Source: Flavobacteriales bacterium (GTDB taxonomy: Bacteria; Bacteroidota; Bacteroidia; Flavobacteriales_F; PHOS-HE28). From it: DNA of 64,000 nt. The notes beneath the pieces are model-generated. The model was not told where the DNA came from. It searched no databases and saw only the letters and a list, made by a program, of their open reading frames with translations. The DNA lies in assembly GCA_030584065.1 (NCBI GenBank), contig CP129489.1:380797-444796 (forward strand). Reading direction: 5' to 3'. The stretch's first letter is position 1; each line of letters opens with the position of its first letter. The translations under genes were made by a program, and so were the position numbers. Shown here piece by piece: positions 1 to 64,000 of the stretch.

Positions 1-1781
1 CGGATCGGTTCCACCGCCTCCCAGCGGAGACCGGCCGATTCCACCAGGTCGCGCGTCAGCAGCCGGTCCTGCCACGGGGCCAGCGGCCCCAGCAGCAGAT
101 CGCGCAGCGGCACCTCGAAGCCCTGCTTCCCCCGCTCGAGGACCGAAGCGGGCAAGAGGCCGCCGAAGGCTTCGCGCAGGATGGCCTTGCCCACGCCCGG
201 GCGCAGCTTCAGCTCCGCCGGCAGGGCGAAGGCGAGCTCCACCACCCGGCGGTCCAGGAAGGGGGTCCGCACCTCCAGCGCATGGGCCATGCTGGTGAGG
301 TCCACCTTGTGCAGCATGTCGTTCGGCAGCACCGTGCGCACATCGGCCAGCAGATAGCCGTTCAGGCCGGGCATTTGCGCCATGCCCTGGGTCATGCCCA
401 GGTCGCGGTCATCGAGTTCCATGGGGTGGGCGGCCCGGGGCACCAAGGCGCCCGCATCGCCATCGCTGTCGAACGAGGCCAGGCTCAGCCAGCGCTGCTC
501 GCGGTGCCCCGAGGCGGCGTTGGCGAAGCGCTCCAGCCTGCGGAAGGCATCGGTGATGGGATTGTTGCGCGAGCGCGGCAGCCTGCGCCAGAGCGGTCCC
601 AGCGCGATCACGGCCTTCTCCAGCGGTCCGGGCTTGGCCAGGTGCAGCTCGGCCTGGTGCTTCCGGTAGCCGCCGAACACCTCGTCGGCGCCATCGCCGC
701 TCAGCGCCACGGTGACCTGCTTGCGCGTTTCGCGGCAGAGGATGAAGGAGGGGAGGGCGCTGCTGTCGGCGAAGGGCTCGTCGATGGCCGCGAGCAGGTC
801 CGTGTAGGCCGCGGCGAGGTCGTCGCGCGTGAGCTTGAAGGTGGTGTGCTCCGATCCGATGCGGCGCGCCACCTCCTCGGCGTAGCGGGTCTCGTCGAAG
901 TAGGGGTCGTCGGCATAGCCGATGCTGAAGGTGCGCAGGCCCCGCTGGTGCCGGGCGGCAAGGGCGCTCACGATGCTGCTGTCGAGCCCGCCGCTGAGGA
1001 AGGTGCCGATGGGCACATCGCTGATCAAGCGCATGCGCACGGCGTCCTCGAGCAGCTCCCGCAGCTGCGCCACCGGGTCGGGTGGGAGCGGGGTTCGGCG
1101 CGCGGCCTCAGGCAGGTCGTACCAGCGCTCGCGTCGCGTGCCGGCGGCGGTTGCGCGCAGGAGCTCCCCCGGTTCCAGTTTCCGCACGCCCTTCAGGATG
1201 CTCCAGGGCGCCGGGATGTAGTGGTAGGTGAAGTACTGCTGCAGGCTGTGCCGGTCCGGTTCGCCGCGGGCGCCCAGCGCCTTCAGGGCGCGCAGCTCAC
1301 TGGCGAAGCGCAGCAGGCCGTCCTGCTCGCTCCACCACAGGGGCTTCACGCCGAAGCGGTCGCGGGCCAGCAGCAGCTCGTCCTTCTCCGCATCGTGGAT
1401 CGCCAGCGCGAAGAAGCCGTTGAGCTCGTGCAGGAAGGCTTCGCCCTTCACGGCGAAGAGGCGCAGCACCACTTCGGTGTCGGTGCGGCTGCGGAAGGCG
1501 TGGCCGGCCGCCTCGAGCTGCGCGCGCAGCTCCTGGAAGTTGAAGACCTCGCCGTTGAAGGCGATGGTGTAACGGCCGCCATCGTCGGTGAAGGGCTGGT
1601 GCCCCGCCGCGCTGGTGTCGATGATGCTCAGGCGGCGATGGCCCAGCACGGCGTTCCCCTTGCGGTAGGTGCCTTCATCATCCGGGCCGCGATGCGCCAG
1701 GCAGGCCAGCGCTTCGCCGATGCGGTCATCGACCGGGGGCCGGCCGCTGCCGAGGTGGTATGAACCGGCGATGCCGCACAC
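1..1781 (-). CDS. asnB: asparagine synthase (glutamine-hydrolysing), 3' end cut by window edge
   Basis: Makes asparagine from aspartate, ATP and glutamine in the cytoplasm. The reverse strand reads as an open frame from a GTG at 1781 to the window edge, about 593 residues. Position 2 is Cys in an MCGIAG start, the N-terminal nucleophile of class II glutamine amidotransferases, and this fixes the GTG as the start. Further in are HRGPDDEG, the NGEVFN segment and the PPi-loop FLSGGLDSS of the synthetase domain. Family members are usually a little over 600 residues, so only a short C-terminal piece is missing. The start lies only 12 nt beyond a strong hairpin (1794-1838) that follows lpdA on the same strand, so the two genes are probably separate units. 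A paralogue acting in polysaccharide or peptide amidation cannot be excluded. Confidence 0.9.
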   Translation of the reverse strand, partial: MCGIAGSYHLGSGRPPVDDRIGEALACLAHRGPDDEGTYRKGNAVLGHRRLSIIDTSAAGHQPFTDDGGRYTIAFNGEVFNFQELRAQLEAAGHAFRSRTDTEVVLRLFAVKGEAFLHELNGFFALAIHDAEKDELLLARDRFGVKPLWWSEQDGLLRFASELRALKALGARGEPDRHSLQQYFTYHYIPAPWSILKGVRKLEPGELLRATAAGTRRERWYDLPEAARRTPLPPDPVAQLRELLEDAVRMRLISDVPIGTFLSGGLDSSIVSALAARHQRGLRTFSIGYADDPYFDETRYAEEVARRIGSEHTTFKLTRDDLAAAYTDLLAAIDEPFADSSALPSFILCRETRKQVTVALSGDGADEVFGGYRKHQAELHLAKPGPLEKAVIALGPLWRRLPRSRNNPITDAFRRLERFANAASGHREQRWLSLASFDSDGDAGALVPRAAHPMELDDRDLGMTQGMAQMPGLNGYLLADVRTVLPNDMLHKVDLTSMAHALEVRTPFLDRRVVELAFALPAELKLRPGVGKAILREAFGGLLPASVLERGKQGFEVPLRDLLLGPLAPWQDRLLTRDLVESAGLRWEAVEPI

Positions 1782-1793
1782 GAGAGGAAGGAT

Positions 1794-1838
1794 GAAAGCG
1801 GAAAGCTGAAATCGGCCGCGTTTCAGCTTTCCGCTTTC
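1794..1838 (-). terminator. perfect 18-bp inverted repeat after lpdA
   Basis: Arms 1794-1811 and 1821-1838 are perfect reverse complements around a 9-nt loop (TCGGCCGCG). The hairpin starts 11 nt past the lpdA stop and is followed on the minus strand by a pyrimidine-rich stretch rather than a clean T run. It is probably a terminator for lpdA. The motif TTTCAGCTTT occurs a third time at about 1841-1850, overlapping the lpdA stop. Confidence 0.6.
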
Positions 1839-1849
1839 GTGTTTCAGCT

Positions 1850-3238
1850 TTACAGATGAATCACCTCGCCGTAGGCCGCTGCGGCCGCCTCCATGATCGC
1901 CTCGCTCATGGTGGGGTGCGGGTGCACAGTCTTGATGATCTCGTGGCCCGTGGTCTCCAGCTTGCGGATGCTCACGCATTCGGCGATCATCTCCGTCACG
2001 TTCAGGCCCACCATGTGCGCGCCGAGCAGCTCGCCGTACTTGGCATCGAAGATCAGCTTCACGAAGCCGTCCGTGTTGCCCGCCGCCTTGGCCTTGCCGC
2101 TGGCGCTGTAAGGGAACTTGCCCACTTTGATGGCCAGGCCCTTCTCCTTGCACTGCTTCTCCGTGTAGCCCACGCTGGCCACTTCGGGGGAGCAGTAGGT
2201 GCAGCCGGGGATGTTGTTGTAGTCCAGCTTCTCCGGGTTATGCCCGGCGATCTTCTCCACGCAGATGATGCCCTCGGCGCTGGCCACGTGCGCCAGGGCC
2301 TGGCCGGGCGTGCAATCGCCGATGGCGTAGTAGCCGGGCATGTTGGTGGCGTAGAACTCGTCCACCTTGATCTTGCCCTTGTCGGTGACGATGCCCACCT
2401 CCTCCAGGCCGATGCCCTCGATGTTGGCCGCGATGCCCACCGCGCTGAGCACGATGTCGCACTCCACGGCCTTCTCGCCGGCGGCGCTCTTGATCGTCAC
2501 CTTGCAGCCGTTGCCCTTGGTGTCCACTGCGGTCACCTCGCTGCCGGTCATCACCTCGATGCCCTGCTTCTTGAAGCTCCGTTCCAGCTGCTTGCTCACC
2601 TCCTCGTCCTCCACCGGGACGATGTTCGGCATGAACTCCACCAGGGTGACCTTGGTGCCGATGGCGTTGTAGAAGTAGGCGAACTCGCTGCCGATGGCAC
2701 CGCTGCCCACCACCACCATGCTCTTGGGCTGCTCGGGCAGCACCATGGCCTCGCGGTAGCCGATGATCTTCTTGCCGTCCTGCTTCAAGGCGGGCAGTTC
2801 GCGGCTGCGGGCGCCGGTGGCGATGATGATGTGCTTGCCCTCCACGGTGCTCTTCTTCCCGTCCGCGGCGGTGACCTCGATCTTCTTGCCCGGCAGCAGC
2901 TTGCCGGTGCCCATGATCACCTCGATCTTGTTCTTCTTCATCAGGAAGCCCACGCCCTTGCTGTTGCTGTCGGCCACCTCGCGGCTGCGCTTCACCATGC
3001 CGCCGAAGTCGGCCTTGGGCGCGCCCACGGTGATGCCGTAGTCCTTGGCGTGGTTGATGTACTCGAACACGTTGGCGCTCTTCAGCAGGGCCTTGGTGGG
3101 GATGCAGCCCCAGTTGAGGCAGATGCCGCCGAGGGCCTCGCGTTCCACGATGGCGGTCTTCAGGCCCAGTTGGCTGGCGCGGATGGCGGCAACATAGCCT
3201 CCGGGGCCGCTGCCGAGGACGATGACGTCGTAGCTCAT
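1850..3238 (-). CDS. lpdA: dihydrolipoyl dehydrogenase (E3)
   Basis: FAD enzyme that reoxidises dihydrolipoamide with NAD+ in the 2-oxoacid dehydrogenase and glycine cleavage complexes. At 462 residues it has the usual family length. It has the N-terminal FAD motif GSGPGG, the redox disulfide Cys40-Cys45 in CLNWGC, an internal NAD motif (VGSGAIGSEFA) and the C-terminal HPHPT active-site His. The ATG at 3238 gives the expected MSYDVIVLGSG start. A box TACCTTCG sits 35 nt upstream. No E1 or E2 genes are nearby, so the gene appears to stand alone. A strong hairpin follows its stop. Confidence 0.96.
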   Translation of the reverse strand: MSYDVIVLGSGPGGYVAAIRASQLGLKTAIVEREALGGICLNWGCIPTKALLKSANVFEYINHAKDYGITVGAPKADFGGMVKRSREVADSNSKGVGFLMKKNKIEVIMGTGKLLPGKKIEVTAADGKKSTVEGKHIIIATGARSRELPALKQDGKKIIGYREAMVLPEQPKSMVVVGSGAIGSEFAYFYNAIGTKVTLVEFMPNIVPVEDEEVSKQLERSFKKQGIEVMTGSEVTAVDTKGNGCKVTIKSAAGEKAVECDIVLSAVGIAANIEGIGLEEVGIVTDKGKIKVDEFYATNMPGYYAIGDCTPGQALAHVASAEGIICVEKIAGHNPEKLDYNNIPGCTYCSPEVASVGYTEKQCKEKGLAIKVGKFPYSASGKAKAAGNTDGFVKLIFDAKYGELLGAHMVGLNVTEMIAECVSIRKLETTGHEIIKTVHPHPTMSEAIMEAAAAAYGEVIHL

Positions 3239-3273
3239 GGTTCGTGTGGGGATGCCGGCTGGTGCCGGGGCGG

Positions 3274-3281
3274 CGAAGGTA
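3274..3281 (-). promoter_or_regulatory. putative -7 box of lpdA (TACCTTCG)
   Basis: TACCTTCG on the minus strand matches the Bacteroidota -7 consensus TAnnTTTG at all but one fixed position and lies 35 nt before the lpdA ATG. The call is by pattern only. Confidence 0.4.
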
Positions 3282-3305
3282 ACGGCAAGCCCGGAACGCG
3301 CCCCC

Positions 3306-4115
3306 TCACACGGCCACGCTGTGCTCGCGGAGAGCGTCGTTCAGCGAGGTCTTGCGGTCGGTGCTCTCCTTGCGCTGGCCGATGATCAGGGCGCAGGGCA
3401 CGCCATAGTCGCCGGCCGGGAACCGCTTGGGCACGGTGCCCGGGATCACCACGCTGCGCGGCGGCACCACGCCCTTCATCTCCACGGGCGCGGGGCCGGT
3501 GACATCGATGATGCGGGTGCTGGCCGTGAGCACCACGTTGGCGCCGAGCACGGCCTCCTGGCACACGCGCACCCCCTCCACCACGATGGCGCGGGAACCG
3601 ATGAAGCAGCCGTCCTCGACGATCACCGGGGCGGCCTGCACGGGCTCCAGCACCCCGCCGATGCCCACCCCGCCGCTCAGGTGCACATGCCTGCCGATCT
3701 GCGCGCAGCTGCCCACGGTGGCCCAGGTGTCCACCATGGTGCCCTCGTCCACGTAGGCACCGATGTTCACGTAGCTGGGCATGAGGATGGTGCCCGGCGC
3801 CAGGTAGCTGCCGTGGCGGGCGATGGCGTGCGGCACCACGCGCACCCCGAGCTGGGCGTAGCGCTTCTTCAGCGGGATCTTGTCGTGGAACTCGAAGGGC
3901 CCCACCTCCAGGGTGTGCATCTGCTTGATGGGGAAGTACATGATCACGGCCTTCTTCACCCAGTCGTTCACGCGCCAGCCGCCCTGGCCGTCGGGCTCCG
4001 CCACGCGCAGCGCTCCGCGGTCCAATTCCTCCACCACGCGCTCGATGGCCATCACCACCTCCTGGTCGCGCAGCATGTCGCGGTTCTCCCAGGCCTTTTC
4101 GATCAATTCATGCAT
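3306..4115 (-). CDS. dapD: 2,3,4,5-tetrahydropyridine-2,6-dicarboxylate N-succinyltransferase
   Basis: Acylates tetrahydrodipicolinate with succinyl-CoA in the lysine/diaminopimelate pathway. About 269 residues from the chosen ATG at 4115, which yields MHELIEKAWENRDML, the normal DapD N-terminus. An upstream in-frame ATG at 4145 would add ten atypical residues. The protein has a left-handed beta-helix hexapeptide core (APGTILMPSYVNIGAYVDEGTMVD, split over several coils, and GSCAQIGRHVHLSGGVGIGG) followed by the family C-terminal domain ending PAGDYGVPCALIIG. It is divergent from ruvX, with only 68 bp between the two starts. A CATCTTTG box ends 4 nt before the ATG, suggesting a leaderless or nearly leaderless mRNA. 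Confidence 0.95.
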   Translation of the reverse strand: MHELIEKAWENRDMLRDQEVVMAIERVVEELDRGALRVAEPDGQGGWRVNDWVKKAVIMYFPIKQMHTLEVGPFEFHDKIPLKKRYAQLGVRVVPHAIARHGSYLAPGTILMPSYVNIGAYVDEGTMVDTWATVGSCAQIGRHVHLSGGVGIGGVLEPVQAAPVIVEDGCFIGSRAIVVEGVRVCQEAVLGANVVLTASTRIIDVTGPAPVEMKGVVPPRSVVIPGTVPKRFPAGDYGVPCALIIGQRKESTDRKTSLNDALREHSVAV

Positions 4116-4119
4116 CCTG

Positions 4120-4127
4120 CAAAGATG
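4120..4127 (-). promoter_or_regulatory. putative -7 box of dapD (CATCTTTG)
   Basis: CATCTTTG on the minus strand, four bases from the dapD ATG. If it is a true -7 box, transcription would begin at or inside the start codon. Confidence 0.4.
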
Positions 4128-4183
4128 AAGGTCGATCGGCCGCATCCGGCGCTCCCCACGGCGGCGTGAGCGACCTTCGCGCC

Positions 4184-4603
4184 ATGGGACGCGTCATTGC
4201 CATCGACTTCGGGCTGAAGCGCACGGGGCTTGCCGTCACGGATCCGCTGCGCATCATCGCCACGGCGCTGGAAACGGTGGAGAGCCGGGCGCTGCTGCAC
4301 TACCTCAAGGCCTATTGCGACAAGGAGGCCGTGGACGGCTTCGTGCTGGGCCTGCCCACCGGCCTCGATGGCAGCGATACGGATATCACCCCGAACGTCA
4401 GGCTGTTGGAGCAGGAGCTGAAGCGGCGCTTCCCGCAATGCTTCGTGGAGCTGGCGGACGAGCGCTTCACCAGCCGCATGGCGCAGCAGACCCTGCTGGC
4501 CAGCGGCAAGGGGCGCATGGCCCGGCGCGAGAAGGGGCAGCTGGACCGCATCAGCGCCACCATCCTCCTGCAGGGCTGGCTGGAGCGGCAGGGCCCGGGC
4601 TAG
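4184..4603 (+). CDS. ruvX: Holliday-junction resolvase-like / pre-16S rRNA nuclease
   Basis: RNase H-fold YqgF/RuvX family protein thought to process the 16S rRNA 5' end. About 139 residues, typical for the family. It begins MGRVIAIDFGLKRTGLAV, the family beta-strand with the first catalytic Asp (IDFG). It continues with VLGLPTGLDG and the DERFTS motif containing the second acidic residue, and a further Asp (QLDRISA) near the C-terminus. The ATG at 4184 was chosen over one at 4166 because the family begins right at this strand. It is divergently arranged with dapD. GACCTTCG (4172-4179) ends 4 nt before the ATG. Confidence 0.93.
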   Translation: MGRVIAIDFGLKRTGLAVTDPLRIIATALETVESRALLHYLKAYCDKEAVDGFVLGLPTGLDGSDTDITPNVRLLEQELKRRFPQCFVELADERFTSRMAQQTLLASGKGRMARREKGQLDRISATILLQGWLERQGPG

Positions 4604-4745
4604 CGACCGATGGCGCCGGCCGCCGGTGGCAGCGCCGTGCCTCTGTCCACTGCCCATCTGTCAGTCGCGTGCGAGCGGCATAGCTGTTGACCCAGTGGCC
4701 CACCCCTGTTGAAAACGGCCCGCGCATGCCGCGGCGCAGGGGAGG

Positions 4746-4753
4746 TAACTTTG
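4746..4753 (+). promoter_or_regulatory. promoter -7 box of lon (TAACTTTG)
   Basis: TAACTTTG is a perfect match to the Bacteroidota -7 consensus TAnnTTTG, 26 nt upstream of the lon ATG. I see no obvious -33 TTG at the expected spacing. Confidence 0.55.
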
Positions 4754-4779
4754 AACCTTCCACTGTGACCCGATCGTCG

Positions 4780-7230
<2,451 letters not shown>

Positions 7231-7281
7231 GGAGCACGGCGCGCATAGTGGCAGGCGTTCAGCATCAACCCAGAGGGCATC

Positions 7282-7479
7282 GTGGTGGATAAGCGCATCC
7301 GCTTTGAGACGAAGGAGGAGTCGAACGCCCGGCGAGAGCGTGCGTTCATGGCGCTCACACCCCATGAGCGCCTGCAGTGGTTCCTCCGGAGCTTCGATGG
7401 GCGGCTGCCGGAGGACGCCGCAGCGTCGGATCGGAAGGGCAACTTCGTGATCAGGAAGAGGAGGGATGCGGTTCAGTGA
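7282..7479 (+). CDS. small conserved-type protein, 65 aa, function unknown
   Basis: Short frame with a GTG start (GTG GTG GAT). The frame is closed upstream by a TAG at 7246-7248 and contains no ATG before the GTG pair, so the start is uncertain. The product is highly charged: an N-terminal [19 protein letters not shown] segment, a central [13 protein letters not shown] helix and a C-terminal strand GNFVIRKRR. This layout recalls small proteins encoded next to nucleotidyltransferase genes in Bacteroidota (from memory, not verifiable here). No such partner is present, so this may be an orphan or a decayed half of a pair. It ends before the subtilase start at 7517. Confidence 0.5.
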
Positions 7480-7516
7480 TGAGGTGAATGCGTTCCTTCG
7501 GGCATCCATTCCGCCC

Positions 7517-9700
7517 ATGCGCACGCCTTTCATCCTGCTGGTTTCATGCTGTGCGGCCATCGCCTCAGCCCAGCCACGCTTCCCAGCCACCACCCACGCC
7601 GACCTGCTGCACTTGCAGAAGCTGGCCGCGGCGGAGCCCGATGCGCGTAAGCTGGCGCAGTCGGTGCAAGGGCGCTACCCGGTCGCCCACATCCACGGCA
7701 GAGCCATGGTCGGCTTCCTGGCCAAGGCCGATGAAGGCTTCGATGCAGCGCTCGCGGCCAGCGCGCACGTCCGTATAGGCGCGCGCATCGGCGATGTGGT
7801 CTCCGTGCGCGTGGATGCCTACCACCTGGATGAAGCACGCTCCATTCCCGGACTGAGCTACATCGAGCTCGCGGGTGTGGCCGAGCCGCACATGGACAAG
7901 GTGCGCTGGACCACCCGGGTGGATAGCGTGCACCGCGGCATCAACCTGCCCTTGGCCTACAGCGGCCGCGACGTGCTCATCGGCATCTGCGACTGGGGCT
8001 TCGACTACACGCATCCCGACCTGTACGACACGCTGCTCACGCAGACGCGCATCCGCGCGGCGTGGGACCAGTACAAGCAGAGCGGTCCGGCGCCCGCGGG
8101 CTTCCCCTACGGCACGGAGTACATCACTCCGGGCGCGCTGCTCGCCGCCGGTTCCGATACGGCCAACATCTACAGCTACCATTACCACGGCACGCACGTG
8201 GCGGGCATCGCGGCAGGTAGCGGCGCAGGCACGGCCTACCGGGGCATCGCCTACGAGTCGGAGCTGCTGCTGGCCACCTGGCTCATCGATGCCGCCTCCG
8301 TGATCGATTGCTATGCATGGATGAAGCAGATCGCCGATGCGGACCAGAAGCGCTTGGTGATCAACCAGAGCTGGGGCCTGCATTGGATCGGCACGCTCGA
8401 CGGCAACTCGCTGCTCAGCCAGGCCATCAACGCCCTGGCCGCGCAGGGCGTGGTGTTCGTGAACTCGGCGGGCAACAACGGCGATGTGCAGTTCCATTTC
8501 AAGCGGGCCTTCGCCGGCGACACGCTGCGCTCGCGCATCCAGTTCTACAGCTATAGCGCCAATCCCAACATGTGGGGGCAGAGCATCAGCCTGTGGGGCG
8601 AGGCCGGCCAGCCCTTCAGCGCGGGCTTCATGGTCACGAGCAACACCAACCAGGTGCTGGCCGAGACGCCGTGGTACGGCACCGCTGACCAGGAGCCCTA
8701 CCTCGATTCGCTGCTGGTGGTGGGCACCGACACCGTCTTCTTCAACCTCACCGCCGAGGCCGCCCACCCGCAGAACGGAAGGCCGCACCTGCGCCTGCGC
8801 GTGAAGAACCGGAGCGCCTACATCAAGGTGGCCCTCAAGGTCACGGCGGCGGCCGGCACCGTGCACGGGTGGAACGTCACCGAGCTCACCACTGGCGTGG
8901 GCAACTGGGGCCAGGCCTTCCAGGCCTCCGCCGCGGGGTGGGCCGCCGGCGACAGCCAGTACGGCATCAGCGAGCCGGCCACCACCGAAGGGCTCATCAG
9001 CGTGGCGGCCTTCAGCAGCGAGTATCCCTTGAGCAACGGAACGGTGCAGGGCGGCACCATCGCCGGCTTCTCCTCCTACGGCCCCACCTTGGATGAGCGC
9101 ATGAAGCCCGATATCGCTGCGCCCGGCATGAGCGTGGCCTCGGCCATCAGTTCGTTCACCGACGCGAGCTACAACGCCAATCAGACCATCACCTTCCAGG
9201 GGCAGCCCTACGCCTTCGCGCGCCTGAGCGGCACCAGCATGTCGTCGCCCGTGGTGGCGGGCATCGCGGCGCTGCTGCTCCAGGCCGATCCCACGCTGAC
9301 TCCGGAGGAGGTGAAGGCGCTCCTGAAGTCCACCGCACGCACCGACCAGCACACGGGAACCTTGCCGCCCGGCGGCAGTCCGCGCTGGGGCATGGGCAAA
9401 GTGAACGCCTACCGCGCCCTCACCGAGGCCCTGGGCATCGTGTCCGTGCCCACGCTCGGCGGCTGGGGCATCGGCATCTGGCCCAACCCGTCCGCCGATG
9501 AGGTGCAGGTGGCGCTGCCGGCCGCTGCAACGCAGGTGCAGTGCCGCATCACCGATGCCACCGGCCGCACCGTGCTGACCGCCGCTGCGCGCGGCAGCGC
9601 ACAGCTCGTGATCGACGTGGCGCATCTGGCGCCCGGCTGTTACCTCCTTGCCGTGGAAGCCGACGGCCACCGTTCCAGCGCGCGCTTCGTGAAGCGCTGA
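7517..9700 (+). CDS. secreted subtilisin-family (S8) protease with T9SS C-terminal domain
   Basis: Predicted extracellular serine protease of about 727 residues. The ATG at 7517 gives a clear signal peptide (MRTPFILLVSCCAAIASAQ); an earlier ATG at 7466 would bury it. The triad is visible: Asp159 in CDWGFDYTHPDL, His227 in HGTHVAGIAAG and Ser574 in SGTSMSSPVVAG. A long insertion, possibly a beta-rich domain, separates His and Ser. The last roughly 75 residues (GIWPNPSADEVQVAL... ending SSARFVKR) look like a type A T9SS sorting domain that is removed on export. Substrate is unknown. A lone gene between the orphan ORF and queA. Confidence 0.9.
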   Translation: MRTPFILLVSCCAAIASAQPRFPATTHADLLHLQKLAAAEPDARKLAQSVQGRYPVAHIHGRAMVGFLAKADEGFDAALAASAHVRIGARIGDVVSVRVDAYHLDEARSIPGLSYIELAGVAEPHMDKVRWTTRVDSVHRGINLPLAYSGRDVLIGICDWGFDYTHPDLYDTLLTQTRIRAAWDQYKQSGPAPAGFPYGTEYITPGALLAAGSDTANIYSYHYHGTHVAGIAAGSGAGTAYRGIAYESELLLATWLIDAASVIDCYAWMKQIADADQKRLVINQSWGLHWIGTLDGNSLLSQAINALAAQGVVFVNSAGNNGDVQFHFKRAFAGDTLRSRIQFYSYSANPNMWGQSISLWGEAGQPFSAGFMVTSNTNQVLAETPWYGTADQEPYLDSLLVVGTDTVFFNLTAEAAHPQNGRPHLRLRVKNRSAYIKVALKVTAAAGTVHGWNVTELTTGVGNWGQAFQASAAGWAAGDSQYGISEPATTEGLISVAAFSSEYPLSNGTVQGGTIAGFSSYGPTLDERMKPDIAAPGMSVASAISSFTDASYNANQTITFQGQPYAFARLSGTSMSSPVVAGIAALLLQADPTLTPEEVKALLKSTARTDQHTGTLPPGGSPRWGMGKVNAYRALTEALGIVSVPTLGGWGIGIWPNPSADEVQVALPAAATQVQCRITDATGRTVLTAAARGSAQLVIDVAHLAPGCYLLAVEADGHRSSARFVKR

Positions 9701-9705
9701 GGCGC

Positions 9706-9713
9706 CATCTTCG
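9706..9713 (+). promoter_or_regulatory. putative -7-like box of queA (CATCTTCG)
   Basis: CATCTTCG lies 26 nt upstream of the queA ATG and 6 nt past the protease stop. It is a weak match to TAnnTTTG, listed because the same form recurs before other genes here. Confidence 0.3.
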
Positions 9714-9739
9714 CGCATCCCGCCAACGGGACGACGCCC

Positions 9740-10945
9740 ATGCATCCGCGCGAGCTGGCCATCGCCGACTACACCTATGCGCTGCCCGAGGACCGCATCG
9801 CGCAGCAGCCGCTCCCCGAGCGCGACGCCAGCCGCCTCCTGGTCTATCGCGATGGCGCCATCGCCGATCACGTCTTCCGCGAACTGCCAGGGCTGCTGCC
9901 CGCCGGGTCGCTGCTGGTGCTCAACGACACCCGCGTGGTGAACGCCCGCCTGGTGTTCCATCGCGCTTCCGGTGCGCGCATCGAGGTGCTCTGCCTGGCG
10001 CCGGCCGGCGGCGGACCGGTGGAGGAGGCCTTCGCCGAGCGAGGCGCCTGCGCATGGTCCTGCTTCGTGGGCAATGCCAAGCGTTGGAAGGCGGGTGAAG
10101 CGCTGGTGCTGAAGGGAGACGGATGCACGCTGACCGCCGAGCGCACGGGCGCCGAGGAGGTGGCTTTCCGCTGGGAACCCGCTGGGCTCACCTTCGCCGA
10201 GGTGCTCGACCGGCTCGGCCACGTGCCGCTGCCGCCCTACATGAAGCGGGCAGACGCCCCTGCCGACCGTACGCGCTACAACACGGTCTTCGCCAGGAAC
10301 CAGGGCTCGGTGGCGGCTCCCACGGCCAGCCTCCACTTCACTTCGGCCATGCTGGCCGAACTGGAGGCGCGCGGCATAGACCGCACGGCGCTCACCCTGC
10401 ATGTGGGGGCGGGCACCTTCCTGCCGGTGAAGAGCGAGCGCATGGCCGGCCATGCCATGCACAGCGAGCAGGTGCGCATCCCGCGTGCGGCGCTGCAGGC
10501 CGTGGCAGGCCGCTTGGGCCGCCATCCGGTGGTGGCGGTGGGCACCACGGCGCTGCGCACCCTGGAGAGCGTGTATTGGCACGGCCTGGCGCGGATGCGG
10601 GGCGCGGCCGGCCCCGCGATGGACGTGCCTCAGTGGGCGCCCTATGGCGCGGATGCGCTGCCCGCGCCCGCCGCCGTGCTCCAGGCGGTGATCGACGACC
10701 TGGACCGTCGCGGCGAGGACCGTCTCGTGGGCCGCACGCAGCTGCTCATCGCGCCGGGCTATCCTTACCGCTTCGCCGACGCCCTGGTCACCAACTTCCA
10801 CCAGCCGCAGAGCACCTTGCTGCTGCTCGTGGCCGCTTTCGTCGGTCCCGACTGGCGGCGCATCTACCGGCATGCGCTGGAGGGCGGATACCGCTTCCTC
10901 AGCTACGGCGACGGCTCGTTGCTGTGGCGCGCTGCGGCTCAGTAA
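9740..10945 (+). CDS. queA: S-adenosylmethionine:tRNA ribosyltransferase-isomerase
   Basis: Transfers and isomerises the ribosyl group of SAM onto preQ1-modified tRNA to form epoxyqueuosine. 401 residues, somewhat longer than the Escherichia coli enzyme. Recognisable segments include YALPEDRIAQQPLPERDASRLL near the N-terminus (shown over its length), LVLNDTRVVNARL, PPYMKRADAPADRTRYNTVFA, and the C-terminal TNFHQPQSTLLLLVAAF. The ATG at 9740 is the natural start. Its TAA lies inside the last codons of the convergent LptD-like gene (7-bp overlap, 10939-10945). Confidence 0.95.
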   Translation: MHPRELAIADYTYALPEDRIAQQPLPERDASRLLVYRDGAIADHVFRELPGLLPAGSLLVLNDTRVVNARLVFHRASGARIEVLCLAPAGGGPVEEAFAERGACAWSCFVGNAKRWKAGEALVLKGDGCTLTAERTGAEEVAFRWEPAGLTFAEVLDRLGHVPLPPYMKRADAPADRTRYNTVFARNQGSVAAPTASLHFTSAMLAELEARGIDRTALTLHVGAGTFLPVKSERMAGHAMHSEQVRIPRAALQAVAGRLGRHPVVAVGTTALRTLESVYWHGLARMRGAAGPAMDVPQWAPYGADALPAPAAVLQAVIDDLDRRGEDRLVGRTQLLIAPGYPYRFADALVTNFHQPQSTLLLLVAAFVGPDWRRIYRHALEGGYRFLSYGDGSLLWRAAAQ

Positions 10946-13506
10946 AGCAGGTTGTTCGGGTTGCCGTAGGGCCTGCGCTGCTCGAACTTCATGTCGCGCA
11001 GGATGCTGGCCTTCACGTTGATGCGCACCATGAAGCTCTTGCGCAGACCGATGGGGATGATGTTGAAGTTGAACTCCCAGCAGTGGAGGTCCCAGTAGAG
11101 GTTGAGCGAGGTGGGGGTCCATTCGCCGGCCACGATGTCGTAGCCGCTGCTACCGCCGAGCTTCCAGTGCTTGAGCACGGTGATGTCGCCGTTGAAGAGC
11201 ACGCTCTGGCGCTCCTGCTGGGTGTATGCGCCGCCGGCGTAGGCGCGGCTCACGTCGTAGCTGTAGTTCACGCTCAGGCGCCACGGCATGCGGAAGTCCA
11301 CCTGGGCGCCCTTGCCGGGGTCGCTGTCCTCCACCACCTGGCGGTCGCCGCTGGCGGGTTCGCTGCCCTGCCCATAGCGGCGGCTCTTCAGGTCGAAGCC
11401 CACGGCCACGTTGGTGTAGGTCATCCGGGCCAGGGCGCCGCTCACGCTGCGCTCGCTGCGGTCGATGCGGCGCCCCAGGGTGTCCACCGCGTATGGGTCC
11501 CAGGTGCTGGTCACGTTCACGTTGAAGGTGTTGAGCAGGGCCGTGCGCGCGGCGATGGCCACGGGCGACCAGCGCACGGAGTCCTGCAGCATATCGTAGC
11601 TGGCGTTGATGCCCACGAAGTCGAGCAGCTTGATCTTGCGGTAGCCCTCCTCGCCGGGGGGCTGGCCGAGCGAATCGGCGCGGAGGCCCTTGCTGCGCAC
11701 CTTGGCTTCCACGTTCTGGATGAGGCCCAGGCTGAGCGCGCCGCTCTCGCCCGCGGCCGGCTCGCCGTAGATGCCGATCTGGTAGGGCGAGTAGCTGGCC
11801 AGGGCGCCGTCTGTGCCGAAGGGCCCTTCGATGCGGGTGCTGTTGTCCGGCCGGTAGCTCAGGCCCACGGTGGGCGTAAGGGTGTGCCGGATGGCCTTCA
11901 GCACGCCGCGGCGGAAGGTGTACATGCCGTAGAGCTTGCTGGTGAGCGTGGCGCCCGCGCTCCATTCGCCGGCGCGGCGGAAGCCCGCCACCGTATCGCG
12001 CACGGTATAGATGGTGTCGCCGGTATTGATGGCCGTCTGGCGCAGGGTTTCCAGGTACCAGCGGTCGGTGAAGCGGAACTCGGGGTTCAGGCTCACGAAG
12101 CGGTTCTTGAGGGCGGTGGTGAGGGCGGCGGTATGGCGCATGCCGTTGCGCGCCTCGCGTGCCAGGGTGGGCAGGTTGGCCAGGTAGAGCCGCTCCTCGG
12201 TGGTGCTGAGCCGGTTGTCGAGGTTGGCCGTGTAGGTGAGGGCCAGCTGGTCGTACCAGCGGGATGGTGCGCCCACCGGCCGCAGCAGCTGGATGGGAAG
12301 GATGCGCTGCAGGTTGAAGGTGACGGCCGGCAGGGTGATGTCGAAGCTGCGGTTGAGCGTGTTCTGCCGGTGCAGCGCGTTCACCGCCAGGGTGTAGGGC
12401 TTGCCGGGCCACAGGTGCGTCCAGCTGATGTTGCTCTGGAAGGTGTTGCTGAGGTAGTCGCCGAAGCTGCTGTTGAAGTTGTTGGTGAAATTGCTGCTGG
12501 TGCCCAGGTTCACGCTGGCGCTGAACCGGTCGGTGAGGCTGGCCTGGGGCGCCACGGTGTGCGCCCAGTTGACGAAGAAGTTGCGCTGGCGGCTGAAGTC
12601 GGGGAATTCGGGGTCGCCGTTGAGCAGGGTGCTGTGGCTCACCTGCAGGCTGCCGGCGTAGCGGTAGCGCGCCTTGTAGCGGGTGAGGCCGCGCAGGGCC
12701 CAGCTGCCACGGCTGTAGATGTCGCCGGTGAGCTGCAGGTCCATGCGGTCGCCCAAGGGCTGGTACCAGCCCCCGTTGAGGAGGAAGTAGCCCAGGTTGT
12801 CGTTGTTGCCCCAGGTGGGGATGAGCACCCCGCTGCTGCCGCCCTTCTTGTTGGGGAAGAGGCCGAAGGGCACCGCCAGCGGGGCGGGTATCCTGCGGAA
12901 CTTCATGTAAGCGGGGCCGGCCACGATCTTGTCGTCCGGGATCACCATCATGCGGCTCACCTGGAAATGGTAGTGGGGCTTGGGCCGGTCGCAAGTGGTG
13001 AGCATGCCGCGCAGGCTGTGCACCTCGCCGTTGGGGTGGCGCTTGCTGAGCCCGGCGTGCACCCAGGCCTCCTGCTCCTGGGTGCGCACCTCGCGGATGA
13101 GGCCCACCTTGGTGCGCAGGTTCACGCGGATGCTGTCGGCATCGATGGTGTGGCCGTCCTGCGTCAGGCGCGGCTTCCCGGCCGTGGCGCCGGTGCTGTC
13201 GGGCGCGCCGTAGGCATGGGCCTCCTCGTCGCTGAAGCTGAAGGCGATGCGGTCCGCGCTGAGCTGCGTGCCCCGGTAGCTCACCGTGGCGGCGCCGAAG
13301 AGGTACACCGTTTGCGAGGCCAGGTCGTACCGGATGCTGTCGCGCGCCTCGTAGCGCACCTCGGCATCGAGCTTCTGCCCCCACGCCCGCTGGCCCGGGC
13401 ACATCAACACGGACGTGATGAAAACTGCGGCGATGCGCGACCAGCCCTCCCAGGACCGGCCTCTAGTTTCGCGCCTCAGGGGCCGGATGCGTAGCGGTGC
13501 CGTCAT
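10939..13506 (-). CDS. LptD/OstA-like outer-membrane LPS assembly protein
   Basis: Large beta-barrel candidate for lipopolysaccharide insertion, about 855 residues. The ATG at 13506 (MTAPLRIRPLRR) precedes a hydrophobic export segment ending in GQRAWGQ. The open frame extends to 13713, but those residues overlap the divergent amidase gene and are not plausible. The N-terminal part is an OstA-type beta-jellyroll (YEARDSIRYDLASQTVYLFG, then DGHTIDADSIRVNL). The rest is rich in alternating aromatic strands typical of a barrel and ends YGNPNNLLY. The Bacteroidota branch differs from proteobacterial LptD, so I give no symbol. It overlaps queA convergently. A TACTTTTC box (13537-13544) lies 30 nt upstream. 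Confidence 0.85.
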   Translation of the reverse strand: MTAPLRIRPLRRETRGRSWEGWSRIAAVFITSVLMCPGQRAWGQKLDAEVRYEARDSIRYDLASQTVYLFGAATVSYRGTQLSADRIAFSFSDEEAHAYGAPDSTGATAGKPRLTQDGHTIDADSIRVNLRTKVGLIREVRTQEQEAWVHAGLSKRHPNGEVHSLRGMLTTCDRPKPHYHFQVSRMMVIPDDKIVAGPAYMKFRRIPAPLAVPFGLFPNKKGGSSGVLIPTWGNNDNLGYFLLNGGWYQPLGDRMDLQLTGDIYSRGSWALRGLTRYKARYRYAGSLQVSHSTLLNGDPEFPDFSRQRNFFVNWAHTVAPQASLTDRFSASVNLGTSSNFTNNFNSSFGDYLSNTFQSNISWTHLWPGKPYTLAVNALHRQNTLNRSFDITLPAVTFNLQRILPIQLLRPVGAPSRWYDQLALTYTANLDNRLSTTEERLYLANLPTLAREARNGMRHTAALTTALKNRFVSLNPEFRFTDRWYLETLRQTAINTGDTIYTVRDTVAGFRRAGEWSAGATLTSKLYGMYTFRRGVLKAIRHTLTPTVGLSYRPDNSTRIEGPFGTDGALASYSPYQIGIYGEPAAGESGALSLGLIQNVEAKVRSKGLRADSLGQPPGEEGYRKIKLLDFVGINASYDMLQDSVRWSPVAIAARTALLNTFNVNVTSTWDPYAVDTLGRRIDRSERSVSGALARMTYTNVAVGFDLKSRRYGQGSEPASGDRQVVEDSDPGKGAQVDFRMPWRLSVNYSYDVSRAYAGGAYTQQERQSVLFNGDITVLKHWKLGGSSGYDIVAGEWTPTSLNLYWDLHCWEFNFNIIPIGLRKSFMVRINVKASILRDMKFEQRRPYGNPNNLLY

Positions 13507-13536
13507 TGCCCGTCTATCCTCGCGGAGCAGCGGGCC

Positions 13537-13544
13537 GAAAAGTA
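13537..13544 (-). promoter_or_regulatory. putative -7 box of the LptD-like gene (TACTTTTC)
   Basis: Minus-strand TACTTTTC matches TAnnTTTG at all fixed positions except the last and lies in the 58-bp gap between the divergent LptD-like and amidase genes. Confidence 0.4.
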
Positions 13545-13564
13545 CGCATCGCCCTCCGCGCCCC

Positions 13565-14704
13565 ATGGAACGCCGCCTGCGCCCCATCCTGCTCGCCTTA
13601 ACGATCCTTGTGGCCTGGTGCGGCGCGCAGGGCCAGGGACGCGATCCGCACCACATCCGCACCATCGTGCTCGATGCGGGCCACGGCGGCAAGGATCCCG
13701 GCAACCTGGGCACCGGCCGCTACAGGACCACCGAGAAGCACGTGTCGCTGAACGTGGCGCGTCTCGTGGGCCGCTACCTCAATGAGGCCTTCCCCGATGT
13801 GAAGGTGGTGTACACGCGCGAGGACGACCGCTTCATCGAGCTCATGGAGCGCACCCAGATCGCCAACCGCGCCAAGGCCGACATCTTCCTCAGCATCCAC
13901 TGCAATGCCAACGACAGCAAGGACCCGCACGGCTGCGAGACCTACGTGATGGGCCTGCACAAGACCGAGGCCAACATGCGCGTGGCGCAGAAGGAGAACG
14001 CCGCCATCCTGCTGGAGGACGGCCACGAGCTGAAGTACGACGGCTACGACCCCAAGGACCCCGAGAGCCAGATCGCGCTGAGCCTGCGCCAGAACGTGCA
14101 CCTGGACCAGAGCCTGCTGCTGAGCTCCCTCATCCAGAAGCAATTCAAGGATCGCGTGGGACGGGTGGACCGCGGCGTGAAGCAGGCCGGATTCCTGGTG
14201 ATCAGCTACACCACCATGCCCGCGGTGCTCATCGAACTGGGTTTCCTCACCAATCCAACGGAAGAGGATTTCCTGCAGGGCGAGCAGGGGCAGGACTACA
14301 TGGCCAGCGCCATCTACCGGGCCATCAAGGAGTACAAGGGCATCGTGGAGGGCGTGCCGGTGGAAGCGGCGCAGGAGGCCCGGCCCGACAGCACGCGCGT
14401 GGCGGTGAAGGAACCCGCACCGCAGCCGGTGGCCGGAGGCGTGCGCTTCAAGGTGCAGGTAGCCACCAGCGCCAAGCGCATCGAGCCCAAGCCGAGGAAC
14501 TTCAGCGGACTGGAGGGCGTGGAGGAGCACAAGGGGCAGGGCCTGTACAAGTACACCGTGGGCGATGAGCCCACCCTGGCGGCGGCCCGCGAGCTGCAGG
14601 CGGCGTGCAAGGCGAAGGGCTTCGACGGCGCCTTCATCGTGGCCTTCCGCGATGGGCAGCGGATCGATCTGCAGGAAGCGGTTACTTTGGCCGGTGGGCG
14701 ATAA
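13565..14704 (+). CDS. N-acetylmuramoyl-L-alanine amidase (Amidase_3) with SPOR-like C-terminus
   Basis: Periplasmic zinc amidase cleaving peptide side chains from murein glycan, about 379 residues. The start at 13565 yields the signal peptide MERRLRPILLALTILVAWCGAQGQ (read over its length). The Amidase_3 motifs are all visible: DAGHGGKDPG (Zn His), an early Glu in TEKHVSLN, LSIHCNAN (second His) and VLIELGFLTN (catalytic Glu). The C-terminal 80 or so residues (VRFKVQVATSAKRI... FDGAFIVAFRDG) resemble a SPOR peptidoglycan-binding fold. The next gene is mlaD, 9 nt downstream, so co-transcription is likely. Confidence 0.92.
   Translation: MERRLRPILLALTILVAWCGAQGQGRDPHHIRTIVLDAGHGGKDPGNLGTGRYRTTEKHVSLNVARLVGRYLNEAFPDVKVVYTREDDRFIELMERTQIANRAKADIFLSIHCNANDSKDPHGCETYVMGLHKTEANMRVAQKENAAILLEDGHELKYDGYDPKDPESQIALSLRQNVHLDQSLLLSSLIQKQFKDRVGRVDRGVKQAGFLVISYTTMPAVLIELGFLTNPTEEDFLQGEQGQDYMASAIYRAIKEYKGIVEGVPVEAAQEARPDSTRVAVKEPAPQPVAGGVRFKVQVATSAKRIEPKPRNFSGLEGVEEHKGQGLYKYTVGDEPTLAAARELQAACKAKGFDGAFIVAFRDGQRIDLQEAVTLAGGR
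14682..14689 (+). promoter_or_regulatory. putative internal -7 box before mlaD (TTACTTTG)
   Basis: TTACTTTG lies in the last codons of the amidase gene, 24 nt before the mlaD ATG. It could allow separate transcription of mlaD. Confidence 0.35.
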
Positions 14705-14713
14705 CGACAGCCG

Positions 14714-15736
14714 ATGAGGATCAAGCGCGAGTACTCGATTGCCGCACTGGCCGTTGCCGGTATCGCGCTGCTCATCTTCGGCCTCAACTACCTCAAGGGC
14801 AGGGACCTGCTCCAGCGGCGCAACGTGTTCCATGTGGTGTACCCCGACATCTCGGGCATCACCTCAGCCAGCCCGGTCTTCTTCAACGGCCTCAAGGTGG
14901 GCCAGGTGGTGGGCACCAGCATGGAGCCCGATGGCTCGGGCAACATCCGCATCAGCTTCCAGCTCAACGAGGACCGGCTGAAGCTCACCGAGGACAGCCG
15001 GGTGGAGATCTACAGCGCCGACCTGTTCTCCAGGGCGCTCCGCGTGGTGAACGGAACCAGCCCTGTACTGGCGGAGCCCGGCGCCACCCTGCGCGGCACG
15101 GCCCAGGCGAGCCTCACCGATGCCGTGAGCGCCCAGATCGACCCGCTGAAGGCCCGCGCCGAGAGCATGCTCGCCAATGTGGACTCGGTGCTCAATGCGC
15201 TGCAGCAGCTCATGAACGAGAAGGCCGTCGGCGACATCGACAGCAGCTTCACCAGCGTGCGCATGGCCCTGGCCACACTCAGCCAGACGGCGCGCCGGCT
15301 CGACCAGCTGGTGGCGCTGGAGAGCGCCACCCTCAGCGCCACCCTGCGCAACATGGAGCGCGTGAGCGCCACCCTCGCGGAGAACTCCGATGAGCTGGAC
15401 CGCACCTTCGGCAACCTCGACACCCTCACCGCGGAGCTCGCCCACGGCCGCCTGCGCAAGGTGCTCGACGAGCTGGCAGCCACCAGCACCGAGCTGCGGA
15501 AGATCACCACCGGCATCAGCAGCGGCGAGGGCACCATGGGCAAGCTCGTCACCAATGACAGCCTCTACGCCAACCTGAACAACGCCAGCCGCGAGCTGGA
15601 CCTGCTGCTGGAGGACCTGCGGCTGAACCCCAACCGCTACTTCAGCGTTTTCGGGAAGAAGGACCGCTTGCCCAAGCTGAGCGACAGCGATGTGGAGCGC
15701 ATCAAGGAGGCGATGAAAAAGGACGGGAAGCCATGA
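14714..15736 (+). CDS. mlaD: MlaD/MCE-domain phospholipid transport protein
   Basis: Inner-membrane-anchored, periplasmic MCE protein of a lipid transporter. 340 residues. One N-terminal membrane helix (IAALAVAGIALLIFGLNYL) is followed by a single MCE domain (FHVVYPDISGITSASPVFFNGLKVGQV). A long helical tail comes next, with repeated LNALQQLMN/ATLRNMERVSATL-type heptads, probably forming the hexamer tunnel. It overlaps the next gene by ATGA. MlaE and MlaF partners are not in the window. Confidence 0.88.
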   Translation: MRIKREYSIAALAVAGIALLIFGLNYLKGRDLLQRRNVFHVVYPDISGITSASPVFFNGLKVGQVVGTSMEPDGSGNIRISFQLNEDRLKLTEDSRVEIYSADLFSRALRVVNGTSPVLAEPGATLRGTAQASLTDAVSAQIDPLKARAESMLANVDSVLNALQQLMNEKAVGDIDSSFTSVRMALATLSQTARRLDQLVALESATLSATLRNMERVSATLAENSDELDRTFGNLDTLTAELAHGRLRKVLDELAATSTELRKITTGISSGEGTMGKLVTNDSLYANLNNASRELDLLLEDLRLNPNRYFSVFGKKDRLPKLSDSDVERIKEAMKKDGKP

Positions 15737-17070
15737 TGGGGCAGATCCTGTTCGCCCTTCTCCTCATCGCCGCCATCGCGCTCTTCACGCGCAGCATCCG
15801 GCGCGTGGTCCGCAACATCCGGCTAGGGAGGCCGGAGCCCATCAACGGCCGAAGGGCCGAGCGCTGGCGCACCATGGCCTTGGTCGCCCTCGGCCAGAGC
15901 AAGATGGTGGCCCGCCCCGTGGCAGGGATCATGCACATCCTCATCTACGCGGGCTTCGTCATCATCAACATCGAGGTGCTCGAGATCATCATCGACGGCC
16001 TCTTCGGCACCCACCGCATCGGGGCGGTGCTCGGGCCCTTCTACGATTTCCTCATCGGCAGCTTCGAGGTCCTCGCCGTCGGCGTGCTGCTGGCCTGCGT
16101 GGTCTTCATCGCACGCCGCGCCGTGCTCCAGCTCCCGCGCTTCCGCAAGCCTGAGATGAAGGGCTGGCCCTCGAAGGACGCCATGATCATCCTGGTGGTG
16201 GAGATCGCCCTGATGAGCGCCTTCCTCACCATGAACGCGGCCGACCTTGCGCTGCAGGAGCTGGGCGATGCGCATTACCCGCCGGCCGGCTCCTACCCGG
16301 TGAGCGCGGGCTTGGCGGCGGCGTTCGGGCTCACCGGCCTCCAGCCTGCGTCCCTTGCGCTCATCGAGCGCAGCGCCTGGTGGTTCCACATCATCGGCAT
16401 CCTCGCCTTCCTCAATTACCTGCCCTACAGCAAGCATTTCCACATCGTGCTGGCCTTCCCCAACGTGTGGTACGGCAAGCTGGAGCCCCGCACGCAGGTG
16501 GCCAACATGCCGCGCATCACCGGCGAGGTGCGGAGCATGATCGACCCCTCTGTGCCGCCGCCCGAACCGGCTCCGGCGCGCACGGTGGCGGGCGCGGAGA
16601 TGCCCGAGCGCTTCGGGGCGAAGGACGTCTTCGACCTCAGCTGGAAGAGCCTGATGGACGCCTACAGCTGCACCGAGTGCGGCCGCTGCACCAGCGAATG
16701 CCCCGCCAACCTCACCGGCAAGCTCCTCAGCCCGCGCAAGATCATGATGGACACGCGCGACCGCTTGGAGGAGGTGGGGAAGGCGATCGACGCCAAAGGC
16801 AAGTGGGAGGACGACGGCAACAGCCTGCACACGCGCATCAGCGAGGAGGAGCTTTGGGCCTGCACCACCTGCAACGCCTGCACCCAGGCCTGTCCGGTGA
16901 ACATCGATCCGGTGGGCATCATCCTGGAGATGCGCCGCTACAAGGTGATGGAGGAGAGCAGCACGCGCCCCGCCCTCACCGGCATGTTCAACAACGTGGA
17001 GAATAACGGCGCGCCTTGGGCCTTCGGGCCTGATAAGCGATTGGATTGGGCGAACGATGTCAATGGTTGA
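15733..17070 (+). CDS. membrane-bound 4Fe-4S dicluster protein (NarI/HdrC-like fusion)
   Basis: Predicted redox protein of 445 residues. The N-terminal half has several membrane helices resembling the cytochrome b-like NarI/HdrE fold, with His residues in HILIYAGFV and SKHFHIVLAF. The C-terminal half is an HdrC-type ferredoxin domain with CTECGRCTSECP and CTTCNACTQACP, enough for two [4Fe-4S] clusters. The ATG at 15733 overlaps the mlaD stop; a second ATG at 15736 is equally possible. The HdrB-like gene follows. Together they could pass electrons between a membrane carrier and a thiol or other acceptor. The real substrate is unknown. Confidence 0.88.
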   Translation: MMGQILFALLLIAAIALFTRSIRRVVRNIRLGRPEPINGRRAERWRTMALVALGQSKMVARPVAGIMHILIYAGFVIINIEVLEIIIDGLFGTHRIGAVLGPFYDFLIGSFEVLAVGVLLACVVFIARRAVLQLPRFRKPEMKGWPSKDAMIILVVEIALMSAFLTMNAADLALQELGDAHYPPAGSYPVSAGLAAAFGLTGLQPASLALIERSAWWFHIIGILAFLNYLPYSKHFHIVLAFPNVWYGKLEPRTQVANMPRITGEVRSMIDPSVPPPEPAPARTVAGAEMPERFGAKDVFDLSWKSLMDAYSCTECGRCTSECPANLTGKLLSPRKIMMDTRDRLEEVGKAIDAKGKWEDDGNSLHTRISEEELWACTTCNACTQACPVNIDPVGIILEMRRYKVMEESSTRPALTGMFNNVENNGAPWAFGPDKRLDWANDVNG

Positions 17071-17082
17071 AGCACCTGTAGC

Positions 17083-17101
17083 GTCGACCCGCAGGGTCGA
17101 C
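17083..17101. repeat. short inverted repeat GTCGACCC-gca-GGGTCGAC
   Basis: Perfect 8-bp arms with a 3-nt loop in the gap between the two Fe-S genes. It may be a small dispersed palindrome or a stem that tunes expression of the second gene. I saw no second copy in the window. Confidence 0.5.
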
Positions 17102-17114
17102 CATGCGAATTAGG

Positions 17115-17903
17115 ATGGAACAGATACGCATCCCCACCATGGCCGAGTTCGCCGCCACCGGCGAAGTGCCCGAGGTGCTGTTCTGGGTGGGCTGCGCCGG
17201 ATCGTTCGATGACCGTGCGCGCAAGATCACCAAGGCCTTCGTGCGCATCCTGAACGCCGCCAAGGTGAAGTTCGCCGTGCTGGGGCAGGAGGAGACGTGC
17301 ACCGGTGACCCGGCTCGTCGCGCCGGCAACGAATTCCTCTTCCAGATGCAGGCGCTGCAGAACGTAACGGTGCTGAACGGCTATGGCGTGAAGCGCATCG
17401 TCACCGCCTGCCCGCACTGCTTCAACACGCTGAAGAACGAATACCCCGCGCTGGGCGGCAGCTACGAGGTGCTGCACCACACGCAGTTCATCAACGCGCT
17501 GCTGAAGGAGGGGCGCATCAAGGTGGAGGGCGGCGGCTTCCAGGGCAAGCGCATCACCTTCCACGACCCCTGCTACCTGGGGCGCGGCAACGGCGAGTAC
17601 GAAGCGCCGCGCGAGGTGCTGCTGAAGCTCGATGCCGCCTTGGTGGAGCTGAAGCGCAGCCGGCAGAACGGCCTCTGCTGCGGCGCGGGCGGCGCCCAGA
17701 TGTTCAAGGAGGCCGAGCCCGGCACGCGCGAGGTGAACATCGAGCGCAGCGAGGAGGCGCTGGGCGCGAAGCCCGACGTCATCGCCGCCGGCTGCCCTTT
17801 CTGCAACACGATGCTCACCGACGGCGTGAAGCACTTCAACAAGGAAGGGGAGGTGAAGGTGAAGGACATCGCCGAGTTGATCGCCGAGGCATCGGATCTG
17901 TAG
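17115..17903 (+). CDS. (Fe-S)-binding protein with two CCG cysteine-rich domains (HdrB-like)
   Basis: Soluble partner of the preceding membrane Fe-S protein, about 262 residues. Two CCG-type cysteine clusters are visible: TACPHCFNTLKNEYP preceded by GCAGSFDDRA and ETCTGD, and FHDPCYLGRG followed by NGLCCGAGGAQMF and AAGCPFCNTML. In HdrB and related oxidoreductases such motifs bind a noncubane or [4Fe-4S] cluster. The ATG at 17115 (TAGGATG context) is preferred to 17103, which lies nearer the inverted repeat. By neighbourhood it works with the dicluster protein. Confidence 0.88.
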   Translation: MEQIRIPTMAEFAATGEVPEVLFWVGCAGSFDDRARKITKAFVRILNAAKVKFAVLGQEETCTGDPARRAGNEFLFQMQALQNVTVLNGYGVKRIVTACPHCFNTLKNEYPALGGSYEVLHHTQFINALLKEGRIKVEGGGFQGKRITFHDPCYLGRGNGEYEAPREVLLKLDAALVELKRSRQNGLCCGAGGAQMFKEAEPGTREVNIERSEEALGAKPDVIAAGCPFCNTMLTDGVKHFNKEGEVKVKDIAELIAEASDL

Positions 17904-17935
17904 AAGGAAGCGTCTAACCAGCAACCAGGAGCACG

Positions 17936-18439
17936 ATGAGCACCGCAGCGCCTTCCCCCATCCGCACCATCGACACCATGCCCGCCCACGCGCGCCTGTG
18001 GGTGTACAAGACCGTGCGCGACCTCAGCGCCGCCGAGCAGAAGCTCATCCGCGAGCGCGGTGCCGCCTTCACCAGCGGCTGGGCCGCGCACGGCGCACCG
18101 CTCGATGCCTGCGTGGACGTGCTGCGCAACCGCTTCGTCCTCATCGCCGTGGATGAGGAGCAGGCGCACGCCAGCGGCTGCAGCATCGACAAGAGCGTGG
18201 GTTTCGTGAAGCAGCTGGAGCACGACCTCAACCTCATGCTCACCGACCGCATGGTGGTGGTGTATGAGCGGGACGGCGCCATCGCCAGCTGTCGCCTGCA
18301 GGACCTGCCCGCGCTGCTGAAGGAGGGCGCCATCACGGCCGATACCCTCGTCTTCGACGACCTCGTGTCAACGGTGGGGGAGCTGAGGGAGCGCTTCCGA
18401 GTGCCCTTGCGGGCCAGCTGGATGGAGCGCTTCCTGTAG
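17936..18439 (+). CDS. conserved Bacteroidota protein, function unknown
   Basis: 167-residue soluble protein. Related proteins are often labelled ABC transporter ATPase, but this sequence shows neither a Walker A nor an ABC signature, so that label should not be trusted. Visible features are an N-terminal RLWVYKTVRDLSAAEQKLI segment, one Cys-rich spot (ASGCSIDKSV) and a C-terminal EKFR-like helix. It has a good Shine-Dalgarno-like AGGAG (17927-17931) 4 nt before the ATG, unusual for this window. It follows the two Fe-S genes in the same direction and is probably in the same operon. Confidence 0.7.
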   Translation: MSTAAPSPIRTIDTMPAHARLWVYKTVRDLSAAEQKLIRERGAAFTSGWAAHGAPLDACVDVLRNRFVLIAVDEEQAHASGCSIDKSVGFVKQLEHDLNLMLTDRMVVVYERDGAIASCRLQDLPALLKEGAITADTLVFDDLVSTVGELRERFRVPLRASWMERFL

Positions 18440-18505
18440 CGGCTCTTCCCAGTCCATTATTGAAAAGTCGGCACGGCGCCAGCCGGCAGGCGGCCGCCGG
18501 GTGGC

Positions 18506-18513
18506 CATCTTCG
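18506..18513 (+). promoter_or_regulatory. putative -7-like box of the CotH operon (CATCTTCG)
   Basis: CATCTTCG, 13 nt before the ATG of the small membrane protein. It is the only candidate box for this three-gene operon. Confidence 0.3.
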
Positions 18514-18526
18514 GCGGAAAGACCCC

Positions 18527-18934
18527 ATGCGTACCGAGGCCGATCGCTGGTTGGGCGCGCTGTTCCACGGCTGGGTGGAGCTGCTCACGCTGCTCGCCCT
18601 GCTCGGGGCAGCCCTGTTCCTCATGGGCTGGGCCTGGAACCGCGGCTTCCGCCCGGCCGACCGCGGCCCCTTGCTGAGCGTGCCGCTGCTCCTCGCCGGC
18701 TATGCGCTCGTGCTCCTGCTCCGGCATTTCCGCGATGACTCGGTGGCGGCGGCAATCATCGCCGTGGGTCTCCTGGCCGCCGGTGCGCTCAGCCGCAGCC
18801 TGCATCCGCGCGGCCTGTGGCTGCCTGCCATGGCGGTGAGCGCCCTGCTCGGCCTGGGGCTCAACCTCAGCGCCACGGCGCTTACTGCGGTGGCGCTGCT
18901 CGCGCTCCTCCTCAGCGCACGCTCGCAGCGATGA
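18527..18934 (+). CDS. small integral membrane protein heading the CotH operon
   Basis: 135 residues with four or more predicted membrane helices (for example LLTLLALLGAALFLMGWAW, LLSVPLLLAGYALVLLL, AAIIAVGLLAAGAL and a C-terminal pair). No catalytic motif is visible. It overlaps the downstream CotH kinase by ATGA at 18931, so translation is coupled and a joint role in the envelope is likely. Some CotH loci carry a DUF4956 membrane protein, but I cannot match this sequence to that family with confidence. Confidence 0.7.
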   Translation: MRTEADRWLGALFHGWVELLTLLALLGAALFLMGWAWNRGFRPADRGPLLSVPLLLAGYALVLLLRHFRDDSVAAAIIAVGLLAAGALSRSLHPRGLWLPAMAVSALLGLGLNLSATALTAVALLALLLSARSQR

Positions 18935-20526
18935 CCGCGCTCCGCACACCGGCCGGCATCCTGCGCGCCGCACTGGCCGCTGCGGTGGTGCTCTCCTTGG
19001 CGGGCTTCGCCATCGCGCTCGGCCCATCGCGCGCCCTGCGCATCGCGGGGGCGGCGGCCGCCAGCGTGGTGGTGGACGGATTCGCCGAGCAGCCCGGCCC
19101 GCACCGCATACCGGTGCTCGAGCTCGAGGTGCCTCAAGGCGCGCTGGACAGCCTGGCCGCCGACCTGCCCTGGAGCGGCGGCACCAATGTTCCGGCCCTG
19201 CTGCGCAACAACGGCGTGGAGCACCGGGTGCGCTTCCGCTACCGTGGCGCGGTCACCCCTTCGCATTTCCTCGGCGGCAAGAAATCCTTCCGGCTGTCCA
19301 TGAAGCGCAGCAACCCGTGGGCGCCCTACCGCAAGGTGAACGTGATCAATCCCAAGGCGCACAACCTGGTGAACGACCACCTGGCCGCCTGGGTGGCCGG
19401 CACCATGGGGGTGCCCGTGCCGCTCAACGAGCTCGTCTTCACCCGGATCAACGGGCAGGACATCGGCGTGATGGAACTCTACGAGCAGGTCGATGGCGCC
19501 TTCGAGTCGAACCGCCATCTGGTGCCCCATGAGGTTCCGGTCTACAAGGGCGATTATCCGCCGATCTCGGGCCGTGCGCTGCCCAAGGGCCGCACCCTGT
19601 GGGCCGATGCGGACCACTGGGCCTACGAGAGCGATGCCGATAGCACGACGGCCCGCCGCACGCTCGAGCGACTGGTGGCCGCGCTGCGCAAGGACACGCT
19701 TCCGGCCGCCACGCACCGCGACTCCCTCGCCGCGCTCATCGACGTGGAGACCTATCTGCGCTTCGAGGCCGCGCGCCTCGTGCTCAACACGGTGCACATC
19801 GACCAGTACCACAACCAATGGCTGGTGCTCAATCCCCGCACGGGCCGCTTCTATCCGGTGCTGTGGGATGCCCTGCTCATGTTCGCGCCGCCCGGCGAGC
19901 CGCTCTACCATGTGCACGATGCCCTGTCCTGGTGGATCTGCCGCATCCCGGAATGGCGGCTGCAACGCGATCGCTACGCGCACCAGGCCATGGTCCATCT
20001 GTACCGTGAAGGCGCCTTCGACAGGCGGCTCGATGCGGTGATGGCGCGGATCCGCCCCTCGGTGCTCGCCGACCGCAACAAGCATGGCAACGTCACACTG
20101 CTGCCGGAGGATGTGCACCGCGTGTCGCTCTTGCACGTGATCGGATCCACGGCGGGGCTGCGGAGCACGGCCCAGGGCTACTGGGAGCGCATGCTGGAGC
20201 GCATGGAGCGCAGCGGCGTGCAGTTCCAGCGCACGGATTCCGCCCTGCGCATCAGGAGCTCCGCCGAGGCCCCGTTGCGCCTCACGTGGAGCGGCGCGGC
20301 GGAGGGCATCACCCTCGATGGGCAGCCCGCCGCTCCCGAACCCTCCGGCGACGGCTGGAGCCTCACCCTGCACCGCACCCTGGTGCCGGACGGCGGGAAG
20401 GACCACCCCTTGGCCGATCGACAGCGCTACCACGTGGCTCCGCTCGACGCCACCGTGGCCTTCCCGCAGGGCATTCCAGCCTCGCTCGTGGTCACCAACG
20501 CCATTACCGATGAGCCGGTGGAATAA
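18931..20526 (+). CDS. CotH-type protein kinase family protein
   Basis: About 531 residues, with an N-terminal membrane or signal segment (ILRAALAAAVVLSLAGFAIAL). CotH proteins are atypical secreted kinases, first known from spore coats. The expected order is visible: VRFRYRGAVTPSHFLGGKKSFRLSMKR (strand and Lys-rich loop), the ELVFTRINGQDIGVMELYEQVD block near residues 165-190, and the active-site region DQYHNQWLVLNPRTGRFYPVLWD at about 291-313, ending in the metal-site Asp. The ATG at 18931 overlaps the upstream stop. The next gene starts 17 bp before this one ends. Substrate unknown. The organism shows no sign of sporulation, so the target is probably an envelope protein. Confidence 0.82.
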   Translation: MTALRTPAGILRAALAAAVVLSLAGFAIALGPSRALRIAGAAAASVVVDGFAEQPGPHRIPVLELEVPQGALDSLAADLPWSGGTNVPALLRNNGVEHRVRFRYRGAVTPSHFLGGKKSFRLSMKRSNPWAPYRKVNVINPKAHNLVNDHLAAWVAGTMGVPVPLNELVFTRINGQDIGVMELYEQVDGAFESNRHLVPHEVPVYKGDYPPISGRALPKGRTLWADADHWAYESDADSTTARRTLERLVAALRKDTLPAATHRDSLAALIDVETYLRFEAARLVLNTVHIDQYHNQWLVLNPRTGRFYPVLWDALLMFAPPGEPLYHVHDALSWWICRIPEWRLQRDRYAHQAMVHLYREGAFDRRLDAVMARIRPSVLADRNKHGNVTLLPEDVHRVSLLHVIGSTAGLRSTAQGYWERMLERMERSGVQFQRTDSALRIRSSAEAPLRLTWSGAAEGITLDGQPAAPEPSGDGWSLTLHRTLVPDGGKDHPLADRQRYHVAPLDATVAFPQGIPASLVVTNAITDEPVE

Positions 20527-22690
20527 GCAGCGCCCCATCGGCCTCCTCGCGTGGGTGGTGGCCGCCACGGCCGTGGCCGCGGCTCTGGCATCGGCGCTGC
20601 TGCTCATGGATCCGCAGCGCTTGGCCGGGCGCTGGCCGCTGGGGATCGCGCCTGCGGAGGTGGATGCGGCGGGCCGGCTGATCGCCTTGCTGAACACCGA
20701 TTCCCTGCCGGCCAAGCCGGAACGCTACCTCATCGGCAGCCCCGCCGGTGCCTGCCTGATGGACGACCGCAGCCCCGGCTGGGCCACCCATTGGTTCGAT
20801 GCGGAGGGCTTCGGCGATTCGGTGCGCATCCGCCGCCTCCGGACCGCCGAGGGCGGATTCGTGGTGAAGTTCAGGCGAGCGGAGCCCTTCCGGGCGCAGC
20901 GGCACATCGTGCTGATGCCCGTGGACCAGGAAGCGCTGCGCGCGAAGTACCTCGAGATCCTTGCCGATGAGCTGGGCGTGATCACGCCGGAGGTGAGCTA
21001 TGTGCGGCTCATCGCCTGCGGGCGCGATCAGGGGATCTACCGCAAGGAGGAGCGCATCGATGATGATTTCCTGGAGAAGCGCGGGCTGGCCGGCGCGAGC
21101 CTCTTCGCCCAAGGGCACGAGGCAGCGCGCCCCGATCACCTGTACCCGGCCTTCGAGGACGACTCGCTGGCATCGGCAGCCCTCAACGGCACCCTGGAGC
21201 TCGCCTATGCCGATGCGCAGCAGGGGCGCAGCGGTGCGCTGCCCATGATCGTGGATGCACGGACCGCAGCGTCGGTGCTGCTGCTCTCGTGGATCGAGGC
21301 GGGCGCCTCGGCCTTCGCCCAGGAGCATCTGTGCGCCTATGACTGGTCGAGGGGGCGCATCGTGCCCCTCTACCGCACCGCGCGCGGCGCCCGTGCCGGG
21401 TCGGAATCGCCCGGGGGGGAGGTGATGCTGGATTTCCTGACACTCGCCGCCAGGGACCCCGCGGTACGCGAGGCCTTCCAAGCCGCCGCCCAGCGCCTGG
21501 AGGAGGAGCATTGGCGGTTGCGGGACCGGTTCGCCGCCATGGACCGCGCATGGCTGCCCATCCTTGCCGAGGGCGAGCACCTGCCGCTGGCCCAGGCGCG
21601 CGCCAAGGCCGTTCAGGAAGCGCTGATCGGCGACCGCCTCAGCGCGCGCCGCGCGCTGGAGGCGCTGGACCGTGAGCTGGTGCGGTACGCGGGGGCGCCG
21701 GCCTTCGAGCAGCCGGTGCGGGCCGCCCGGTATTGGCCCTCGGCCGACGATGCCGCCATCCTGCAGCGCATCGCGGAGCGCACCAAGGCCTTCATCCGCG
21801 GCGACACGCTGGTCTTCCCGCGCGGGCGATACCGGATCGATGCCGACCTCATCGTCCCCTATGGGCGGCCCGTGGTGCTGGAGCAGGGGGCGCGGCTCGA
21901 GATCGGGCCGGGCCGGAGCGTGGTGGTGCAGGGGGCGCTCATCGTACGTGGCACCGCGCGCAATCCGGTCTTCATCCGGGCGGCCGACGAGGCGGCGCCC
22001 TACGGCTGCTTCGCCGTGCTCGGCGATGGCCGCACGCGCGTGTCCATCAACGGGCTGCAGATGAGCGGAGGCCGGGAGGCGCGCGTGAATGGCGTGCTGT
22101 GCACCGGCATGCTGGCCATCCACGGTGCGGCGCGCACGGAGCTCCTCGGCTGCACCATCGGCGGGTCGCAGGGGGAGGACCTCGTGAACATCAAGGGCGG
22201 TGAGGTGCTGCTGCGGGACTGCACCTTCGAGGACGGCCTGGCCGACCTGGTGGACCTTGACCGGTGCACGGGCCGCGTGGAGGGATGCCGCTTCCGCAGC
22301 GGGCGCAAGGATGCCAACGGCGACGGGCTCGATGTGAGCGGCGCGCGCATCCTTGTGGGGGATTGCACCTTCGAGCGCATGATGGACAAGGGCATCAGCG
22401 TGGGCGAGGCCAGCCAATTGCTGGTGCAGGGGTCCGTCTTCACCGGCAACCGCATGGCGCTGGCCGCGAAGGACCTCAGCATCGCCTACGTGATGGGCAA
22501 CAGGTTCCAGGAGAACGGCATCGTCTTCGGCGCCTACCGCAAGAAGCCCATCTATGGCGGTGCCCGCATCGTGCGGCTGCCCAACGAGTACCAGGCCAAT
22601 GGCCGCGATACCGAGCAGGACGAGCACTCGGCGGTGGAGGCGTCAGGGACCCTGGATGCGCAGGCCCGACGCATCTTCGGCATGCCCTGA
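20510..22690 (+). CDS. CotH-like (probably inactive) domain fused to a right-handed beta-helix
   Basis: About 726 residues starting at the ATG overlapping the CotH gene by 17 bp (MSRWNKQRPIGLLAWVV, an N-terminal membrane anchor). The first half resembles CotH (YVRLIACGRDQGIYRKEERIDDDFL at about 165-190). The block that should contain the Asp-ending active-site motif reads EHLCAYDWSRGRIVPLYRTARG (about 273-294) and lacks the final WD. From about residue 455 it becomes a right-handed parallel beta-helix, with short repeats such as LLRDCTFEDGLADLV, VEGCRFRSGRKDANG and LVGDCTFERMMDKGI. This suggests a pseudokinase with a carbohydrate- or surface-binding helix. Its stop abuts that of the convergent OstA-like gene. 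Confidence 0.72.
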   Translation: MSRWNKQRPIGLLAWVVAATAVAAALASALLLMDPQRLAGRWPLGIAPAEVDAAGRLIALLNTDSLPAKPERYLIGSPAGACLMDDRSPGWATHWFDAEGFGDSVRIRRLRTAEGGFVVKFRRAEPFRAQRHIVLMPVDQEALRAKYLEILADELGVITPEVSYVRLIACGRDQGIYRKEERIDDDFLEKRGLAGASLFAQGHEAARPDHLYPAFEDDSLASAALNGTLELAYADAQQGRSGALPMIVDARTAASVLLLSWIEAGASAFAQEHLCAYDWSRGRIVPLYRTARGARAGSESPGGEVMLDFLTLAARDPAVREAFQAAAQRLEEEHWRLRDRFAAMDRAWLPILAEGEHLPLAQARAKAVQEALIGDRLSARRALEALDRELVRYAGAPAFEQPVRAARYWPSADDAAILQRIAERTKAFIRGDTLVFPRGRYRIDADLIVPYGRPVVLEQGARLEIGPGRSVVVQGALIVRGTARNPVFIRAADEAAPYGCFAVLGDGRTRVSINGLQMSGGREARVNGVLCTGMLAIHGAARTELLGCTIGGSQGEDLVNIKGGEVLLRDCTFEDGLADLVDLDRCTGRVEGCRFRSGRKDANGDGLDVSGARILVGDCTFERMMDKGISVGEASQLLVQGSVFTGNRMALAAKDLSIAYVMGNRFQENGIVFGAYRKKPIYGGARIVRLPNEYQANGRDTEQDEHSAVEASGTLDAQARRIFGMP

Positions 22691-24202
22691 TCAGTCCTTG
22701 AAGATGCCCTCGCGGCTCGCGGGTCGTTCGGCGCCCCGGTCCTCGGCGCCTTGCATGCGCAGCTCCTCGGGCGGGGCCTGCGCGATGGGGTAGAGCACCG
22801 CATCGGGCCGGTCCAGGAAGACCACCGCGCTGATGCGCCCTTCGGTGAGGCGCACGCGGATGCGGCTGCAGTCCGCGCGGTTCACCGCGAACACCTCCTC
22901 CACGCCTTCCTTCTCCTCGCGGGTGAAGTACACCGTGCGGGCATTCCCCTCCACGTCGAGGCGGTGCAGCGCATTCCCGGCGAAGTACCCGGTCATCACG
23001 GTGCCGGTCACCTGGTCGTAACGGCTGCTGTCCACGCGGGAGAGGAGGAAGGCGTTGCGCAGCACGTACAGGCGGTGCGCCTGGCCGTCCTTCAGCGCGA
23101 TGCGGATGGTGTCGCCGGTGATCTGGTCGGTGCCGTTCCAGAGCACGGGCCGGTGGTGCATGCGGATGAGGCTGTCGGCATCGCTGTAGAGCAGGGTGTC
23201 GCAGGCGCCCTGCAGGTCTGCCTTGAAGAAGCGCACGCCGCGGCGTGCGGTGATGCGGCGGCCGGCGCCATCGGGGGCGGCGAAGAGCGTGTCGCCGTGC
23301 ACGAAGAGCGTGTCCTGGCCCATGCGCAGCTGCAGCTCGGCGCGCCCGGTCACCAGGGTGCGGTCGTCGAGCCGGTTGTAGCGCCCCTCTTCGCCGAGCA
23401 CGCGCAGGTCGCCGCTGCTGTCGGTGATGGCCACATGCCCCCAGGCGAGGCCCTGGCCGCTCCGCCGGTCGTAATGCAGGCTGTCGCCCTCCAGCAGCCG
23501 GCCCGCGCTGCGCACGGCGGTGCGGCGGGTGAAGCGGGCGCGCTCATTGCGGGTGTCGTAGGTGCCGCCCAGGGTGCTGATCTCGGTGCCGCCCTGGGTG
23601 ATGGTGGAGGGGCCGAAGAAGGAGGCGATGCCGCTGCCGGTGGCATAATGCATGGTGTCCGAGGCGATGCGGTGGTCGGGATGCTCCAGGAGCACGTTGC
23701 CGCCGAAGATGAAGCGCCGCTGATCGCTGAGGTAGGTGCCCACGGCGCTGGTGAGCACGCTGCCATCGCGGCCGTCCACGATGCGGCCCCCGCCGGTGTA
23801 GTGGGCGCGCCTGGCGCGCAGGTCGTAATCGAGCGCCGGTGTGCGCAGCTCCATGGTGCGGTCCCGGAGGAGCACATCGCCCTCGAGCCGCGCGATGCGG
23901 TCCTTGCCGGTGTAGCGCATGCGGTCGGCCTCGGCGTGGAGGGTGTCGCCCTGGTCCACGGCCACGCGCCCGAAGGCGTCCACCCGCTGGTCGTCGAAGA
24001 GGTGCGCGCTGTCGCAGCGCATCACGGCATCGGCATGCTTGAAGCGCACGTTGCCGCGCAGCCGCTGGGCGCCGTTGGCCAGTCGGTCGAAGCTCCACTC
24101 GTCGGCGTTGAGGATCTCCACGCGGCCGCCTCCATCGGCCGGCTGCGCCAGCGCCGCGGTACCGGCCAGTGCGGCGGCGAAGAGCGGAAGGAGGCGGTGC
24201 AT
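22691..24202 (-). CDS. OstA-like (LptA-type) LPS transport protein
   Basis: Periplasmic bridge or outer-membrane-side protein of about 503 residues. The ATG at 24202 gives the signal peptide MHRLLPLFAAALAGTAALAQ. It then has many OstA-type repeats: GNVRFKHADAVMRCDSAHLF, GDTLHAEADRMRYTGKDRIARLEGDV, GRAELQLRMGQDTLFVHGDTL and so on. This long multi-repeat form is typical of Bacteroidota. It lies last in the minus-strand run that begins with the XrtF genes and is separated from DUF4924 by about 50 nt. Confidence 0.85.
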   Translation of the reverse strand: MHRLLPLFAAALAGTAALAQPADGGGRVEILNADEWSFDRLANGAQRLRGNVRFKHADAVMRCDSAHLFDDQRVDAFGRVAVDQGDTLHAEADRMRYTGKDRIARLEGDVLLRDRTMELRTPALDYDLRARRAHYTGGGRIVDGRDGSVLTSAVGTYLSDQRRFIFGGNVLLEHPDHRIASDTMHYATGSGIASFFGPSTITQGGTEISTLGGTYDTRNERARFTRRTAVRSAGRLLEGDSLHYDRRSGQGLAWGHVAITDSSGDLRVLGEEGRYNRLDDRTLVTGRAELQLRMGQDTLFVHGDTLFAAPDGAGRRITARRGVRFFKADLQGACDTLLYSDADSLIRMHHRPVLWNGTDQITGDTIRIALKDGQAHRLYVLRNAFLLSRVDSSRYDQVTGTVMTGYFAGNALHRLDVEGNARTVYFTREEKEGVEEVFAVNRADCSRIRVRLTEGRISAVVFLDRPDAVLYPIAQAPPEELRMQGAEDRGAERPASREGIFKD

Positions 24203-24252
24203 GGCGCGCCCTGGTCCAAGGCGCGTGCCACCGGCTGCGGCAGGGCCTTCCA

Positions 24253-24801
24253 TCAGTTCATGGATACACCGGGCAGCCGGCGCATCTGGCGGTAGTGCCG
24301 GCTCAGGCGGTCGAGCAGGCGGCGGATGTGGCCCTCGGCTTCCAGGGTCTCGGCGCCGATGGCCTTCTGCTGCGCGCGCAGCACCATCACCCCGTAGATG
24401 GCCGTGAGGCAGCTTTCCACGGGACCCTGCGGATCGCCGCCGGCGTGCTGCTGCACCGCCCGGATCCCCGGTTCCGCCTTGGCGAAGAGCGCGTCGTATT
24501 CCGCATCGTTGAGCACTTCGAGCAGTGCCCGGTGGAGGTATTCCAGCTCGTTCACCACCTCCTCCACCTCGCTCAGGTGGCCCACGCGCTGCAGCCCCTG
24601 CTCCTTCATGCGTGCCACGATGCCGGCGTACCAGCCGCGCATGCCCGTGCGCAGCGCCTCATCGCCCTCCAGGGGCGCGATGAGCTGCTCCTCCACGCGC
24701 TGCATGTCCAGATCGGCCGCGCGCATCAGGTCCTCCACGTGCCACATGCCGATCACGTAGCCGGCGATGTTCTCCTCGCGCCGTTTGGCCAGCGGGTCCA
24801 T
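24253..24801 (-). CDS. DUF4924 family protein
   Basis: About 182 residues, all-helical and soluble. The ATG at 24801 gives MDPLAKRREENIAGYVIGMWHVEDLMRAADLDM (read over its length), the recognisable start of this Bacteroidota family. Biochemical role unknown. It lies 4 nt after the OmpH-like stop, so the two are probably co-transcribed. Confidence 0.75.
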   Translation of the reverse strand: MDPLAKRREENIAGYVIGMWHVEDLMRAADLDMQRVEEQLIAPLEGDEALRTGMRGWYAGIVARMKEQGLQRVGHLSEVEEVVNELEYLHRALLEVLNDAEYDALFAKAEPGIRAVQQHAGGDPQGPVESCLTAIYGVMVLRAQQKAIGAETLEAEGHIRRLLDRLSRHYRQMRRLPGVSMN

Positions 24802-24805
24802 GCGG

Positions 24806-25456
24806 TCACTTCTTGGCGGCCTTGGCGGCGCGGTAGCGCGCATTGAGGCCGTTGAGCAGGTCCTGCGTGATGTTCAGCCCTTGGTTGCCCACCCAGATCT
24901 GCCCGCCGCTCTGCACGCTCAGGATGTAGTCGTAACCGGCCTCGGCGTTGTACACCTTCAGGTAGTCGTCCAGTTCCTTGGCGATCTCCTTCAGCATGTC
25001 GGCCTCCAGGCGCGCCAGCCGCTCCTCGCTCTCGGCCTGCATGCCCTGGAGCTTCTCCATCAGCCCCCGCAGCTCGGCCTCGTCGCGCTCCACCTCGGCC
25101 TTGGTGCTGTAGGTGTGGTCCTTCGACATGAGCTGCTGGTAGCGCTCGCGGGCCTTGGCCTGCTCGGCCTGCAGCCCGGCCTCCAGCCGCCGCCCCTCGG
25201 CGATGTAGCGCGAGTCCTTCTCCTTGATGAGCTCGTAGCCATCGCGCAGGCTGTCCATGTGGAAATAGGCGATGCGCGCTTCGGGCCGCCCGGCGGTATC
25301 GGGCCGCGCGGCCGGCAGGGGGGCCTCCAGCCCGGCTTCTGCGGGGACCTCCGCCGGCACTGCGGCAGGGGCGGGTGAGCGCAGCAGGCCCCAGGCCGCC
25401 AGGGCAGTGAGTGCGATGTTCCAGACGATGAGCAGCAGACCGGTGTTCTTCGACAT
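24806..25456 (-). CDS. OmpH/Skp-like periplasmic chaperone, membrane anchored
   Basis: 216 residues from ATG 25456 (MSKNTGLLLIVWNIALTALAAW, an uncleaved anchor or signal). A Pro/Ala-rich spacer is followed by IAYFHMDSLRDGYELIKEK and a long coiled coil (GRRLEAGLQAEQAKARERYQQL, ESEERLARLEADMLKEIAKEL), then the SVQSGGQIWVGNQGLNIT strand and ITQDLLNGLNARY, which is the Skp tentacle and body order. The open frame extends upstream to 25930, but that part lies antisense-shifted over the XrtF-associated gene and is rejected. A TACCTTCG box sits 21 nt upstream. Confidence 0.85.
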   Translation of the reverse strand: MSKNTGLLLIVWNIALTALAAWGLLRSPAPAAVPAEVPAEAGLEAPLPAARPDTAGRPEARIAYFHMDSLRDGYELIKEKDSRYIAEGRRLEAGLQAEQAKARERYQQLMSKDHTYSTKAEVERDEAELRGLMEKLQGMQAESEERLARLEADMLKEIAKELDDYLKVYNAEAGYDYILSVQSGGQIWVGNQGLNITQDLLNGLNARYRAAKAAKK

Positions 25457-25477
25457 GCGGGTGGGATGAAGGCCGCG

Positions 25478-25485
25478 CGAAGGTA
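25478..25485 (-). promoter_or_regulatory. putative -7 box of the OmpH-like gene (TACCTTCG)
   Basis: Minus-strand TACCTTCG in the 50-bp gap between the XrtF-associated gene and the OmpH-like gene. It may start a second transcript within the run. Confidence 0.4.
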
Positions 25486-25506
25486 GCGGCCGTGCCCCAC
25501 CGGCGT

Positions 25507-25959
25507 TCAGCCCTGCCGCATCCAGCTCAGCGCCCACACCACGAGCAGGGGCACGGGATACTGCAGGGCGTGCAGCACGGCGATGGAAACGGGCCGCAGG
25601 GCGGGAGCGGCCTGCGCGCCGAGGTGGCAGGCCAGCGCGAAGGCCGCCAGCGCTGCGAAGGCACCCAGGATGCGCGTGCGGTAGCGGTGGTCGCCGAAGC
25701 GCGTCCGTGCCAGGGCCACGGTGAGCGCGGCCGTGAGGGCCACGAAGGCCGCCGCCAGCAGCCACTTCCAAGCGGTGAGGTCGCCGGCATCCAGCCCCTC
25801 GGCCCAGCGCCTGAACCGCGAGTGCGCGTAGTTGCGGTCGCGCCGGTTCACCAGGTAGTCCAGCTGGTAGTTGAGGTTCACGAAGAAGAACTCGCGCGCC
25901 GCCCCGGCGGCCACCGCCAGCGCCAGCCACAGGGCGCTGAGGGCATCGCGGCGGTTCAT
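25507..25959 (-). CDS. exosortase F system-associated membrane protein
   Basis: 150-residue membrane protein translated just after xrtF (ATGA overlap at 25956-25959). It starts MNRRDALSALWLALAVAAGAARE with the family-like FFFVNLNYQLDYLVNRR segment, then helices LAAAFVALTAALTVAL, AFAALAAFALACHL and a C-terminal helix. A protein of this size and pattern habitually accompanies exosortase XrtF in Flavobacteriia. Its job is unknown but probably supports the sortase. Confidence 0.82.
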   Translation of the reverse strand: MNRRDALSALWLALAVAAGAAREFFFVNLNYQLDYLVNRRDRNYAHSRFRRWAEGLDAGDLTAWKWLLAAAFVALTAALTVALARTRFGDHRYRTRILGAFAALAAFALACHLGAQAAPALRPVSIAVLHALQYPVPLLVVWALSWMRQG

Positions 25960-26516
25960 GCGGCGCCGGCCTTGCGCCATCCGCTGTAGCGCTTCACCCA
26001 CACGTACCAGAGGAGGAAGACGGCGCCGTACACCACCACGTAGAAGGTGTAGTCGTGGTTGAAGTTCAGCCACTCATAGCCGAAGGTGACCACGATGCAC
26101 AGCGCGGCCACGCGGATGGCATTGAGCAGGTGGATGAGCAGGATGCCCGCGGGGATGAACCAGGCCTTGTGGCGCCAGGGCCCGGGAAAGGCGATGATGA
26201 AGATGGTGAACACCGCGAAGAGGGGGATGCCGTTGCACGGGTCGCCGATCCAGAGGTGGGTGCCGCCCTGCACGCCGATGTACCGCTCCAGGTCCACGCG
26301 CGGCTCGGGCAGCAGCTCGTAGCCCAGGGCGGTGAGCAGCAGGGAGGCCAGGGCCACCAGGCCGTTGATCACGGTGCGGTCGAGCCATCCCCACGGATGG
26401 ATGACCTGGTGGAAGAGGAGGAGCCAGCCCAAGTAGAGGCCGATGCCGACGACCAGGAAACGGGTCAGCGGGTCATTCCCGAAGCGGGAGCGGGTGCCGG
26501 GCGCGGCAACGCCCAT
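25956..26516 (-). CDS. xrtF: exosortase, XrtF type
   Basis: Integral-membrane transpeptidase or protease that recognises C-terminal sorting signals. About 186 residues from ATG 26516 (MGVAAPGTRSRFGNDPL). The catalytic triad is visible: Cys94 in GDPCNGIPLF, Arg135 in NAIRVAALC and His154 in FNHDYTF, each at a membrane edge and in the family order. The gene is flanked directly by its associated protein and by a tiny protein with a matching C-terminal signal. The locus faces a polysaccharide export operon, a link known for exosortases. Confidence 0.92.
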   Translation of the reverse strand: MGVAAPGTRSRFGNDPLTRFLVVGIGLYLGWLLLFHQVIHPWGWLDRTVINGLVALASLLLTALGYELLPEPRVDLERYIGVQGGTHLWIGDPCNGIPLFAVFTIFIIAFPGPWRHKAWFIPAGILLIHLLNAIRVAALCIVVTFGYEWLNFNHDYTFYVVVYGAVFLLWYVWVKRYSGWRKAGAA

Positions 26517-26520
26517 GGGC

Positions 26521-26736
26521 TCAGCGGCGCTTGGCGCTGGAGCGGCGCATCTGGAGGGCCTTGCCGCCGCCATACAGGAGGCCGGCGGCCACGAGGGCGC
26601 TCACGCCGCCATCGATGGGGATGCAGGGCGGAGGCCAGCACGGCGGCGGGCCGCCCACGGGCTGGGCCAGGAGGACGCCAGCGAAGGGCGCCAAGGCCAA
26701 GGCCATGGTGAGGAGCGTACGGAGTGCCTTCGACAT
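26521..26736 (-). CDS. tiny exosortase substrate with PID-CTERM-like sorting signal
   Basis: 71 residues. It has an N-terminal signal peptide (MSKALRTLLTMALALAPFAG... AQ), only about a dozen Pro/Cys-rich residues (PVGGPPPCWPPPC), the motif IPIDGG, one helix (VSALVAAGLLYGGGKAL) and a basic tail (MRRSSAKRR). This is the tripartite C-terminal sorting layout, and the PID form resembles what is annotated as PID-CTERM in Bacteroidota. It begins the operon, four nt ahead of xrtF, with a perfect promoter box upstream. Role is inferred: after cleavage the product would be a very short peptide. Confidence 0.85.
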   Translation of the reverse strand: MSKALRTLLTMALALAPFAGVLLAQPVGGPPPCWPPPCIPIDGGVSALVAAGLLYGGGKALQMRRSSAKRR

Positions 26737-26765
26737 GATCGGGATGCTGCTTTCTCGGAAGTGGC

Positions 26766-26773
26766 CAAATGTA
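26766..26773 (-). promoter_or_regulatory. promoter -7 box of the xrtF operon (TACATTTG)
   Basis: Minus-strand TACATTTG is a perfect match to TAnnTTTG, 29 nt upstream of the small substrate's ATG in the divergent intergenic region. Confidence 0.6.
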
Positions 26774-26846
26774 GAGAAACGCGGCTGACCCCGCCCGGGT
26801 AATTATCCACCGATCGGGGTTGGGCCGCTCGCTGGGGGCCGCCCGC

Positions 26847-26854
26847 TATATTTG
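26847..26854 (+). promoter_or_regulatory. promoter -7 box of the capsule export operon (TATATTTG)
   Basis: TATATTTG is a perfect match to TAnnTTTG. It lies 67 nt upstream of the wzc-like ATG, so this transcript would have one of the longer leaders in the window, including a small GCCGCTCAGCGGC stem (about 26890-26902). Confidence 0.6.
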
Positions 26855-26921
26855 CCGACCCTCGGTGGGCGGCTACCGTCCATTCGCCTGCCGCTCAGCG
26901 GCTTCGGTCGAGACTCCCTAG

Positions 26922-29339
26922 ATGGCAGCCCCCAAGTCCCAGCAGCGCAACAGCATCGTCGATGCCAAGGACCTGCGCTACCTGCTGCGGATCGCGTCCA
27001 AGAACTGGTACTTCGTGGCGGTGGCCCTGGTGCTCTCCGCCGTGCTGGCCTACCTCTACAGCTACAAGCTGCCCGACGTCTATGGCGCCCGCACCCAGAT
27101 CCTGCTCCGCGACCGCGAGGTGTACGACTACCAGACGCAGGTGTACAAGAGCATCGGCTATGTCGGCATCTACAGCGACATCGTCAACCAGAAGCGCGTG
27201 CTCACCTCCTACGACCTGGTGGACCGCACGCTGGACAAGCTCGACTTCGACGTCTCCTACTTCATCGTAGGGCGGTTCAAGACCACCCAGCACTACGGCA
27301 CGCTGCCCTTCACGGTGCACATGCAGGTGCTGAACCGCAGGCTCTACGACCGCCCCATCGACCTGCACATCCTCGACATCGACCACTACGAGCTGAGCTA
27401 CGACAAGGGGGGAGAAGTGGTGCGCAAGCGCTTCCGCTTCGACCGCGACGAGCACGACATCGACTACAACATCCGGGTGGAGCGCTCGCCCTACATGACG
27501 GCCAAGAACCTGACGCAGCTGGCGCAGACCGACTACCAGTTCGTGCGGCACGACCGCCAGAAGCTGGTGAACCGCCTGGTGAACTCCATCAAGGTGGAGA
27601 ACCAGGAGTTCACCACCATCCTGGAGGTGACCACCGAGGATGAGGTGGCCGAGCGCGCCAAGCTCTTCCTCGACTCCCTCTCCGCCGAGTACATCCGCTA
27701 CTCCCTCAAGAGCGAGTTCGACATCAACGAGAACACCCTCACCTACATCGACCGCCAGCTCAGCGAGGTCACCGTGATCCTGGAGCAGCACGAGCAGGAG
27801 CTGCTGGCCTACAAGGAGTCGAAGGACGTGCTCGACCTCTCGCGCGAGGAGAACCTCTACTTCAACGAGCTGGTGCAGTACGACAAGCGCCGCCGCGAGC
27901 TGGAGCTGGAGGTGCAGGCGCTCGATGCGCTGGAGAAGTACCTCCTCACGAGCCAGGACGAGAGCCTGCTGCCCCCGGCCAGCTTCATCATCAACGACGC
28001 CTTCCTGCGCCAGACGCTCTCGGGCCTCTACGACAAGCAGATGCAGCGCAACATGATGCTCTTCTCGGGCACCGTGTCCAACATGGCGATCACCGAGCTG
28101 GACAGCGCGCTGCAGCGCGACCGGGGCAACCTGCTCACCTACCTCAAGAACTCGCGCGAGGCCAAGCTGGGCCAGATGGCCGATGTGGGCGCGCAGGTGA
28201 GCGACTTCGAGGCCCTGCTGAAGCGCCTGCCGAAGAACCAGCGGGACATCCTCAACATCGAGCGGCGCCTGAACGTGAACGAGAAGATGTACATGTTCCT
28301 GCTCGAGAAGCGGTCGAACACCATCATCGCGCGGGCCGGCATCGTGCCGCAGACCAAGGTGATCGAGGCGGCCCGCTCCCTGGGCGTGGTGCGCCCTGAC
28401 AAGACCAAGATCTTCTACACCTTCATGCTCGGCGGCGTGGTGGTGGCGCTGCTCATCGCCTTCATCCGGGTGATGTTCTACGACCGCATCGAGAACGCCG
28501 ACCAGCTGAAGGAGCTCACCGCGCTGCCCGTCTACGGCGAGATCATCGCCAGCGAGAAGGCCGAGCAGAACTACGTGGTGGTGGACAGCGACCCCAAGGC
28601 CGCCATCACCGAGAGCTTCCGCACCGTGCGCACCAACCTGGAGTACATCCCGTCGCGCGACGACCGCGGCAAGGTGGTGCTGGTGACCAGCTACCGGCCC
28701 AACGAGGGCAAGACCTTCTGCTCGGTGAACCTGAGCGCCATCCTCTCCAAGGCCGGCAAGAAGGTGCTGCTGCTCGAGCTCGACCTGCACAAGCCCAAGG
28801 TGGCCACCGGCCTGGGCATGAGCAGCCCCACCGGCCTCAGCAATGTGCTGGTGGGCAAGCTGCCCTGGCGCGACGCCGTGCTGACCACCCAGTTCGAGAA
28901 CTTCTCCGTGATGCTCAGCGGCCCCACGCCGCCCAACGCCTCGGAGCTGGTGCTGAGCAAGCACCTGGAGGCCCTCTTCGAGGAGGCGCGCAGCGAGTAC
29001 GACTACATCCTGGTGGACACCCCGCCCGTGGGCCTCATCACCGATGCGCTCCTCATGATGCGCTACACGGACGCCACCCTCTTCGTGCTCAACACGCGCT
29101 TCGCGAACAAGGACCACGTGAACAATGCGCTGGAGGTGCTGGGCACCAACCCCAACCGCAACACCGGCTTCATCCTCAACGGCGTGCGGATGAAGAAGAG
29201 CAAGTACTACTACAACACCAACTACGGCTACGGCTACCGCTACGCCTACGGCTACGGCAGCGGCTACGGTTACGGCTACGGCTACGGCCGCAAGAGCCGG
29301 AAGGACAAGGGCACGCCCACCAAGAACGCCGACACGTGA
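26922..29339 (+). CDS. Wzc-like polysaccharide co-polymerase with BY-kinase domain
   Basis: 805-residue inner-membrane protein controlling chain length and export. Two membrane helices frame the periplasmic part: NWYFVAVALVLSAVLAYLY near residue 28 and FMLGGVVVALLIAFI near residue 505. Between them lie a Wzz domain and coiled coils. The cytoplasmic tyrosine-kinase domain has Walker A YRPNEGKT at about residue 590, Walker A' LLLELDLHKPK and Walker B YDYILVDTPP. The C-terminus (from about 764) is a very long Tyr/Gly tail, mostly GY dipeptides, where autophosphorylation is expected. It starts the polysaccharide operon, and its stop overlaps the GTG of wzm. Confidence 0.93.
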   Translation: MAAPKSQQRNSIVDAKDLRYLLRIASKNWYFVAVALVLSAVLAYLYSYKLPDVYGARTQILLRDREVYDYQTQVYKSIGYVGIYSDIVNQKRVLTSYDLVDRTLDKLDFDVSYFIVGRFKTTQHYGTLPFTVHMQVLNRRLYDRPIDLHILDIDHYELSYDKGGEVVRKRFRFDRDEHDIDYNIRVERSPYMTAKNLTQLAQTDYQFVRHDRQKLVNRLVNSIKVENQEFTTILEVTTEDEVAERAKLFLDSLSAEYIRYSLKSEFDINENTLTYIDRQLSEVTVILEQHEQELLAYKESKDVLDLSREENLYFNELVQYDKRRRELELEVQALDALEKYLLTSQDESLLPPASFIINDAFLRQTLSGLYDKQMQRNMMLFSGTVSNMAITELDSALQRDRGNLLTYLKNSREAKLGQMADVGAQVSDFEALLKRLPKNQRDILNIERRLNVNEKMYMFLLEKRSNTIIARAGIVPQTKVIEAARSLGVVRPDKTKIFYTFMLGGVVVALLIAFIRVMFYDRIENADQLKELTALPVYGEIIASEKAEQNYVVVDSDPKAAITESFRTVRTNLEYIPSRDDRGKVVLVTSYRPNEGKTFCSVNLSAILSKAGKKVLLLELDLHKPKVATGLGMSSPTGLSNVLVGKLPWRDAVLTTQFENFSVMLSGPTPPNASELVLSKHLEALFEEARSEYDYILVDTPPVGLITDALLMMRYTDATLFVLNTRFANKDHVNNALEVLGTNPNRNTGFILNGVRMKKSKYYYNTNYGYGYRYAYGYGSGYGYGYGYGRKSRKDKGTPTKNADT

Positions 29340-30214
29340 GGGCGGAGGCAGCGAGCGGCGCGCAGCAGCGGGAGGGCTGGGATGTGGTGGTGAGCCCCGA
29401 TCGTCCCTGGTGGCGCATCGACGTGCGCGAGCTCTGGCAGTACCGCGACCTCCTCCTGCTCCTGGTGCGGCGCGACCTGCTCGCCGTGTACAAGCAGACC
29501 CTGCTGGGGCCCGCCTGGCAGATCCTGCAGCCGCTGCTCACCTCCATCATGTTCGCGGTGGTCTTCGGCATCATGGCGCGCATGAGCCTGCCCGGCATCC
29601 CGCCGCTGCTCTTCTACATGAGCGCCGTGGTGCCCTGGGGCTTCTTCAACGGCGTGGTCACCCGCACCTCGCAGACCCTGGTGTGGAACGCGGCCCTCAT
29701 GACCAAGGTGTACTTCCCGCGGCTGGTGGCGCCGCTGGCCACCACCCTCAGCACGGGCTTCAACTTCCTGGTGCAGGTGGCGGCCTTCCTGCTCTTCGCG
29801 GTGTTCTACGCCGCCACGGGCCGCTTCGCCTGGGGCATCGGCGCGGAGGCTGTCCTGCTGCCGGTGCTCGTGCTCCTGCTGGTGGTGCTCGCCTTCGGCA
29901 TCGGGCTGCTGGTGGCGGCGCTCTCCACGCGCTACCGCGACCTCTCCTTCCTCATCGGCTTCGCGATGCAGCTGCTCATGTACATCAGCCCGGTCATCTT
30001 CCCCCTCTCGCGGGTGGAGGAGGGTTCCGCGCTGCGGCTCCTGCTCGAGCTCAATCCCATCACCCCGCTCATCGAGGGCTTCCGGGCCGCCTTCTTCGGC
30101 CTGCCCATGGAGTGGGGCAGCCTGGCCTACACCGCCGGGGTGGCCGCCGTGGTGCTGGCCATCGGCCTCATGCTCTTCCAGCGCGTGGAGCGCTCCTTCG
30201 CCGACGTCGTCTGA
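29336..30214 (+). CDS. wzm: ABC-2 polysaccharide export permease (Wzm-like)
   Basis: Membrane half of the O-antigen/capsule ABC exporter. 292 residues with the ABC-2 layout: an N-terminal cytoplasmic segment (VRELWQYRDLLLLLVRRDLLAVYKQTLLGPAW, read over its length) and six helices including LLTSIMFAVVFGIMARMSL and the C-terminal LAYTAGVAAVVLAIGLML. It starts at GTG 29336, overlapping the Wzc-like stop (GTGA). The ATP-binding partner begins 4 nt after its stop. Confidence 0.93.
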   Translation: MRAEAASGAQQREGWDVVVSPDRPWWRIDVRELWQYRDLLLLLVRRDLLAVYKQTLLGPAWQILQPLLTSIMFAVVFGIMARMSLPGIPPLLFYMSAVVPWGFFNGVVTRTSQTLVWNAALMTKVYFPRLVAPLATTLSTGFNFLVQVAAFLLFAVFYAATGRFAWGIGAEAVLLPVLVLLLVVLAFGIGLLVAALSTRYRDLSFLIGFAMQLLMYISPVIFPLSRVEEGSALRLLLELNPITPLIEGFRAAFFGLPMEWGSLAYTAGVAAVVLAIGLMLFQRVERSFADVV

Positions 30215-30217
30215 GCC

Positions 30218-31471
30218 ATGGAGCGCCTGGTGATACAAGCGGAGGACGTGCGCAAATGCTACCGGCTGGGCGTGATCGGCCGCGATGCGCTGCTGGATGA
30301 GGCCGCCGCGCTCTGGGGCCGCTTCCGCGGGCGCGCCGATGTGCGCAAGCAGCTCGACCTGGCCAGCGGCGAGCAGCGCGTGGGCGACTGGTTCTGGAGC
30401 CTGCGCGGCGTCTCCTTCGAGCTGCGGCAGGGCGAGGTGCTCGGCATCCTGGGGCGCAACGGCGCCGGCAAGAGCACGCTGCTCAAGCTCCTCTCGCGCA
30501 TCTCGCTCCCCACCTCGGGCACCATCCGCATGCGCGGCAAGGTGAGCAGCCTGCTGGAGGTGGGCACCGGCTTCCACCCCGAGCTCACGGGCCGCGAGAA
30601 CATCTTCCTCAACGGGGCCATCCTGGGCATGCGCAAGGCCGAGATCGAGCGCAAGCTCGACCAGATCATCGCCTTCAGCGGCATCGAGCACCACCTCGAT
30701 TCGCCCATCAAGCGCTACAGCAGCGGCATGAAGGTGCGCCTCGGCTTCAGCGTGGCCGCCCACCTCGACCCCGAGATCCTCATCGTGGACGAGGTGCTCG
30801 CCGTGGGCGATGCCGAGTTCCAGCGCAAGTGCCTGGGCAGCATGCGCGAGGTGGCCGACGGCGGCCGCACCATCCTCTTCGTGAGCCACAACATGGTGAG
30901 CGTGCAGAGCCTCTGCTCGCGCGTGCTCTGGCTGGAGAAGGGCATGGTGCGCCAGGAGGGGCCCACCGAGGAGGTGGTGCGCGACTACCTCAACACCTAC
31001 ACCCACCAGCACAGCCACCAGGAGTGGGAGCCGGGCCAGGGGCCGGGCACCGACGAGGTGCGGCTGCTCGCCGTGCGCGCCGTGAGCGGCCATGCCGGCG
31101 GCGCCTTCACCACCGATGAGCCCGTGCGCGTGGAGATCGAGCTGGAGAACGACGCCATCCGCGATGCCGACCTCGACATCCGGCTGCAGGTGCGCACCGG
31201 CAACGACGCCATCGCCTTCAGCAGCGACCTCTCGGCCAGCGCGCCGGCCACGCTCTGGAACCCGGGCCGCTGCAAGGTCGCCTGCATCATCCCGGCGCAC
31301 CTGCTCAATTCCAACACCTACCGCTTCCACATCGTCTTCTTCCGCCACGGCAAGGTCCTCTTCAAGGCCGAGGACGTCCTCAGCTTCGATGTGCACGAGG
31401 GCGCCCGCGAGGGGAGCACCTTCCGCAAGATGCCGGGCGCGGTGCGGCCCAACCTGCAATGGGTGCGATGA
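30218..31471 (+). CDS. wzt: ABC polysaccharide export ATP-binding protein with Wzt_C domain
   Basis: 417 residues. ABC ATPase with Walker A GRNGAGKST at about 78-86, signature YSSGMKVRLGFS (using SGM) and Walker B ILIVDEVLAVGD. The last 150 residues (from about 265, DEVRLLAVRAVSGHAGG...) form the Wzt_C beta-sandwich, which in O-antigen exporters reads the modification at the glycan's non-reducing end. The following genes encode sulfotransferases, so the terminal mark might be a sulfate (inference). The stop overlaps the next start by ATGA. Confidence 0.94.
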   Translation: MERLVIQAEDVRKCYRLGVIGRDALLDEAAALWGRFRGRADVRKQLDLASGEQRVGDWFWSLRGVSFELRQGEVLGILGRNGAGKSTLLKLLSRISLPTSGTIRMRGKVSSLLEVGTGFHPELTGRENIFLNGAILGMRKAEIERKLDQIIAFSGIEHHLDSPIKRYSSGMKVRLGFSVAAHLDPEILIVDEVLAVGDAEFQRKCLGSMREVADGGRTILFVSHNMVSVQSLCSRVLWLEKGMVRQEGPTEEVVRDYLNTYTHQHSHQEWEPGQGPGTDEVRLLAVRAVSGHAGGAFTTDEPVRVEIELENDAIRDADLDIRLQVRTGNDAIAFSSDLSASAPATLWNPGRCKVACIIPAHLLNSNTYRFHIVFFRHGKVLFKAEDVLSFDVHEGAREGSTFRKMPGAVRPNLQWVR

Positions 31472-32274
31472 TCCGGCAGGCGGCCCTGGCCCTGGCGCGG
31501 CCCTTGGAGCGCTGCATGCCCCGCATGCTGCCCCGGCTCGTCATCATCGGGGCGCAGAAGGCCGGCACCACCACGCTCTACGACCTGCTGGCGCAGCACC
31601 CGCGCATCATCCAGCCGCGGGTGAAGGAGATATCCTTCTTCAGCAACGACGAGGCCTATGCCCGTGGCATGGACCACTACCGCAGCTTCCTGCCGCCGGC
31701 GCCACTCTTCGCCCGGGGCTGCATCACCTTCGATGCGTCGCCCATGTACCTCTACCACCCGCAGGCGGCCGAGCGCATCGCGCGGCACCTGCCGGGCGCC
31801 CTGTGCCTGGCCCTGCTGCGCAACCCGGTGGAGCGCGCCTACAGCGCCTGGAACATGTACCACCAGTTCAAGGATGACCCGCGCAATGCGCACCGCTACG
31901 ACCCGCGCAGCTTCGAGGAGGCGGTAGAGGAGGAACTGACGGGAAGGGTGGTTGATCCGGGGCGGGCTTATTTGGACCGTGGCCGCTATGCACCGCAGCT
32001 GGAGCGTTACCGCCGGAGTGTGGGTGATGCGAACCTGCTGGTTATGCCCTTTGACCGATTGCGGACCGATCCGCACGGACTCGTGAACACTGTTCTCCGT
32101 AGGCTGGGCTTGCCGGAGTTGCCGCCAGACCATCCGGCCTTCGCCACACGCAGCAACGCACGAGCCTATGCGGCACCGCTCGATGCCCGGCTCAAGGAGC
32201 GCCTTCAGTCCTACTTCGCCGATGACCTCGAGCGGACGTTCCGCCTCACCGGCATCACCCTTTCCGGGTCATGA
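31468..32274 (+). CDS. sulfotransferase (PAPS-dependent) 1
   Basis: Cytosolic sulfotransferase-fold enzyme, 268 residues from the ATGA-coupled start at 31468; an ATG at 31459 would add three residues. The 5'-phosphosulfate loop is GAQKAGTTTLYDLL and the 3'-phosphate loop RNPVERAYSAW. It probably adds sulfate to sugars of the exported polymer. Notable: codon use changes part-way. Up to about 31920 nearly every codon ends in G or C; after that, A- or T-ending codons become common (GTA, GAA, GGA, GTT, GCT, TTT), as in the genes that follow. This suggests a recombination joint inside the gene. Confidence 0.88.
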   Translation: MIRQAALALARPLERCMPRMLPRLVIIGAQKAGTTTLYDLLAQHPRIIQPRVKEISFFSNDEAYARGMDHYRSFLPPAPLFARGCITFDASPMYLYHPQAAERIARHLPGALCLALLRNPVERAYSAWNMYHQFKDDPRNAHRYDPRSFEEAVEEELTGRVVDPGRAYLDRGRYAPQLERYRRSVGDANLLVMPFDRLRTDPHGLVNTVLRRLGLPELPPDHPAFATRSNARAYAAPLDARLKERLQSYFADDLERTFRLTGITLSGS

Positions 32275-33248
32275 CGGCGGAGCGTGAACAGATCGACCGG
32301 TCGGAACCGGGCAGCACGCCGGTCAGCCGCATCTTCGTCATTGGCAGTCCGCGGAGCGGCACGTCATGGCTGCACCGAATGATTGCCGAGCACCCCCGAG
32401 TCGCCTCCATCGAGGGCGAACTAACCGTATTCAGCCGGTACCTCGCACCGGTGATGAAGGCCTATGAGCGTGAGAAGGGACACATGGAGCGGGGTGAATG
32501 GAGCCAGGGGATGCCGCTACTCTACTCAGGGCAGGAGTTCGAGGTCGCTATGGCGGGTTTGGTGGCGCGCATCTACGAGCGTCTCCTCAGCCGCCGCCCA
32601 GATGCTACGCACGTGCTCGACAAGCACCCGGACTACTGCCATCACCTTCCGCTTATGGAGCGCTTCATGCCCGAAGCCCGCTACGTGCACATCATCCGTG
32701 ATGGGCGGGAGGTGGCCGTAAGCATGATCAGCGCCAAGCGGCGTCTGGGCTATGGCGCAGGCGAAGTGGAAGGCGCGGCCCGGGAATGGCAGGCTTCCGT
32801 GATGAAGGCCAGGGCCTTCGGCGCGGTCATCGGCACGCGCTACCTTGAGGTGCGCTATGAGGAGCTCGTGAGCGATACGGCTGCCGTGCTCAGCAGAGTG
32901 TTCAGCCATTTTGGGCTCTTCATCGGCGCCGAGGAAGTGGAGCGCATCGCGGCGGATTACCACATCTCGCGGAAGCAGGTGAGCCGCGGAGACACATCCT
33001 TGAATGCACTCCGGACCGAGCAGGGAGCCATTTGGCGCTCGCGGTTGAGCGTAAAGCAGCGGTTCATACTGGACCGCGTGGCCGGTGACCTGCTCTCCAC
33101 GCTGGGCTATGCGCAGCCTGGGTGGTGGGCCATGAGTATCATGCAGCGGATTGCTTTGCTGCCCTACCCCTTCCTGCTGAAAGTGAAGCGGTCCATAAGG
33201 GCGCTGCTGGCCATTTGGGGTTCACCCGCCATCCGTCGCGGCAGCTGA
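32271..33248 (+). CDS. sulfotransferase 2
   Basis: 325 residues. 5'-PSB loop GSPRSGTSWLHRMIAEHP and 3'-phosphate region IIRDGREVAVSM. The C-terminus ends in basic and hydrophobic helices (RIALLPYPFLLKVKRSIRALL), perhaps associating with the membrane. It is coupled to the first sulfotransferase by ATGA. Its codon use is less GC-skewed than the export genes. It is convergent with the third sulfotransferase, 8 nt away. The acceptor sugar is not predictable. Confidence 0.85.
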   Translation: MTAEREQIDRSEPGSTPVSRIFVIGSPRSGTSWLHRMIAEHPRVASIEGELTVFSRYLAPVMKAYEREKGHMERGEWSQGMPLLYSGQEFEVAMAGLVARIYERLLSRRPDATHVLDKHPDYCHHLPLMERFMPEARYVHIIRDGREVAVSMISAKRRLGYGAGEVEGAAREWQASVMKARAFGAVIGTRYLEVRYEELVSDTAAVLSRVFSHFGLFIGAEEVERIAADYHISRKQVSRGDTSLNALRTEQGAIWRSRLSVKQRFILDRVAGDLLSTLGYAQPGWWAMSIMQRIALLPYPFLLKVKRSIRALLAIWGSPAIRRGS

Positions 33249-33256
33249 TGCTCCGC

Positions 33257-34264
33257 TCAGATGGCGTTCAGCCGATCGACAATGCGCCGCGCGCGCTCAG
33301 TCAGATGCGGGTCCACGGGCATTGCACTTGCACTGAAGGAGGCCGGCCCCGCATAGGGCTTGTTGAGCCCGAGGCGCTGGCAAAGTTGCGCGTATAGCTC
33401 TAAGGGGGCTTCGCAGAAGCGCTCGTAGTGCACATCGATCGCATCGGCGGCAGGCAACGACGACAGCCCGGTCCTGACCGCCCGGTTGGTGAGCCACACC
33501 TGGGCAACGGCCTGCTCCCAAGGGGGTAGGTCCTTCACGGTCGCGTATTCCGCGGGCTTGTAGGAGTACCAAGCAGTGTCGGTGCCGAAGTACGACACAC
33601 GGGCCTTGAGCAGCGAGATTGCATTCTCAGGTACCGGTCGTTGGATGAAAAGGAATACGCTGTCGGGGAAGATCGATCGGAGCAGTGGCAGCTGCCAGTT
33701 GAGCTCCATGGCCTTGAGCAGCACGGGCTTCGCGAATACTTGCTCCATGGCGGCCACATCGCTTCGCAGCTGGGCCACTTCCGTAGGTCCCGGCTCGGCG
33801 AGGAGCCTGTCCTGCGTTTCGCCGAACCGGAAGAAACGCCGCCAGAAGTAGCCGAAGTCGTGCGGTGCATTCGCGCCGCGTGTCCGGCCGAGCTCCGAGG
33901 AGAAGGAATCTGACATTGACCGGTCCGGGAAGACCTCGCCACGGTGGTCGAGGTCATGCAGGATCCTGTGAATGAGGGCGCCGACATAGGGGTCGCTGTA
34001 GAACCGAGACATTATGTTGGTGGGGTAGGCCACTAGACCGGTGGCCGCGAGCCATTGCATCAGCAGGGTGGAGCCCCCGCGCGCGCATCCCACCACGAAG
34101 AGGACCGGTAGCCGCGGACTGGACGGACGGTCCATCAGGTCTCGGGCCTTGGCAAGGTGCTCGTTGAGCTTACGCAGCAGGGCCTCCAGCTCCGGATCGC
34201 GCGCATGCCTGCTGGTCCGTTGGAGCGATTCCCAAGGATTCAGGCCAGACGATTCAGTTGCCAT
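33257..34264 (-). CDS. sulfotransferase 3
   Basis: 335 residues on the minus strand. VLFVVGCARGGSTLLMQWLAATG is the 5'-phosphosulfate loop (ARGGST variant); FLFIQRPVPENAISLLKAR supplies the 3'-phosphate Arg and Ser. The N-terminal 45 residues are a helical extension. It overlaps the upstream DegT-like gene by 25 bp, so the two are co-translated. Convergent with sulfotransferase 2. Confidence 0.8.
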   Translation of the reverse strand: MATESSGLNPWESLQRTSRHARDPELEALLRKLNEHLAKARDLMDRPSSPRLPVLFVVGCARGGSTLLMQWLAATGLVAYPTNIMSRFYSDPYVGALIHRILHDLDHRGEVFPDRSMSDSFSSELGRTRGANAPHDFGYFWRRFFRFGETQDRLLAEPGPTEVAQLRSDVAAMEQVFAKPVLLKAMELNWQLPLLRSIFPDSVFLFIQRPVPENAISLLKARVSYFGTDTAWYSYKPAEYATVKDLPPWEQAVAQVWLTNRAVRTGLSSLPAADAIDVHYERFCEAPLELYAQLCQRLGLNKPYAGPASFSASAMPVDPHLTERARRIVDRLNAI

Positions 34265-35244
34265 GCTCGTTCCCGGATTTGTTCAGGTGAATACCGCTGG
34301 TCGATGGGGAAGGCGATGAGCCGTTCCGTTAGGTCCAGGGCCTCGGGGAACCGCTCGATGCCCGGCCGCTGCGGAATCTCCGGCCAGTAGCGTGCGGCGA
34401 AGATCCCGGCTTCGTGTATGCGCCGGAGGTCCACTGGCTGGTCGAGCAGCAAGGGATAGTTCAAGGGGCTTGACAGCCCCGCTAGGTCGAGGCGAAGCCG
34501 ATTCCGTGGACCGAGGACGACATGCGCCGCCCAGAAATTCTCCAGCCGACGGTCTCGTGCCGAGTTATGATCCAGGCGGAGGAGCAACTCATGCGACAGC
34601 CTTGAGGCTTGCTCAATCCGCGTCGAGATGTGCTGCTCGTTCCGCCCGTATGACTCACGTACCGAAGGGCCCGAACCCATGGCCCGGAGAATCAGGTGGT
34701 CGCCATGGACATCCTGGTTCGGCGCCAATTCCACACGAACGGGCCGTGGCGTGAAGAGGAAGGCTCCGTCTGGCACGCCCCGGAACTTGCGCGCCGAGTT
34801 GAAGCCATAGTGCCCTGCAGGCGGAGCCCCCGAGAAATAAGCGTGCGTGGAATCGATGACGGCCCGCGGACCCAATCGGGAGGCCAGTTGATGCACCGCA
34901 AGGGTGCGGATGCCGAAGTAGTCCACCAGGATGGTCAGCTCATCACCTGCAGGTCGCGGTTCGCTTATGGGCAGGAATTGCTCGTCGATGCAGTAGTGCA
35001 CCAACTCGATGCCGCGTTCCTGCATCGGATGCAGCAGCGTGTCGCAGGCGTAGAACGGAACGTGCACGCGCCTCGGTCGCTCCAGGTCCAGGATGAGGGC
35101 GAGGCAGGCTCTGCCGCTGCTGAGGAGCAGCGCCTCGGGATAGGGTAGCGGGCCGGGCTCGCCCCAAGGTTCCAGGCCCATGAACCCGCCGAATCCGGCC
35201 ACTTGGCCCTGTGGTGCACCGCCTGCTTGCCCGGCATTTTCCAT
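34240..35244 (-). CDS. divergent DegT/DnrJ/EryC1-type PLP protein
   Basis: 334 residues related to sugar aminotransferases but far from the core family. The opening reads LLLSSGRACLALILDLERPRRVHVPFYACDTLLHPM (over its length) instead of the usual SGTxAL start. The aspartate segment is VIDSTHAYFSG. The expected PLP-lysine stretch is FNSARKFRGVPDGAFLF, so a Lys is kept but GEGG is not. It may act on an unusual substrate or not be an aminotransferase. A GACCTTCG box ends 6 nt before its ATG. It is divergent from the canonical DegT gene at 35331. Confidence 0.65.
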   Translation of the reverse strand: MENAGQAGGAPQGQVAGFGGFMGLEPWGEPGPLPYPEALLLSSGRACLALILDLERPRRVHVPFYACDTLLHPMQERGIELVHYCIDEQFLPISEPRPAGDELTILVDYFGIRTLAVHQLASRLGPRAVIDSTHAYFSGAPPAGHYGFNSARKFRGVPDGAFLFTPRPVRVELAPNQDVHGDHLILRAMGSGPSVRESYGRNEQHISTRIEQASRLSHELLLRLDHNSARDRRLENFWAAHVVLGPRNRLRLDLAGLSSPLNYPLLLDQPVDLRRIHEAGIFAARYWPEIPQRPGIERFPEALDLTERLIAFPIDQRYSPEQIRERAWQLNRLA

Positions 35245-35250
35245 GCCCGG

Positions 35251-35258
35251 CGAAGGTC
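35251..35258 (-). promoter_or_regulatory. putative -7-like box of the divergent DegT-like gene (GACCTTCG)
   Basis: Minus-strand GACCTTCG, six bases before the ATG at 35244. Confidence 0.3.
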
Positions 35259-35292
35259 GGATTATTTCAAGCCCCGAGCGCTTGGTGCCTTG

Positions 35293-35300
35293 TACTTTCG
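35293..35300 (+). promoter_or_regulatory. putative -7 box of the DegT aminotransferase (TACTTTCG)
   Basis: TACTTTCG, 30 nt before the ATG at 35331, one mismatch to TAnnTTTG. Confidence 0.4.
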
Positions 35301-35330
35301 CCCGCGCTCCATTGGGGCTTCTTGTCTGAA

Positions 35331-36407
35331 ATGCCAGTCACCATTCCTGTCACCAAGGCCTTCCTGCCGCCCTTCCAGGACGTCGTTGGCATGCTTCAAG
35401 GCATCTGGGACTCCGGACAGCTCACCAACAACGGCCCTCTCCTCAAGCAGCTGGAAGCCGAGCTCGTGCCGCATCATGGAACGCCCCATGTCCTGCTGGC
35501 TTCGAACGGCACCATCACTCTGCAGCTGGCGCTGCGTGCCTTCGGCATCACGGGCGAGGTGATCACCACGCCCTTCTCCTACGTCGCCTCCACCACGGCC
35601 ATCCTCTGGGAGCGCTGCACTCCCGTGTTCGTGGATATTGAGCCCGACGGATTCAACATCGATGCGGACCTCATCGAGCGGGCCATCACGCCGCGGACGC
35701 AGGCCATCCTGGCCACGCACGTGTATGGCCTGCCCTGCAACGTAGAGGCCATTGCGGACATAGCTGCCCGGCATGGCTTGAAGGTGATTTACGATGCGGC
35801 GCACGCATTCGGCACCCGCTACCGCGGCCGACCGCTGCTTTCGCAGGGAGACATCAGTTCATGCAGCTTCCACGCCACAAAGATCTTCCATACCGTGGAG
35901 GGCGGCTCACTGGCCTGCGCTGATCCTGCGCTCCACAGGAAGCTTGGCCTCATGCGGGCCTTCGGCCACATCAAGGACGAGCATTTCGAGCCGGGCATCA
36001 ATGCCAAGAACAGCGAACTGCATGCCGCTGTGGGCCTGCTGGTGCTTCGGCACTTCCCGGCCATCCTGGAGCGCCGCCGTGCCCAGTGGCTCCGTTATGC
36101 CGCCGGGCTGCGCGGCATGCGCATCGCTCGGGTCCCGGCGGAGACGGAGTACAACCACTCCTACTTCCCGCTGGTGCTCGACTCCGAGCGTGCGATGCAT
36201 CAGGTGGTGGAGGCCTTGGCCGCCATCGGCGTGGCGCCCCGCCGCTACTTCTATCCGGCGCTCAGCAATTTGCCCTATGTCACCGCAAGGGGAAGCTGCC
36301 CGATTGCCGAGAGCCTGGCGCTGCGCGTCATCTGCCTCCCGCTGTATCACGACCTGGGCGATGCCGACATTGATCGGGTCATCGCGGTCGTCAGGGCCAG
36401 TGTATAA
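35331..36407 (+). CDS. DegT/DnrJ/EryC1/StrS sugar aminotransferase
   Basis: 358 residues. PLP-dependent transamination of a nucleotide-linked keto-sugar is expected, giving an amino sugar for the polymer. Visible motifs: LASNGTITLQLALRAFGI, TTPFSYVASTTAI, the aspartate segment IYDAAHAFGT and the lysine loop SFHATKIFHTVEGG. The start at 35331 (MPVTIPVTKAFLPP) is preferred over an upstream frame because the family opens with this segment. It stands alone between divergent neighbours; no dehydratase for its sugar is in the window. Confidence 0.9.
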   Translation: MPVTIPVTKAFLPPFQDVVGMLQGIWDSGQLTNNGPLLKQLEAELVPHHGTPHVLLASNGTITLQLALRAFGITGEVITTPFSYVASTTAILWERCTPVFVDIEPDGFNIDADLIERAITPRTQAILATHVYGLPCNVEAIADIAARHGLKVIYDAAHAFGTRYRGRPLLSQGDISSCSFHATKIFHTVEGGSLACADPALHRKLGLMRAFGHIKDEHFEPGINAKNSELHAAVGLLVLRHFPAILERRRAQWLRYAAGLRGMRIARVPAETEYNHSYFPLVLDSERAMHQVVEALAAIGVAPRRYFYPALSNLPYVTARGSCPIAESLALRVICLPLYHDLGDADIDRVIAVVRASV

Positions 36408-36430
36408 CCCGGCATGCGGCTGAGCCTGCG

Positions 36431-37180
36431 TCACTCCTCCTTCAGTTCATACTGTTCCAGCATGTCCTGGATCGCCGACGGGGCGTTGAACATCATTACG
36501 TCGATGATGGAGAGCCCCGGGATGAACATGGGATTGCGTTGGTCGTAAGCGGGCAGCCGCTGCTCGTGGAAGAGGAGCCGGACACCGGCGTCATGGAAGC
36601 GCACCGGGTCGAAGAATGTGCGGCCTCCAGGAGGATTGATATACTCGGCCGCACCGATTTCCTGGCACGTGTAGAGCGACCATTCCATGGGGTGCTTGGG
36701 CGTGGGATGACTCAGCCCCATCTCGGAATACACCTCATGCCGGAAGGGAATGTCGAGGTAGGCGCAGGTGCGTTGGAGCGTATGCGTGAGGAAGGGGACC
36801 AGCCTGTCGGATGGGGCGGCGAAGCATTCGCGCAGTACCTCGACCACGGTGGTGTAATGGGGCGCCCGCAGCAGCTTGTAGGCATCGAGCTGACGCAAGA
36901 AGAGGTCGAACCTGGCGGCATCGGGAGCGAGCACCATGTCCTTGATCAGGGTGTCGCGCTCATGCGCGGCCACGGTGACGCTCACGAATTTCTCACCGCC
37001 ACCTGCCTTGAGCACACGGTTGCGGTTCATCCAACCCTTGCGGATGTACTGCACTGGGTCGAAGACGATCCAGCGGTCCGAATGCGCAATCAGGCCGAAG
37101 TAGCCCAGATAGGGGAAGAAATAGGGCTGCATGATGCCCACCCGCTTGCCCTCGTACACCTCTCGTCCTGTTGCGTCCAT
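36431..37180 (-). CDS. WbqC-family protein
   Basis: 249 residues. Starts near MDATGREVYEGKRVGIMQPYFFPYLGYF (read over its length); the IMQPYFFPYLGYF segment is the family hallmark. WbqC-like proteins occur in O-antigen loci and are thought to help modify sugars, but the reaction is unclear. It lies 24 nt from the convergent aminotransferase stop. It is divergent from the fourth sulfotransferase, with about 210 bp between starts and no clear promoter box on its side. Confidence 0.85.
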   Translation of the reverse strand: MDATGREVYEGKRVGIMQPYFFPYLGYFGLIAHSDRWIVFDPVQYIRKGWMNRNRVLKAGGGEKFVSVTVAAHERDTLIKDMVLAPDAARFDLFLRQLDAYKLLRAPHYTTVVEVLRECFAAPSDRLVPFLTHTLQRTCAYLDIPFRHEVYSEMGLSHPTPKHPMEWSLYTCQEIGAAEYINPPGGRTFFDPVRFHDAGVRLLFHEQRLPAYDQRNPMFIPGLSIIDVMMFNAPSAIQDMLEQYELKEE

Positions 37181-37389
37181 GCCTGCTGCTCTTGCGCCGG
37201 GAAATGGCGGCGCCGTGCCCGCCAGTCGGCATCCAGGCCGTGAAGATCGCCAGTTCCGTGCCATTCGGCTTGATGCAATCCCACGAGGGCCAGGCGGTGG
37301 CCACTTGTCTACTACATGCTATCCTTGCCAGGTGGTTCGTGGTCAGGTCGGCGATTACCATTGATACTGACCGCCATGCCCAAGGTGAA

Positions 37390-38325
37390 ATGCAAGCGCT
37401 GCGCACGGTAGTACTCCACATCGGCTGGCCCAAGACGGGCACGACGACGCTGCAGAAACATGTGTTCGCCAACGTGAAAGGGCACCGCTACCTCGGCAAG
37501 ACGCCGTTCGTCACCGGGGCGAACAAGCATACGTTCCGCCTCGTGCATGCGCTTGCCTATGCCAGTGCCGAGTGCTTTCACGAGGAGGCGGAAGCCCTTC
37601 GCTCCGACTTGGCACGCGTGGAGACCGAGCGCTATGGCAATGTGGATGACCGCACCCCAGCGATCATCTCCGAGGAGGGTGTGCTGAGCAGCTTGTTGAA
37701 GCCATCGGACCATCAGCATCATGGCTATTCCACCGCATCGCTCAGCCAGATTGCTGACCGCCTGCTGCAGCTCGAGTCACTTTGGAAGGTCCGCTTCGAA
37801 CTGCTTGTCTCCGAGCGCGATCCGATGGAGATCCTGCATGCCTACTATGCCCAGATGTACCATGTCTTCAGGACCTTCGGAGGACTGAAGAGCTTCCAAG
37901 GGTATATAAGGACGGGAACATCGGGCCGGCCGGGCCATGACCTTGGCTTCAGGTATCTCCAAGGCGCGCATGTGCGCGATACGCTCGTACACCAGTTCGG
38001 CGCGGCGCGTGTGCATTGTATTCCCATGAATGAATTATTCACCGATGGGCGGGTGCGGCTGAGCGCATGGTATCCGGCCTTCCCCGATGCAGCCATCGGA
38101 CAGGTGGAGGGGGAGAACAAACGTTCAATCGCGAAGGATGTTAAATTGACCCACCTGCGTCCCGTTTGGATGCCAAAGGCGCGCTTTCGCCTGATTGATT
38201 TCCTGCGAGCGGTTCGTGCCATGCACCGGGAGCGCTACGCCGACCATAGCAAGCTGGAGGTGCAGGTGGTAATGACTGATGGGGACCGGGAGGCTTTGAG
38301 CAACTTTTTCCGGAGCGGGGCGTGA
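37390..38325 (+). CDS. sulfotransferase-like protein 4
   Basis: 311 residues. VVLHIGWPKTGTTTLQKHVF carries the 5'-phosphosulfate loop and FELLVSERDPMEILHAYY fits the 3'-phosphate region. It is more divergent than the other three. The start at 37390 is the first in-frame ATG near this strand; the open frame reaches back to 37171 over the WbqC start and is not used. It has rather AT-rich codons. The GT2 gene begins 56 nt later on the same strand. Confidence 0.72.
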   Translation: MQALRTVVLHIGWPKTGTTTLQKHVFANVKGHRYLGKTPFVTGANKHTFRLVHALAYASAECFHEEAEALRSDLARVETERYGNVDDRTPAIISEEGVLSSLLKPSDHQHHGYSTASLSQIADRLLQLESLWKVRFELLVSERDPMEILHAYYAQMYHVFRTFGGLKSFQGYIRTGTSGRPGHDLGFRYLQGAHVRDTLVHQFGAARVHCIPMNELFTDGRVRLSAWYPAFPDAAIGQVEGENKRSIAKDVKLTHLRPVWMPKARFRLIDFLRAVRAMHRERYADHSKLEVQVVMTDGDREALSNFFRSGA

Positions 38326-38362
38326 GCCAGGCGGGCCATGCCGTGTATCCCGGTTGAAGACG

Positions 38363-38370
38363 CAGCTTTG
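38363..38370 (+). promoter_or_regulatory. putative -7-like box of the GT2 gene (CAGCTTTG)
   Basis: CAGCTTTG, 11 nt before the GT2 ATG. Confidence 0.3.
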
Positions 38371-38381
38371 CTGACATCGTC

Positions 38382-39380
38382 ATGAGCCGACCTGTGGAGC
38401 CAGAGAACCCTGAGGGCGCCCCCGCGCCACTCGTCTCCATCTCGGTCACCGCCCATCGCCACGAGGCCTACCTGGCCCAGTGCCTTGAGAGCATCCTTAT
38501 GCAGGAGTGTCCCTTCGCTTACGAGGTGCTGCTGAGCGAGGACGACAGCGGTGATGGCACACGGGCCATCGCACAGCGCTATGCCGAGGCCAATCCCGAT
38601 CGTATCCGGCTTTTCCTTCACCGCCGCGATCAGCTCATCCGCATCGATGGCCGTCCCACAGGGCGGCACAGCCTGCTGCACAACCTCAGTCATGCGCGCG
38701 GGCGCTACCTCTGCCACATCGACGGTGACGACTACTGGACTGACCGTGACAGGCTGCGCGTGATGGTGGAGAAAATGGAGGCCGAGCCGGACCTAGGCCT
38801 GGCCTTTCACAATGCGTGGAACGAGTGGGACGATGGGCGGCGCCAGGTCTACCTGGCCCCGTCAATTGCCAAGCCGCGTTACAGCCGGTCAGACCTTACA
38901 GCCGTCAACTTCATCCCCACAGCCGGCGTCATCTGGCGATGGAACGCGCTCCGCGTACTGCCCGACGCCTTCCAACAGGCGCCCTTCGGGGACTGGGTCA
39001 TCAATATCCATTTCGCCGGGCTGGGCCCCATCGGCTACGTGGACCGCTTCATGGCCGTGCGCCGTGTGCATGAAGGAGGGGCCATGAGCGCGATGGGCAC
39101 CGTGCGCACCTGCCGCAGCCTGGCGCTTGCTTACGAGGTCATGCGCACCCAAGTGGGCGAAGGCCTTTCGCCCGTGGCACTGGCCCGGTGGACCAAGCAG
39201 GTCACCGACGGCTTCGATCTCGCGCTGAAGGCCGGCGATCGCGACCATGCCCGCTGGTTCCTTGCGCATGCCGCCGCCGTGCCGCAGGGCAACATCCCCC
39301 GGCGCACGCGCCTGCGCTGGTGGGCGCTGCTGCACTGGCCCCGGCTGATGCGCGCCTATGCGTCCATCAGGCGGCATTGA
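38382..39380 (+). CDS. family 2 glycosyltransferase
   Basis: 332 residues with a GT-A fold. VSISVTAHRHEAYLAQCLESIL is the nucleotide-binding opening, EVLLSEDDSGDGT the first acidic motif and CHIDGDDYWTDRDRL the DxD metal site. It probably transfers one sugar of the polysaccharide repeat on the cytoplasmic side. It has no membrane helix. Donor and linkage cannot be told from sequence. Confidence 0.9.
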   Translation: MSRPVEPENPEGAPAPLVSISVTAHRHEAYLAQCLESILMQECPFAYEVLLSEDDSGDGTRAIAQRYAEANPDRIRLFLHRRDQLIRIDGRPTGRHSLLHNLSHARGRYLCHIDGDDYWTDRDRLRVMVEKMEAEPDLGLAFHNAWNEWDDGRRQVYLAPSIAKPRYSRSDLTAVNFIPTAGVIWRWNALRVLPDAFQQAPFGDWVINIHFAGLGPIGYVDRFMAVRRVHEGGAMSAMGTVRTCRSLALAYEVMRTQVGEGLSPVALARWTKQVTDGFDLALKAGDRDHARWFLAHAAAVPQGNIPRRTRLRWWALLHWPRLMRAYASIRRH

Positions 39381-39395
39381 CCGTCCGCAACCGCA

Positions 39396-40316
39396 TCAAT
39401 CCTTCGACATCCCTGCCAGGTCTTCAGCTAAGATCCTTGTGAGCTTCGCTGTACCGCTGGCTTGAAGGTGATCGCTGTTCCCGAAGTCGATTTCAATGAA
39501 GCGTTGATCTTCAGAGAGGTCGTGGTAGCTCACATTCTGAAACGTCCGTGCTAGCTCACGCCCGGTCTTCCTGGCCAACGCTAGTTGCACGGGGTCCATG
39601 ACATCAAGATATGCCTTGTGGCAGGGAGGAAAGAAGAAATGCACCTGTATCCCGCGGGCTGCAGCTAGCTGAATAATCCGGTCTAGGTAAGCGTGATTGA
39701 TACGGTAGTGGCCGGATGGTCCAAACGTGTGCCGCGCCGCTGTTTCCTTTCCATGCGCGACAAAATCCAAGCCCGGCTTCGGCCGCCCTGGTGCTCCGCC
39801 GTTAACCCGGCACCTGATGTTGTCGCTGCCATAGAGCAGGTGGTCCATAAGCATACGTAGTGAAACCGACTTCCGCGCGTTCAACACCTCGAAACGGTGC
39901 TCAAGGCTAGAGGCCTGTTCAGGCATATCCATGTAGATGGCATAGTTCTTCACGCGCCACGGCTCAGGCCCCTCCTCAATGACTGCGCCTATTGAGTAAT
40001 AGGACAGCGGTAGGACAATCGTACTCAAAGCGGGCAACTCTGCAAGATAGTGCTCCAGGATAGCCAGGTCGCGGCGATGGTCCTGCGACATGTTTGCCGC
40101 ATTATAGGCAGGTACGCCGAAGCCCAGGGGATCGACCCCATTGAACGCATGAGAGTTGCCAAGTACAAGGATTCGAATTGAGTCGCCATGGTTCAAGAGG
40201 CGCTCGTGCGTGTAGCTGTAGTTGTTGGGAATAGCGCGCAGTCCGCATTCAACCATCACGATGATGCCCAGGATGGGAAGAATGAAGGCCATCGTACGAA
40301 GCAGGTAGCGTACCAT
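39396..40316 (-). CDS. membrane-anchored SGNH-hydrolase-like acyltransferase partner
   Basis: 306 residues, with an N-terminal anchor (LLRTMAFILPILGIIVMVECGL) and an SGNH fold: LVLGNSHAFNGVDP (Ser block) and GNSDHLQASGTAKL (Asp-His block). Such proteins (compare AlgX/AlgJ or DltD) finish O-acyl transfer started by an MBOAT protein. The MBOAT gene lies 3 nt upstream in the same operon. Among the most AT-rich stretches of the window, unlike its flanks, which suggests recent acquisition. Confidence 0.78.
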   Translation of the reverse strand: MVRYLLRTMAFILPILGIIVMVECGLRAIPNNYSYTHERLLNHGDSIRILVLGNSHAFNGVDPLGFGVPAYNAANMSQDHRRDLAILEHYLAELPALSTIVLPLSYYSIGAVIEEGPEPWRVKNYAIYMDMPEQASSLEHRFEVLNARKSVSLRMLMDHLLYGSDNIRCRVNGGAPGRPKPGLDFVAHGKETAARHTFGPSGHYRINHAYLDRIIQLAAARGIQVHFFFPPCHKAYLDVMDPVQLALARKTGRELARTFQNVSYHDLSEDQRFIEIDFGNSDHLQASGTAKLTRILAEDLAGMSKD

Positions 40317-40319
40317 GGC

Positions 40320-41777
40320 CTAGAACTGGAAATAAATGAACGTGTGATCCCGCCCGGTGTGAATCAGCACGATGCAGACAAGCACGTAGTAAGCCGCCCA
40401 CCGCCAGCCGGGTGACATGAATCGCTCCAAGCTGGCTAAGCCGTGCTGTTGGTGGCGTTGCATCCATTCTACGGCCAGCATAACCCAGACGAATGGCATG
40501 GGACCACTAGTCGTAATGTCTTTAGCCAGTAGGAGGAACTGACCAGGGTTGGCAATCATACGGGTCGGTATCAAAATGATGAACTCCAAAGCCGTAGTCA
40601 GGTCGGGCGCCCTGAAAAAAATCCAGGCGAAGTCGACTAGGAGAAATGTCCCAGCCATGCGGAGTGAATCGGCTGGGGATGGCAACCAGCCACGGAGTGC
40701 GGTAGTAGTGACGTGTTCGCGATGGGTGCCGCGCAGGAGCAAGGGCAGAAAGAACAGGGCGTGCAATGCTCCCCATACGACGAAGGTCCAGTTGGCGCCG
40801 TGCCAGAAGCCGCTAACCAGGAATATAACCAAGGTGTTGCGTACCCGCTGATTGAGATTCCCGCGGCTCCCGCCCAAGGGGATGTACAGGTAGTCCCTGA
40901 ACCAGGTGCTCAGCGAAATATGCCAACGGCGCCAGAACTCGGCGATGTCCCTGGAGAAGTAGGGGAACGCGAAGTTGCGCATGAGCGAGATGCCAAAGAG
41001 CCGTGCAGTGCCAACTGCAATGTCGGAGTAACCGCTGAAATCCCCGTAGATCTGGAAGGCAAAGAGGATGGCGGCGAATGCCAGGTCACTGCCACCTCTG
41101 GCCCAAGGGTCGCTGAAAGCCTGGTCAACAAGCGGTGCGCACTGGTCGGCAATGACCACCTTCTTGAAGAAGCCCCACAGGATCTGCCGGGTTCCGTCAA
41201 CCGCCTGGCTATAATCGAACCTCCGGGTTCGCTGGAACTGTGGCAGCAGCGCTGTGCCACGCTCGATTGGCCCCGCCACTAGCTGGGGGAAGAACATCAA
41301 GTAGGCGCCGAAGGCCACGGGGTCGCGCTCGGCACGGAGCTGCCCGCGGTACACATCAATGGTGTAGCTGAGGCTCTGGAAGGTGTAGAAGCTGATGCCG
41401 ACCGGTAGCACGATGCCCAGCGTGCGCGCCTCGAAGGGTATGCCCAGTAACGTGAAGCCGTCGGCGAAGGCGGTGATGAAGAAGTCATAGTACTTGAAGA
41501 AGCCCAGCGAGCCCAAGTTGCCCACCAGACTCAAAGCGAGCCAGGCCTTGCGGCGCGCAGGGCCGGAGCTGGCGCTGATGCGTAGGGCCGCCACATAGTC
41601 GAGCGCGCCGCTGAAGAAGACCACGCTGAGGTAGCGCCAATCCCACCAGCCGTAGAAGAAGAGGCTGGCGGCCAGCAGCAGTGCGTTGCCATGGCGATGG
41701 TGGATCCGCTCGGCCAGCCAGAAGAGCCCGAACACTAAGGGCAGGAAGAGTGCGAACTCGACGGAGTTGAAGAGCAT
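40320..41777 (-). CDS. MBOAT-family membrane O-acyltransferase (AlgI-like)
   Basis: 485 residues and about ten helices. Contains the family segments FSRDIAEFWRRWHISLSTWFRDYLYIPLGGS and VSGFWHGANWTFVVWG with the catalytic His326. It passes acyl (usually acetyl) groups across the membrane to a polysaccharide, with the SGNH partner just downstream. Codon use is GC-rich in the first third of the gene (above about 41270) and distinctly more AT-rich in the rest, the mirror image of sulfotransferase 1. This marks a probable recombination joint. Confidence 0.93.
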   Translation of the reverse strand: MLFNSVEFALFLPLVFGLFWLAERIHHRHGNALLLAASLFFYGWWDWRYLSVVFFSGALDYVAALRISASSGPARRKAWLALSLVGNLGSLGFFKYYDFFITAFADGFTLLGIPFEARTLGIVLPVGISFYTFQSLSYTIDVYRGQLRAERDPVAFGAYLMFFPQLVAGPIERGTALLPQFQRTRRFDYSQAVDGTRQILWGFFKKVVIADQCAPLVDQAFSDPWARGGSDLAFAAILFAFQIYGDFSGYSDIAVGTARLFGISLMRNFAFPYFSRDIAEFWRRWHISLSTWFRDYLYIPLGGSRGNLNQRVRNTLVIFLVSGFWHGANWTFVVWGALHALFFLPLLLRGTHREHVTTTALRGWLPSPADSLRMAGTFLLVDFAWIFFRAPDLTTALEFIILIPTRMIANPGQFLLLAKDITTSGPMPFVWVMLAVEWMQRHQQHGLASLERFMSPGWRWAAYYVLVCIVLIHTGRDHTFIYFQF

Positions 41778-41862
41778 GGCGCCGTGGCCGCTCAGCGGAG
41801 GCGGGGCGAAGAAAGCGCTTCGCCGTCAGATACCCCGGCCTGACCGCATCCCCTGCGTTGCG

Positions 41863-41870
41863 CACCTTTG
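41863..41870 (+). promoter_or_regulatory. putative -7-like box of the first GT4 gene (CACCTTTG)
   Basis: CACCTTTG, 5 nt before the ATG at 41876, suggesting a nearly leaderless transcript. Confidence 0.35.
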
Positions 41871-41875
41871 CCGCC

Positions 41876-43000
41876 ATGCCCCTGCGCATCGCCCTGGCCA
41901 CGGCCACGCCGCACCACCGCTGCGAGACCTTCGTGCGCGCCCACCTGGAGGGGCTGCGCGACCCGGTGCTGGTGCTCACGGACGGATCGCTGCCCGCTGC
42001 CGATGGCGAGGGCCGTCCCCTGCTGTCCGCCTCGCGCGCCGCGCGCCTCGCGCACCGGGTGAAGGGCCTGATGGGCCCGCAGGACCACAGCGCCCGCCTC
42101 CGCGCCCGCATCGTGCAGCTGCTGCGGGAGCGGCGCGTGGAGGTGGTGCTGGCCGAGTACGGCACCACCGCCGCCGAGCTGCTGCCCTGCTGCCAGGCGG
42201 CCGGGGTGCCGCTGGTGGCCTATTTCCTCGGCTTCGACGCGTACACGCACGATGTGCTCCGGCGCTACGGAAACTACCGCGCGCTCTTCGGCGGCGCGGC
42301 ACGGCTGGTGGCGGTGAGCCGCGCCATCCGGGAGCACCTCATCGCGCTGGGCGCCCCGGCGGAGAAGGTGGTGTACAACTCCTGCGGCGCCGATGTGGAC
42401 CGCTTCACGCCCGCCGATGCGGGGGCGGCGCCGCCGCACTTCCTCGGCGTGGGCCGCTTCGTGGACAAGAAGGCGCCGCACCTGCTGCTGCTGGCCTTCG
42501 CCGAGGCCCATCGCCAGCGGCCCGCCGCCCGCCTGACCCTGGTGGGCGACGGCCCGCTCTGGGAGGCCTGCGACCAGCTGGTGCGCGCCCTGGGCCTGCA
42601 GCAGGCCGTGGACCTCTGCGGCCCGCGCACCCCCGCCGAGATCGCGGGGCTGCAGCACCGCTCGCGCGCCTTCGTGCAGCACAGCGTGGTCACCTCCGCC
42701 AACGACCGCGAAGGCACCCCCGTGGCCATGCTCGAGGCCATGGCCTGCGCCCTGCCCGTGGTGAGCACCCGCCATGGCGACATCGCCGAGGTGGTGGGCA
42801 CCGAGCGCGGGCTGCTGGGCGAGGAGCGCGACATCGGCGCCATGGCCGCCCACCTGGTGGCGCTCATCGACGATCCCGTGCGCGCCGCGGCCATGGGGCG
42901 CGCAGGCCGCGCCTACGTGATGGCCGAGCACCGCCAACAGGACCGCATCGCCGCGCTGCAGGGCATCCTGCAGCAGGCCGCCCATCCCGTGCGCGCATGA
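41876..43000 (+). CDS. family 4 glycosyltransferase (tandem copy 1)
   Basis: 374 residues, GT-B fold. N-terminal MPLRIALATATPHHRCETFV; C-terminal donor domain with FLGVGRFVDKKAPHLLLLAF, LTLVGDGPLWEACDQL and the E-x7-E motif in DREGTPVAMLEAMACALPVV. Clearly paralogous to the next gene along its whole length. It overlaps that gene by ATGA. Returns to the GC-rich codon use of the chromosome. Likely adds a sugar to the exported polymer. Confidence 0.9.
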   Translation: MPLRIALATATPHHRCETFVRAHLEGLRDPVLVLTDGSLPAADGEGRPLLSASRAARLAHRVKGLMGPQDHSARLRARIVQLLRERRVEVVLAEYGTTAAELLPCCQAAGVPLVAYFLGFDAYTHDVLRRYGNYRALFGGAARLVAVSRAIREHLIALGAPAEKVVYNSCGADVDRFTPADAGAAPPHFLGVGRFVDKKAPHLLLLAFAEAHRQRPAARLTLVGDGPLWEACDQLVRALGLQQAVDLCGPRTPAEIAGLQHRSRAFVQHSVVTSANDREGTPVAMLEAMACALPVVSTRHGDIAEVVGTERGLLGEERDIGAMAAHLVALIDDPVRAAAMGRAGRAYVMAEHRQQDRIAALQGILQQAAHPVRA

Positions 43001-44118
43001 ATCCCCCGCGCATCGCCATCGCCTCGCCCAGCGCGAATGCCTGGAGCGAGACCTTCATCGCCGCCCACCTGGAGCGCCTGCACGGCGTGGAGCTGGTGCT
43101 GGTGGATGGCGAGCTGCCCACCCGCGTGGCAGGCGGCCCCCTGCTCCGCGGCCGCACCGCACCCGGTCGCCTGGCGGACCGCCTCCTGGCCCTGCTGCGC
43201 GGCACCGATCCAGAGGGCCTGGTCCGCCACCGCATCGCCCGGCTGCTGCAGCGGCGCGGGATCGAGGTGCTGCTGGCCGAGTACGGCAATTGCGCCCACG
43301 CGCTCATCGGTCCCGCCCGCGCGGCCAAGGTGCCGCTGGTGGCCCACTTCCACGGCTTCGACGCGCACCGCATGGACTACGTGGAGCGCCTGGGCCGCTA
43401 CCGCGAGCTCTTCGCCAGCGCCGCCGCGCTGGTGGTGGTGAGCCGTGCCATGGAGCGCCAGCTGCTGGCCCTGGGGGCGCCGCCGGAGAAGGTGGTGTAC
43501 AACTGCTACGGCATCGATGTGGGCCGCTTCGCGGCGGGTGCGCCGGAGCAGGCGCCGCCGCATTTCGTGGCCGTGGGCCGCTTCGTGGAGAAGAAGGCCC
43601 CGCAGCGTACCATCGCGGCCTTCGCCAGGGCGCTGGCGCAGGTGCCTGCGGCGCGCCTCACCCTGGTGGGGCAGGGGCCGCTGTGGGAGGACTGCGCGCA
43701 CCAGGTGCAGGAACTCGGCATCGGGCATGCCGTGGACCTCTGCGGGGTGCGCACGCCGGACGAGATCGCCGCCCTCCTGCGCGGCGCGCGCGCCTTCGTG
43801 CAGCACAGCGTGCGCGCGGCCAACGGCGATTCGGAGGGCACCCCCCTGGCGGTGCTGGAGGCCATGGCCACGGGCATCCCCGTGATCGCCACGCGCCACA
43901 CGGGCATCGCCGATGTGGTGGGGGAGGAGCGCGAAGGGCTGCTCTGCGAGGAGCACGACGTGGAGGGCATGGCCCGCAACCTGGTGCGCGTGGCCCTCGA
44001 TCCCGCCCTGGCCGGGCGCCTGGGCCGCGCGGGACGCGCGAAGGCCGAGCGCGAGCACCGCGTGGAGGACAGCATCGCCCGGCTGCAGGCCATCCTGGAG
44101 CGCGCCGCGCGCCGCTGA
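42997..44118 (+). CDS. family 4 glycosyltransferase (tandem copy 2)
   Basis: 373 residues. Starts MNPPRIAIASPSANAWSETFI at the ATGA overlap. FVAVGRFVEKKAPQRTIAAF, LTLVGQGPLWEDCAHQV and SEGTPLAVLEAMATGIPVI match the previous protein almost block by block, so the pair arose by duplication. Acceptor loops differ (HFHGFDAHRMDYVERL against YFLGFDAYTHDVLRRY), which would fit different acceptors. Confidence 0.9.
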   Translation: MNPPRIAIASPSANAWSETFIAAHLERLHGVELVLVDGELPTRVAGGPLLRGRTAPGRLADRLLALLRGTDPEGLVRHRIARLLQRRGIEVLLAEYGNCAHALIGPARAAKVPLVAHFHGFDAHRMDYVERLGRYRELFASAAALVVVSRAMERQLLALGAPPEKVVYNCYGIDVGRFAAGAPEQAPPHFVAVGRFVEKKAPQRTIAAFARALAQVPAARLTLVGQGPLWEDCAHQVQELGIGHAVDLCGVRTPDEIAALLRGARAFVQHSVRAANGDSEGTPLAVLEAMATGIPVIATRHTGIADVVGEEREGLLCEEHDVEGMARNLVRVALDPALAGRLGRAGRAKAEREHRVEDSIARLQAILERAARR

Positions 44119-44156
44119 GGAGGGGCCGCTGCGCCGCGATCTCCCATCTTGGCGCC

Positions 44157-45569
44157 ATGAAGCTCTCCCTTCCGCTGCGCATCCTCATCGGCCTGGCCGC
44201 GGGCATCGCCTGGGCCGTGCTCTCCAGCACCATGGGCTGGAGCCGCTATACGCTGGATTGGATCGCGCCCTTCGGCGACATCTTCATCAATCTGCTCAAG
44301 CTCATCGCCATCCCGCTGGTGCTCTTCAGCATCATCGGCGGGGTGAGCGGCCTGGGCGATGTGGCCAAGCTGGGCCGCACCGGCCTGCGCATGCTGGCGC
44401 TCTACCTGGCCACCACCGTCATGGCCATCAGCGTGGGCCTGCTGGTGGTGAACCTGATCAAGCCGGGCGAATGGTCGAGCGACGACCAGCGGCTGCGCAA
44501 CCGCATCGCCTACGAGCTGTGGGTGCAGGAGACCCCCACGGTGAGCAAGCCCAAGGACGGCCTCTGCATCAGCTGCGACCCGAAGAACGCCGCGCTGGTG
44601 GCCGAGGTGATGGCCGCCCGCCAGGCCTCCCCGCCCGATCCCGCCCTCATGGGCAAGGTGGAGGAGGCCAAGAGCGTGCAGGGCGGTCCGCTCCAGTTCC
44701 TGGTGGACATGGTGCCGAGCAACATCTTCCTGAGCTTCAACAACGCGCTGATGCTGCAGGTGATCTTCTTCGCCCTCTTCTTCGGCGTGGTGCTGCTCAC
44801 CCTGCCGGCGGCCACCGTGGCGCCGGTGGTGGCCCTGGTGCAGGGGCTCAACGAGGTCTTCATGCGCATGGTGGACCTGGTGATGCGCGCCGCGCCCTGG
44901 TTCGTCTTCGCCCTCATGGCCGGGGTGGTCTCGCGCATCGCCGGCGACGACCCCGCCGCCGTGCTGCAGCTCTTCAAATCGCTCGCCGGCTACAGCCTCA
45001 CGGTGGTCCTCGGCCTGGCCCTGGTGGTCTTCGTGATCTACCCTACGGTGATGACCCTGCTCATGCGCCGCAATGTGTTCGGGCGCTTCCTCAAGGCCAT
45101 CAGCCCCGCCCAGCTCCTGGCCTTCAGCACCAGCAGCAGCGCGGCCACCCTGCCGGCCACCTTGGAGTGCGTGGAGGAGAACATCGGGGTGAGCAAGAGC
45201 ACCGCCAGCTTCGTGCTCCCCATCGGCGCCACGGTGAACATGGACGGCACCAGCCTCTACCAGGCCGTGGCGGTGGTCTTCCTGGCGCAGTTCCACCTGG
45301 TGGACCTGACGCTGGTGCAGCAGTTGGGCATCATCCTCACGGCCACCCTGGCCAGCATCGGCGCGGCCGCGGTGCCCAGCGCCGGCCTCATCACGCTCTT
45401 CATCGTGCTCACCGGCCTGGGCCTCGATCCCGCCTGGATCGCCATCATCCTGCCGGTGGACCGCATCCTGGACATGTGCCGCACGGTGGTGAATGTCACC
45501 GGCGACGCGGCCTGCTGCAGCATCATCGCCCACAGCCAGGGCGAGCGCCTCTTCAACAAGCCGGCGTGA
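44157..45569 (+). CDS. dicarboxylate/amino-acid:cation symporter (DAACS)
   Basis: 470-residue membrane transporter taking up dicarboxylates or acidic amino acids with Na+ or H+. Family marks: FGDIFINLLKLIAIPLVLFSII, the serine-rich hairpin STSSSAATLPAT (about residue 324) and VNMDGTSLYQAV with the cation-site Asp. A soluble insertion of about 70 residues (about 110-180), with two Cys in LCISCDPK, lies in a loop and is larger than in the common prokaryotic members. CATCTTGG (44145-44152) ends 4 nt before the ATG. Confidence 0.92.
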   Translation: MKLSLPLRILIGLAAGIAWAVLSSTMGWSRYTLDWIAPFGDIFINLLKLIAIPLVLFSIIGGVSGLGDVAKLGRTGLRMLALYLATTVMAISVGLLVVNLIKPGEWSSDDQRLRNRIAYELWVQETPTVSKPKDGLCISCDPKNAALVAEVMAARQASPPDPALMGKVEEAKSVQGGPLQFLVDMVPSNIFLSFNNALMLQVIFFALFFGVVLLTLPAATVAPVVALVQGLNEVFMRMVDLVMRAAPWFVFALMAGVVSRIAGDDPAAVLQLFKSLAGYSLTVVLGLALVVFVIYPTVMTLLMRRNVFGRFLKAISPAQLLAFSTSSSAATLPATLECVEENIGVSKSTASFVLPIGATVNMDGTSLYQAVAVVFLAQFHLVDLTLVQQLGIILTATLASIGAAAVPSAGLITLFIVLTGLGLDPAWIAIILPVDRILDMCRTVVNVTGDAACCSIIAHSQGERLFNKPA

Positions 45570-45614
45570 GCAAGGCCGCTGAGGCCCGGCAGGGGCGGCG
45601 GGCGGCGATGGAAC

Positions 45615-45622
45615 CATCTTTG
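45615..45622 (+). promoter_or_regulatory. putative -7-like box of the AsmA-like gene (CATCTTTG)
   Basis: CATCTTTG in the 105-bp gap after the symporter, 52 nt before the ATG at 45675. Confidence 0.35.
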
Positions 45623-45674
45623 CAGGCAGGCTGGCCCTGACGCCGGCCCCCTCATACCAACGCCTCCTCCGGCC

Positions 45675-48518
45675 ATGAAGAAGTGGACCAAGCGCATCCT
45701 GCTCACCGTGGGCATCCTGGTGGTGCTGCTGCTCGCCGCAGCGGTGCTCATCCCCATCCTGTTCAAGGACAAGATCGAGGCCGCCGTGAAGACGGAGGTG
45801 AACAAGAACCTGAACGCCACCGTCAACTGGGGCGAATGGGACATCACCCTCCTGCGGAGCTTCCCCGACCTCACCGTGGAGGTGGCCGATGTCTCCGTGG
45901 CCAACCAGGCCCCCTTCGAGGGCATCGAGCTCGCGCGCATCGCCTCCTTCGTGGCCACCGTGGATGTGAAGAGCCTCTTCGGCGACCGCATCGATGTGAA
46001 GCGCATCGCGCTGGTGAGGCCCCGCATCCACGTGAAGGTGCTGGAGGACGGCCGCGCCAACTGGGACATCGCCAAGGCCGACAGCGCCGCGGTGGAGGAG
46101 GCGCCCGCCGACACGGCCGGAGGCGCGTTCAACCTGGCGCTGGAGTCCTTCACCATCGAGGACGGGCGGCTCATCTACGACGATGCCTCGCTCACCTACT
46201 ACATGGACCTCGCCGGCCTCGACCTCACCGGCCACGGCGATATGACGCAGGACCTCTACGTGCTCAGCACCAAGCTGCATGCGGACACGGCCAACGTGGA
46301 CTTCGACGGCATCCGCTACCTGCGCAACGTGAAGGCCGACATCGCCGCCGACATCGACATGGACATGCCGAACATGAAGTTCACCTTCAAGGAGAACGAG
46401 GCGGCCATCAACCAGCTCGTGCTCGGGTTCGATGGCTGGCTGGCCATGCCGGCGGACGACATCGACATGGACCTCACCTGGAACGCGAAGAAGACCGACT
46501 TCGCCACCCTGCTCTCCCTGGTGCCCGCCGCCTTCGCTTCCGACCTCAGCGGCGTGCAGATGAGCGGCAAGGCCGCCTTCAGCGGCCATGTGAAGGGCAC
46601 CTACAACGACACCAGCATGCCCGGCTTCGGCGTGGTGGTGGATGTGGACCGGGGCCGCTTCAAGTACCCCGACCTCCCGGCCGCCGTGGAGGACATCTAC
46701 GTGGACCTGAAGGTGAACAGCCCCGGCGGTGCCGACCTCGATGGCATGGTGGTGGACCTGAAGCGCTTCGCGATGCGGATGGCCGGCAATCCCGTGGAGG
46801 CCCGCATGCACCTCACCCATCCCATCAGCGATCCCAAGGTGGATGCGGAGCTGAAGGCCGACCTGGACCTGGCCAGCGTGAAGAAGGTGGTGCCCATGGA
46901 GGGCAACGACCTGCAGGGCCGTCTTACCGCCGACGTGCGGATGAAGGGCGCCATGAGCGACGTGGAGGCGCAGCGCTACGAGAAGTTCCACGCCGATGGC
47001 GAGCTCGTGCTCGCGGGCATGCGCTACGCCTCCGACTCGCTGCCCTTCGCGGTGGGCATCAAGAGCCTGCACTTCGACTTCAACCCGCGATTCCTGGAGC
47101 TCGTGGGCTTCGATGGCAGTGTGGGCTCGAGCAACCTGCAGGCCAAGGGCCGCATGGACAACTACCTGCAGTGGTGGCTCAAGGACAGCACCCTCACCGG
47201 CAGCTTCAACCTCACGGCCGACCGCTTCAACGTGAACGAGCTGATGGGGAACGGCGCGGGCGCATCCTCCGGAACCGCCGCACCCACGGACACCGTGCCG
47301 ATGAGCGTGATCGAGGTGCCGGGCAACATCGACTTCCGCATGGGCCTGGCCGTGCAGGAGGTGATCTACGACGACCTGCACCTCACCAACGTGCGCGGCG
47401 GCCTCCACGCCCACGAGGGCCGGCTCGACCTGCGCGATGTCTTCTTCAACCTCTTCGGCGGCAGCGTGGGCCTCGCCGGCAGCTACAAGCCCGAAGGGAC
47501 CACCGGCGCCCGCTACGACCTTGAGTACGACATCAGGAACCTGGATATCCAGCAGACCGTGCAGTACGTGGACATGGTGAAGAAGGTGGCCCCCATCGCC
47601 AAGACCTGCAAGGGCGCCTTCACCACCACGCTCACCATGCAGGGACGGCTGGACCAGCACATGGAGCCGGACCTGAACACGCTCACCGGCGGCGGCACCC
47701 TGGTGACGCGCAACGTGCAGATCGACGGCCTGCAGCCCTTGGTGGAGCTGGCCAAGGCGCTGAAGGTGAAGGAGCTCGAGAACACGCGCGTGCAGAACGT
47801 GGACTTCAGCTTCGAGTTCCTCGACGGCAAGATGGTGGTGAAGCCCTTCGACGTGAAGATCGACCGCATCCAGGCCAACGTGCGCGGCACCACCGCCTTC
47901 GTCGACCAAGCCATCGATTACGACCTGAAGGCCAAGGTGCCTACGGAGCTCTTCGGTGCGGCGGCCAACCAGGCCGTGGCCGGGCTGCTCGGCAAGGCCA
48001 ACGCGGCCATCGGGTCCAGCTTCCAGGCGCCGAAGGAACTCGACATGACCGCGCGGATCACGGGCACCATGGAGAAGCCCATCGTGAAGCCGGTGTTCGC
48101 TGGAGGCGGCAGCAGCCTGAAGGAGACGGTGAAGGAGGAGATGAAGGAGGAGCTGAACACGCAGATCGCCCGCGCCAAGGAGGAGGCCATCGCCCGCGCC
48201 AAGGCCGAGCGCGACCGGCTCATCGCCGAGGCCCAGGCCCAGGCCGACAAGCTGAAGGCCGATGCCCGCCGCGAGGCCGCCGCCGCCAAGGCGCAGGCAT
48301 ACAAGGCCGCCGACGACGAGCTGGCCAAGATCACCAACCCGCTCGCCAAGCTGGCCGCCAAGGCCGTGGCCGACAAGGCCAAGCAGGAGGCCGACAAGGT
48401 GGAGCAGCGTGCCGTGGCCGAGGCCGACAAGAAGGCGGACGCCGTGGTGGATGTCGCCCGCAAGAAAGGCGATGAGCTGGTGAAGAAGGCGGAGGAAACC
48501 GATACGACGGTAAAGTGA
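45675..48518 (+). CDS. AsmA-family protein with a coiled-coil C-terminal tail
   Basis: 947 residues. N-terminal anchor (ILLTVGILVVLLLAAAVLIPILF), the AsmA opening (VNKNLNATVNWGEWDITLLRSFPDLTVEV) and a long beta-rich body consistent with a lipid-transport groove, ending in an AsmA C-terminal part (GGGTLVTRNVQIDGLQPLVEL). The final 135 or so residues (from about 815) are a strongly charged Ala/Lys/Glu coiled coil (EEAIARAKAERDRLIAEAQAQADKLKADARREAAAAKAQAY and more), unusual for AsmA proteins. The family supports outer-membrane lipid homeostasis. The next gene starts on the stop codon (TGATG). Confidence 0.85.
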   Translation: MKKWTKRILLTVGILVVLLLAAAVLIPILFKDKIEAAVKTEVNKNLNATVNWGEWDITLLRSFPDLTVEVADVSVANQAPFEGIELARIASFVATVDVKSLFGDRIDVKRIALVRPRIHVKVLEDGRANWDIAKADSAAVEEAPADTAGGAFNLALESFTIEDGRLIYDDASLTYYMDLAGLDLTGHGDMTQDLYVLSTKLHADTANVDFDGIRYLRNVKADIAADIDMDMPNMKFTFKENEAAINQLVLGFDGWLAMPADDIDMDLTWNAKKTDFATLLSLVPAAFASDLSGVQMSGKAAFSGHVKGTYNDTSMPGFGVVVDVDRGRFKYPDLPAAVEDIYVDLKVNSPGGADLDGMVVDLKRFAMRMAGNPVEARMHLTHPISDPKVDAELKADLDLASVKKVVPMEGNDLQGRLTADVRMKGAMSDVEAQRYEKFHADGELVLAGMRYASDSLPFAVGIKSLHFDFNPRFLELVGFDGSVGSSNLQAKGRMDNYLQWWLKDSTLTGSFNLTADRFNVNELMGNGAGASSGTAAPTDTVPMSVIEVPGNIDFRMGLAVQEVIYDDLHLTNVRGGLHAHEGRLDLRDVFFNLFGGSVGLAGSYKPEGTTGARYDLEYDIRNLDIQQTVQYVDMVKKVAPIAKTCKGAFTTTLTMQGRLDQHMEPDLNTLTGGGTLVTRNVQIDGLQPLVELAKALKVKELENTRVQNVDFSFEFLDGKMVVKPFDVKIDRIQANVRGTTAFVDQAIDYDLKAKVPTELFGAAANQAVAGLLGKANAAIGSSFQAPKELDMTARITGTMEKPIVKPVFAGGGSSLKETVKEEMKEELNTQIARAKEEAIARAKAERDRLIAEAQAQADKLKADARREAAAAKAQAYKAADDELAKITNPLAKLAAKAVADKAKQEADKVEQRAVAEADKKADAVVDVARKKGDELVKKAEETDTTVK

Positions 48519-50566
48519 TGCGGAACAGGCGGGGCGTGAAGGGGGCGGCCGGGCTGATGCTGGCGTGGATGCTGCTGGCAGGGACAGCGGCGGTGGCGCA
48601 GGATGACGATCCGTGCGCCCCGCCCACGGACAAGAAGATCCTGAAGCTGCTCGATGAGGCCGCCGGTGCCAAGGACCCCGTGCAGCGCCATGCCAAGCTG
48701 AAGAGCACCCTGGAGATCGACCCGGAATGCGTGGAGTGCCAGTTCAGGCTGGGGCTCTCGGCCTACCGCATCGCGCGCGAGGGCGGAAAGGGCTTCGCTG
48801 CGGCGATCAAGTACCTGGAGGCCGTGCAGGCGAAATGCCCCGCCTACCACAGCGATGTGCCCTACCTGCTGGGCACCATGCACTACGCCGAGGGGCGCTA
48901 CGCCGAGGCCGCCAAGGCCGTCGAGGCCTTCCGCCGCTTCCCCACCGAGGATGCCGCCCGCGTGAGCAAGGGCTACGACAAGCAGTACCAGGAGACCGAG
49001 GCCCTGATGCCCGAGCTGGCGTTCTATGCCGACTTCTACCGCAACATCGGCGAGCTCAACCCGCGCTCGGTGCCCAACGTGAGCACGCCCACGGACGAGT
49101 ACCTGCCCATGCTCTCGCCCGACAACGAGATGATCTTCTTCACGCGGAAGCGCCAGGTGAAGGCCAAGGGCGACCTGGTGGGGCGCGATGTGGAGGAGCT
49201 CATGGAAGCGCGCCGCAAGGGCGTGGAGGCCGACTTCGATGCGGGCCGCGCGCTGCCCGACCCCTTCAACACCGGCGACGGCTATGGCGGGGTCACCATC
49301 AGCCTCAACAACAAGGAGATGTTCGTCACCGTGTGCGGCCCCAAGGACAGCCGGGGCTACAGCAACTGCGACATCCACCGCTCGCACTTCAACAGCCGGT
49401 TCAACCTCGACGCCGGCGGCCAGGAGTGGGAGTGGGAGGGCCTCGATGCCCTCAGCGATGCCGTGAACGGTACGGGCAGCTGGGAGAGCCAGCCCAGCCT
49501 GAGCGGCGACGGGCGCACGCTCTACTTCGCCACGGCGCGCGAGGGCAGCCGGGGCATCGACATCTTCACCAGCACCCGCGATGCGAAGGGCGTGTGGAGC
49601 CCCGCGCGGCCCGTGCCCGGCATCTGCACCGAGGGCGACGAGAAGGCGCCCTTCATGCACGCGGACAGCCGCACGCTCTACTTCGCCGCCAAGCCCAACG
49701 CCCAGGGCCAGGGGCACCGCAGCATCGGCGGCTACGACATCTTCTTCAGCAAGCTGAACGAGGATGGCAGCTGGACCACGCCGCGCAACATCGGCCATCC
49801 CATCAACACCGACCAGGATGAGCACGGGCTCATCGTGAGCGCCGACGGCCGAACCGCCTATTTCGCCAGCGGCCGCTACAAGGGCGCAGGCGGCCTGGAC
49901 ATCCTCAGCTTCCCGCTGCCCACCGACGTGCGGCCCGATGAGATCCTGATCGTGAAGGGCGAGGTGCGCGACGAGAAGGGGCAGGCCGTGCGCGGCGCCA
50001 CCGTTGAGGTGAAGTACATGGACACCCGCAGGACGGAGGTCATCAAGGCCGACAGCGTGGATGGCCGCTACGCCACCGTGGTGCGCCTGAAGCCCGGCAG
50101 CGACGTGGTGCTCACCGTGAAGAAGGAGGGCCATGTCTTCGATTCGCGCAGCTTCGCCATCGAGGATACCGTGCGCCGTGGCGTGGCCAAGGTGGACATG
50201 AGCGTGCAGCGGATCGAGGTGAACCGCAGCTACCGCGTCAATGACATCAAGTTCGCCTCCAACAGCGCGGAGATCGCCAGGAGCAGCGAGTACATCCTCG
50301 ATGAGCTGATCGCCTTCCTCAAGGAGAACCCCACCATCCGGATCCGCATCGAAGGCCATACCGACAATGTGGGCCAGCTGGCCGACAACATGGCCCTGAG
50401 CAACGACCGCGCCTTCACCGTGATGGGCTACCTGCAAGGCAAGGGCGTGGCAGCAAGCCGGCTGAGCTTCAAGGGGCTCGGCCCCACGAAGCCGCTGGCG
50501 AGCAACGATACCCCCGAGGGCCGGGCGGCCAACCGTCGCACAGAATTCGTCATCCTATCGCGCTGA
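48518..50566 (+). CDS. OmpA-family protein with TPR-like and PD40 regions
   Basis: 682 residues. Signal peptide ending TAAVAQ, a helical TPR-like part (residues 30-160), PD40/WD40-like beta-propeller blades (LSPDNEMIFFTRKR, LSGDGRTLYFATAREG, VSADGRTAYFASGRYKG), a small carboxypeptidase-regulatory-like beta domain (VKGEVRDEKGQAVRGATVEV) and a C-terminal OmpA peptidoglycan-binding domain (RIEGHTDNVGQLADNMALS). Such proteins anchor outer-membrane complexes to murein in Bacteroidota. It starts at ATG 48518, sharing one base with the upstream stop. Confidence 0.9.
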   Translation: MRNRRGVKGAAGLMLAWMLLAGTAAVAQDDDPCAPPTDKKILKLLDEAAGAKDPVQRHAKLKSTLEIDPECVECQFRLGLSAYRIAREGGKGFAAAIKYLEAVQAKCPAYHSDVPYLLGTMHYAEGRYAEAAKAVEAFRRFPTEDAARVSKGYDKQYQETEALMPELAFYADFYRNIGELNPRSVPNVSTPTDEYLPMLSPDNEMIFFTRKRQVKAKGDLVGRDVEELMEARRKGVEADFDAGRALPDPFNTGDGYGGVTISLNNKEMFVTVCGPKDSRGYSNCDIHRSHFNSRFNLDAGGQEWEWEGLDALSDAVNGTGSWESQPSLSGDGRTLYFATAREGSRGIDIFTSTRDAKGVWSPARPVPGICTEGDEKAPFMHADSRTLYFAAKPNAQGQGHRSIGGYDIFFSKLNEDGSWTTPRNIGHPINTDQDEHGLIVSADGRTAYFASGRYKGAGGLDILSFPLPTDVRPDEILIVKGEVRDEKGQAVRGATVEVKYMDTRRTEVIKADSVDGRYATVVRLKPGSDVVLTVKKEGHVFDSRSFAIEDTVRRGVAKVDMSVQRIEVNRSYRVNDIKFASNSAEIARSSEYILDELIAFLKENPTIRIRIEGHTDNVGQLADNMALSNDRAFTVMGYLQGKGVAASRLSFKGLGPTKPLASNDTPEGRAANRRTEFVILSR

Positions 50567-50587
50567 GGAACCGGCAAAGGCCTCCGC

Positions 50588-50595
50588 TACCTTTG
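50588..50595 (+). promoter_or_regulatory. promoter -7 box of the trypsin-like protease (TACCTTTG)
   Basis: TACCTTTG is a perfect match to TAnnTTTG, 14 nt before the ATG at 50610. Confidence 0.55.
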
Positions 50596-50609
50596 CAGCC
50601 TCCCTTCCG

Positions 50610-52679
50610 ATGCGCAGTTACATCCTGGCCTCCGCCTTGGGCATGGCGGCATATGGCATGGCCCAGGTCAGCCATGGCGGCGAGCCCGCCGAGTGGTCCA
50701 TGCCCCAATTGCCGCGCGATGCGGTGCCCGTCATCGACCTGGGGCCGCTCACCGAGCAGGAGACAGGGGTGGAGGTGCCCGGATTCCGGTACGGCCACCA
50801 GCGCTTCCGCGAGGCGGATGTGCTGGCGCTGGGGGCTTGGGACGCGCTGCCGCAGGGCGGCATGCTCTGCCGGCTGGCGCTGCGGAGCCCGGGTGCCCTC
50901 ATGCTCAGCGTGCAGTTCGACCGCTGGCAGCTGAACGAGGGGGATGCCGTCTTCCTATACACCGCCGACCGCGACCGCTTCATCGGCAGCTTCGATGCCA
51001 GCAACCGGCAGGCGGGTGGCACCATGGCCACCGCAGTGCTGCCCGGTGACGAGGTGGTGATCGAGTACCGTGCCCGCACCATCCACCGCCGGCCCGCCCA
51101 GTTGCGCGTGGCGAGCATCACCCACGGCATCGTGGACCTGTTCGGCTTCAATGAAGGCCAGGATGATGCGCTGCGCGACATCAATCCAGGCTTCCAGAGC
51201 TCCCCCTGCCAGATCAACATCAACTGCCCGGAGGCGGCGGGCTGGCAGGATCAGAAGCGCTCCGTGGCCCTCTTCCTTCGGCCCGACGGCGGCGGATGCA
51301 CGGGCAACCTGATGAACAACACCCAGGTGCCCCGGAAGCCCTACTTCCAGATGGCCCTGCACTGCTATCAGCCCACCACCAGCGACTGGGTCTTCTACTT
51401 CAACTACGAGGCCCCGGCGTGCTTGGGAACGGAGGGGCCCTCGGACCAGACCTTGACCGGGGCCACGCTGCGTGCCGGCGATTACTACCGCGACATGATG
51501 CTGCTGGAGCTGAGCAGCGACCCGCCCCCTTCATACAACGTGTTCTACGCCGGCTGGGACCGCAGCGGGGCCACCCCGCAGAGCAGCGTGGTGATCCAGC
51601 ATCCCATGTACGATGTGAAGAAGATCGCCTTCAACAACGACCCGAGCACGAGCTTCACCGACGCCATCGGCGTGCAGTGCTGGCGCGGCAACTGGGACCA
51701 GGGACTGGTGCAGGCGGTTTCGAGCGGATCGCCGCTATTCGACCAGAACAAGCGTTTCGTGGGCCACATGTACGACGGTGCCCAGGTGTGCTCCACCGCC
51801 ACCACCATCCCCACCGACTTCGCCAAGTTCGGGCCCATGTGGGATGGCCCATCCCCTTCGGAACGCATGCGCGATTGGCTCAATCCCGCCAACAACCTCA
51901 CGGTGATGGATGGTGCCTATGCCACCGCACCCGCCGTTGCGGTTCGGCCGCGCACCTATCTGGAAGGGCCCTTCAACAGCGGAACTGGCCAGATGTCGGC
52001 CACGCTGCGGGCCGGCGGGCTGGTGCCCCTGACCGAGCCCTACACGGCTGCGGGCTATCCGCACATGGCCGGCGGCGGACAGGAAAGCACCACCGGTGCG
52101 GTCCTGAGCGTCACCGGTGCCAACGCGGTGGTGGATTGGGTGGTGGTGGAGCTGCGTAGCGCGGCCAACCCGGCGGTGGTGGTGGCCACGAGAAGCGCGC
52201 TGCTGCAGGCGGATGGCGACATCGTTTCCGCAGCCGATGGCAGCTCCGCGGTCACCCTCACTGCGGCGGCCGGCAACTACCACGTGGCCGTCCGTCACCG
52301 GAACCACCTGGGGGTGATGACGGCCTCAGCCGTCGCTCTCGCGGCAGCGCCCCTTGCGCTCGACCTGAGCAACGGCACGGTGCCGCTCTACGGCGGAGCC
52401 GCGGCCACCAAGACCATCGCCGGGCGCAATGTGCTGCTCATGGGCGACGTGGACGGCAACAGCGTGCTCCGGTACACGGGCCAGGGCAACGACCGCGACC
52501 CCATCCTTCTCCGCGTGGGCGGCGGCACGCCCAATGCCACCGCCAATGGCTACTTCCCGGAGGACGTCAATCTGGACGGCGTGGTGCGCTATACCGGCGA
52601 GGGCAACGACCGCGACCCCATCCTGGTGAACATCGGCGGCAGCGTGCCTACCGCCACGCGCGCGGCCCAGCTGCCCTGA
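50610..52679 (+). CDS. secreted trypsin-like serine protease with dockerin-like repeats
   Basis: 689 residues. N-terminal signal peptide (MRSYILASALGMAAYGMAQ). The S1-type triad is visible: His251 in ALHCYQ, Asp295 in RDMMLLELS and Ser374 in SSGSPLFD, a pattern like lysyl endopeptidases. A long pro-region precedes it. The C-terminus has two related calcium-loop repeats (GDVDGNSVLRYTGQGNDRDP and EDVNLDGVVRYTGEGNDRDP, about residues 611-670), dockerin-like, rather than a standard T9SS domain. Convergent with TerC, one base apart. Confidence 0.82.
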   Translation: MRSYILASALGMAAYGMAQVSHGGEPAEWSMPQLPRDAVPVIDLGPLTEQETGVEVPGFRYGHQRFREADVLALGAWDALPQGGMLCRLALRSPGALMLSVQFDRWQLNEGDAVFLYTADRDRFIGSFDASNRQAGGTMATAVLPGDEVVIEYRARTIHRRPAQLRVASITHGIVDLFGFNEGQDDALRDINPGFQSSPCQININCPEAAGWQDQKRSVALFLRPDGGGCTGNLMNNTQVPRKPYFQMALHCYQPTTSDWVFYFNYEAPACLGTEGPSDQTLTGATLRAGDYYRDMMLLELSSDPPPSYNVFYAGWDRSGATPQSSVVIQHPMYDVKKIAFNNDPSTSFTDAIGVQCWRGNWDQGLVQAVSSGSPLFDQNKRFVGHMYDGAQVCSTATTIPTDFAKFGPMWDGPSPSERMRDWLNPANNLTVMDGAYATAPAVAVRPRTYLEGPFNSGTGQMSATLRAGGLVPLTEPYTAAGYPHMAGGGQESTTGAVLSVTGANAVVDWVVVELRSAANPAVVVATRSALLQADGDIVSAADGSSAVTLTAAAGNYHVAVRHRNHLGVMTASAVALAAAPLALDLSNGTVPLYGGAAATKTIAGRNVLLMGDVDGNSVLRYTGQGNDRDPILLRVGGGTPNATANGYFPEDVNLDGVVRYTGEGNDRDPILVNIGGSVPTATRAAQLP

Positions 52680-52680
52680 A

Positions 52681-53427
52681 TCAGCGCTCGATGAGCTTGC
52701 TGCGCATCATGCGCAGGTTCAGCATCTCCACCGCCACGCTGAAGCCCATGGCGAAGTAGATATAGTTCTTGTTGATGTGCTCGCCCATCCCTTCGATGAG
52801 CAGCGCCACGCCGATCATCACGAGGAAGGAGAGGGCCAGCACCTTCACCGTGGCGTGCTTCTCCACGAAGGCGCTGATCGCGCCCGCCGCAAGCATCATC
52901 ACCGCCACGGCGATCACCACGGCCAGCACCATGATGATGATCTCGTTGCTCATGCCCACGGCCGTGATCACCGAGTCGAGCGAGAACACGAGGTCGATGA
53001 GGATGATCTGCGCCACCACCGAGAGCAGGCCCTTGTGCCGCTTGGCCGCCTTGCGCTGCTCATCGAGCCCGGTGACCTTGGCGCGGATCTCCACGGTGGC
53101 CTTGTAGAGGAGGAAGAGGCCGCCGGCGAGCAGCACCAGGTCGCGGCCGCTGAAGTGCCGGCCCAGGAGGTGCAGGAAGGGCTCGTCGAGGCTCATCACC
53201 CAGCTGAGGGATAGCAGCAGCAGGATGCGCGTGATCATGGCCAGCGCGAGCCCCAGCTGGCGCGCCTTGCGCTGGTCGGTGGCGTTGCTGAGGCTGTTGC
53301 TGATGATGGAGATGAAGATGATGTTGTCGATGCCCAGGACGATCTCGAGCGCCGTGAGGGTGAGCAGGGCGATGAGCCCATTGAGGGTGAGGAGGACGGA
53401 GGGGTCGAGGTGGCTCAGTTCGAGCAT
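52681..53427 (-). CDS. TerC-family integral membrane protein
   Basis: 248 residues and about seven helices. Family segments ALEIVLGIDNIIFISIISN and ILIDLVFSLDSVITAVGMSN contain the conserved Asp residues in membrane helices. TerC proteins handle metal ions (manganese efflux or metalation of exported proteins) in several bacteria; the substrate here is unknown. It lies 21 nt downstream of a membrane glycosyltransferase gene in the same direction, possibly co-transcribed. Confidence 0.88.
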   Translation of the reverse strand: MLELSHLDPSVLLTLNGLIALLTLTALEIVLGIDNIIFISIISNSLSNATDQRKARQLGLALAMITRILLLLSLSWVMSLDEPFLHLLGRHFSGRDLVLLAGGLFLLYKATVEIRAKVTGLDEQRKAAKRHKGLLSVVAQIILIDLVFSLDSVITAVGMSNEIIIMVLAVVIAVAVMMLAAGAISAFVEKHATVKVLALSFLVMIGVALLIEGMGEHINKNYIYFAMGFSVAVEMLNLRMMRSKLIER

Positions 53428-53448
53428 GGTACTGGGGATTGATTCGGT

Positions 53449-54951
53449 TCAGGGGGCGGTGTCCGCGGGAAGGGCGATCACGATGGTCTCGTTGCGGTTG
53501 ATCGGGTTGAGCCAGTGGACCACGCGGTCCACCAGCCCGGGTTCGCAGCGACGGACTTCCTGCAGCGGGCCGAAGGCGGTTTCGGCCCGCTGCAGGCGGG
53601 CGGTCAGGTCCTCCAGTCCGAAGAAGAGCACGGCATTGGGCCGCGTGGGGCCGGTGTGGCGCGCCATTTCAGCCGCGAGGTCGGCGCCGGGGTCCGTCCA
53701 TGGCACCACCGTGGCGTCCCAGCGCCCCCAGTAATAGAGCGGCGGCAGCGGGGCCTCGCCTTCGGCGCTGTCCTCCATCACGATGCCGCGCACCTGCGGG
53801 TACTGGCGCAGCGCATACAGGGCCTCCACCCGGCTGCGCTTGCTGTAGGCCGTGGTGAGCACGGGGAGCAGCAGCAGGTTGAGTGCCCAGAAGAAGGCCA
53901 TGCCCCCGCGCCACAGCGCAGTCCGCGCCTGCCACCATGCCGACCCGGCGCGCCATTGCTCCCAGGAGACATAGCCCAGCACGAGGAAGAGCGGCACGAT
54001 GGGCAGCAGGAAGCGCTCCTGCTTGTTCGGGAACCAGGAGTGGATGGCGAGGAAGGCCAGCACGGCCAGCCAGAGGTGCAGCGGCGCCGTGCGGCGGAAG
54101 AAGCCGAAGAGCACGGCCAGGCTGAGCGGCGGCAGCAGCATGCCGGCGAGCAGGAGCAGGTAGTTGTACCACGGCTGCACGCCATAGGTGGTGGGATTGG
54201 CCAGGTTGTAGGCCACGTACTCCGTGATCTCCGCGAAGGGCCTGCCCCACAGCACCAGGTCGATGCCGCCCTGCAGCACCGCCAGCGGAAGAAGCAGCCC
54301 CAGCGCGTACACCACGGCACCGCGCAGGTCGCGCTGCAGCAGGAAGGCCAGCCCCGCGCCGGCCGCGAAGAAGATGACCTGGAAGCGCACGTTGATGGCC
54401 AGCCCGATCCACAGGCCGGCGATCAGCGGATCGCGCACGGCGGACCGACCAGCGCCGCGGATCAGCGACCACGCACCGAGCAGGAGGAAGGGGATGCAGG
54501 CCACCTCCACCAGGTTTCGCACGGAGAGGAAGGGCATCCAGCAGAAGAGCGCCAGCAGCAGTCCCGTGCGCCAGGCGATGGAGGCATCGCTCAACCGCAG
54601 GGCGATGCGGTAGCCTGCGCGCACCGCCACCAGGCTCCACAGCGCATGCAGCAGGCGCACCACCGCCATCTGCGCCTTGGGGTCCACCAGGCCGATGGCC
54701 TTGAGGCCGGAGAACAGGAGGTAGTGCAGCCCCACGTAGAAGAAGCTGTGCCCGCTGGGCCGCGCATCGGGCCCCTGGTTCCAAGGCAACCAGGTGCTGT
54801 AGCCGGGCGCATCCACCCAGCTGCCCGCCGCCTCGATGATGAGGAAGTGGTCGTCCTGCGCGAAGTAGCCGCCGCTGAAGAAGGCCGCCACGAGACGGGG
54901 CGCCAGCGCAATCAGGGTCAGGGCCGCCAAGGGTCGTTCCTGGGCGCGCAT
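53449..54951 (-). CDS. integral-membrane glycosyltransferase, GT-C fold
   Basis: 500 residues with about ten helices. GGYFAQDDHFLIIEAAGSWV carries the acidic pair expected after the first helix of GT-C enzymes. FPNKQERFLLPIVPLFLVLG resembles the GT22/ALG9-like conserved stretch. These use polyprenyl-phosphate sugars. The start at 54951 follows a TAGCTTCG box (54975-54982) by 23 nt; the open frame continues upstream over the divergent gene. Pairs head-to-head with another GT-C gene. Confidence 0.78.
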   Translation of the reverse strand: MRAQERPLAALTLIALAPRLVAAFFSGGYFAQDDHFLIIEAAGSWVDAPGYSTWLPWNQGPDARPSGHSFFYVGLHYLLFSGLKAIGLVDPKAQMAVVRLLHALWSLVAVRAGYRIALRLSDASIAWRTGLLLALFCWMPFLSVRNLVEVACIPFLLLGAWSLIRGAGRSAVRDPLIAGLWIGLAINVRFQVIFFAAGAGLAFLLQRDLRGAVVYALGLLLPLAVLQGGIDLVLWGRPFAEITEYVAYNLANPTTYGVQPWYNYLLLLAGMLLPPLSLAVLFGFFRRTAPLHLWLAVLAFLAIHSWFPNKQERFLLPIVPLFLVLGYVSWEQWRAGSAWWQARTALWRGGMAFFWALNLLLLPVLTTAYSKRSRVEALYALRQYPQVRGIVMEDSAEGEAPLPPLYYWGRWDATVVPWTDPGADLAAEMARHTGPTRPNAVLFFGLEDLTARLQRAETAFGPLQEVRRCEPGLVDRVVHWLNPINRNETIVIALPADTAP

Positions 54952-55001
54952 GAGCAACCGGTGGAGCACGGCCGCGAAGCTAAGCGGCGGCCCCGCAGCG
55001 G

Positions 55002-55009
55002 TACCTTGC
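55002..55009 (+). promoter_or_regulatory. putative -7-like box (TACCTTGC) of the ArnT-like gene
   Basis: TACCTTGC, 12 nt before the ATG at 55022, in a 70-bp divergent gap that also holds TAGCTTCG for the opposite gene. Confidence 0.35.
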
Positions 55010-55021
55010 CCGCCGCTCCGC

Positions 55022-56467
55022 ATGCCCGCCGTCAACCGCGCCTTCGCCCCCCTTGCCATCGCCGTGATGGCGGCCTTCCTGCTGCCCGGGCTGGCGCAGG
55101 ATGGCATGTTCATGGACGGCATGCTCTACGCCGTGGTGGCGCATAACGAGGCGCTCGGCTTCGGCACCTTCTGGGAGCCGCGCTTCAGCCAGCTCGGGGT
55201 GGCCGGCCTCAGCGCCTTCCACGAGCACCCGCCGCTCGGGTTCGGCTTGCAGGCGCTCTGGTTCATGGCCTTCGGCTCGGCCTTCTGGGTGGAGCGCCTC
55301 TACCAGCTGGGGGCTGCGGTGCTGATGGCCTGGCTGCTCGTGCTGACCTACCGTGCATTGCTGCCCGCGGCACGTGAGGCACGCCGCTACTGGTGGTGGC
55401 CGCTGCTGCTCTGGGTGGTGGTGCCGGTGATCCACTGGTCCTACCACAACAACATGCTGGAGACCACCATGGGCCTCTTCACCACGGCCGCTGTGCTGGC
55501 AGTCGTCCGCGCGCACGGTGGCCGTTGGTGGGCACGGCACGCCTGGGCCGGCGCGCTGGTCTTCCTCGCCTCCATGACCAAGGGGTTGCCCGGGCTGTTC
55601 CCCTTGGCGGCGCCGGTGCTCATGGCGCTGCCCTTGCGCCGCCGCCTGCCGGAAGCGCTGGGCGCTTCGGTGCTGATGACTGCGGTGGTGGCCTTCCTGT
55701 ACAGCGCGCTGATGCTGCTCCCCGAGGCGCGGGAGAGCCTCATGACCTACGTGGAGAAGCGCCTGCTGCACCGCATCGCGGTGAAGCCCACCGTCGACAG
55801 CCGCTTCGCCACGCTCGAGATGCTGTTCACCACCATGCTCGCCCCGCTGGCGCTGGCGCTGGCGGTGCGGTTCGGCGGAAGGAAGGCGGCTGAGCGCGAT
55901 GCGGCGGAGATGCGCGGTGCCCTTGGGATGGCGCTCATCGGGCTTTCCGGCGTGGCGCCCCTCATGCTCACCCTGGTGCAGAAGTCCTTCTACATGGGTG
56001 CGGCGCTGCCGCTGCTCAGCGTGGCGCTGGCGGCGTTCGCCGCACCCTCCCTCGAGCGCCTCATGTCCCGCGCGCTGGAGCGGCCCCGCCTCATCGCCGG
56101 GGTGCGCATCGCCGGCTGGTCGCTCACGGCCGGTGCGGTGGTCGCGGCCGCCCTGCTCTTCGGCCGCCCGGCGCGCGATGCCGACATGCTCGCGGACGTG
56201 GCGCTGGTCGGCGCCCTGGTGCCGCGCGGGGCGCTCATCGGGGCCGAGGAGCCGCTCTGGGAGGAGTGGAACCTGCAGGGCTACCTCATGCGGCGGCATT
56301 CCATCTCCATCGACTGCCGCACGCCCGGCCGCGCCTGGTACCTCGGCCGGGCGGGATCACGCCCGCCGCAGCACGAGCGCTACCAGCCTGTGCCGCTGCC
56401 CTTCCGCGGCTATGCGCTGTGGAAACAGGTGCTTCCGCTGGAGGGGGGTGCGGTGGCCGCCCGATGA
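55022..56467 (+). CDS. ArnT/PMT-like membrane glycosyltransferase (GT39/83 type)
   Basis: 481 residues. QDGMFMDGMLYAVVAHNEALG matches the acidic loop after the first helix in ArnT-like enzymes. HEHPPLGFGLQALWFMAFG is the HPP-type motif, followed by about ten helices and a soluble C-terminal part (residues 400-481). It probably moves a sugar or aminosugar from polyprenyl phosphate to lipid A, a glycan or a protein. bshA starts 16 nt downstream, so these may be co-transcribed. Confidence 0.82.
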   Translation: MPAVNRAFAPLAIAVMAAFLLPGLAQDGMFMDGMLYAVVAHNEALGFGTFWEPRFSQLGVAGLSAFHEHPPLGFGLQALWFMAFGSAFWVERLYQLGAAVLMAWLLVLTYRALLPAAREARRYWWWPLLLWVVVPVIHWSYHNNMLETTMGLFTTAAVLAVVRAHGGRWWARHAWAGALVFLASMTKGLPGLFPLAAPVLMALPLRRRLPEALGASVLMTAVVAFLYSALMLLPEARESLMTYVEKRLLHRIAVKPTVDSRFATLEMLFTTMLAPLALALAVRFGGRKAAERDAAEMRGALGMALIGLSGVAPLMLTLVQKSFYMGAALPLLSVALAAFAAPSLERLMSRALERPRLIAGVRIAGWSLTAGAVVAAALLFGRPARDADMLADVALVGALVPRGALIGAEEPLWEEWNLQGYLMRRHSISIDCRTPGRAWYLGRAGSRPPQHERYQPVPLPFRGYALWKQVLPLEGGAVAAR

Positions 56468-56471
56468 CCCC

Positions 56472-56479
56472 GACCTTTG
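56472..56479 (+). promoter_or_regulatory. putative -7-like box of bshA (GACCTTTG)
   Basis: GACCTTTG ends 4 nt before the bshA ATG; one mismatch to TAnnTTTG. Confidence 0.35.
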
Positions 56480-56483
56480 CCCC

Positions 56484-57632
56484 ATGCGCGTAGGCATCGT
56501 CTGTTACCCCACCTTCGGCGGAAGCGGCGTCGTGGCCACGGAGCTGGGCATGGCCCTCGCCGGCAAGGGCCACATCGTCCACTTCATCACTTACGACCGC
56601 CCCGTGCGGCTGCGCGACCATCCGAACGTCCACTACCACGAGGTGCGCGTGAGCGACTATCCCTTGTTCGACTACCAGCCCTACGAGCTGGTGCTGACGA
56701 GCAAGCTGGTGGACGTGGCCAAGTACGAGGGCCTCGACCTGCTGCATGTGCATTATGCCATCCCGCACGCCAGCGCCGCGTGGATGGCCCAGCGCATCCT
56801 GGCCTCGCAGGGCATCTTCGTGCCCTTCATCACCACGCTCCACGGCACCGACATCACGCTGGTGGGGCGCGACCCCAGCTTCGAGCCGGTGATCACTTTC
56901 AGCATGGAGCGGAGCAACGCGGTCACCGCGGTGAGCGAGAGCCTGAAGCGCGATACCTATGAGCATTTCCCCTTGAAGCATGCGCACGAGGGCGGGCCGG
57001 GCATCCGGGTCATCCCCAACTTCGTCTGCCTCGATCAGTACCGCCACGCGCCCGACGAGGCCGTCCGCGCACGGTATGCACCGAATGGCGAGAAGCTGCT
57101 CGTGCACGTCTCCAACTTCCGGCCGGTGAAGCGCGTGGATGACGTGGTGGCCATGTACAAGCGCCTGCGCAGCGAGCTTCCCGTGCGACTCCTCCTCATC
57201 GGCGACGGGCCGGAGCGCCAGCGCATCGAGAACGCCTGCCGCCACGATGGCGGGTGCGACCAGGTGGTCTTCCTCGGCAAGATGACGCGGCCCGAGGAGG
57301 TGATGGCGAGCTGCGACCTCTTCGTGCTGCCCAGCGAGAGCGAGAGCTTCGGCCTTGCCGCGCTGGAGGCCATGGCCTGCGGCATCCCCGTGGTGAGCAG
57401 CGATACCGGCGGCCTCCCCGAGGTGAACGTGCACGGCGTGAGCGGCATGCTGAACCGCGTGGGCGATACCGACGCCATGGCACGGCATGCGCTGGCCATC
57501 CTGGGCGATCCCGGCGCGCACGCGCGCTTCCGCCAGGGAGCGCTGGAGCAGGCGGCGCGGTTCGACCTGCACAAGGTGCTGCCGCAGTACGAGGCGCTGT
57601 ACGAGGAGGTGGTGAGCGAGGTGCGGGCATGA
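56484..57632 (+). CDS. bshA: N-acetyl-alpha-D-glucosaminyl L-malate synthase
   Basis: First step of bacillithiol biosynthesis: joins GlcNAc from UDP-GlcNAc to L-malate. 382 residues, GT4 fold. Distinctive start MRVGIVCYPTFGGSGVVATELGMALAGKGH (over its length), LHGTDITLVG, VHVSNFRPVKRVDDVVAMY and LPSESESFGLAALEAMACGIPVV. These match BshA rather than a generic GT4. bshB and bshC are not in the window. It overlaps the next gene by ATGA. Confidence 0.93.
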   Translation: MRVGIVCYPTFGGSGVVATELGMALAGKGHIVHFITYDRPVRLRDHPNVHYHEVRVSDYPLFDYQPYELVLTSKLVDVAKYEGLDLLHVHYAIPHASAAWMAQRILASQGIFVPFITTLHGTDITLVGRDPSFEPVITFSMERSNAVTAVSESLKRDTYEHFPLKHAHEGGPGIRVIPNFVCLDQYRHAPDEAVRARYAPNGEKLLVHVSNFRPVKRVDDVVAMYKRLRSELPVRLLLIGDGPERQRIENACRHDGGCDQVVFLGKMTRPEEVMASCDLFVLPSESESFGLAALEAMACGIPVVSSDTGGLPEVNVHGVSGMLNRVGDTDAMARHALAILGDPGAHARFRQGALEQAARFDLHKVLPQYEALYEEVVSEVRA

Positions 57633-58204
57633 TCGAGCGGATCAGCGACCGGGTGAGCGTGGACCGCAGCGCGGGGCGAACCAGCGTGGTCATCGATGCC
57701 CGCGCAACCCCGGCGAAACGTGCGCTGATCACGGCCTGGACCATCGCGTGGGTGGCCTGCGGCGTAGCGGTGCTCGTGGAGCGTGCGCAGCTCGCGCCCG
57801 GCGACCCGCTGCGGCAGTACCTGCTCGCCTTCATCGCCTTCTGGGCCTACTTCCTGGTGATGATCGGCAAGGCGCTCCTCTGGCGCTGGAGGGGGCTGGA
57901 GCTCTGGCGCGTGAAGGATGGCCGCTTCACCATCAAGGACAGCATCCTCGGCTACGGCCGTGCCCACGACTATTTCGTCGAGAACATCCAGGCGCTCGGC
58001 CTCATCAAGGAGGACCGCGCTTCTTGGAAGTGGCAGTGGAACAACAGCCTGTGGGTGGTGGGCGGTGAGCGCTTGGGCTTCGAGCACCTCGGCCGCAAGG
58101 TGGTCTTCGGCAAAGGGCTGGGCGATGAGGAGGCCAGGCGCCTCGCGGCGGTGCTCAAGGATGCGCTGAAGGAGGCGCGCAGGCTGAGCGCGCCCAAGGG
58201 CTGA
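57629..58204 (+). CDS. two-helix membrane protein of unknown function
   Basis: 191 residues. Two membrane helices (LITAWTIAWVACGVAVLV and LLAFIAFWAYFLVMIGKALLW) are followed by a soluble domain (LELWRVKDGRFTIKDSILGYGRAHDYF... RKVVFGKGLGDEEARRLAAVLKDAL) with a PH-like strand/helix alternation. Coupled to bshA by ATGA, so possibly a partner in thiol or redox physiology, but nothing in the sequence proves it. Confidence 0.65.
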   Translation: MIERISDRVSVDRSAGRTSVVIDARATPAKRALITAWTIAWVACGVAVLVERAQLAPGDPLRQYLLAFIAFWAYFLVMIGKALLWRWRGLELWRVKDGRFTIKDSILGYGRAHDYFVENIQALGLIKEDRASWKWQWNNSLWVVGGERLGFEHLGRKVVFGKGLGDEEARRLAAVLKDALKEARRLSAPKG

Positions 58205-58208
58205 ACGC

Positions 58209-59288
58209 TCAGCTGCAGGGCTCGATGCGGAAGGCGTTGCCGCGGATGCGGCGCGTCGCCACGCCGTCGATCACGCTCTCCAGCACCATGGCCTGCGCGG
58301 CCGGCGTGGACATCACCTCGTCCATGCGCTGCACAGCCCCGGCCGGCACGCCGAGGGCGATGAGGCGCAGCAGCAGATCGGCCCGGTCGCGCCCGGCGAT
58401 GGCGGCCCCCAGCGCTCCGGCCAGTGCGGCGCGATGCCGCACGCGACCGGTGTTGGTGCGGAACCGCTCATCCGCGGGCAATGCGGGCAGCGCCAGTTCG
58501 CCGCAGAGCGCCGCGAATTGCGCATCGCTGCCCACCGCAAGGATCAGCCGGCCGCCATCGGCGCACCGGAAGATTTCCCCGTAGGGTGCGATGTTCGGAT
58601 GGAGTGTGCCCAGCGGCCTGGCGATCGCGCCGGCCATCAGGTTGTTGCTGGCCTGGTTGATGAGGCCGGCGAGTGCCGCATCCTCCAGCGAGACTTCCAC
58701 ATAAGCGCCCTTGCCTGTCCGCGCCCGCTGCCAGAGCGCCAGGAGCAGGCCCTCCTTCAGCTGGTGCCCGGCGAGCACGTCGATGAGGGCGATGGGGAGC
58801 TTGGCGAGATGCTCCTCGTCGGTGCCGGTCATGCTCACGTACCCGGTCTCCGCCTGCAGCACCACATCGAAGGCGGGCCGGTGGGGCTGGTCGGCGAAGC
58901 CCTTGATATGCCCGTGCAGGAGCTGCGGATTCAAGCGCCGCAGCCGCTCGCGTGTGAGCCCGAGCTTCTCGGCATCCGCAGCCAGGTGGTTGGTGATGAG
59001 CACGTCCGCCCGGGCCAGCAGTCCATCGAATGCGGCGCGGTCCTCGGTGTCCTTCAGGTCGAGGAAGCGGTGCTCCTTGCCCCAGTTCACGCTGCTGAAG
59101 TAGGCGCTCACCGGCGCATCCGACGGTTCCGAGGGCAGCTTCCACTGCCGGGTCACATCGCCGCCGCTCCGCTTGTTCTCCACCTTCACCACCCGTGCAC
59201 CGAGCTCCGCGAAGAAGAGCCCCACCGAGGGTCCGGCGAGTACGGAGGCGGTCTCTATGACCACGAGGTCCTTCAGCGGCTGGTCCAT
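58209..59288 (-). CDS. family III CoA transferase (CaiB/BaiF)
   Basis: 359 residues. VVIETASVLAGPSVGLFFAELGARVVKVE is the N-terminal family pattern and FDVVLQAETGYVSMTG carries the catalytic Asp. EVSLEDAALAGLINQA and EIFRCADGGRLILAVG follow in order. It exchanges CoA between carboxylic acids; the substrate is not predictable. A CATCTTTG box lies 20 nt upstream. Convergent with the two-helix protein, 4 nt apart. Confidence 0.88.
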   Translation of the reverse strand: MDQPLKDLVVIETASVLAGPSVGLFFAELGARVVKVENKRSGGDVTRQWKLPSEPSDAPVSAYFSSVNWGKEHRFLDLKDTEDRAAFDGLLARADVLITNHLAADAEKLGLTRERLRRLNPQLLHGHIKGFADQPHRPAFDVVLQAETGYVSMTGTDEEHLAKLPIALIDVLAGHQLKEGLLLALWQRARTGKGAYVEVSLEDAALAGLINQASNNLMAGAIARPLGTLHPNIAPYGEIFRCADGGRLILAVGSDAQFAALCGELALPALPADERFRTNTGRVRHRAALAGALGAAIAGRDRADLLLRLIALGVPAGAVQRMDEVMSTPAAQAMVLESVIDGVATRRIRGNAFRIEPCS

Positions 59289-59308
59289 GCGCTTGCGTTA
59301 AGGGCGGT

Positions 59309-59316
59309 CAAAGATG
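59309..59316 (-). promoter_or_regulatory. putative -7-like box of the CoA transferase (CATCTTTG)
   Basis: Minus-strand CATCTTTG, 20 nt before the ATG at 59288. Confidence 0.35.
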
Positions 59317-59418
59317 CCGTGTTCACCGCTGGGCGCGCCTGCGCCCCATCAGCTTGATCCGGCGGCGGCCCGATGGGCGCTGCGCAGATTCCTGCACCCG
59401 GCCCGCTGCGCGGCCCTA

Positions 59419-59483
59419 GGGGCTTTCCCATGCACCGGCCCGCTCGAACTCCGTTCGGTGCGGCCGGTGCATGAAAAAGCCCC
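59419..59483. repeat. 22-nt imperfect inverted repeat beside the tRNA-Leu terminator
   Basis: Arms 59419-59440 and 59462-59483 are reverse complements except for two adjacent positions, with a 21-nt loop. The right arm contains the A run (T run on the minus strand) of the tRNA-Leu terminator, so the two structures compete. Could be a REP-like element or a two-way terminator with the CoA transferase promoter side. Confidence 0.55.
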
Positions 59484-59501
59484 ACCGCTTCGCGGTGAGG
59501 C
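59474..59501 (-). terminator. intrinsic terminator of tRNA-Leu
   Basis: On the minus strand a GCCTCACCGC/GCGGTGGGGC stem (one G-T pair, 3-nt loop GAA) is followed by TTTTT. It lies 12 nt past the tRNA-Leu end. Confidence 0.85.
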
Positions 59502-59513
59502 TTGATCATCAAG

Positions 59514-59597
59514 TGCCCAGGACTGGACTCGAACCAGCACAGCCTTTCGGCCACTACCCCCTCAAAGTAGCGTGTCTACCAATTTCACCACCTGGGC
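59514..59597 (-). tRNA. tRNA-Leu (anticodon GAG)
   Basis: 84-nt class II tRNA. Acceptor stem GCCCAGG/CCTGGGC closes it; TGGTAGACACGC is the D-loop side. The anticodon arm CTACT-TTGAGGG-GGTAG gives GAG, the variable arm is long and GGTTCGAGTCC forms the T arm. No CCA is encoded after discriminator A. It is followed by a strong terminator. Confidence 0.95.
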
Positions 59598-59678
59598 AGG
59601 GGGCGCAAATATAGCCGGATGATCCACCGGCCACAGCGTGGAGCGTGCCGCCGTCCGGCCCGCGCTGCGCTTCGCTCA

Positions 59679-59710
59679 CAAAGAACGAAGCCTCTCGGTG
59701 AGAGAGGCTT
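59679..59710 (-). terminator. intrinsic terminator of tRNA-Lys
   Basis: Perfect 9-bp stem (59688-59696 with 59702-59710, 5-nt loop) followed on the minus strand by TTCTTT-type tract. It begins 3 nt past the tRNA-Lys end. Confidence 0.7.
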
Positions 59711-59713
59711 TCG

Positions 59714-59786
59714 TGACCCCGCCGGGGCTCGAACCCGGGACCCCAACATTAAAAGTGTTGTGCTCTACCAACTGAGCTACAGGGTC
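59714..59786 (-). tRNA. tRNA-Lys (anticodon TTT)
   Basis: 73 nt. Acceptor stem GACCCTG/CGGGGTC (one T-G pair), D arm TAGCTCAGTTGGTAGAGC, anticodon arm CAACA-CTTTTAA-TGTTG with TTT, T arm CCGGGTTCGAGCCCCGG. CCA is not encoded. The genes are split: Lys, its terminator, about 80 bp, then Leu. Confidence 0.96.
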
Positions 59787-59865
59787 TTCCGACGCTTTCA
59801 CCCCGAAGGGTCCCTGCGTCAAGGGCCGCAAAAGTAGAGATCCTTCCGAGAGCGGCAAGCGCTGT

Positions 59866-61062
59866 TCATTTCTCCTTCTTCTCCAGGATGGGGTGCCGCT
59901 CGAACGGCAGGCTCCGGTCGAAGAGGTAGCGGAAGGTGGCCAGCGTGCGGTAGTTCACCGCGTCGAGGTTCTCGCACACCTTGATCATGCGCGGATTGAA
60001 GTCGCCGATCCAGGTGAGGATGGTGTCGCGGTAGAGGTTCCTGTGCACGATGTTCTTCTCCGCGAAGACGATGAGGGCGCCCTCCAGCCCCTTGCCCTGC
60101 CAGGGCTTGGCCACGCCGAAGACGATGCCTGTCATGGTCTTCACCGTGCCGCGCCATTTGTGCCAGAGGAACTTGAGCTTGCCCAGCCAGTTGAGGTCGC
60201 CGTTCACATGGCGGAAGATCTCGTTCAGCTCCGGGAGGCTGATGTACATGGCGATCGGCCGGTCCTTGTGCCGGATGAAGATGAGCAGGCGCGGGTCCAT
60301 CACCGGCTTCATGGCCTTCACGATCTTCAGGGCCGTGGCGGCTTCCATGGGCTTGTGGTTCTCGTGGTCCACCCATGCATCGTTGTACACCGTGCAGAAG
60401 TCCGAGGCGATCTGCTCCACCGTGCGCCCTGTGCTGTCGTGGATGCGGATCTCGGGGTCGTTGGCGAGCTGGTTGTACTTGCGGTGGAAGATGGGCTGGG
60501 CGGGCACCTTCACCGAGCGCTTGAAGAAGAGCTGATTGAACCAGACCTGGAAGCCGTATGCCTCCAGCAGGCCCCGGTAGTACGGCGGATTGTAGTTGGT
60601 GCCGTAGATCGGCGGGTCCGTGAAGTTCTCGATGAGCAGGCCCCAGAACATGTTGCGGTCGCCGAAGTTGATGGGGCCGTCCATGGCCTGCATCCCCCGG
60701 GCGTGGAGCCAGTCCCGGGCCGCATCGAAGAGGAGGTTGGCCGCACGCTGGTCGTTGATGCACTCGAAGAAGCCGACGCCCCCCGTGGGCTGCTTCTCGG
60801 ACCACGCCGTGCGCGGATTGATGAAGGCGGCGATGCGCCCGATGGCCCGTCCTCCATCGTCGTAGAGCACCCAGCGGACGGCCTCGCCCGCCTTCCCGGT
60901 CGCAGGGTCGGGCTTGAACAGCTTGTTGCGTGCGGGGTCGAAGACCTTCTCGATGTCCTGCTTCAGGTGCGGGATCCAGTTGGCGTCTCCGGCGTAGATG
61001 GACCAGGGGAGGCGCATCCAGTCGCGCAGCACCCGTTTGCTGTTGGCTTCCTCGAGCTTCAT
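59866..61062 (-). CDS. GNAT-superfamily-like protein, long Bacteroidota form
   Basis: 398 residues. Opens MKLEEANSKRVLRDWMRLPWSIYAGDANWIPHL (over its length) with RIAAFINPR and GFFECINDQRAANLLFDAARDWL, an N-acetyltransferase-type strand-helix set; a second half has VVFGVAKPWQGKGLEGALIVF, close to a GNAT acetyl-CoA loop. Proteins of this length and pattern are widespread in Bacteroidota without known substrate. A CACCTTCG box (61073-61080) lies 10 nt before the ATG. No link to its neighbours is evident. Confidence 0.72.
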   Translation of the reverse strand: MKLEEANSKRVLRDWMRLPWSIYAGDANWIPHLKQDIEKVFDPARNKLFKPDPATGKAGEAVRWVLYDDGGRAIGRIAAFINPRTAWSEKQPTGGVGFFECINDQRAANLLFDAARDWLHARGMQAMDGPINFGDRNMFWGLLIENFTDPPIYGTNYNPPYYRGLLEAYGFQVWFNQLFFKRSVKVPAQPIFHRKYNQLANDPEIRIHDSTGRTVEQIASDFCTVYNDAWVDHENHKPMEAATALKIVKAMKPVMDPRLLIFIRHKDRPIAMYISLPELNEIFRHVNGDLNWLGKLKFLWHKWRGTVKTMTGIVFGVAKPWQGKGLEGALIVFAEKNIVHRNLYRDTILTWIGDFNPRMIKVCENLDAVNYRTLATFRYLFDRSLPFERHPILEKKEK

Positions 61063-61094
61063 GGCGGTAGCGCGAAGGTGCGACGTTCCCGTGG

Positions 61095-61102
61095 TTCCTT
61101 TG
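61095..61102 (+). promoter_or_regulatory. putative -7-like box of aroK (TTCCTTTG)
   Basis: TTCCTTTG, 34 nt before the aroK ATG and divergent from the GNAT gene's box at 61073-61080. Confidence 0.35.
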
Positions 61103-61136
61103 CAGCAGCCGCCGGTTCCGGCGCTCCCCGCTCCCC

Positions 61137-61652
61137 ATGCGCGTCTACCTCATCGGCTTCATGTGCAGCGGCAAGAGCACTGTGGGGCGTGCCCTGGCAG
61201 CGCTGCTCGGCCTTCCCTTCACGGATCTCGACCGCGTGGCCGAGCAGCGCGTGGGCCCCTTGCTGCCCTTCGTGCAGCGCGAGGGCGAGGAGGCCTTCCG
61301 CCGGGTGGAGGCCGAGGTGCTGGCGGAGCTGATCGATTCCGGTGCGGGCGTGATCGCCTGCGGCGGCGGGACCCCTGTGCAGGGCGACAACATGAATCGC
61401 CTGTTGGCGGCCGGCGCGGTGGTGTGGATCGATGTGCCGCTCGACGTGCTGATGCCACGGATCGAACGGGCCGGCGGGGACCGCCCGCTGCTCTTCGGGC
61501 TGCGGGGGGCGGCCCTGCGGCACCGCGTGGAGGCCCTGCTGCAGGAGCGGCTGCCCGTCTATCGCCGCGCGCATGTCACCGTGGAGGGGAGCGGGTCGCC
61601 GGCGGCCGTGGCCGCCCGCATCGCCGCGGCGCTGCGCGGTCAGCTCAGGTAG
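61137..61652 (+). CDS. aroK: shikimate kinase
   Basis: Phosphorylates shikimate in aromatic amino-acid synthesis. 171 residues, the usual length. Walker A GFMCSGKST at residues 7-15, shikimate-site DLDR (TDLDRVAEQRV) with FRRVEAEVL, GGG in IACGGGTPV and the lid region RPLLFGLRGAALRHRVEALLQERLPVYRR. Convergent with pyrR, sharing 13 bp (61640-61652). Confidence 0.93.
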   Translation: MRVYLIGFMCSGKSTVGRALAALLGLPFTDLDRVAEQRVGPLLPFVQREGEEAFRRVEAEVLAELIDSGAGVIACGGGTPVQGDNMNRLLAAGAVVWIDVPLDVLMPRIERAGGDRPLLFGLRGAALRHRVEALLQERLPVYRRAHVTVEGSGSPAAVAARIAAALRGQLR

Positions 61653-62140
61653 ACGGCGTCCTTGCGGCCCAGTTCCACGCTGATGTGCTCCTGGAGGGTG
61701 GTGCTGAGCGTCAGCCCCACGATGTCCGCACGGATGGGGTAGGCCCGGTGCCTGCGGTCGACCAGCACCACCGTGGTGAGGCGCTTCAGCGGAGCCTGCA
61801 CCAGGTAGCTGGCGGCATGCATCAGCGTGCGCCCGCTCATGAGCACATCGTCCACCAGCACCACCAGGCGGTCGCGGAGCGACATGGGGTCGATGCTGAG
61901 CTGCACGGGGCGCTCGAGCGGAAGGTCCTTGTCGAGCTTCAGCTCCACCAGGTCGATGCGCAGGTCGGAGACCTCTTCCAGCAACCGCGCCAGCCGCTTG
62001 GCCAGGATGGCGCCGCGCGGCGCAATCCCCACCAGCACCAAGGCCCCCGCTTCGTGGTGCTCTTCGTGCAATTGGTGCGCGATGCGGCGGAGCTTGCGCT
62101 GCACCTGCTCGTGCTCCAGGATCACCGTGCGTTCGCTCAT
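61640..62140 (-). CDS. pyrR: PyrR-like phosphoribosyltransferase
   Basis: 166 residues from ATG 62140 (MSERTVILEHEQVQRKLRRIAHQL). The PRPP loop VVLVDDVLMSGRTL and the family segment LVGIAPRGAILAKRL are present. PyrR proteins are uracil phosphoribosyltransferases and, in some phyla, regulators of the pyr operon; which role applies here is unknown, as no pyr genes are adjacent. A TAACTTGC box (62147-62154) lies 6 nt before the ATG. The overlap with aroK is 13 bp. Confidence 0.85.
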   Translation of the reverse strand: MSERTVILEHEQVQRKLRRIAHQLHEEHHEAGALVLVGIAPRGAILAKRLARLLEEVSDLRIDLVELKLDKDLPLERPVQLSIDPMSLRDRLVVLVDDVLMSGRTLMHAASYLVQAPLKRLTTVVLVDRRHRAYPIRADIVGLTLSTTLQEHISVELGRKDAVYLS

Positions 62141-62146
62141 CGGGCG

Positions 62147-62154
62147 GCAAGTTA
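62147..62154 (-). promoter_or_regulatory. putative -7-like box of pyrR (TAACTTGC)
   Basis: Minus-strand TAACTTGC, 6 nt before the pyrR ATG. Confidence 0.35.
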
Positions 62155-62165
62155 GCGGCCGGGCC

Positions 62166-63404
62166 TCAGGGCTGCGCCACGCGCCCTGCGCGCCAGCTGC
62201 CATCGGTGCAGCGGGCACGCCACAGCAGGCCGCCGCCTCCACGCAGCACAGTGAGTCCGGCGCGCAGGGAGCGGCGTTCGATGAGCCGCCCGCCCGCATC
62301 GAGCAGTTCGAAGAAGGGCACCGGTTCCTGTGCTGCGGCGATCAGGCGGCCTTCGCCATCGAAGCGGATGAGCAGCGGCGCGGTGCTGGTTGCGCTGCCG
62401 ATACCGCTTGGGAATTCGATCGTGAATGCTGCCGTATCGGCGCGTCCGCAGCCATCGGTCGCCACCAGGGCGCCTTCGAAGGGCCCTGCTCCCGAATAGG
62501 TGTGGCAGGGACTCTCCTCGGTGTTCGTTGCGCCATCGCCGAAGTGCCACTCCAGGACTGCGCCGGGCGTGCCGTTGTTCCCGAAGCAGGCCTCGTTGCC
62601 GCCCAGCAGCATCCAATCCGGTGCGGCGGAAGGATCGTTCACGCCGATGTTCCACGCAGCCGCTTCGTCCAGCACCGCCTCGCTCGCCCTGGTGCGCACC
62701 TCCAAGGCCTGGCCGGGAGCGAGCGTCGCCGGCGCCCAGTCCGCTGCGGTGCACGGCCGGCGGAAGATGGTGCTTGCCAGCGTCGCCGCGGCGATGTACG
62801 TGCCGAGGGCATTGGGATGGCTGCCGTCGGTGTAGAGCGCTGATCCGGGGAATTCGGCGCGCCAGCTCGACCACACGGCGCCTACCGGAGCGCACCACGC
62901 ATCGTTGCCGGTGGCCATCTGCAGGTAGCGTTCGTGCAGGAGCTGTTGCATGCCCTCGTAAGTGCACACCGGCGGCCAGGAGGGGCAGTTCTGCGCATCG
63001 CCGTTCTCCCGGCCCCAGGTCATCAGGAAGACCGCCTCGGTGCACGGATTGGCCTGCCGGGCCTGCTGCACCAGTTGGGCGGCGTAGGGAAAGCACTGCG
63101 CCTCCACCTGCGCCAGGGGGAAGGCCGGCAGCTGGCTTTGTTCCTGCAGCACCACGTAGTCCCAGTCGCCCTGCGCCAGCAGCTGCTGGGTGTAGGCCAG
63201 CTGGGTGTGCTGGCTGAAGGTGTAGCCGCCCGGTGCCGACATGCCCGTTACCACGTCCTCGCCCATGGCCGTGGCCAGTGAATCGAGCATGCCCGGCAGG
63301 TCGTTGCTGTAGGTGTAGCTGTTGCCGATGAAGAGCACGCGCACCGGCTGGGCCTTTGCCGACGCGAGGAGCGTGATGAGCGCGGTGAGGAGGAGGGGGC
63401 GCAT
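62166..63404 (-). CDS. secreted SGNH hydrolase with PKD domain and possible T9SS C-terminus
   Basis: 412 residues from ATG 63404 (signal peptide MRPLLLTALITLLASAKAQ). SGNH/GDSL core: VLFIGNSYTYSNDLP (Ser block) and DGSHPNALGTYIAA (Asp-His block). Then LEWHFGDGATNTEESPCHTYSG, a PKD-type domain, and a final segment (FFELLDAGGRLIERRSLRAG... WRAGRVAQP) compatible with a T9SS sorting domain. Predicted extracellular esterase or carbohydrate deacetylase. It starts 7 nt after the DUF1801 stop, so they may share a transcript. Confidence 0.82.
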   Translation of the reverse strand: MRPLLLTALITLLASAKAQPVRVLFIGNSYTYSNDLPGMLDSLATAMGEDVVTGMSAPGGYTFSQHTQLAYTQQLLAQGDWDYVVLQEQSQLPAFPLAQVEAQCFPYAAQLVQQARQANPCTEAVFLMTWGRENGDAQNCPSWPPVCTYEGMQQLLHERYLQMATGNDAWCAPVGAVWSSWRAEFPGSALYTDGSHPNALGTYIAAATLASTIFRRPCTAADWAPATLAPGQALEVRTRASEAVLDEAAAWNIGVNDPSAAPDWMLLGGNEACFGNNGTPGAVLEWHFGDGATNTEESPCHTYSGAGPFEGALVATDGCGRADTAAFTIEFPSGIGSATSTAPLLIRFDGEGRLIAAAQEPVPFFELLDAGGRLIERRSLRAGLTVLRGGGGLLWRARCTDGSWRAGRVAQP

Positions 63405-63411
63405 GGCAGGT

Positions 63412-63819
63412 TCAATGGAGGGCCGGCGCTTTGCGGAGGCCGGTGGGGCGGGCCGTGACGGTGCTGAGGTGGAGCTGATGGCCCACGTACTTGATGATGC
63501 GGTCGAGCAGCGCGCTAAAGGGGGGCGAGAGCCGCTTGAAGCGGATGCACGACTTCCCGTGGTCGTAGGGCAGGAGGTCGAGCTTGAAGGGGTCGAGGAG
63601 GTCGTAGGGCAGCACGTGCAGCACCATGAAGTGCTTCTTCGAGGCCAGGGCGAAGACGGGACGGCCCTCGATGCGATAGGTGGGCATGCCGTAGGAGAAG
63701 TCCTCCTCCGCAGCGGGCCACACGTGCCGGATGTGGCTGCGCAGGGTGCCCAAGGCCTCGCGGCGCTCATCGGTGAGCGACTCGAAGAAGGCCTGGATCT
63801 CGGGCGATGCGGTCCGCAT
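63412..63819 (-). CDS. DUF1801-family (YdhG/YjbR-type) small protein
   Basis: 135 residues. PAAEEDFSYGMPTYRIEGRPVFALASKKHFMVLHVLP (over its length) is the family signature with the SYGMPTY motif. The fold is like the CyaY/YdeI group and the function is unknown. A GACCTTCA stretch (63839-63846) 19 nt upstream resembles the window's promoter boxes. Confidence 0.8.
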   Translation of the reverse strand: MRTASPEIQAFFESLTDERREALGTLRSHIRHVWPAAEEDFSYGMPTYRIEGRPVFALASKKHFMVLHVLPYDLLDPFKLDLLPYDHGKSCIRFKRLSPPFSALLDRIIKYVGHQLHLSTVTARPTGLRKAPALH

Positions 63820-63867
63820 GGGCGGTGGAGCCGGAAGCTGAAGGTCGGAAAAAAGGCGATCGGCGGC

Positions 63868-64000
63868 TCAGCGCAGCGCCGCCACATCGCCCAGTGGGAG
63901 TTCGCGGCCGTCGGCCAGCCGCATCCAATCGGCTCCGCCGCGCACGAAGAGGTCGGCGATGATGCCCTCCAGGGCGGTCCCGTCGCGCAGCGCGAGCCGG
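63868..64000 (-). CDS. C-terminal fragment, possibly Rof-like Rho-binding antiterminator
   Basis: Open frame entering from the right edge; the last 43 residues read LRDGTALEGIIADLFVRGG then LADGRELPLGDVAALR. The strand pattern LxDGxxLEGxxAD...L.xGxxxxL resembles the small Rof/YaeO antitermination proteins. Only the end is visible, so this is tentative. Confidence 0.35.
   Translation of the reverse strand, partial: RLALRDGTALEGIIADLFVRGGADWMRLADGRELPLGDVAALR

Follow-up and report, generated by a model that had tools for sequence, protein, structure and literature searches.

Exosortases have been linked to polysaccharides and biofilm (PMC1569441, PMC10936215, PMC12188702). In the PEP-CTERM/EpsH system, a membrane-embedded enzyme, presumed to be a cysteine enzyme, is paired with proteins ending in a motif, a helix and a basic tail, polysaccharide genes lie nearby, and one enzyme typically has many diverse substrates (PMC1569441). 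Methanolan was not abolished when EpsH was disrupted, which means that polymer synthesis itself is not necessarily the step at which an exosortase acts (PMC1569441). In Flavobacteria, the exosortase XrtF (TIGR04128) has an adjacent associated protein, and F. johnsoniae mutants in XrtF lose surface colonization and biofilm (PMC10936215). The acceptor of exosortase targets is not settled, and the XrtF targets in Flavobacterium are not known (PMC10936215, PMC12188702); transfer by sortases and by the archaeosortase ArtA is summarised in PMC11980579, and a transfer has been proposed for cyanobacterial CrtB (PMC12188702). In the GlyGly-CTERM/rhombosortase system, the target adjoins the enzyme when a genome has a single target (PMC3237569). 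Also related are three NCBIfam families, PID-CTERM, XrtX and the XrtX-associated protein (NF046080, NF046081 and NF046082, respectively). Neither PID-CTERM nor CWPPPC is named in the literature searched, which was one open-access library.

The locus analysed here lies in a 64,000-nt stretch of a Flavobacteriales genome (the window; Table 1). It shares with the NCBIfam families the tail and the exosortase, both over cut-offs, and the gene order. With PEP-CTERM/EpsH it has in common the motif-helix-tail signal, the type of enzyme and the polysaccharide neighbours, but its enzyme serves one tiny substrate. Its target adjoins the enzyme as in single-target rhombosortase genomes, although the enzyme class is unrelated and here a short Cys-pair peptide makes up the entire mature target. 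The tail and enzyme families were thus already known, and models NF046080 and NF046081 describe only these two parts; what is new is the content of the mature region, a conserved two-Cys core. This core, the one-target pairing and the linkage with Wzc come from the present analysis.

Table 1. Features of the XrtX locus and its divergent neighbours (positions in the window).
Feature	Positions	Strand	Basis and remarks
XrtX-associated membrane protein, 150 aa	25507..25959	-	ATG 25959, stop 25507; NF046082 28.2 bits, cut-off 75; placed by position and homology only
Exosortase XrtX, 186 aa, Cys94/Arg135/His154	25956..26516	-	ATG 26516, stop 25956; NF046081 174.5 bits, cut-off 170; AF2 pLDDT 91.8
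PID-CTERM mini-substrate ORF, 71 aa (stop included)	26521..26736	-	ATG 26736; NF046080 30.6 bits, cut-off 26
Sorting signal: PIDGG motif, hydrophobic helix, basic tail	26524..26619	-	NF046080 match; AF2 helix 44-70
Predicted mature peptide QPVGGPPPCWPPPCIP, residues 25-40, C-terminal end putative	26617..26664	-	Sequence; conservation
Invariant CWPPPC, Cys33-Cys38	26623..26640 (= G000:C1:407419-407436)	-	38/38 congeners; at least 119 stretches in pattern scan
Predicted signal peptide, residues 1-24, A|Q cut	26665..26736	-	Sequence; Q-rule (PMC5837995); least conserved part of the ORF
-7 box TACATTTG of the peptide operon	26766..26773	-	28 nt ahead of ATG at 26736; box enriched in homologous loci
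TATATTTG box before wzc	26847..26854	+	Ends 67 nt before the wzc ATG
Wzc-type polysaccharide tyrosine autokinase, divergent neighbour	26922..29339	+	TIGR01007 157.5 bits, cut-off 108; neighbour conserved
Wzm/Wzt-like polysaccharide ABC exporter genes	29336..31471	+	Best matches below equivalog cut-offs

An earlier note, made from the letters of this DNA alone, had described an operon of a small exported protein, an exosortase and a membrane protein, divergent from genes of capsule export, and both claims hold. Three minus-strand genes stand head to tail behind the TACATTTG box: the 71-aa ORF, the exosortase with its three catalytic-type residues, starting 4 nt after the preceding stop, and the 150-aa membrane protein, overlapping the exosortase by 4 nt. 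In 70 of 112 homologous loci (7.7 expected by shuffling), a TAnnTTTG box lies no more than 90 nt from the ATG, and this, together with an ORF whose core is invariant in all congeneric loci examined (see below), indicates that the peptide operon is more than chance. On the opposite strand lie the polysaccharide export genes, Wzc and the Wzm/Wzt-like pair. The two ORFs after the Wzt-like gene (31459-33248) we take, judging from their sequence, to be sulfotransferase-like.

The name XrtF, given to the enzyme in the earlier note, had to be replaced. The protein scores 80 bits against TIGR04128, under the cut-off of 90, and passes that of XrtX (Table 1); moreover, no mini-ORF of the present kind was found beside the exosortase in the XrtF-like loci scanned (L066-L078), whereas one adjoins the enzyme of the window. 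Cys94, Arg135 and His154 are invariant in 34 aligned relatives, and none of the solved structures resembles XrtX, by sequence or by fold. Since XrtF mutants show biofilm and colonization defects, a system related to XrtX acts at the cell surface (PMC10936215). For the third protein, the XrtX-associated membrane protein is the sole NCBIfam match, below cut-off; with a profile built in this analysis, homologues of it were found to follow XrtX in 75 of the 98 loci that extend far enough. A second exosortase of the same genome, XrtK, is followed by an MSEP-CTERM protein (G000:C1:2155625; L009:1282-3279) and belongs to a separate system.

The mini-substrate has the sequence MSKALRTLLTMALALAPFAGVLLA-QPVGGPPPCWPPPCIPIDGG-VSALVAAGLLYGGGKALQMRRSSAKRR. 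Its tail passes the curated PID_CTERM cut-off, and the same model is matched by 42 of its 44 aligned relatives (E up to 0.01), while Pfam has no family covering the protein or its relatives. The predicted leader cut is followed by Q, in line with the Q-rule for Bacteroidota signal peptidase I substrates (PMC5837995); in other members, this position is often occupied by A or G, so the rule is not general among them. That the protein has almost no mature domain, presented in the earlier note as a peculiarity of the locus, turned out to be the rule for PID-CTERM proteins. The PID-CTERM-like sequences from the fetched loci (n = 102, a few doubtful ORFs among them) have a median length of 67 aa, and a typical member consists of a signal peptide, a QPGLPSAPSQ-like linker, APIDGG, a helix and a KKLR tail. 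Matches over cut-off were found in 59 of 395 Bacteroidota genomes; the proteins of other clades mostly contain no Cys, and in the clade whose genomes hold several such proteins, most of the genes lie apart from XrtX. Tails of the LPI[DES] type, looked for with a strict search, were few in XrtX loci because most Cys-less PID-CTERM genes sit far from XrtX, and the PID-CTERM family search was used instead.

Two further kinds of PID-CTERM protein were observed. In other Bacteroidota (L083, L084, L120, L123, L170, L182 and L192), the ORF continues in frame upstream of the signal peptide into a CxxC...CxxC segment that resembles a zinc ribbon, of which NCBIfam sees only the PID tail (one member tested). 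The PID-CTERM protein of G122 (L205), a genome absent from those in which XrtX was matched, has a Cys pair of its own (QCDPHLDPFCEEPIPLDGG).

Conservation within the genus of the window was surveyed in 45 genomes, with the NCBIfam XrtX model, not CWPPPC, as the entry point. XrtX was matched in 40 of them, and in all 38 congeneric loci examined the adjacent ORF encodes PCWPPPCIP[IV]DGG. The earlier note had called for the core to be compared with the tail: mean pairwise identity among the 38 congeners is 1.00 for the core and 0.48 for the tail, the other values being 0.97 (PIDGG), 0.67 (helix) and 0.22 (signal peptide). Synonymous codons for the identical residues differ freely among these congeners, so the constraint acts on the protein or peptide.

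Beyond the genus, 84,980 species genomes were scanned for CWPPPCxP[IV]DG. At least 119 stretches were found, and all titles among the matches listed (80) are of Bacteroidota. In nearly all of the 119 matches listed, the pattern lies in a small ORF with a signal peptide and a PID tail, with an XrtX homologue next to it in the same orientation, as a rule no more than 100 bp away; about ten have no XrtX in the stretch (several of these are incomplete), and in a few XrtX is farther off or on the opposite strand. Because the pattern fixes CWPPPC by design, conservation was judged from its free positions and from other searches: the residue after the second Cys is of only four kinds among the matches listed, and the second Gly of IDGG, not required by the pattern, is present in 99% of them. 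One occurrence of CWPPPC (G462/L428) was set aside as a chance match without a PID tail. In some lineages (L421, L425, L422 and L411), the CWPPPC ORF stands 1.2-1.3 kb downstream or 2.4 kb upstream of XrtX, or on the opposite strand, at distances that are apparently similar within a family.

Entry by the enzyme rather than by the peptide gave a comparable picture. An XrtX profile, built from proteins of CWPPPC loci and thus with a score threshold leaning toward such relatives, gave 141 hits in 395 genomes of the class, 63 of them with CWPPPC directly upstream on the same strand. The survey of the genus, made with the NCBIfam model, is free of this bias. The motif lies 92-315 bp upstream of 61 of the 89 strong hits (200 bits or more), under 15 anonymous family labels. 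Fifty of these loci were read: the 30 best-scoring all encode a Cys-pair peptide (24 CWPPPC and 6 variants); the remaining 20, most of them picked because CWPPPC was absent or elsewhere, include CWPPSAC, CWEPEC, CFPPPC, CANPPC and wider pairs, two Cys-less peptides and several loci with no peptide found. The usual stand-ins for CWPPPC are CFPPPC, CIPPPC, CVPPPC, CIPTC, CWEPGPC, CWPPSAC, CWPPNAC, CWEPEC, CANPPC or a wider Cys pair; in a minority of XrtX loci, the peptide is missing or contains no Cys. As far as these sequences tell, the conserved feature is two Cys enclosing a short Pro loop ahead of [IV]P[IV]DGG, and almost every ring-type genome has, beside XrtX, a predicted Sec-exported precursor of 60-90 aa with an extremely conserved mature core. 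The genome samples are draws, not censuses, and genes were called by ORF, so neighbours may be missed or misplaced.

The genome of the window contains one PID-CTERM match over cut-off, and it is encoded beside the enzyme. The same holds more widely: among 54 genomes chosen for the CWPPPC pair, 50 have a PID-CTERM match, and in 47 of the 50 it is the sole match, encoded almost without exception at the XrtX locus. In the XrtX tree, all 54 ring-type rows fall into one group of 59 (support 91/77), genomes with dispersed Cys-less PID-CTERM proteins form a separate 30-row group (100/100), and the ring label needs 4 changes, against 36.6 when shuffled. The proposal of a dedicated mini-substrate with two Cys is therefore upheld, its core being the most conserved part of the ORF and its gene the single PID-CTERM gene beside the enzyme in most ring-type genomes. 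The earlier note had reckoned absence of the tail from other proteins of the genome as evidence against this idea; the tail is indeed absent elsewhere, yet such absence fits a system of one enzyme and one target.

The locus also belongs with polysaccharide-associated exosortases, Wzc and Wzm/Wzt being adjacent here. Of the 102 loci that extend far enough upstream, 81 have a divergent gene for a Wzc-type tyrosine kinase there; it is absent from this place in the other 21, in some of which Wzc is slightly farther away. A gene that we take, from its sequence, to encode serine hydroxymethyltransferase is common downstream (62 of 88 loci) and probably reflects synteny only. The synteny with Wzc, too, could reflect shared regulation only. 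No conserved Cys able to pair with the peptide is shared in Wzc or in the associated protein.

With a core of about 16 residues nearly unchanged across many families, and polysaccharide export genes as neighbours, the peptide itself is probably the product of the system. Our main reading, to which we assign a probability of about one half, is that of a dedicated single-target exosortase whose product, a conserved Cys-pair peptide, serves the Wzc-linked polysaccharide system. Signal peptidase would remove the leader (A|Q here), Cys33 and Cys38 may close into a small disulfide ring, as their pairing suggests, and XrtX, with Cys94, Arg135 and His154, would cut at or near the PIDGG signal, freeing a Pro-rich peptide of 15-25 residues from its membrane helix. 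By analogy with sortases and ArtA (PMC11980579) and with the CrtB proposal (PMC12188702), XrtX might then hand the peptide to an acceptor, of which the polysaccharide of the neighbouring Wzc-linked system, or its lipid carrier, seems the likeliest; once attached, the peptide could be a tag, an anchor or a cross-linker of the surface polymer. The specific form of this reading, in which XrtX is a transpeptidase joining the disulfide-ringed CWPPPC peptide to the end of the exported polysaccharide or to the lipid carrier, is put forward tentatively.

The earlier note had also offered a peptide signal and a pilot regulating the exosortase. In the latter case, which we consider unlikely, the ORF would be a two-helix membrane protein assembling with or regulating XrtX or Wzc, with the Cys/Pro loop as its periplasmic tip. 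It is tightly paired with both, and AF2 predicts two helices (residues 3-23 and 44-70) with a loose short linker, a model that appears to fit a cut precursor and a two-helix protein alike and does not decide between them. However, the signal peptides are 22% identical and have cut-type ends, unlike a functional helix, and the tail is a recognised sorting signal, one also carried by dispersed proteins of the phylum whose genes are remote from XrtX. Less likely again, XrtX would be a protease, not a transferase, and the processed peptide would be released as a secreted signal or diffusible peptide. The strongest constraint in the ORF does fall on a short Pro-rich core, and a Q-type N terminus could become pyroglutamate in many members, though not where A or G takes its place; but a core nearly invariant over many families carries nothing specific to a species, and a pheromone of that sort would be unusual; moreover, the recurrent neighbours include no receptor or peptide exporter, the steady one being Wzc. 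The conservation of the core and the linkage with Wzc lead us to favour a polysaccharide-linked surface peptide over a signal or a pilot.

It is more doubtful still that the protein is an ordinary PID-CTERM protein without special meaning, whose core is conserved for no other reason than recognition by XrtX. Mini-proteins are the norm of the family, and the core directly precedes the PIDGG signal; recognition of other PID-CTERM proteins, however, works with leaders of quite another kind that have no Cys, such as QPGLPSAPSQ, and precedent predicts recognition by motif, helix and tail, the latter two being less conserved here than the core. Least probable is a lipid-anchored peptide, in which the invariant Cys two residues before the PID motif would be lipidated, as proposed for MYXO-CTERM (PMC11980579), and the helix removed by XrtX, since the two Cys persist together while the distance between them varies, as would sooner be expected of a ring, and PID-CTERM proteins of other clades are mostly Cys-less.

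If the transpeptidase reading is true, the product would be a peptide-capped surface polymer, a kind of product not described in the literature found. The predicted mature target, at 15-25 residues, is small enough to be made, labelled and followed whole by mass spectrometry, and, if it is joined to a polymer, the system would be a clean case for reading out where the cut falls and what the acceptor is. The near-invariant CWPPPC core also provides a marker of the system in uncultured Bacteroidota.
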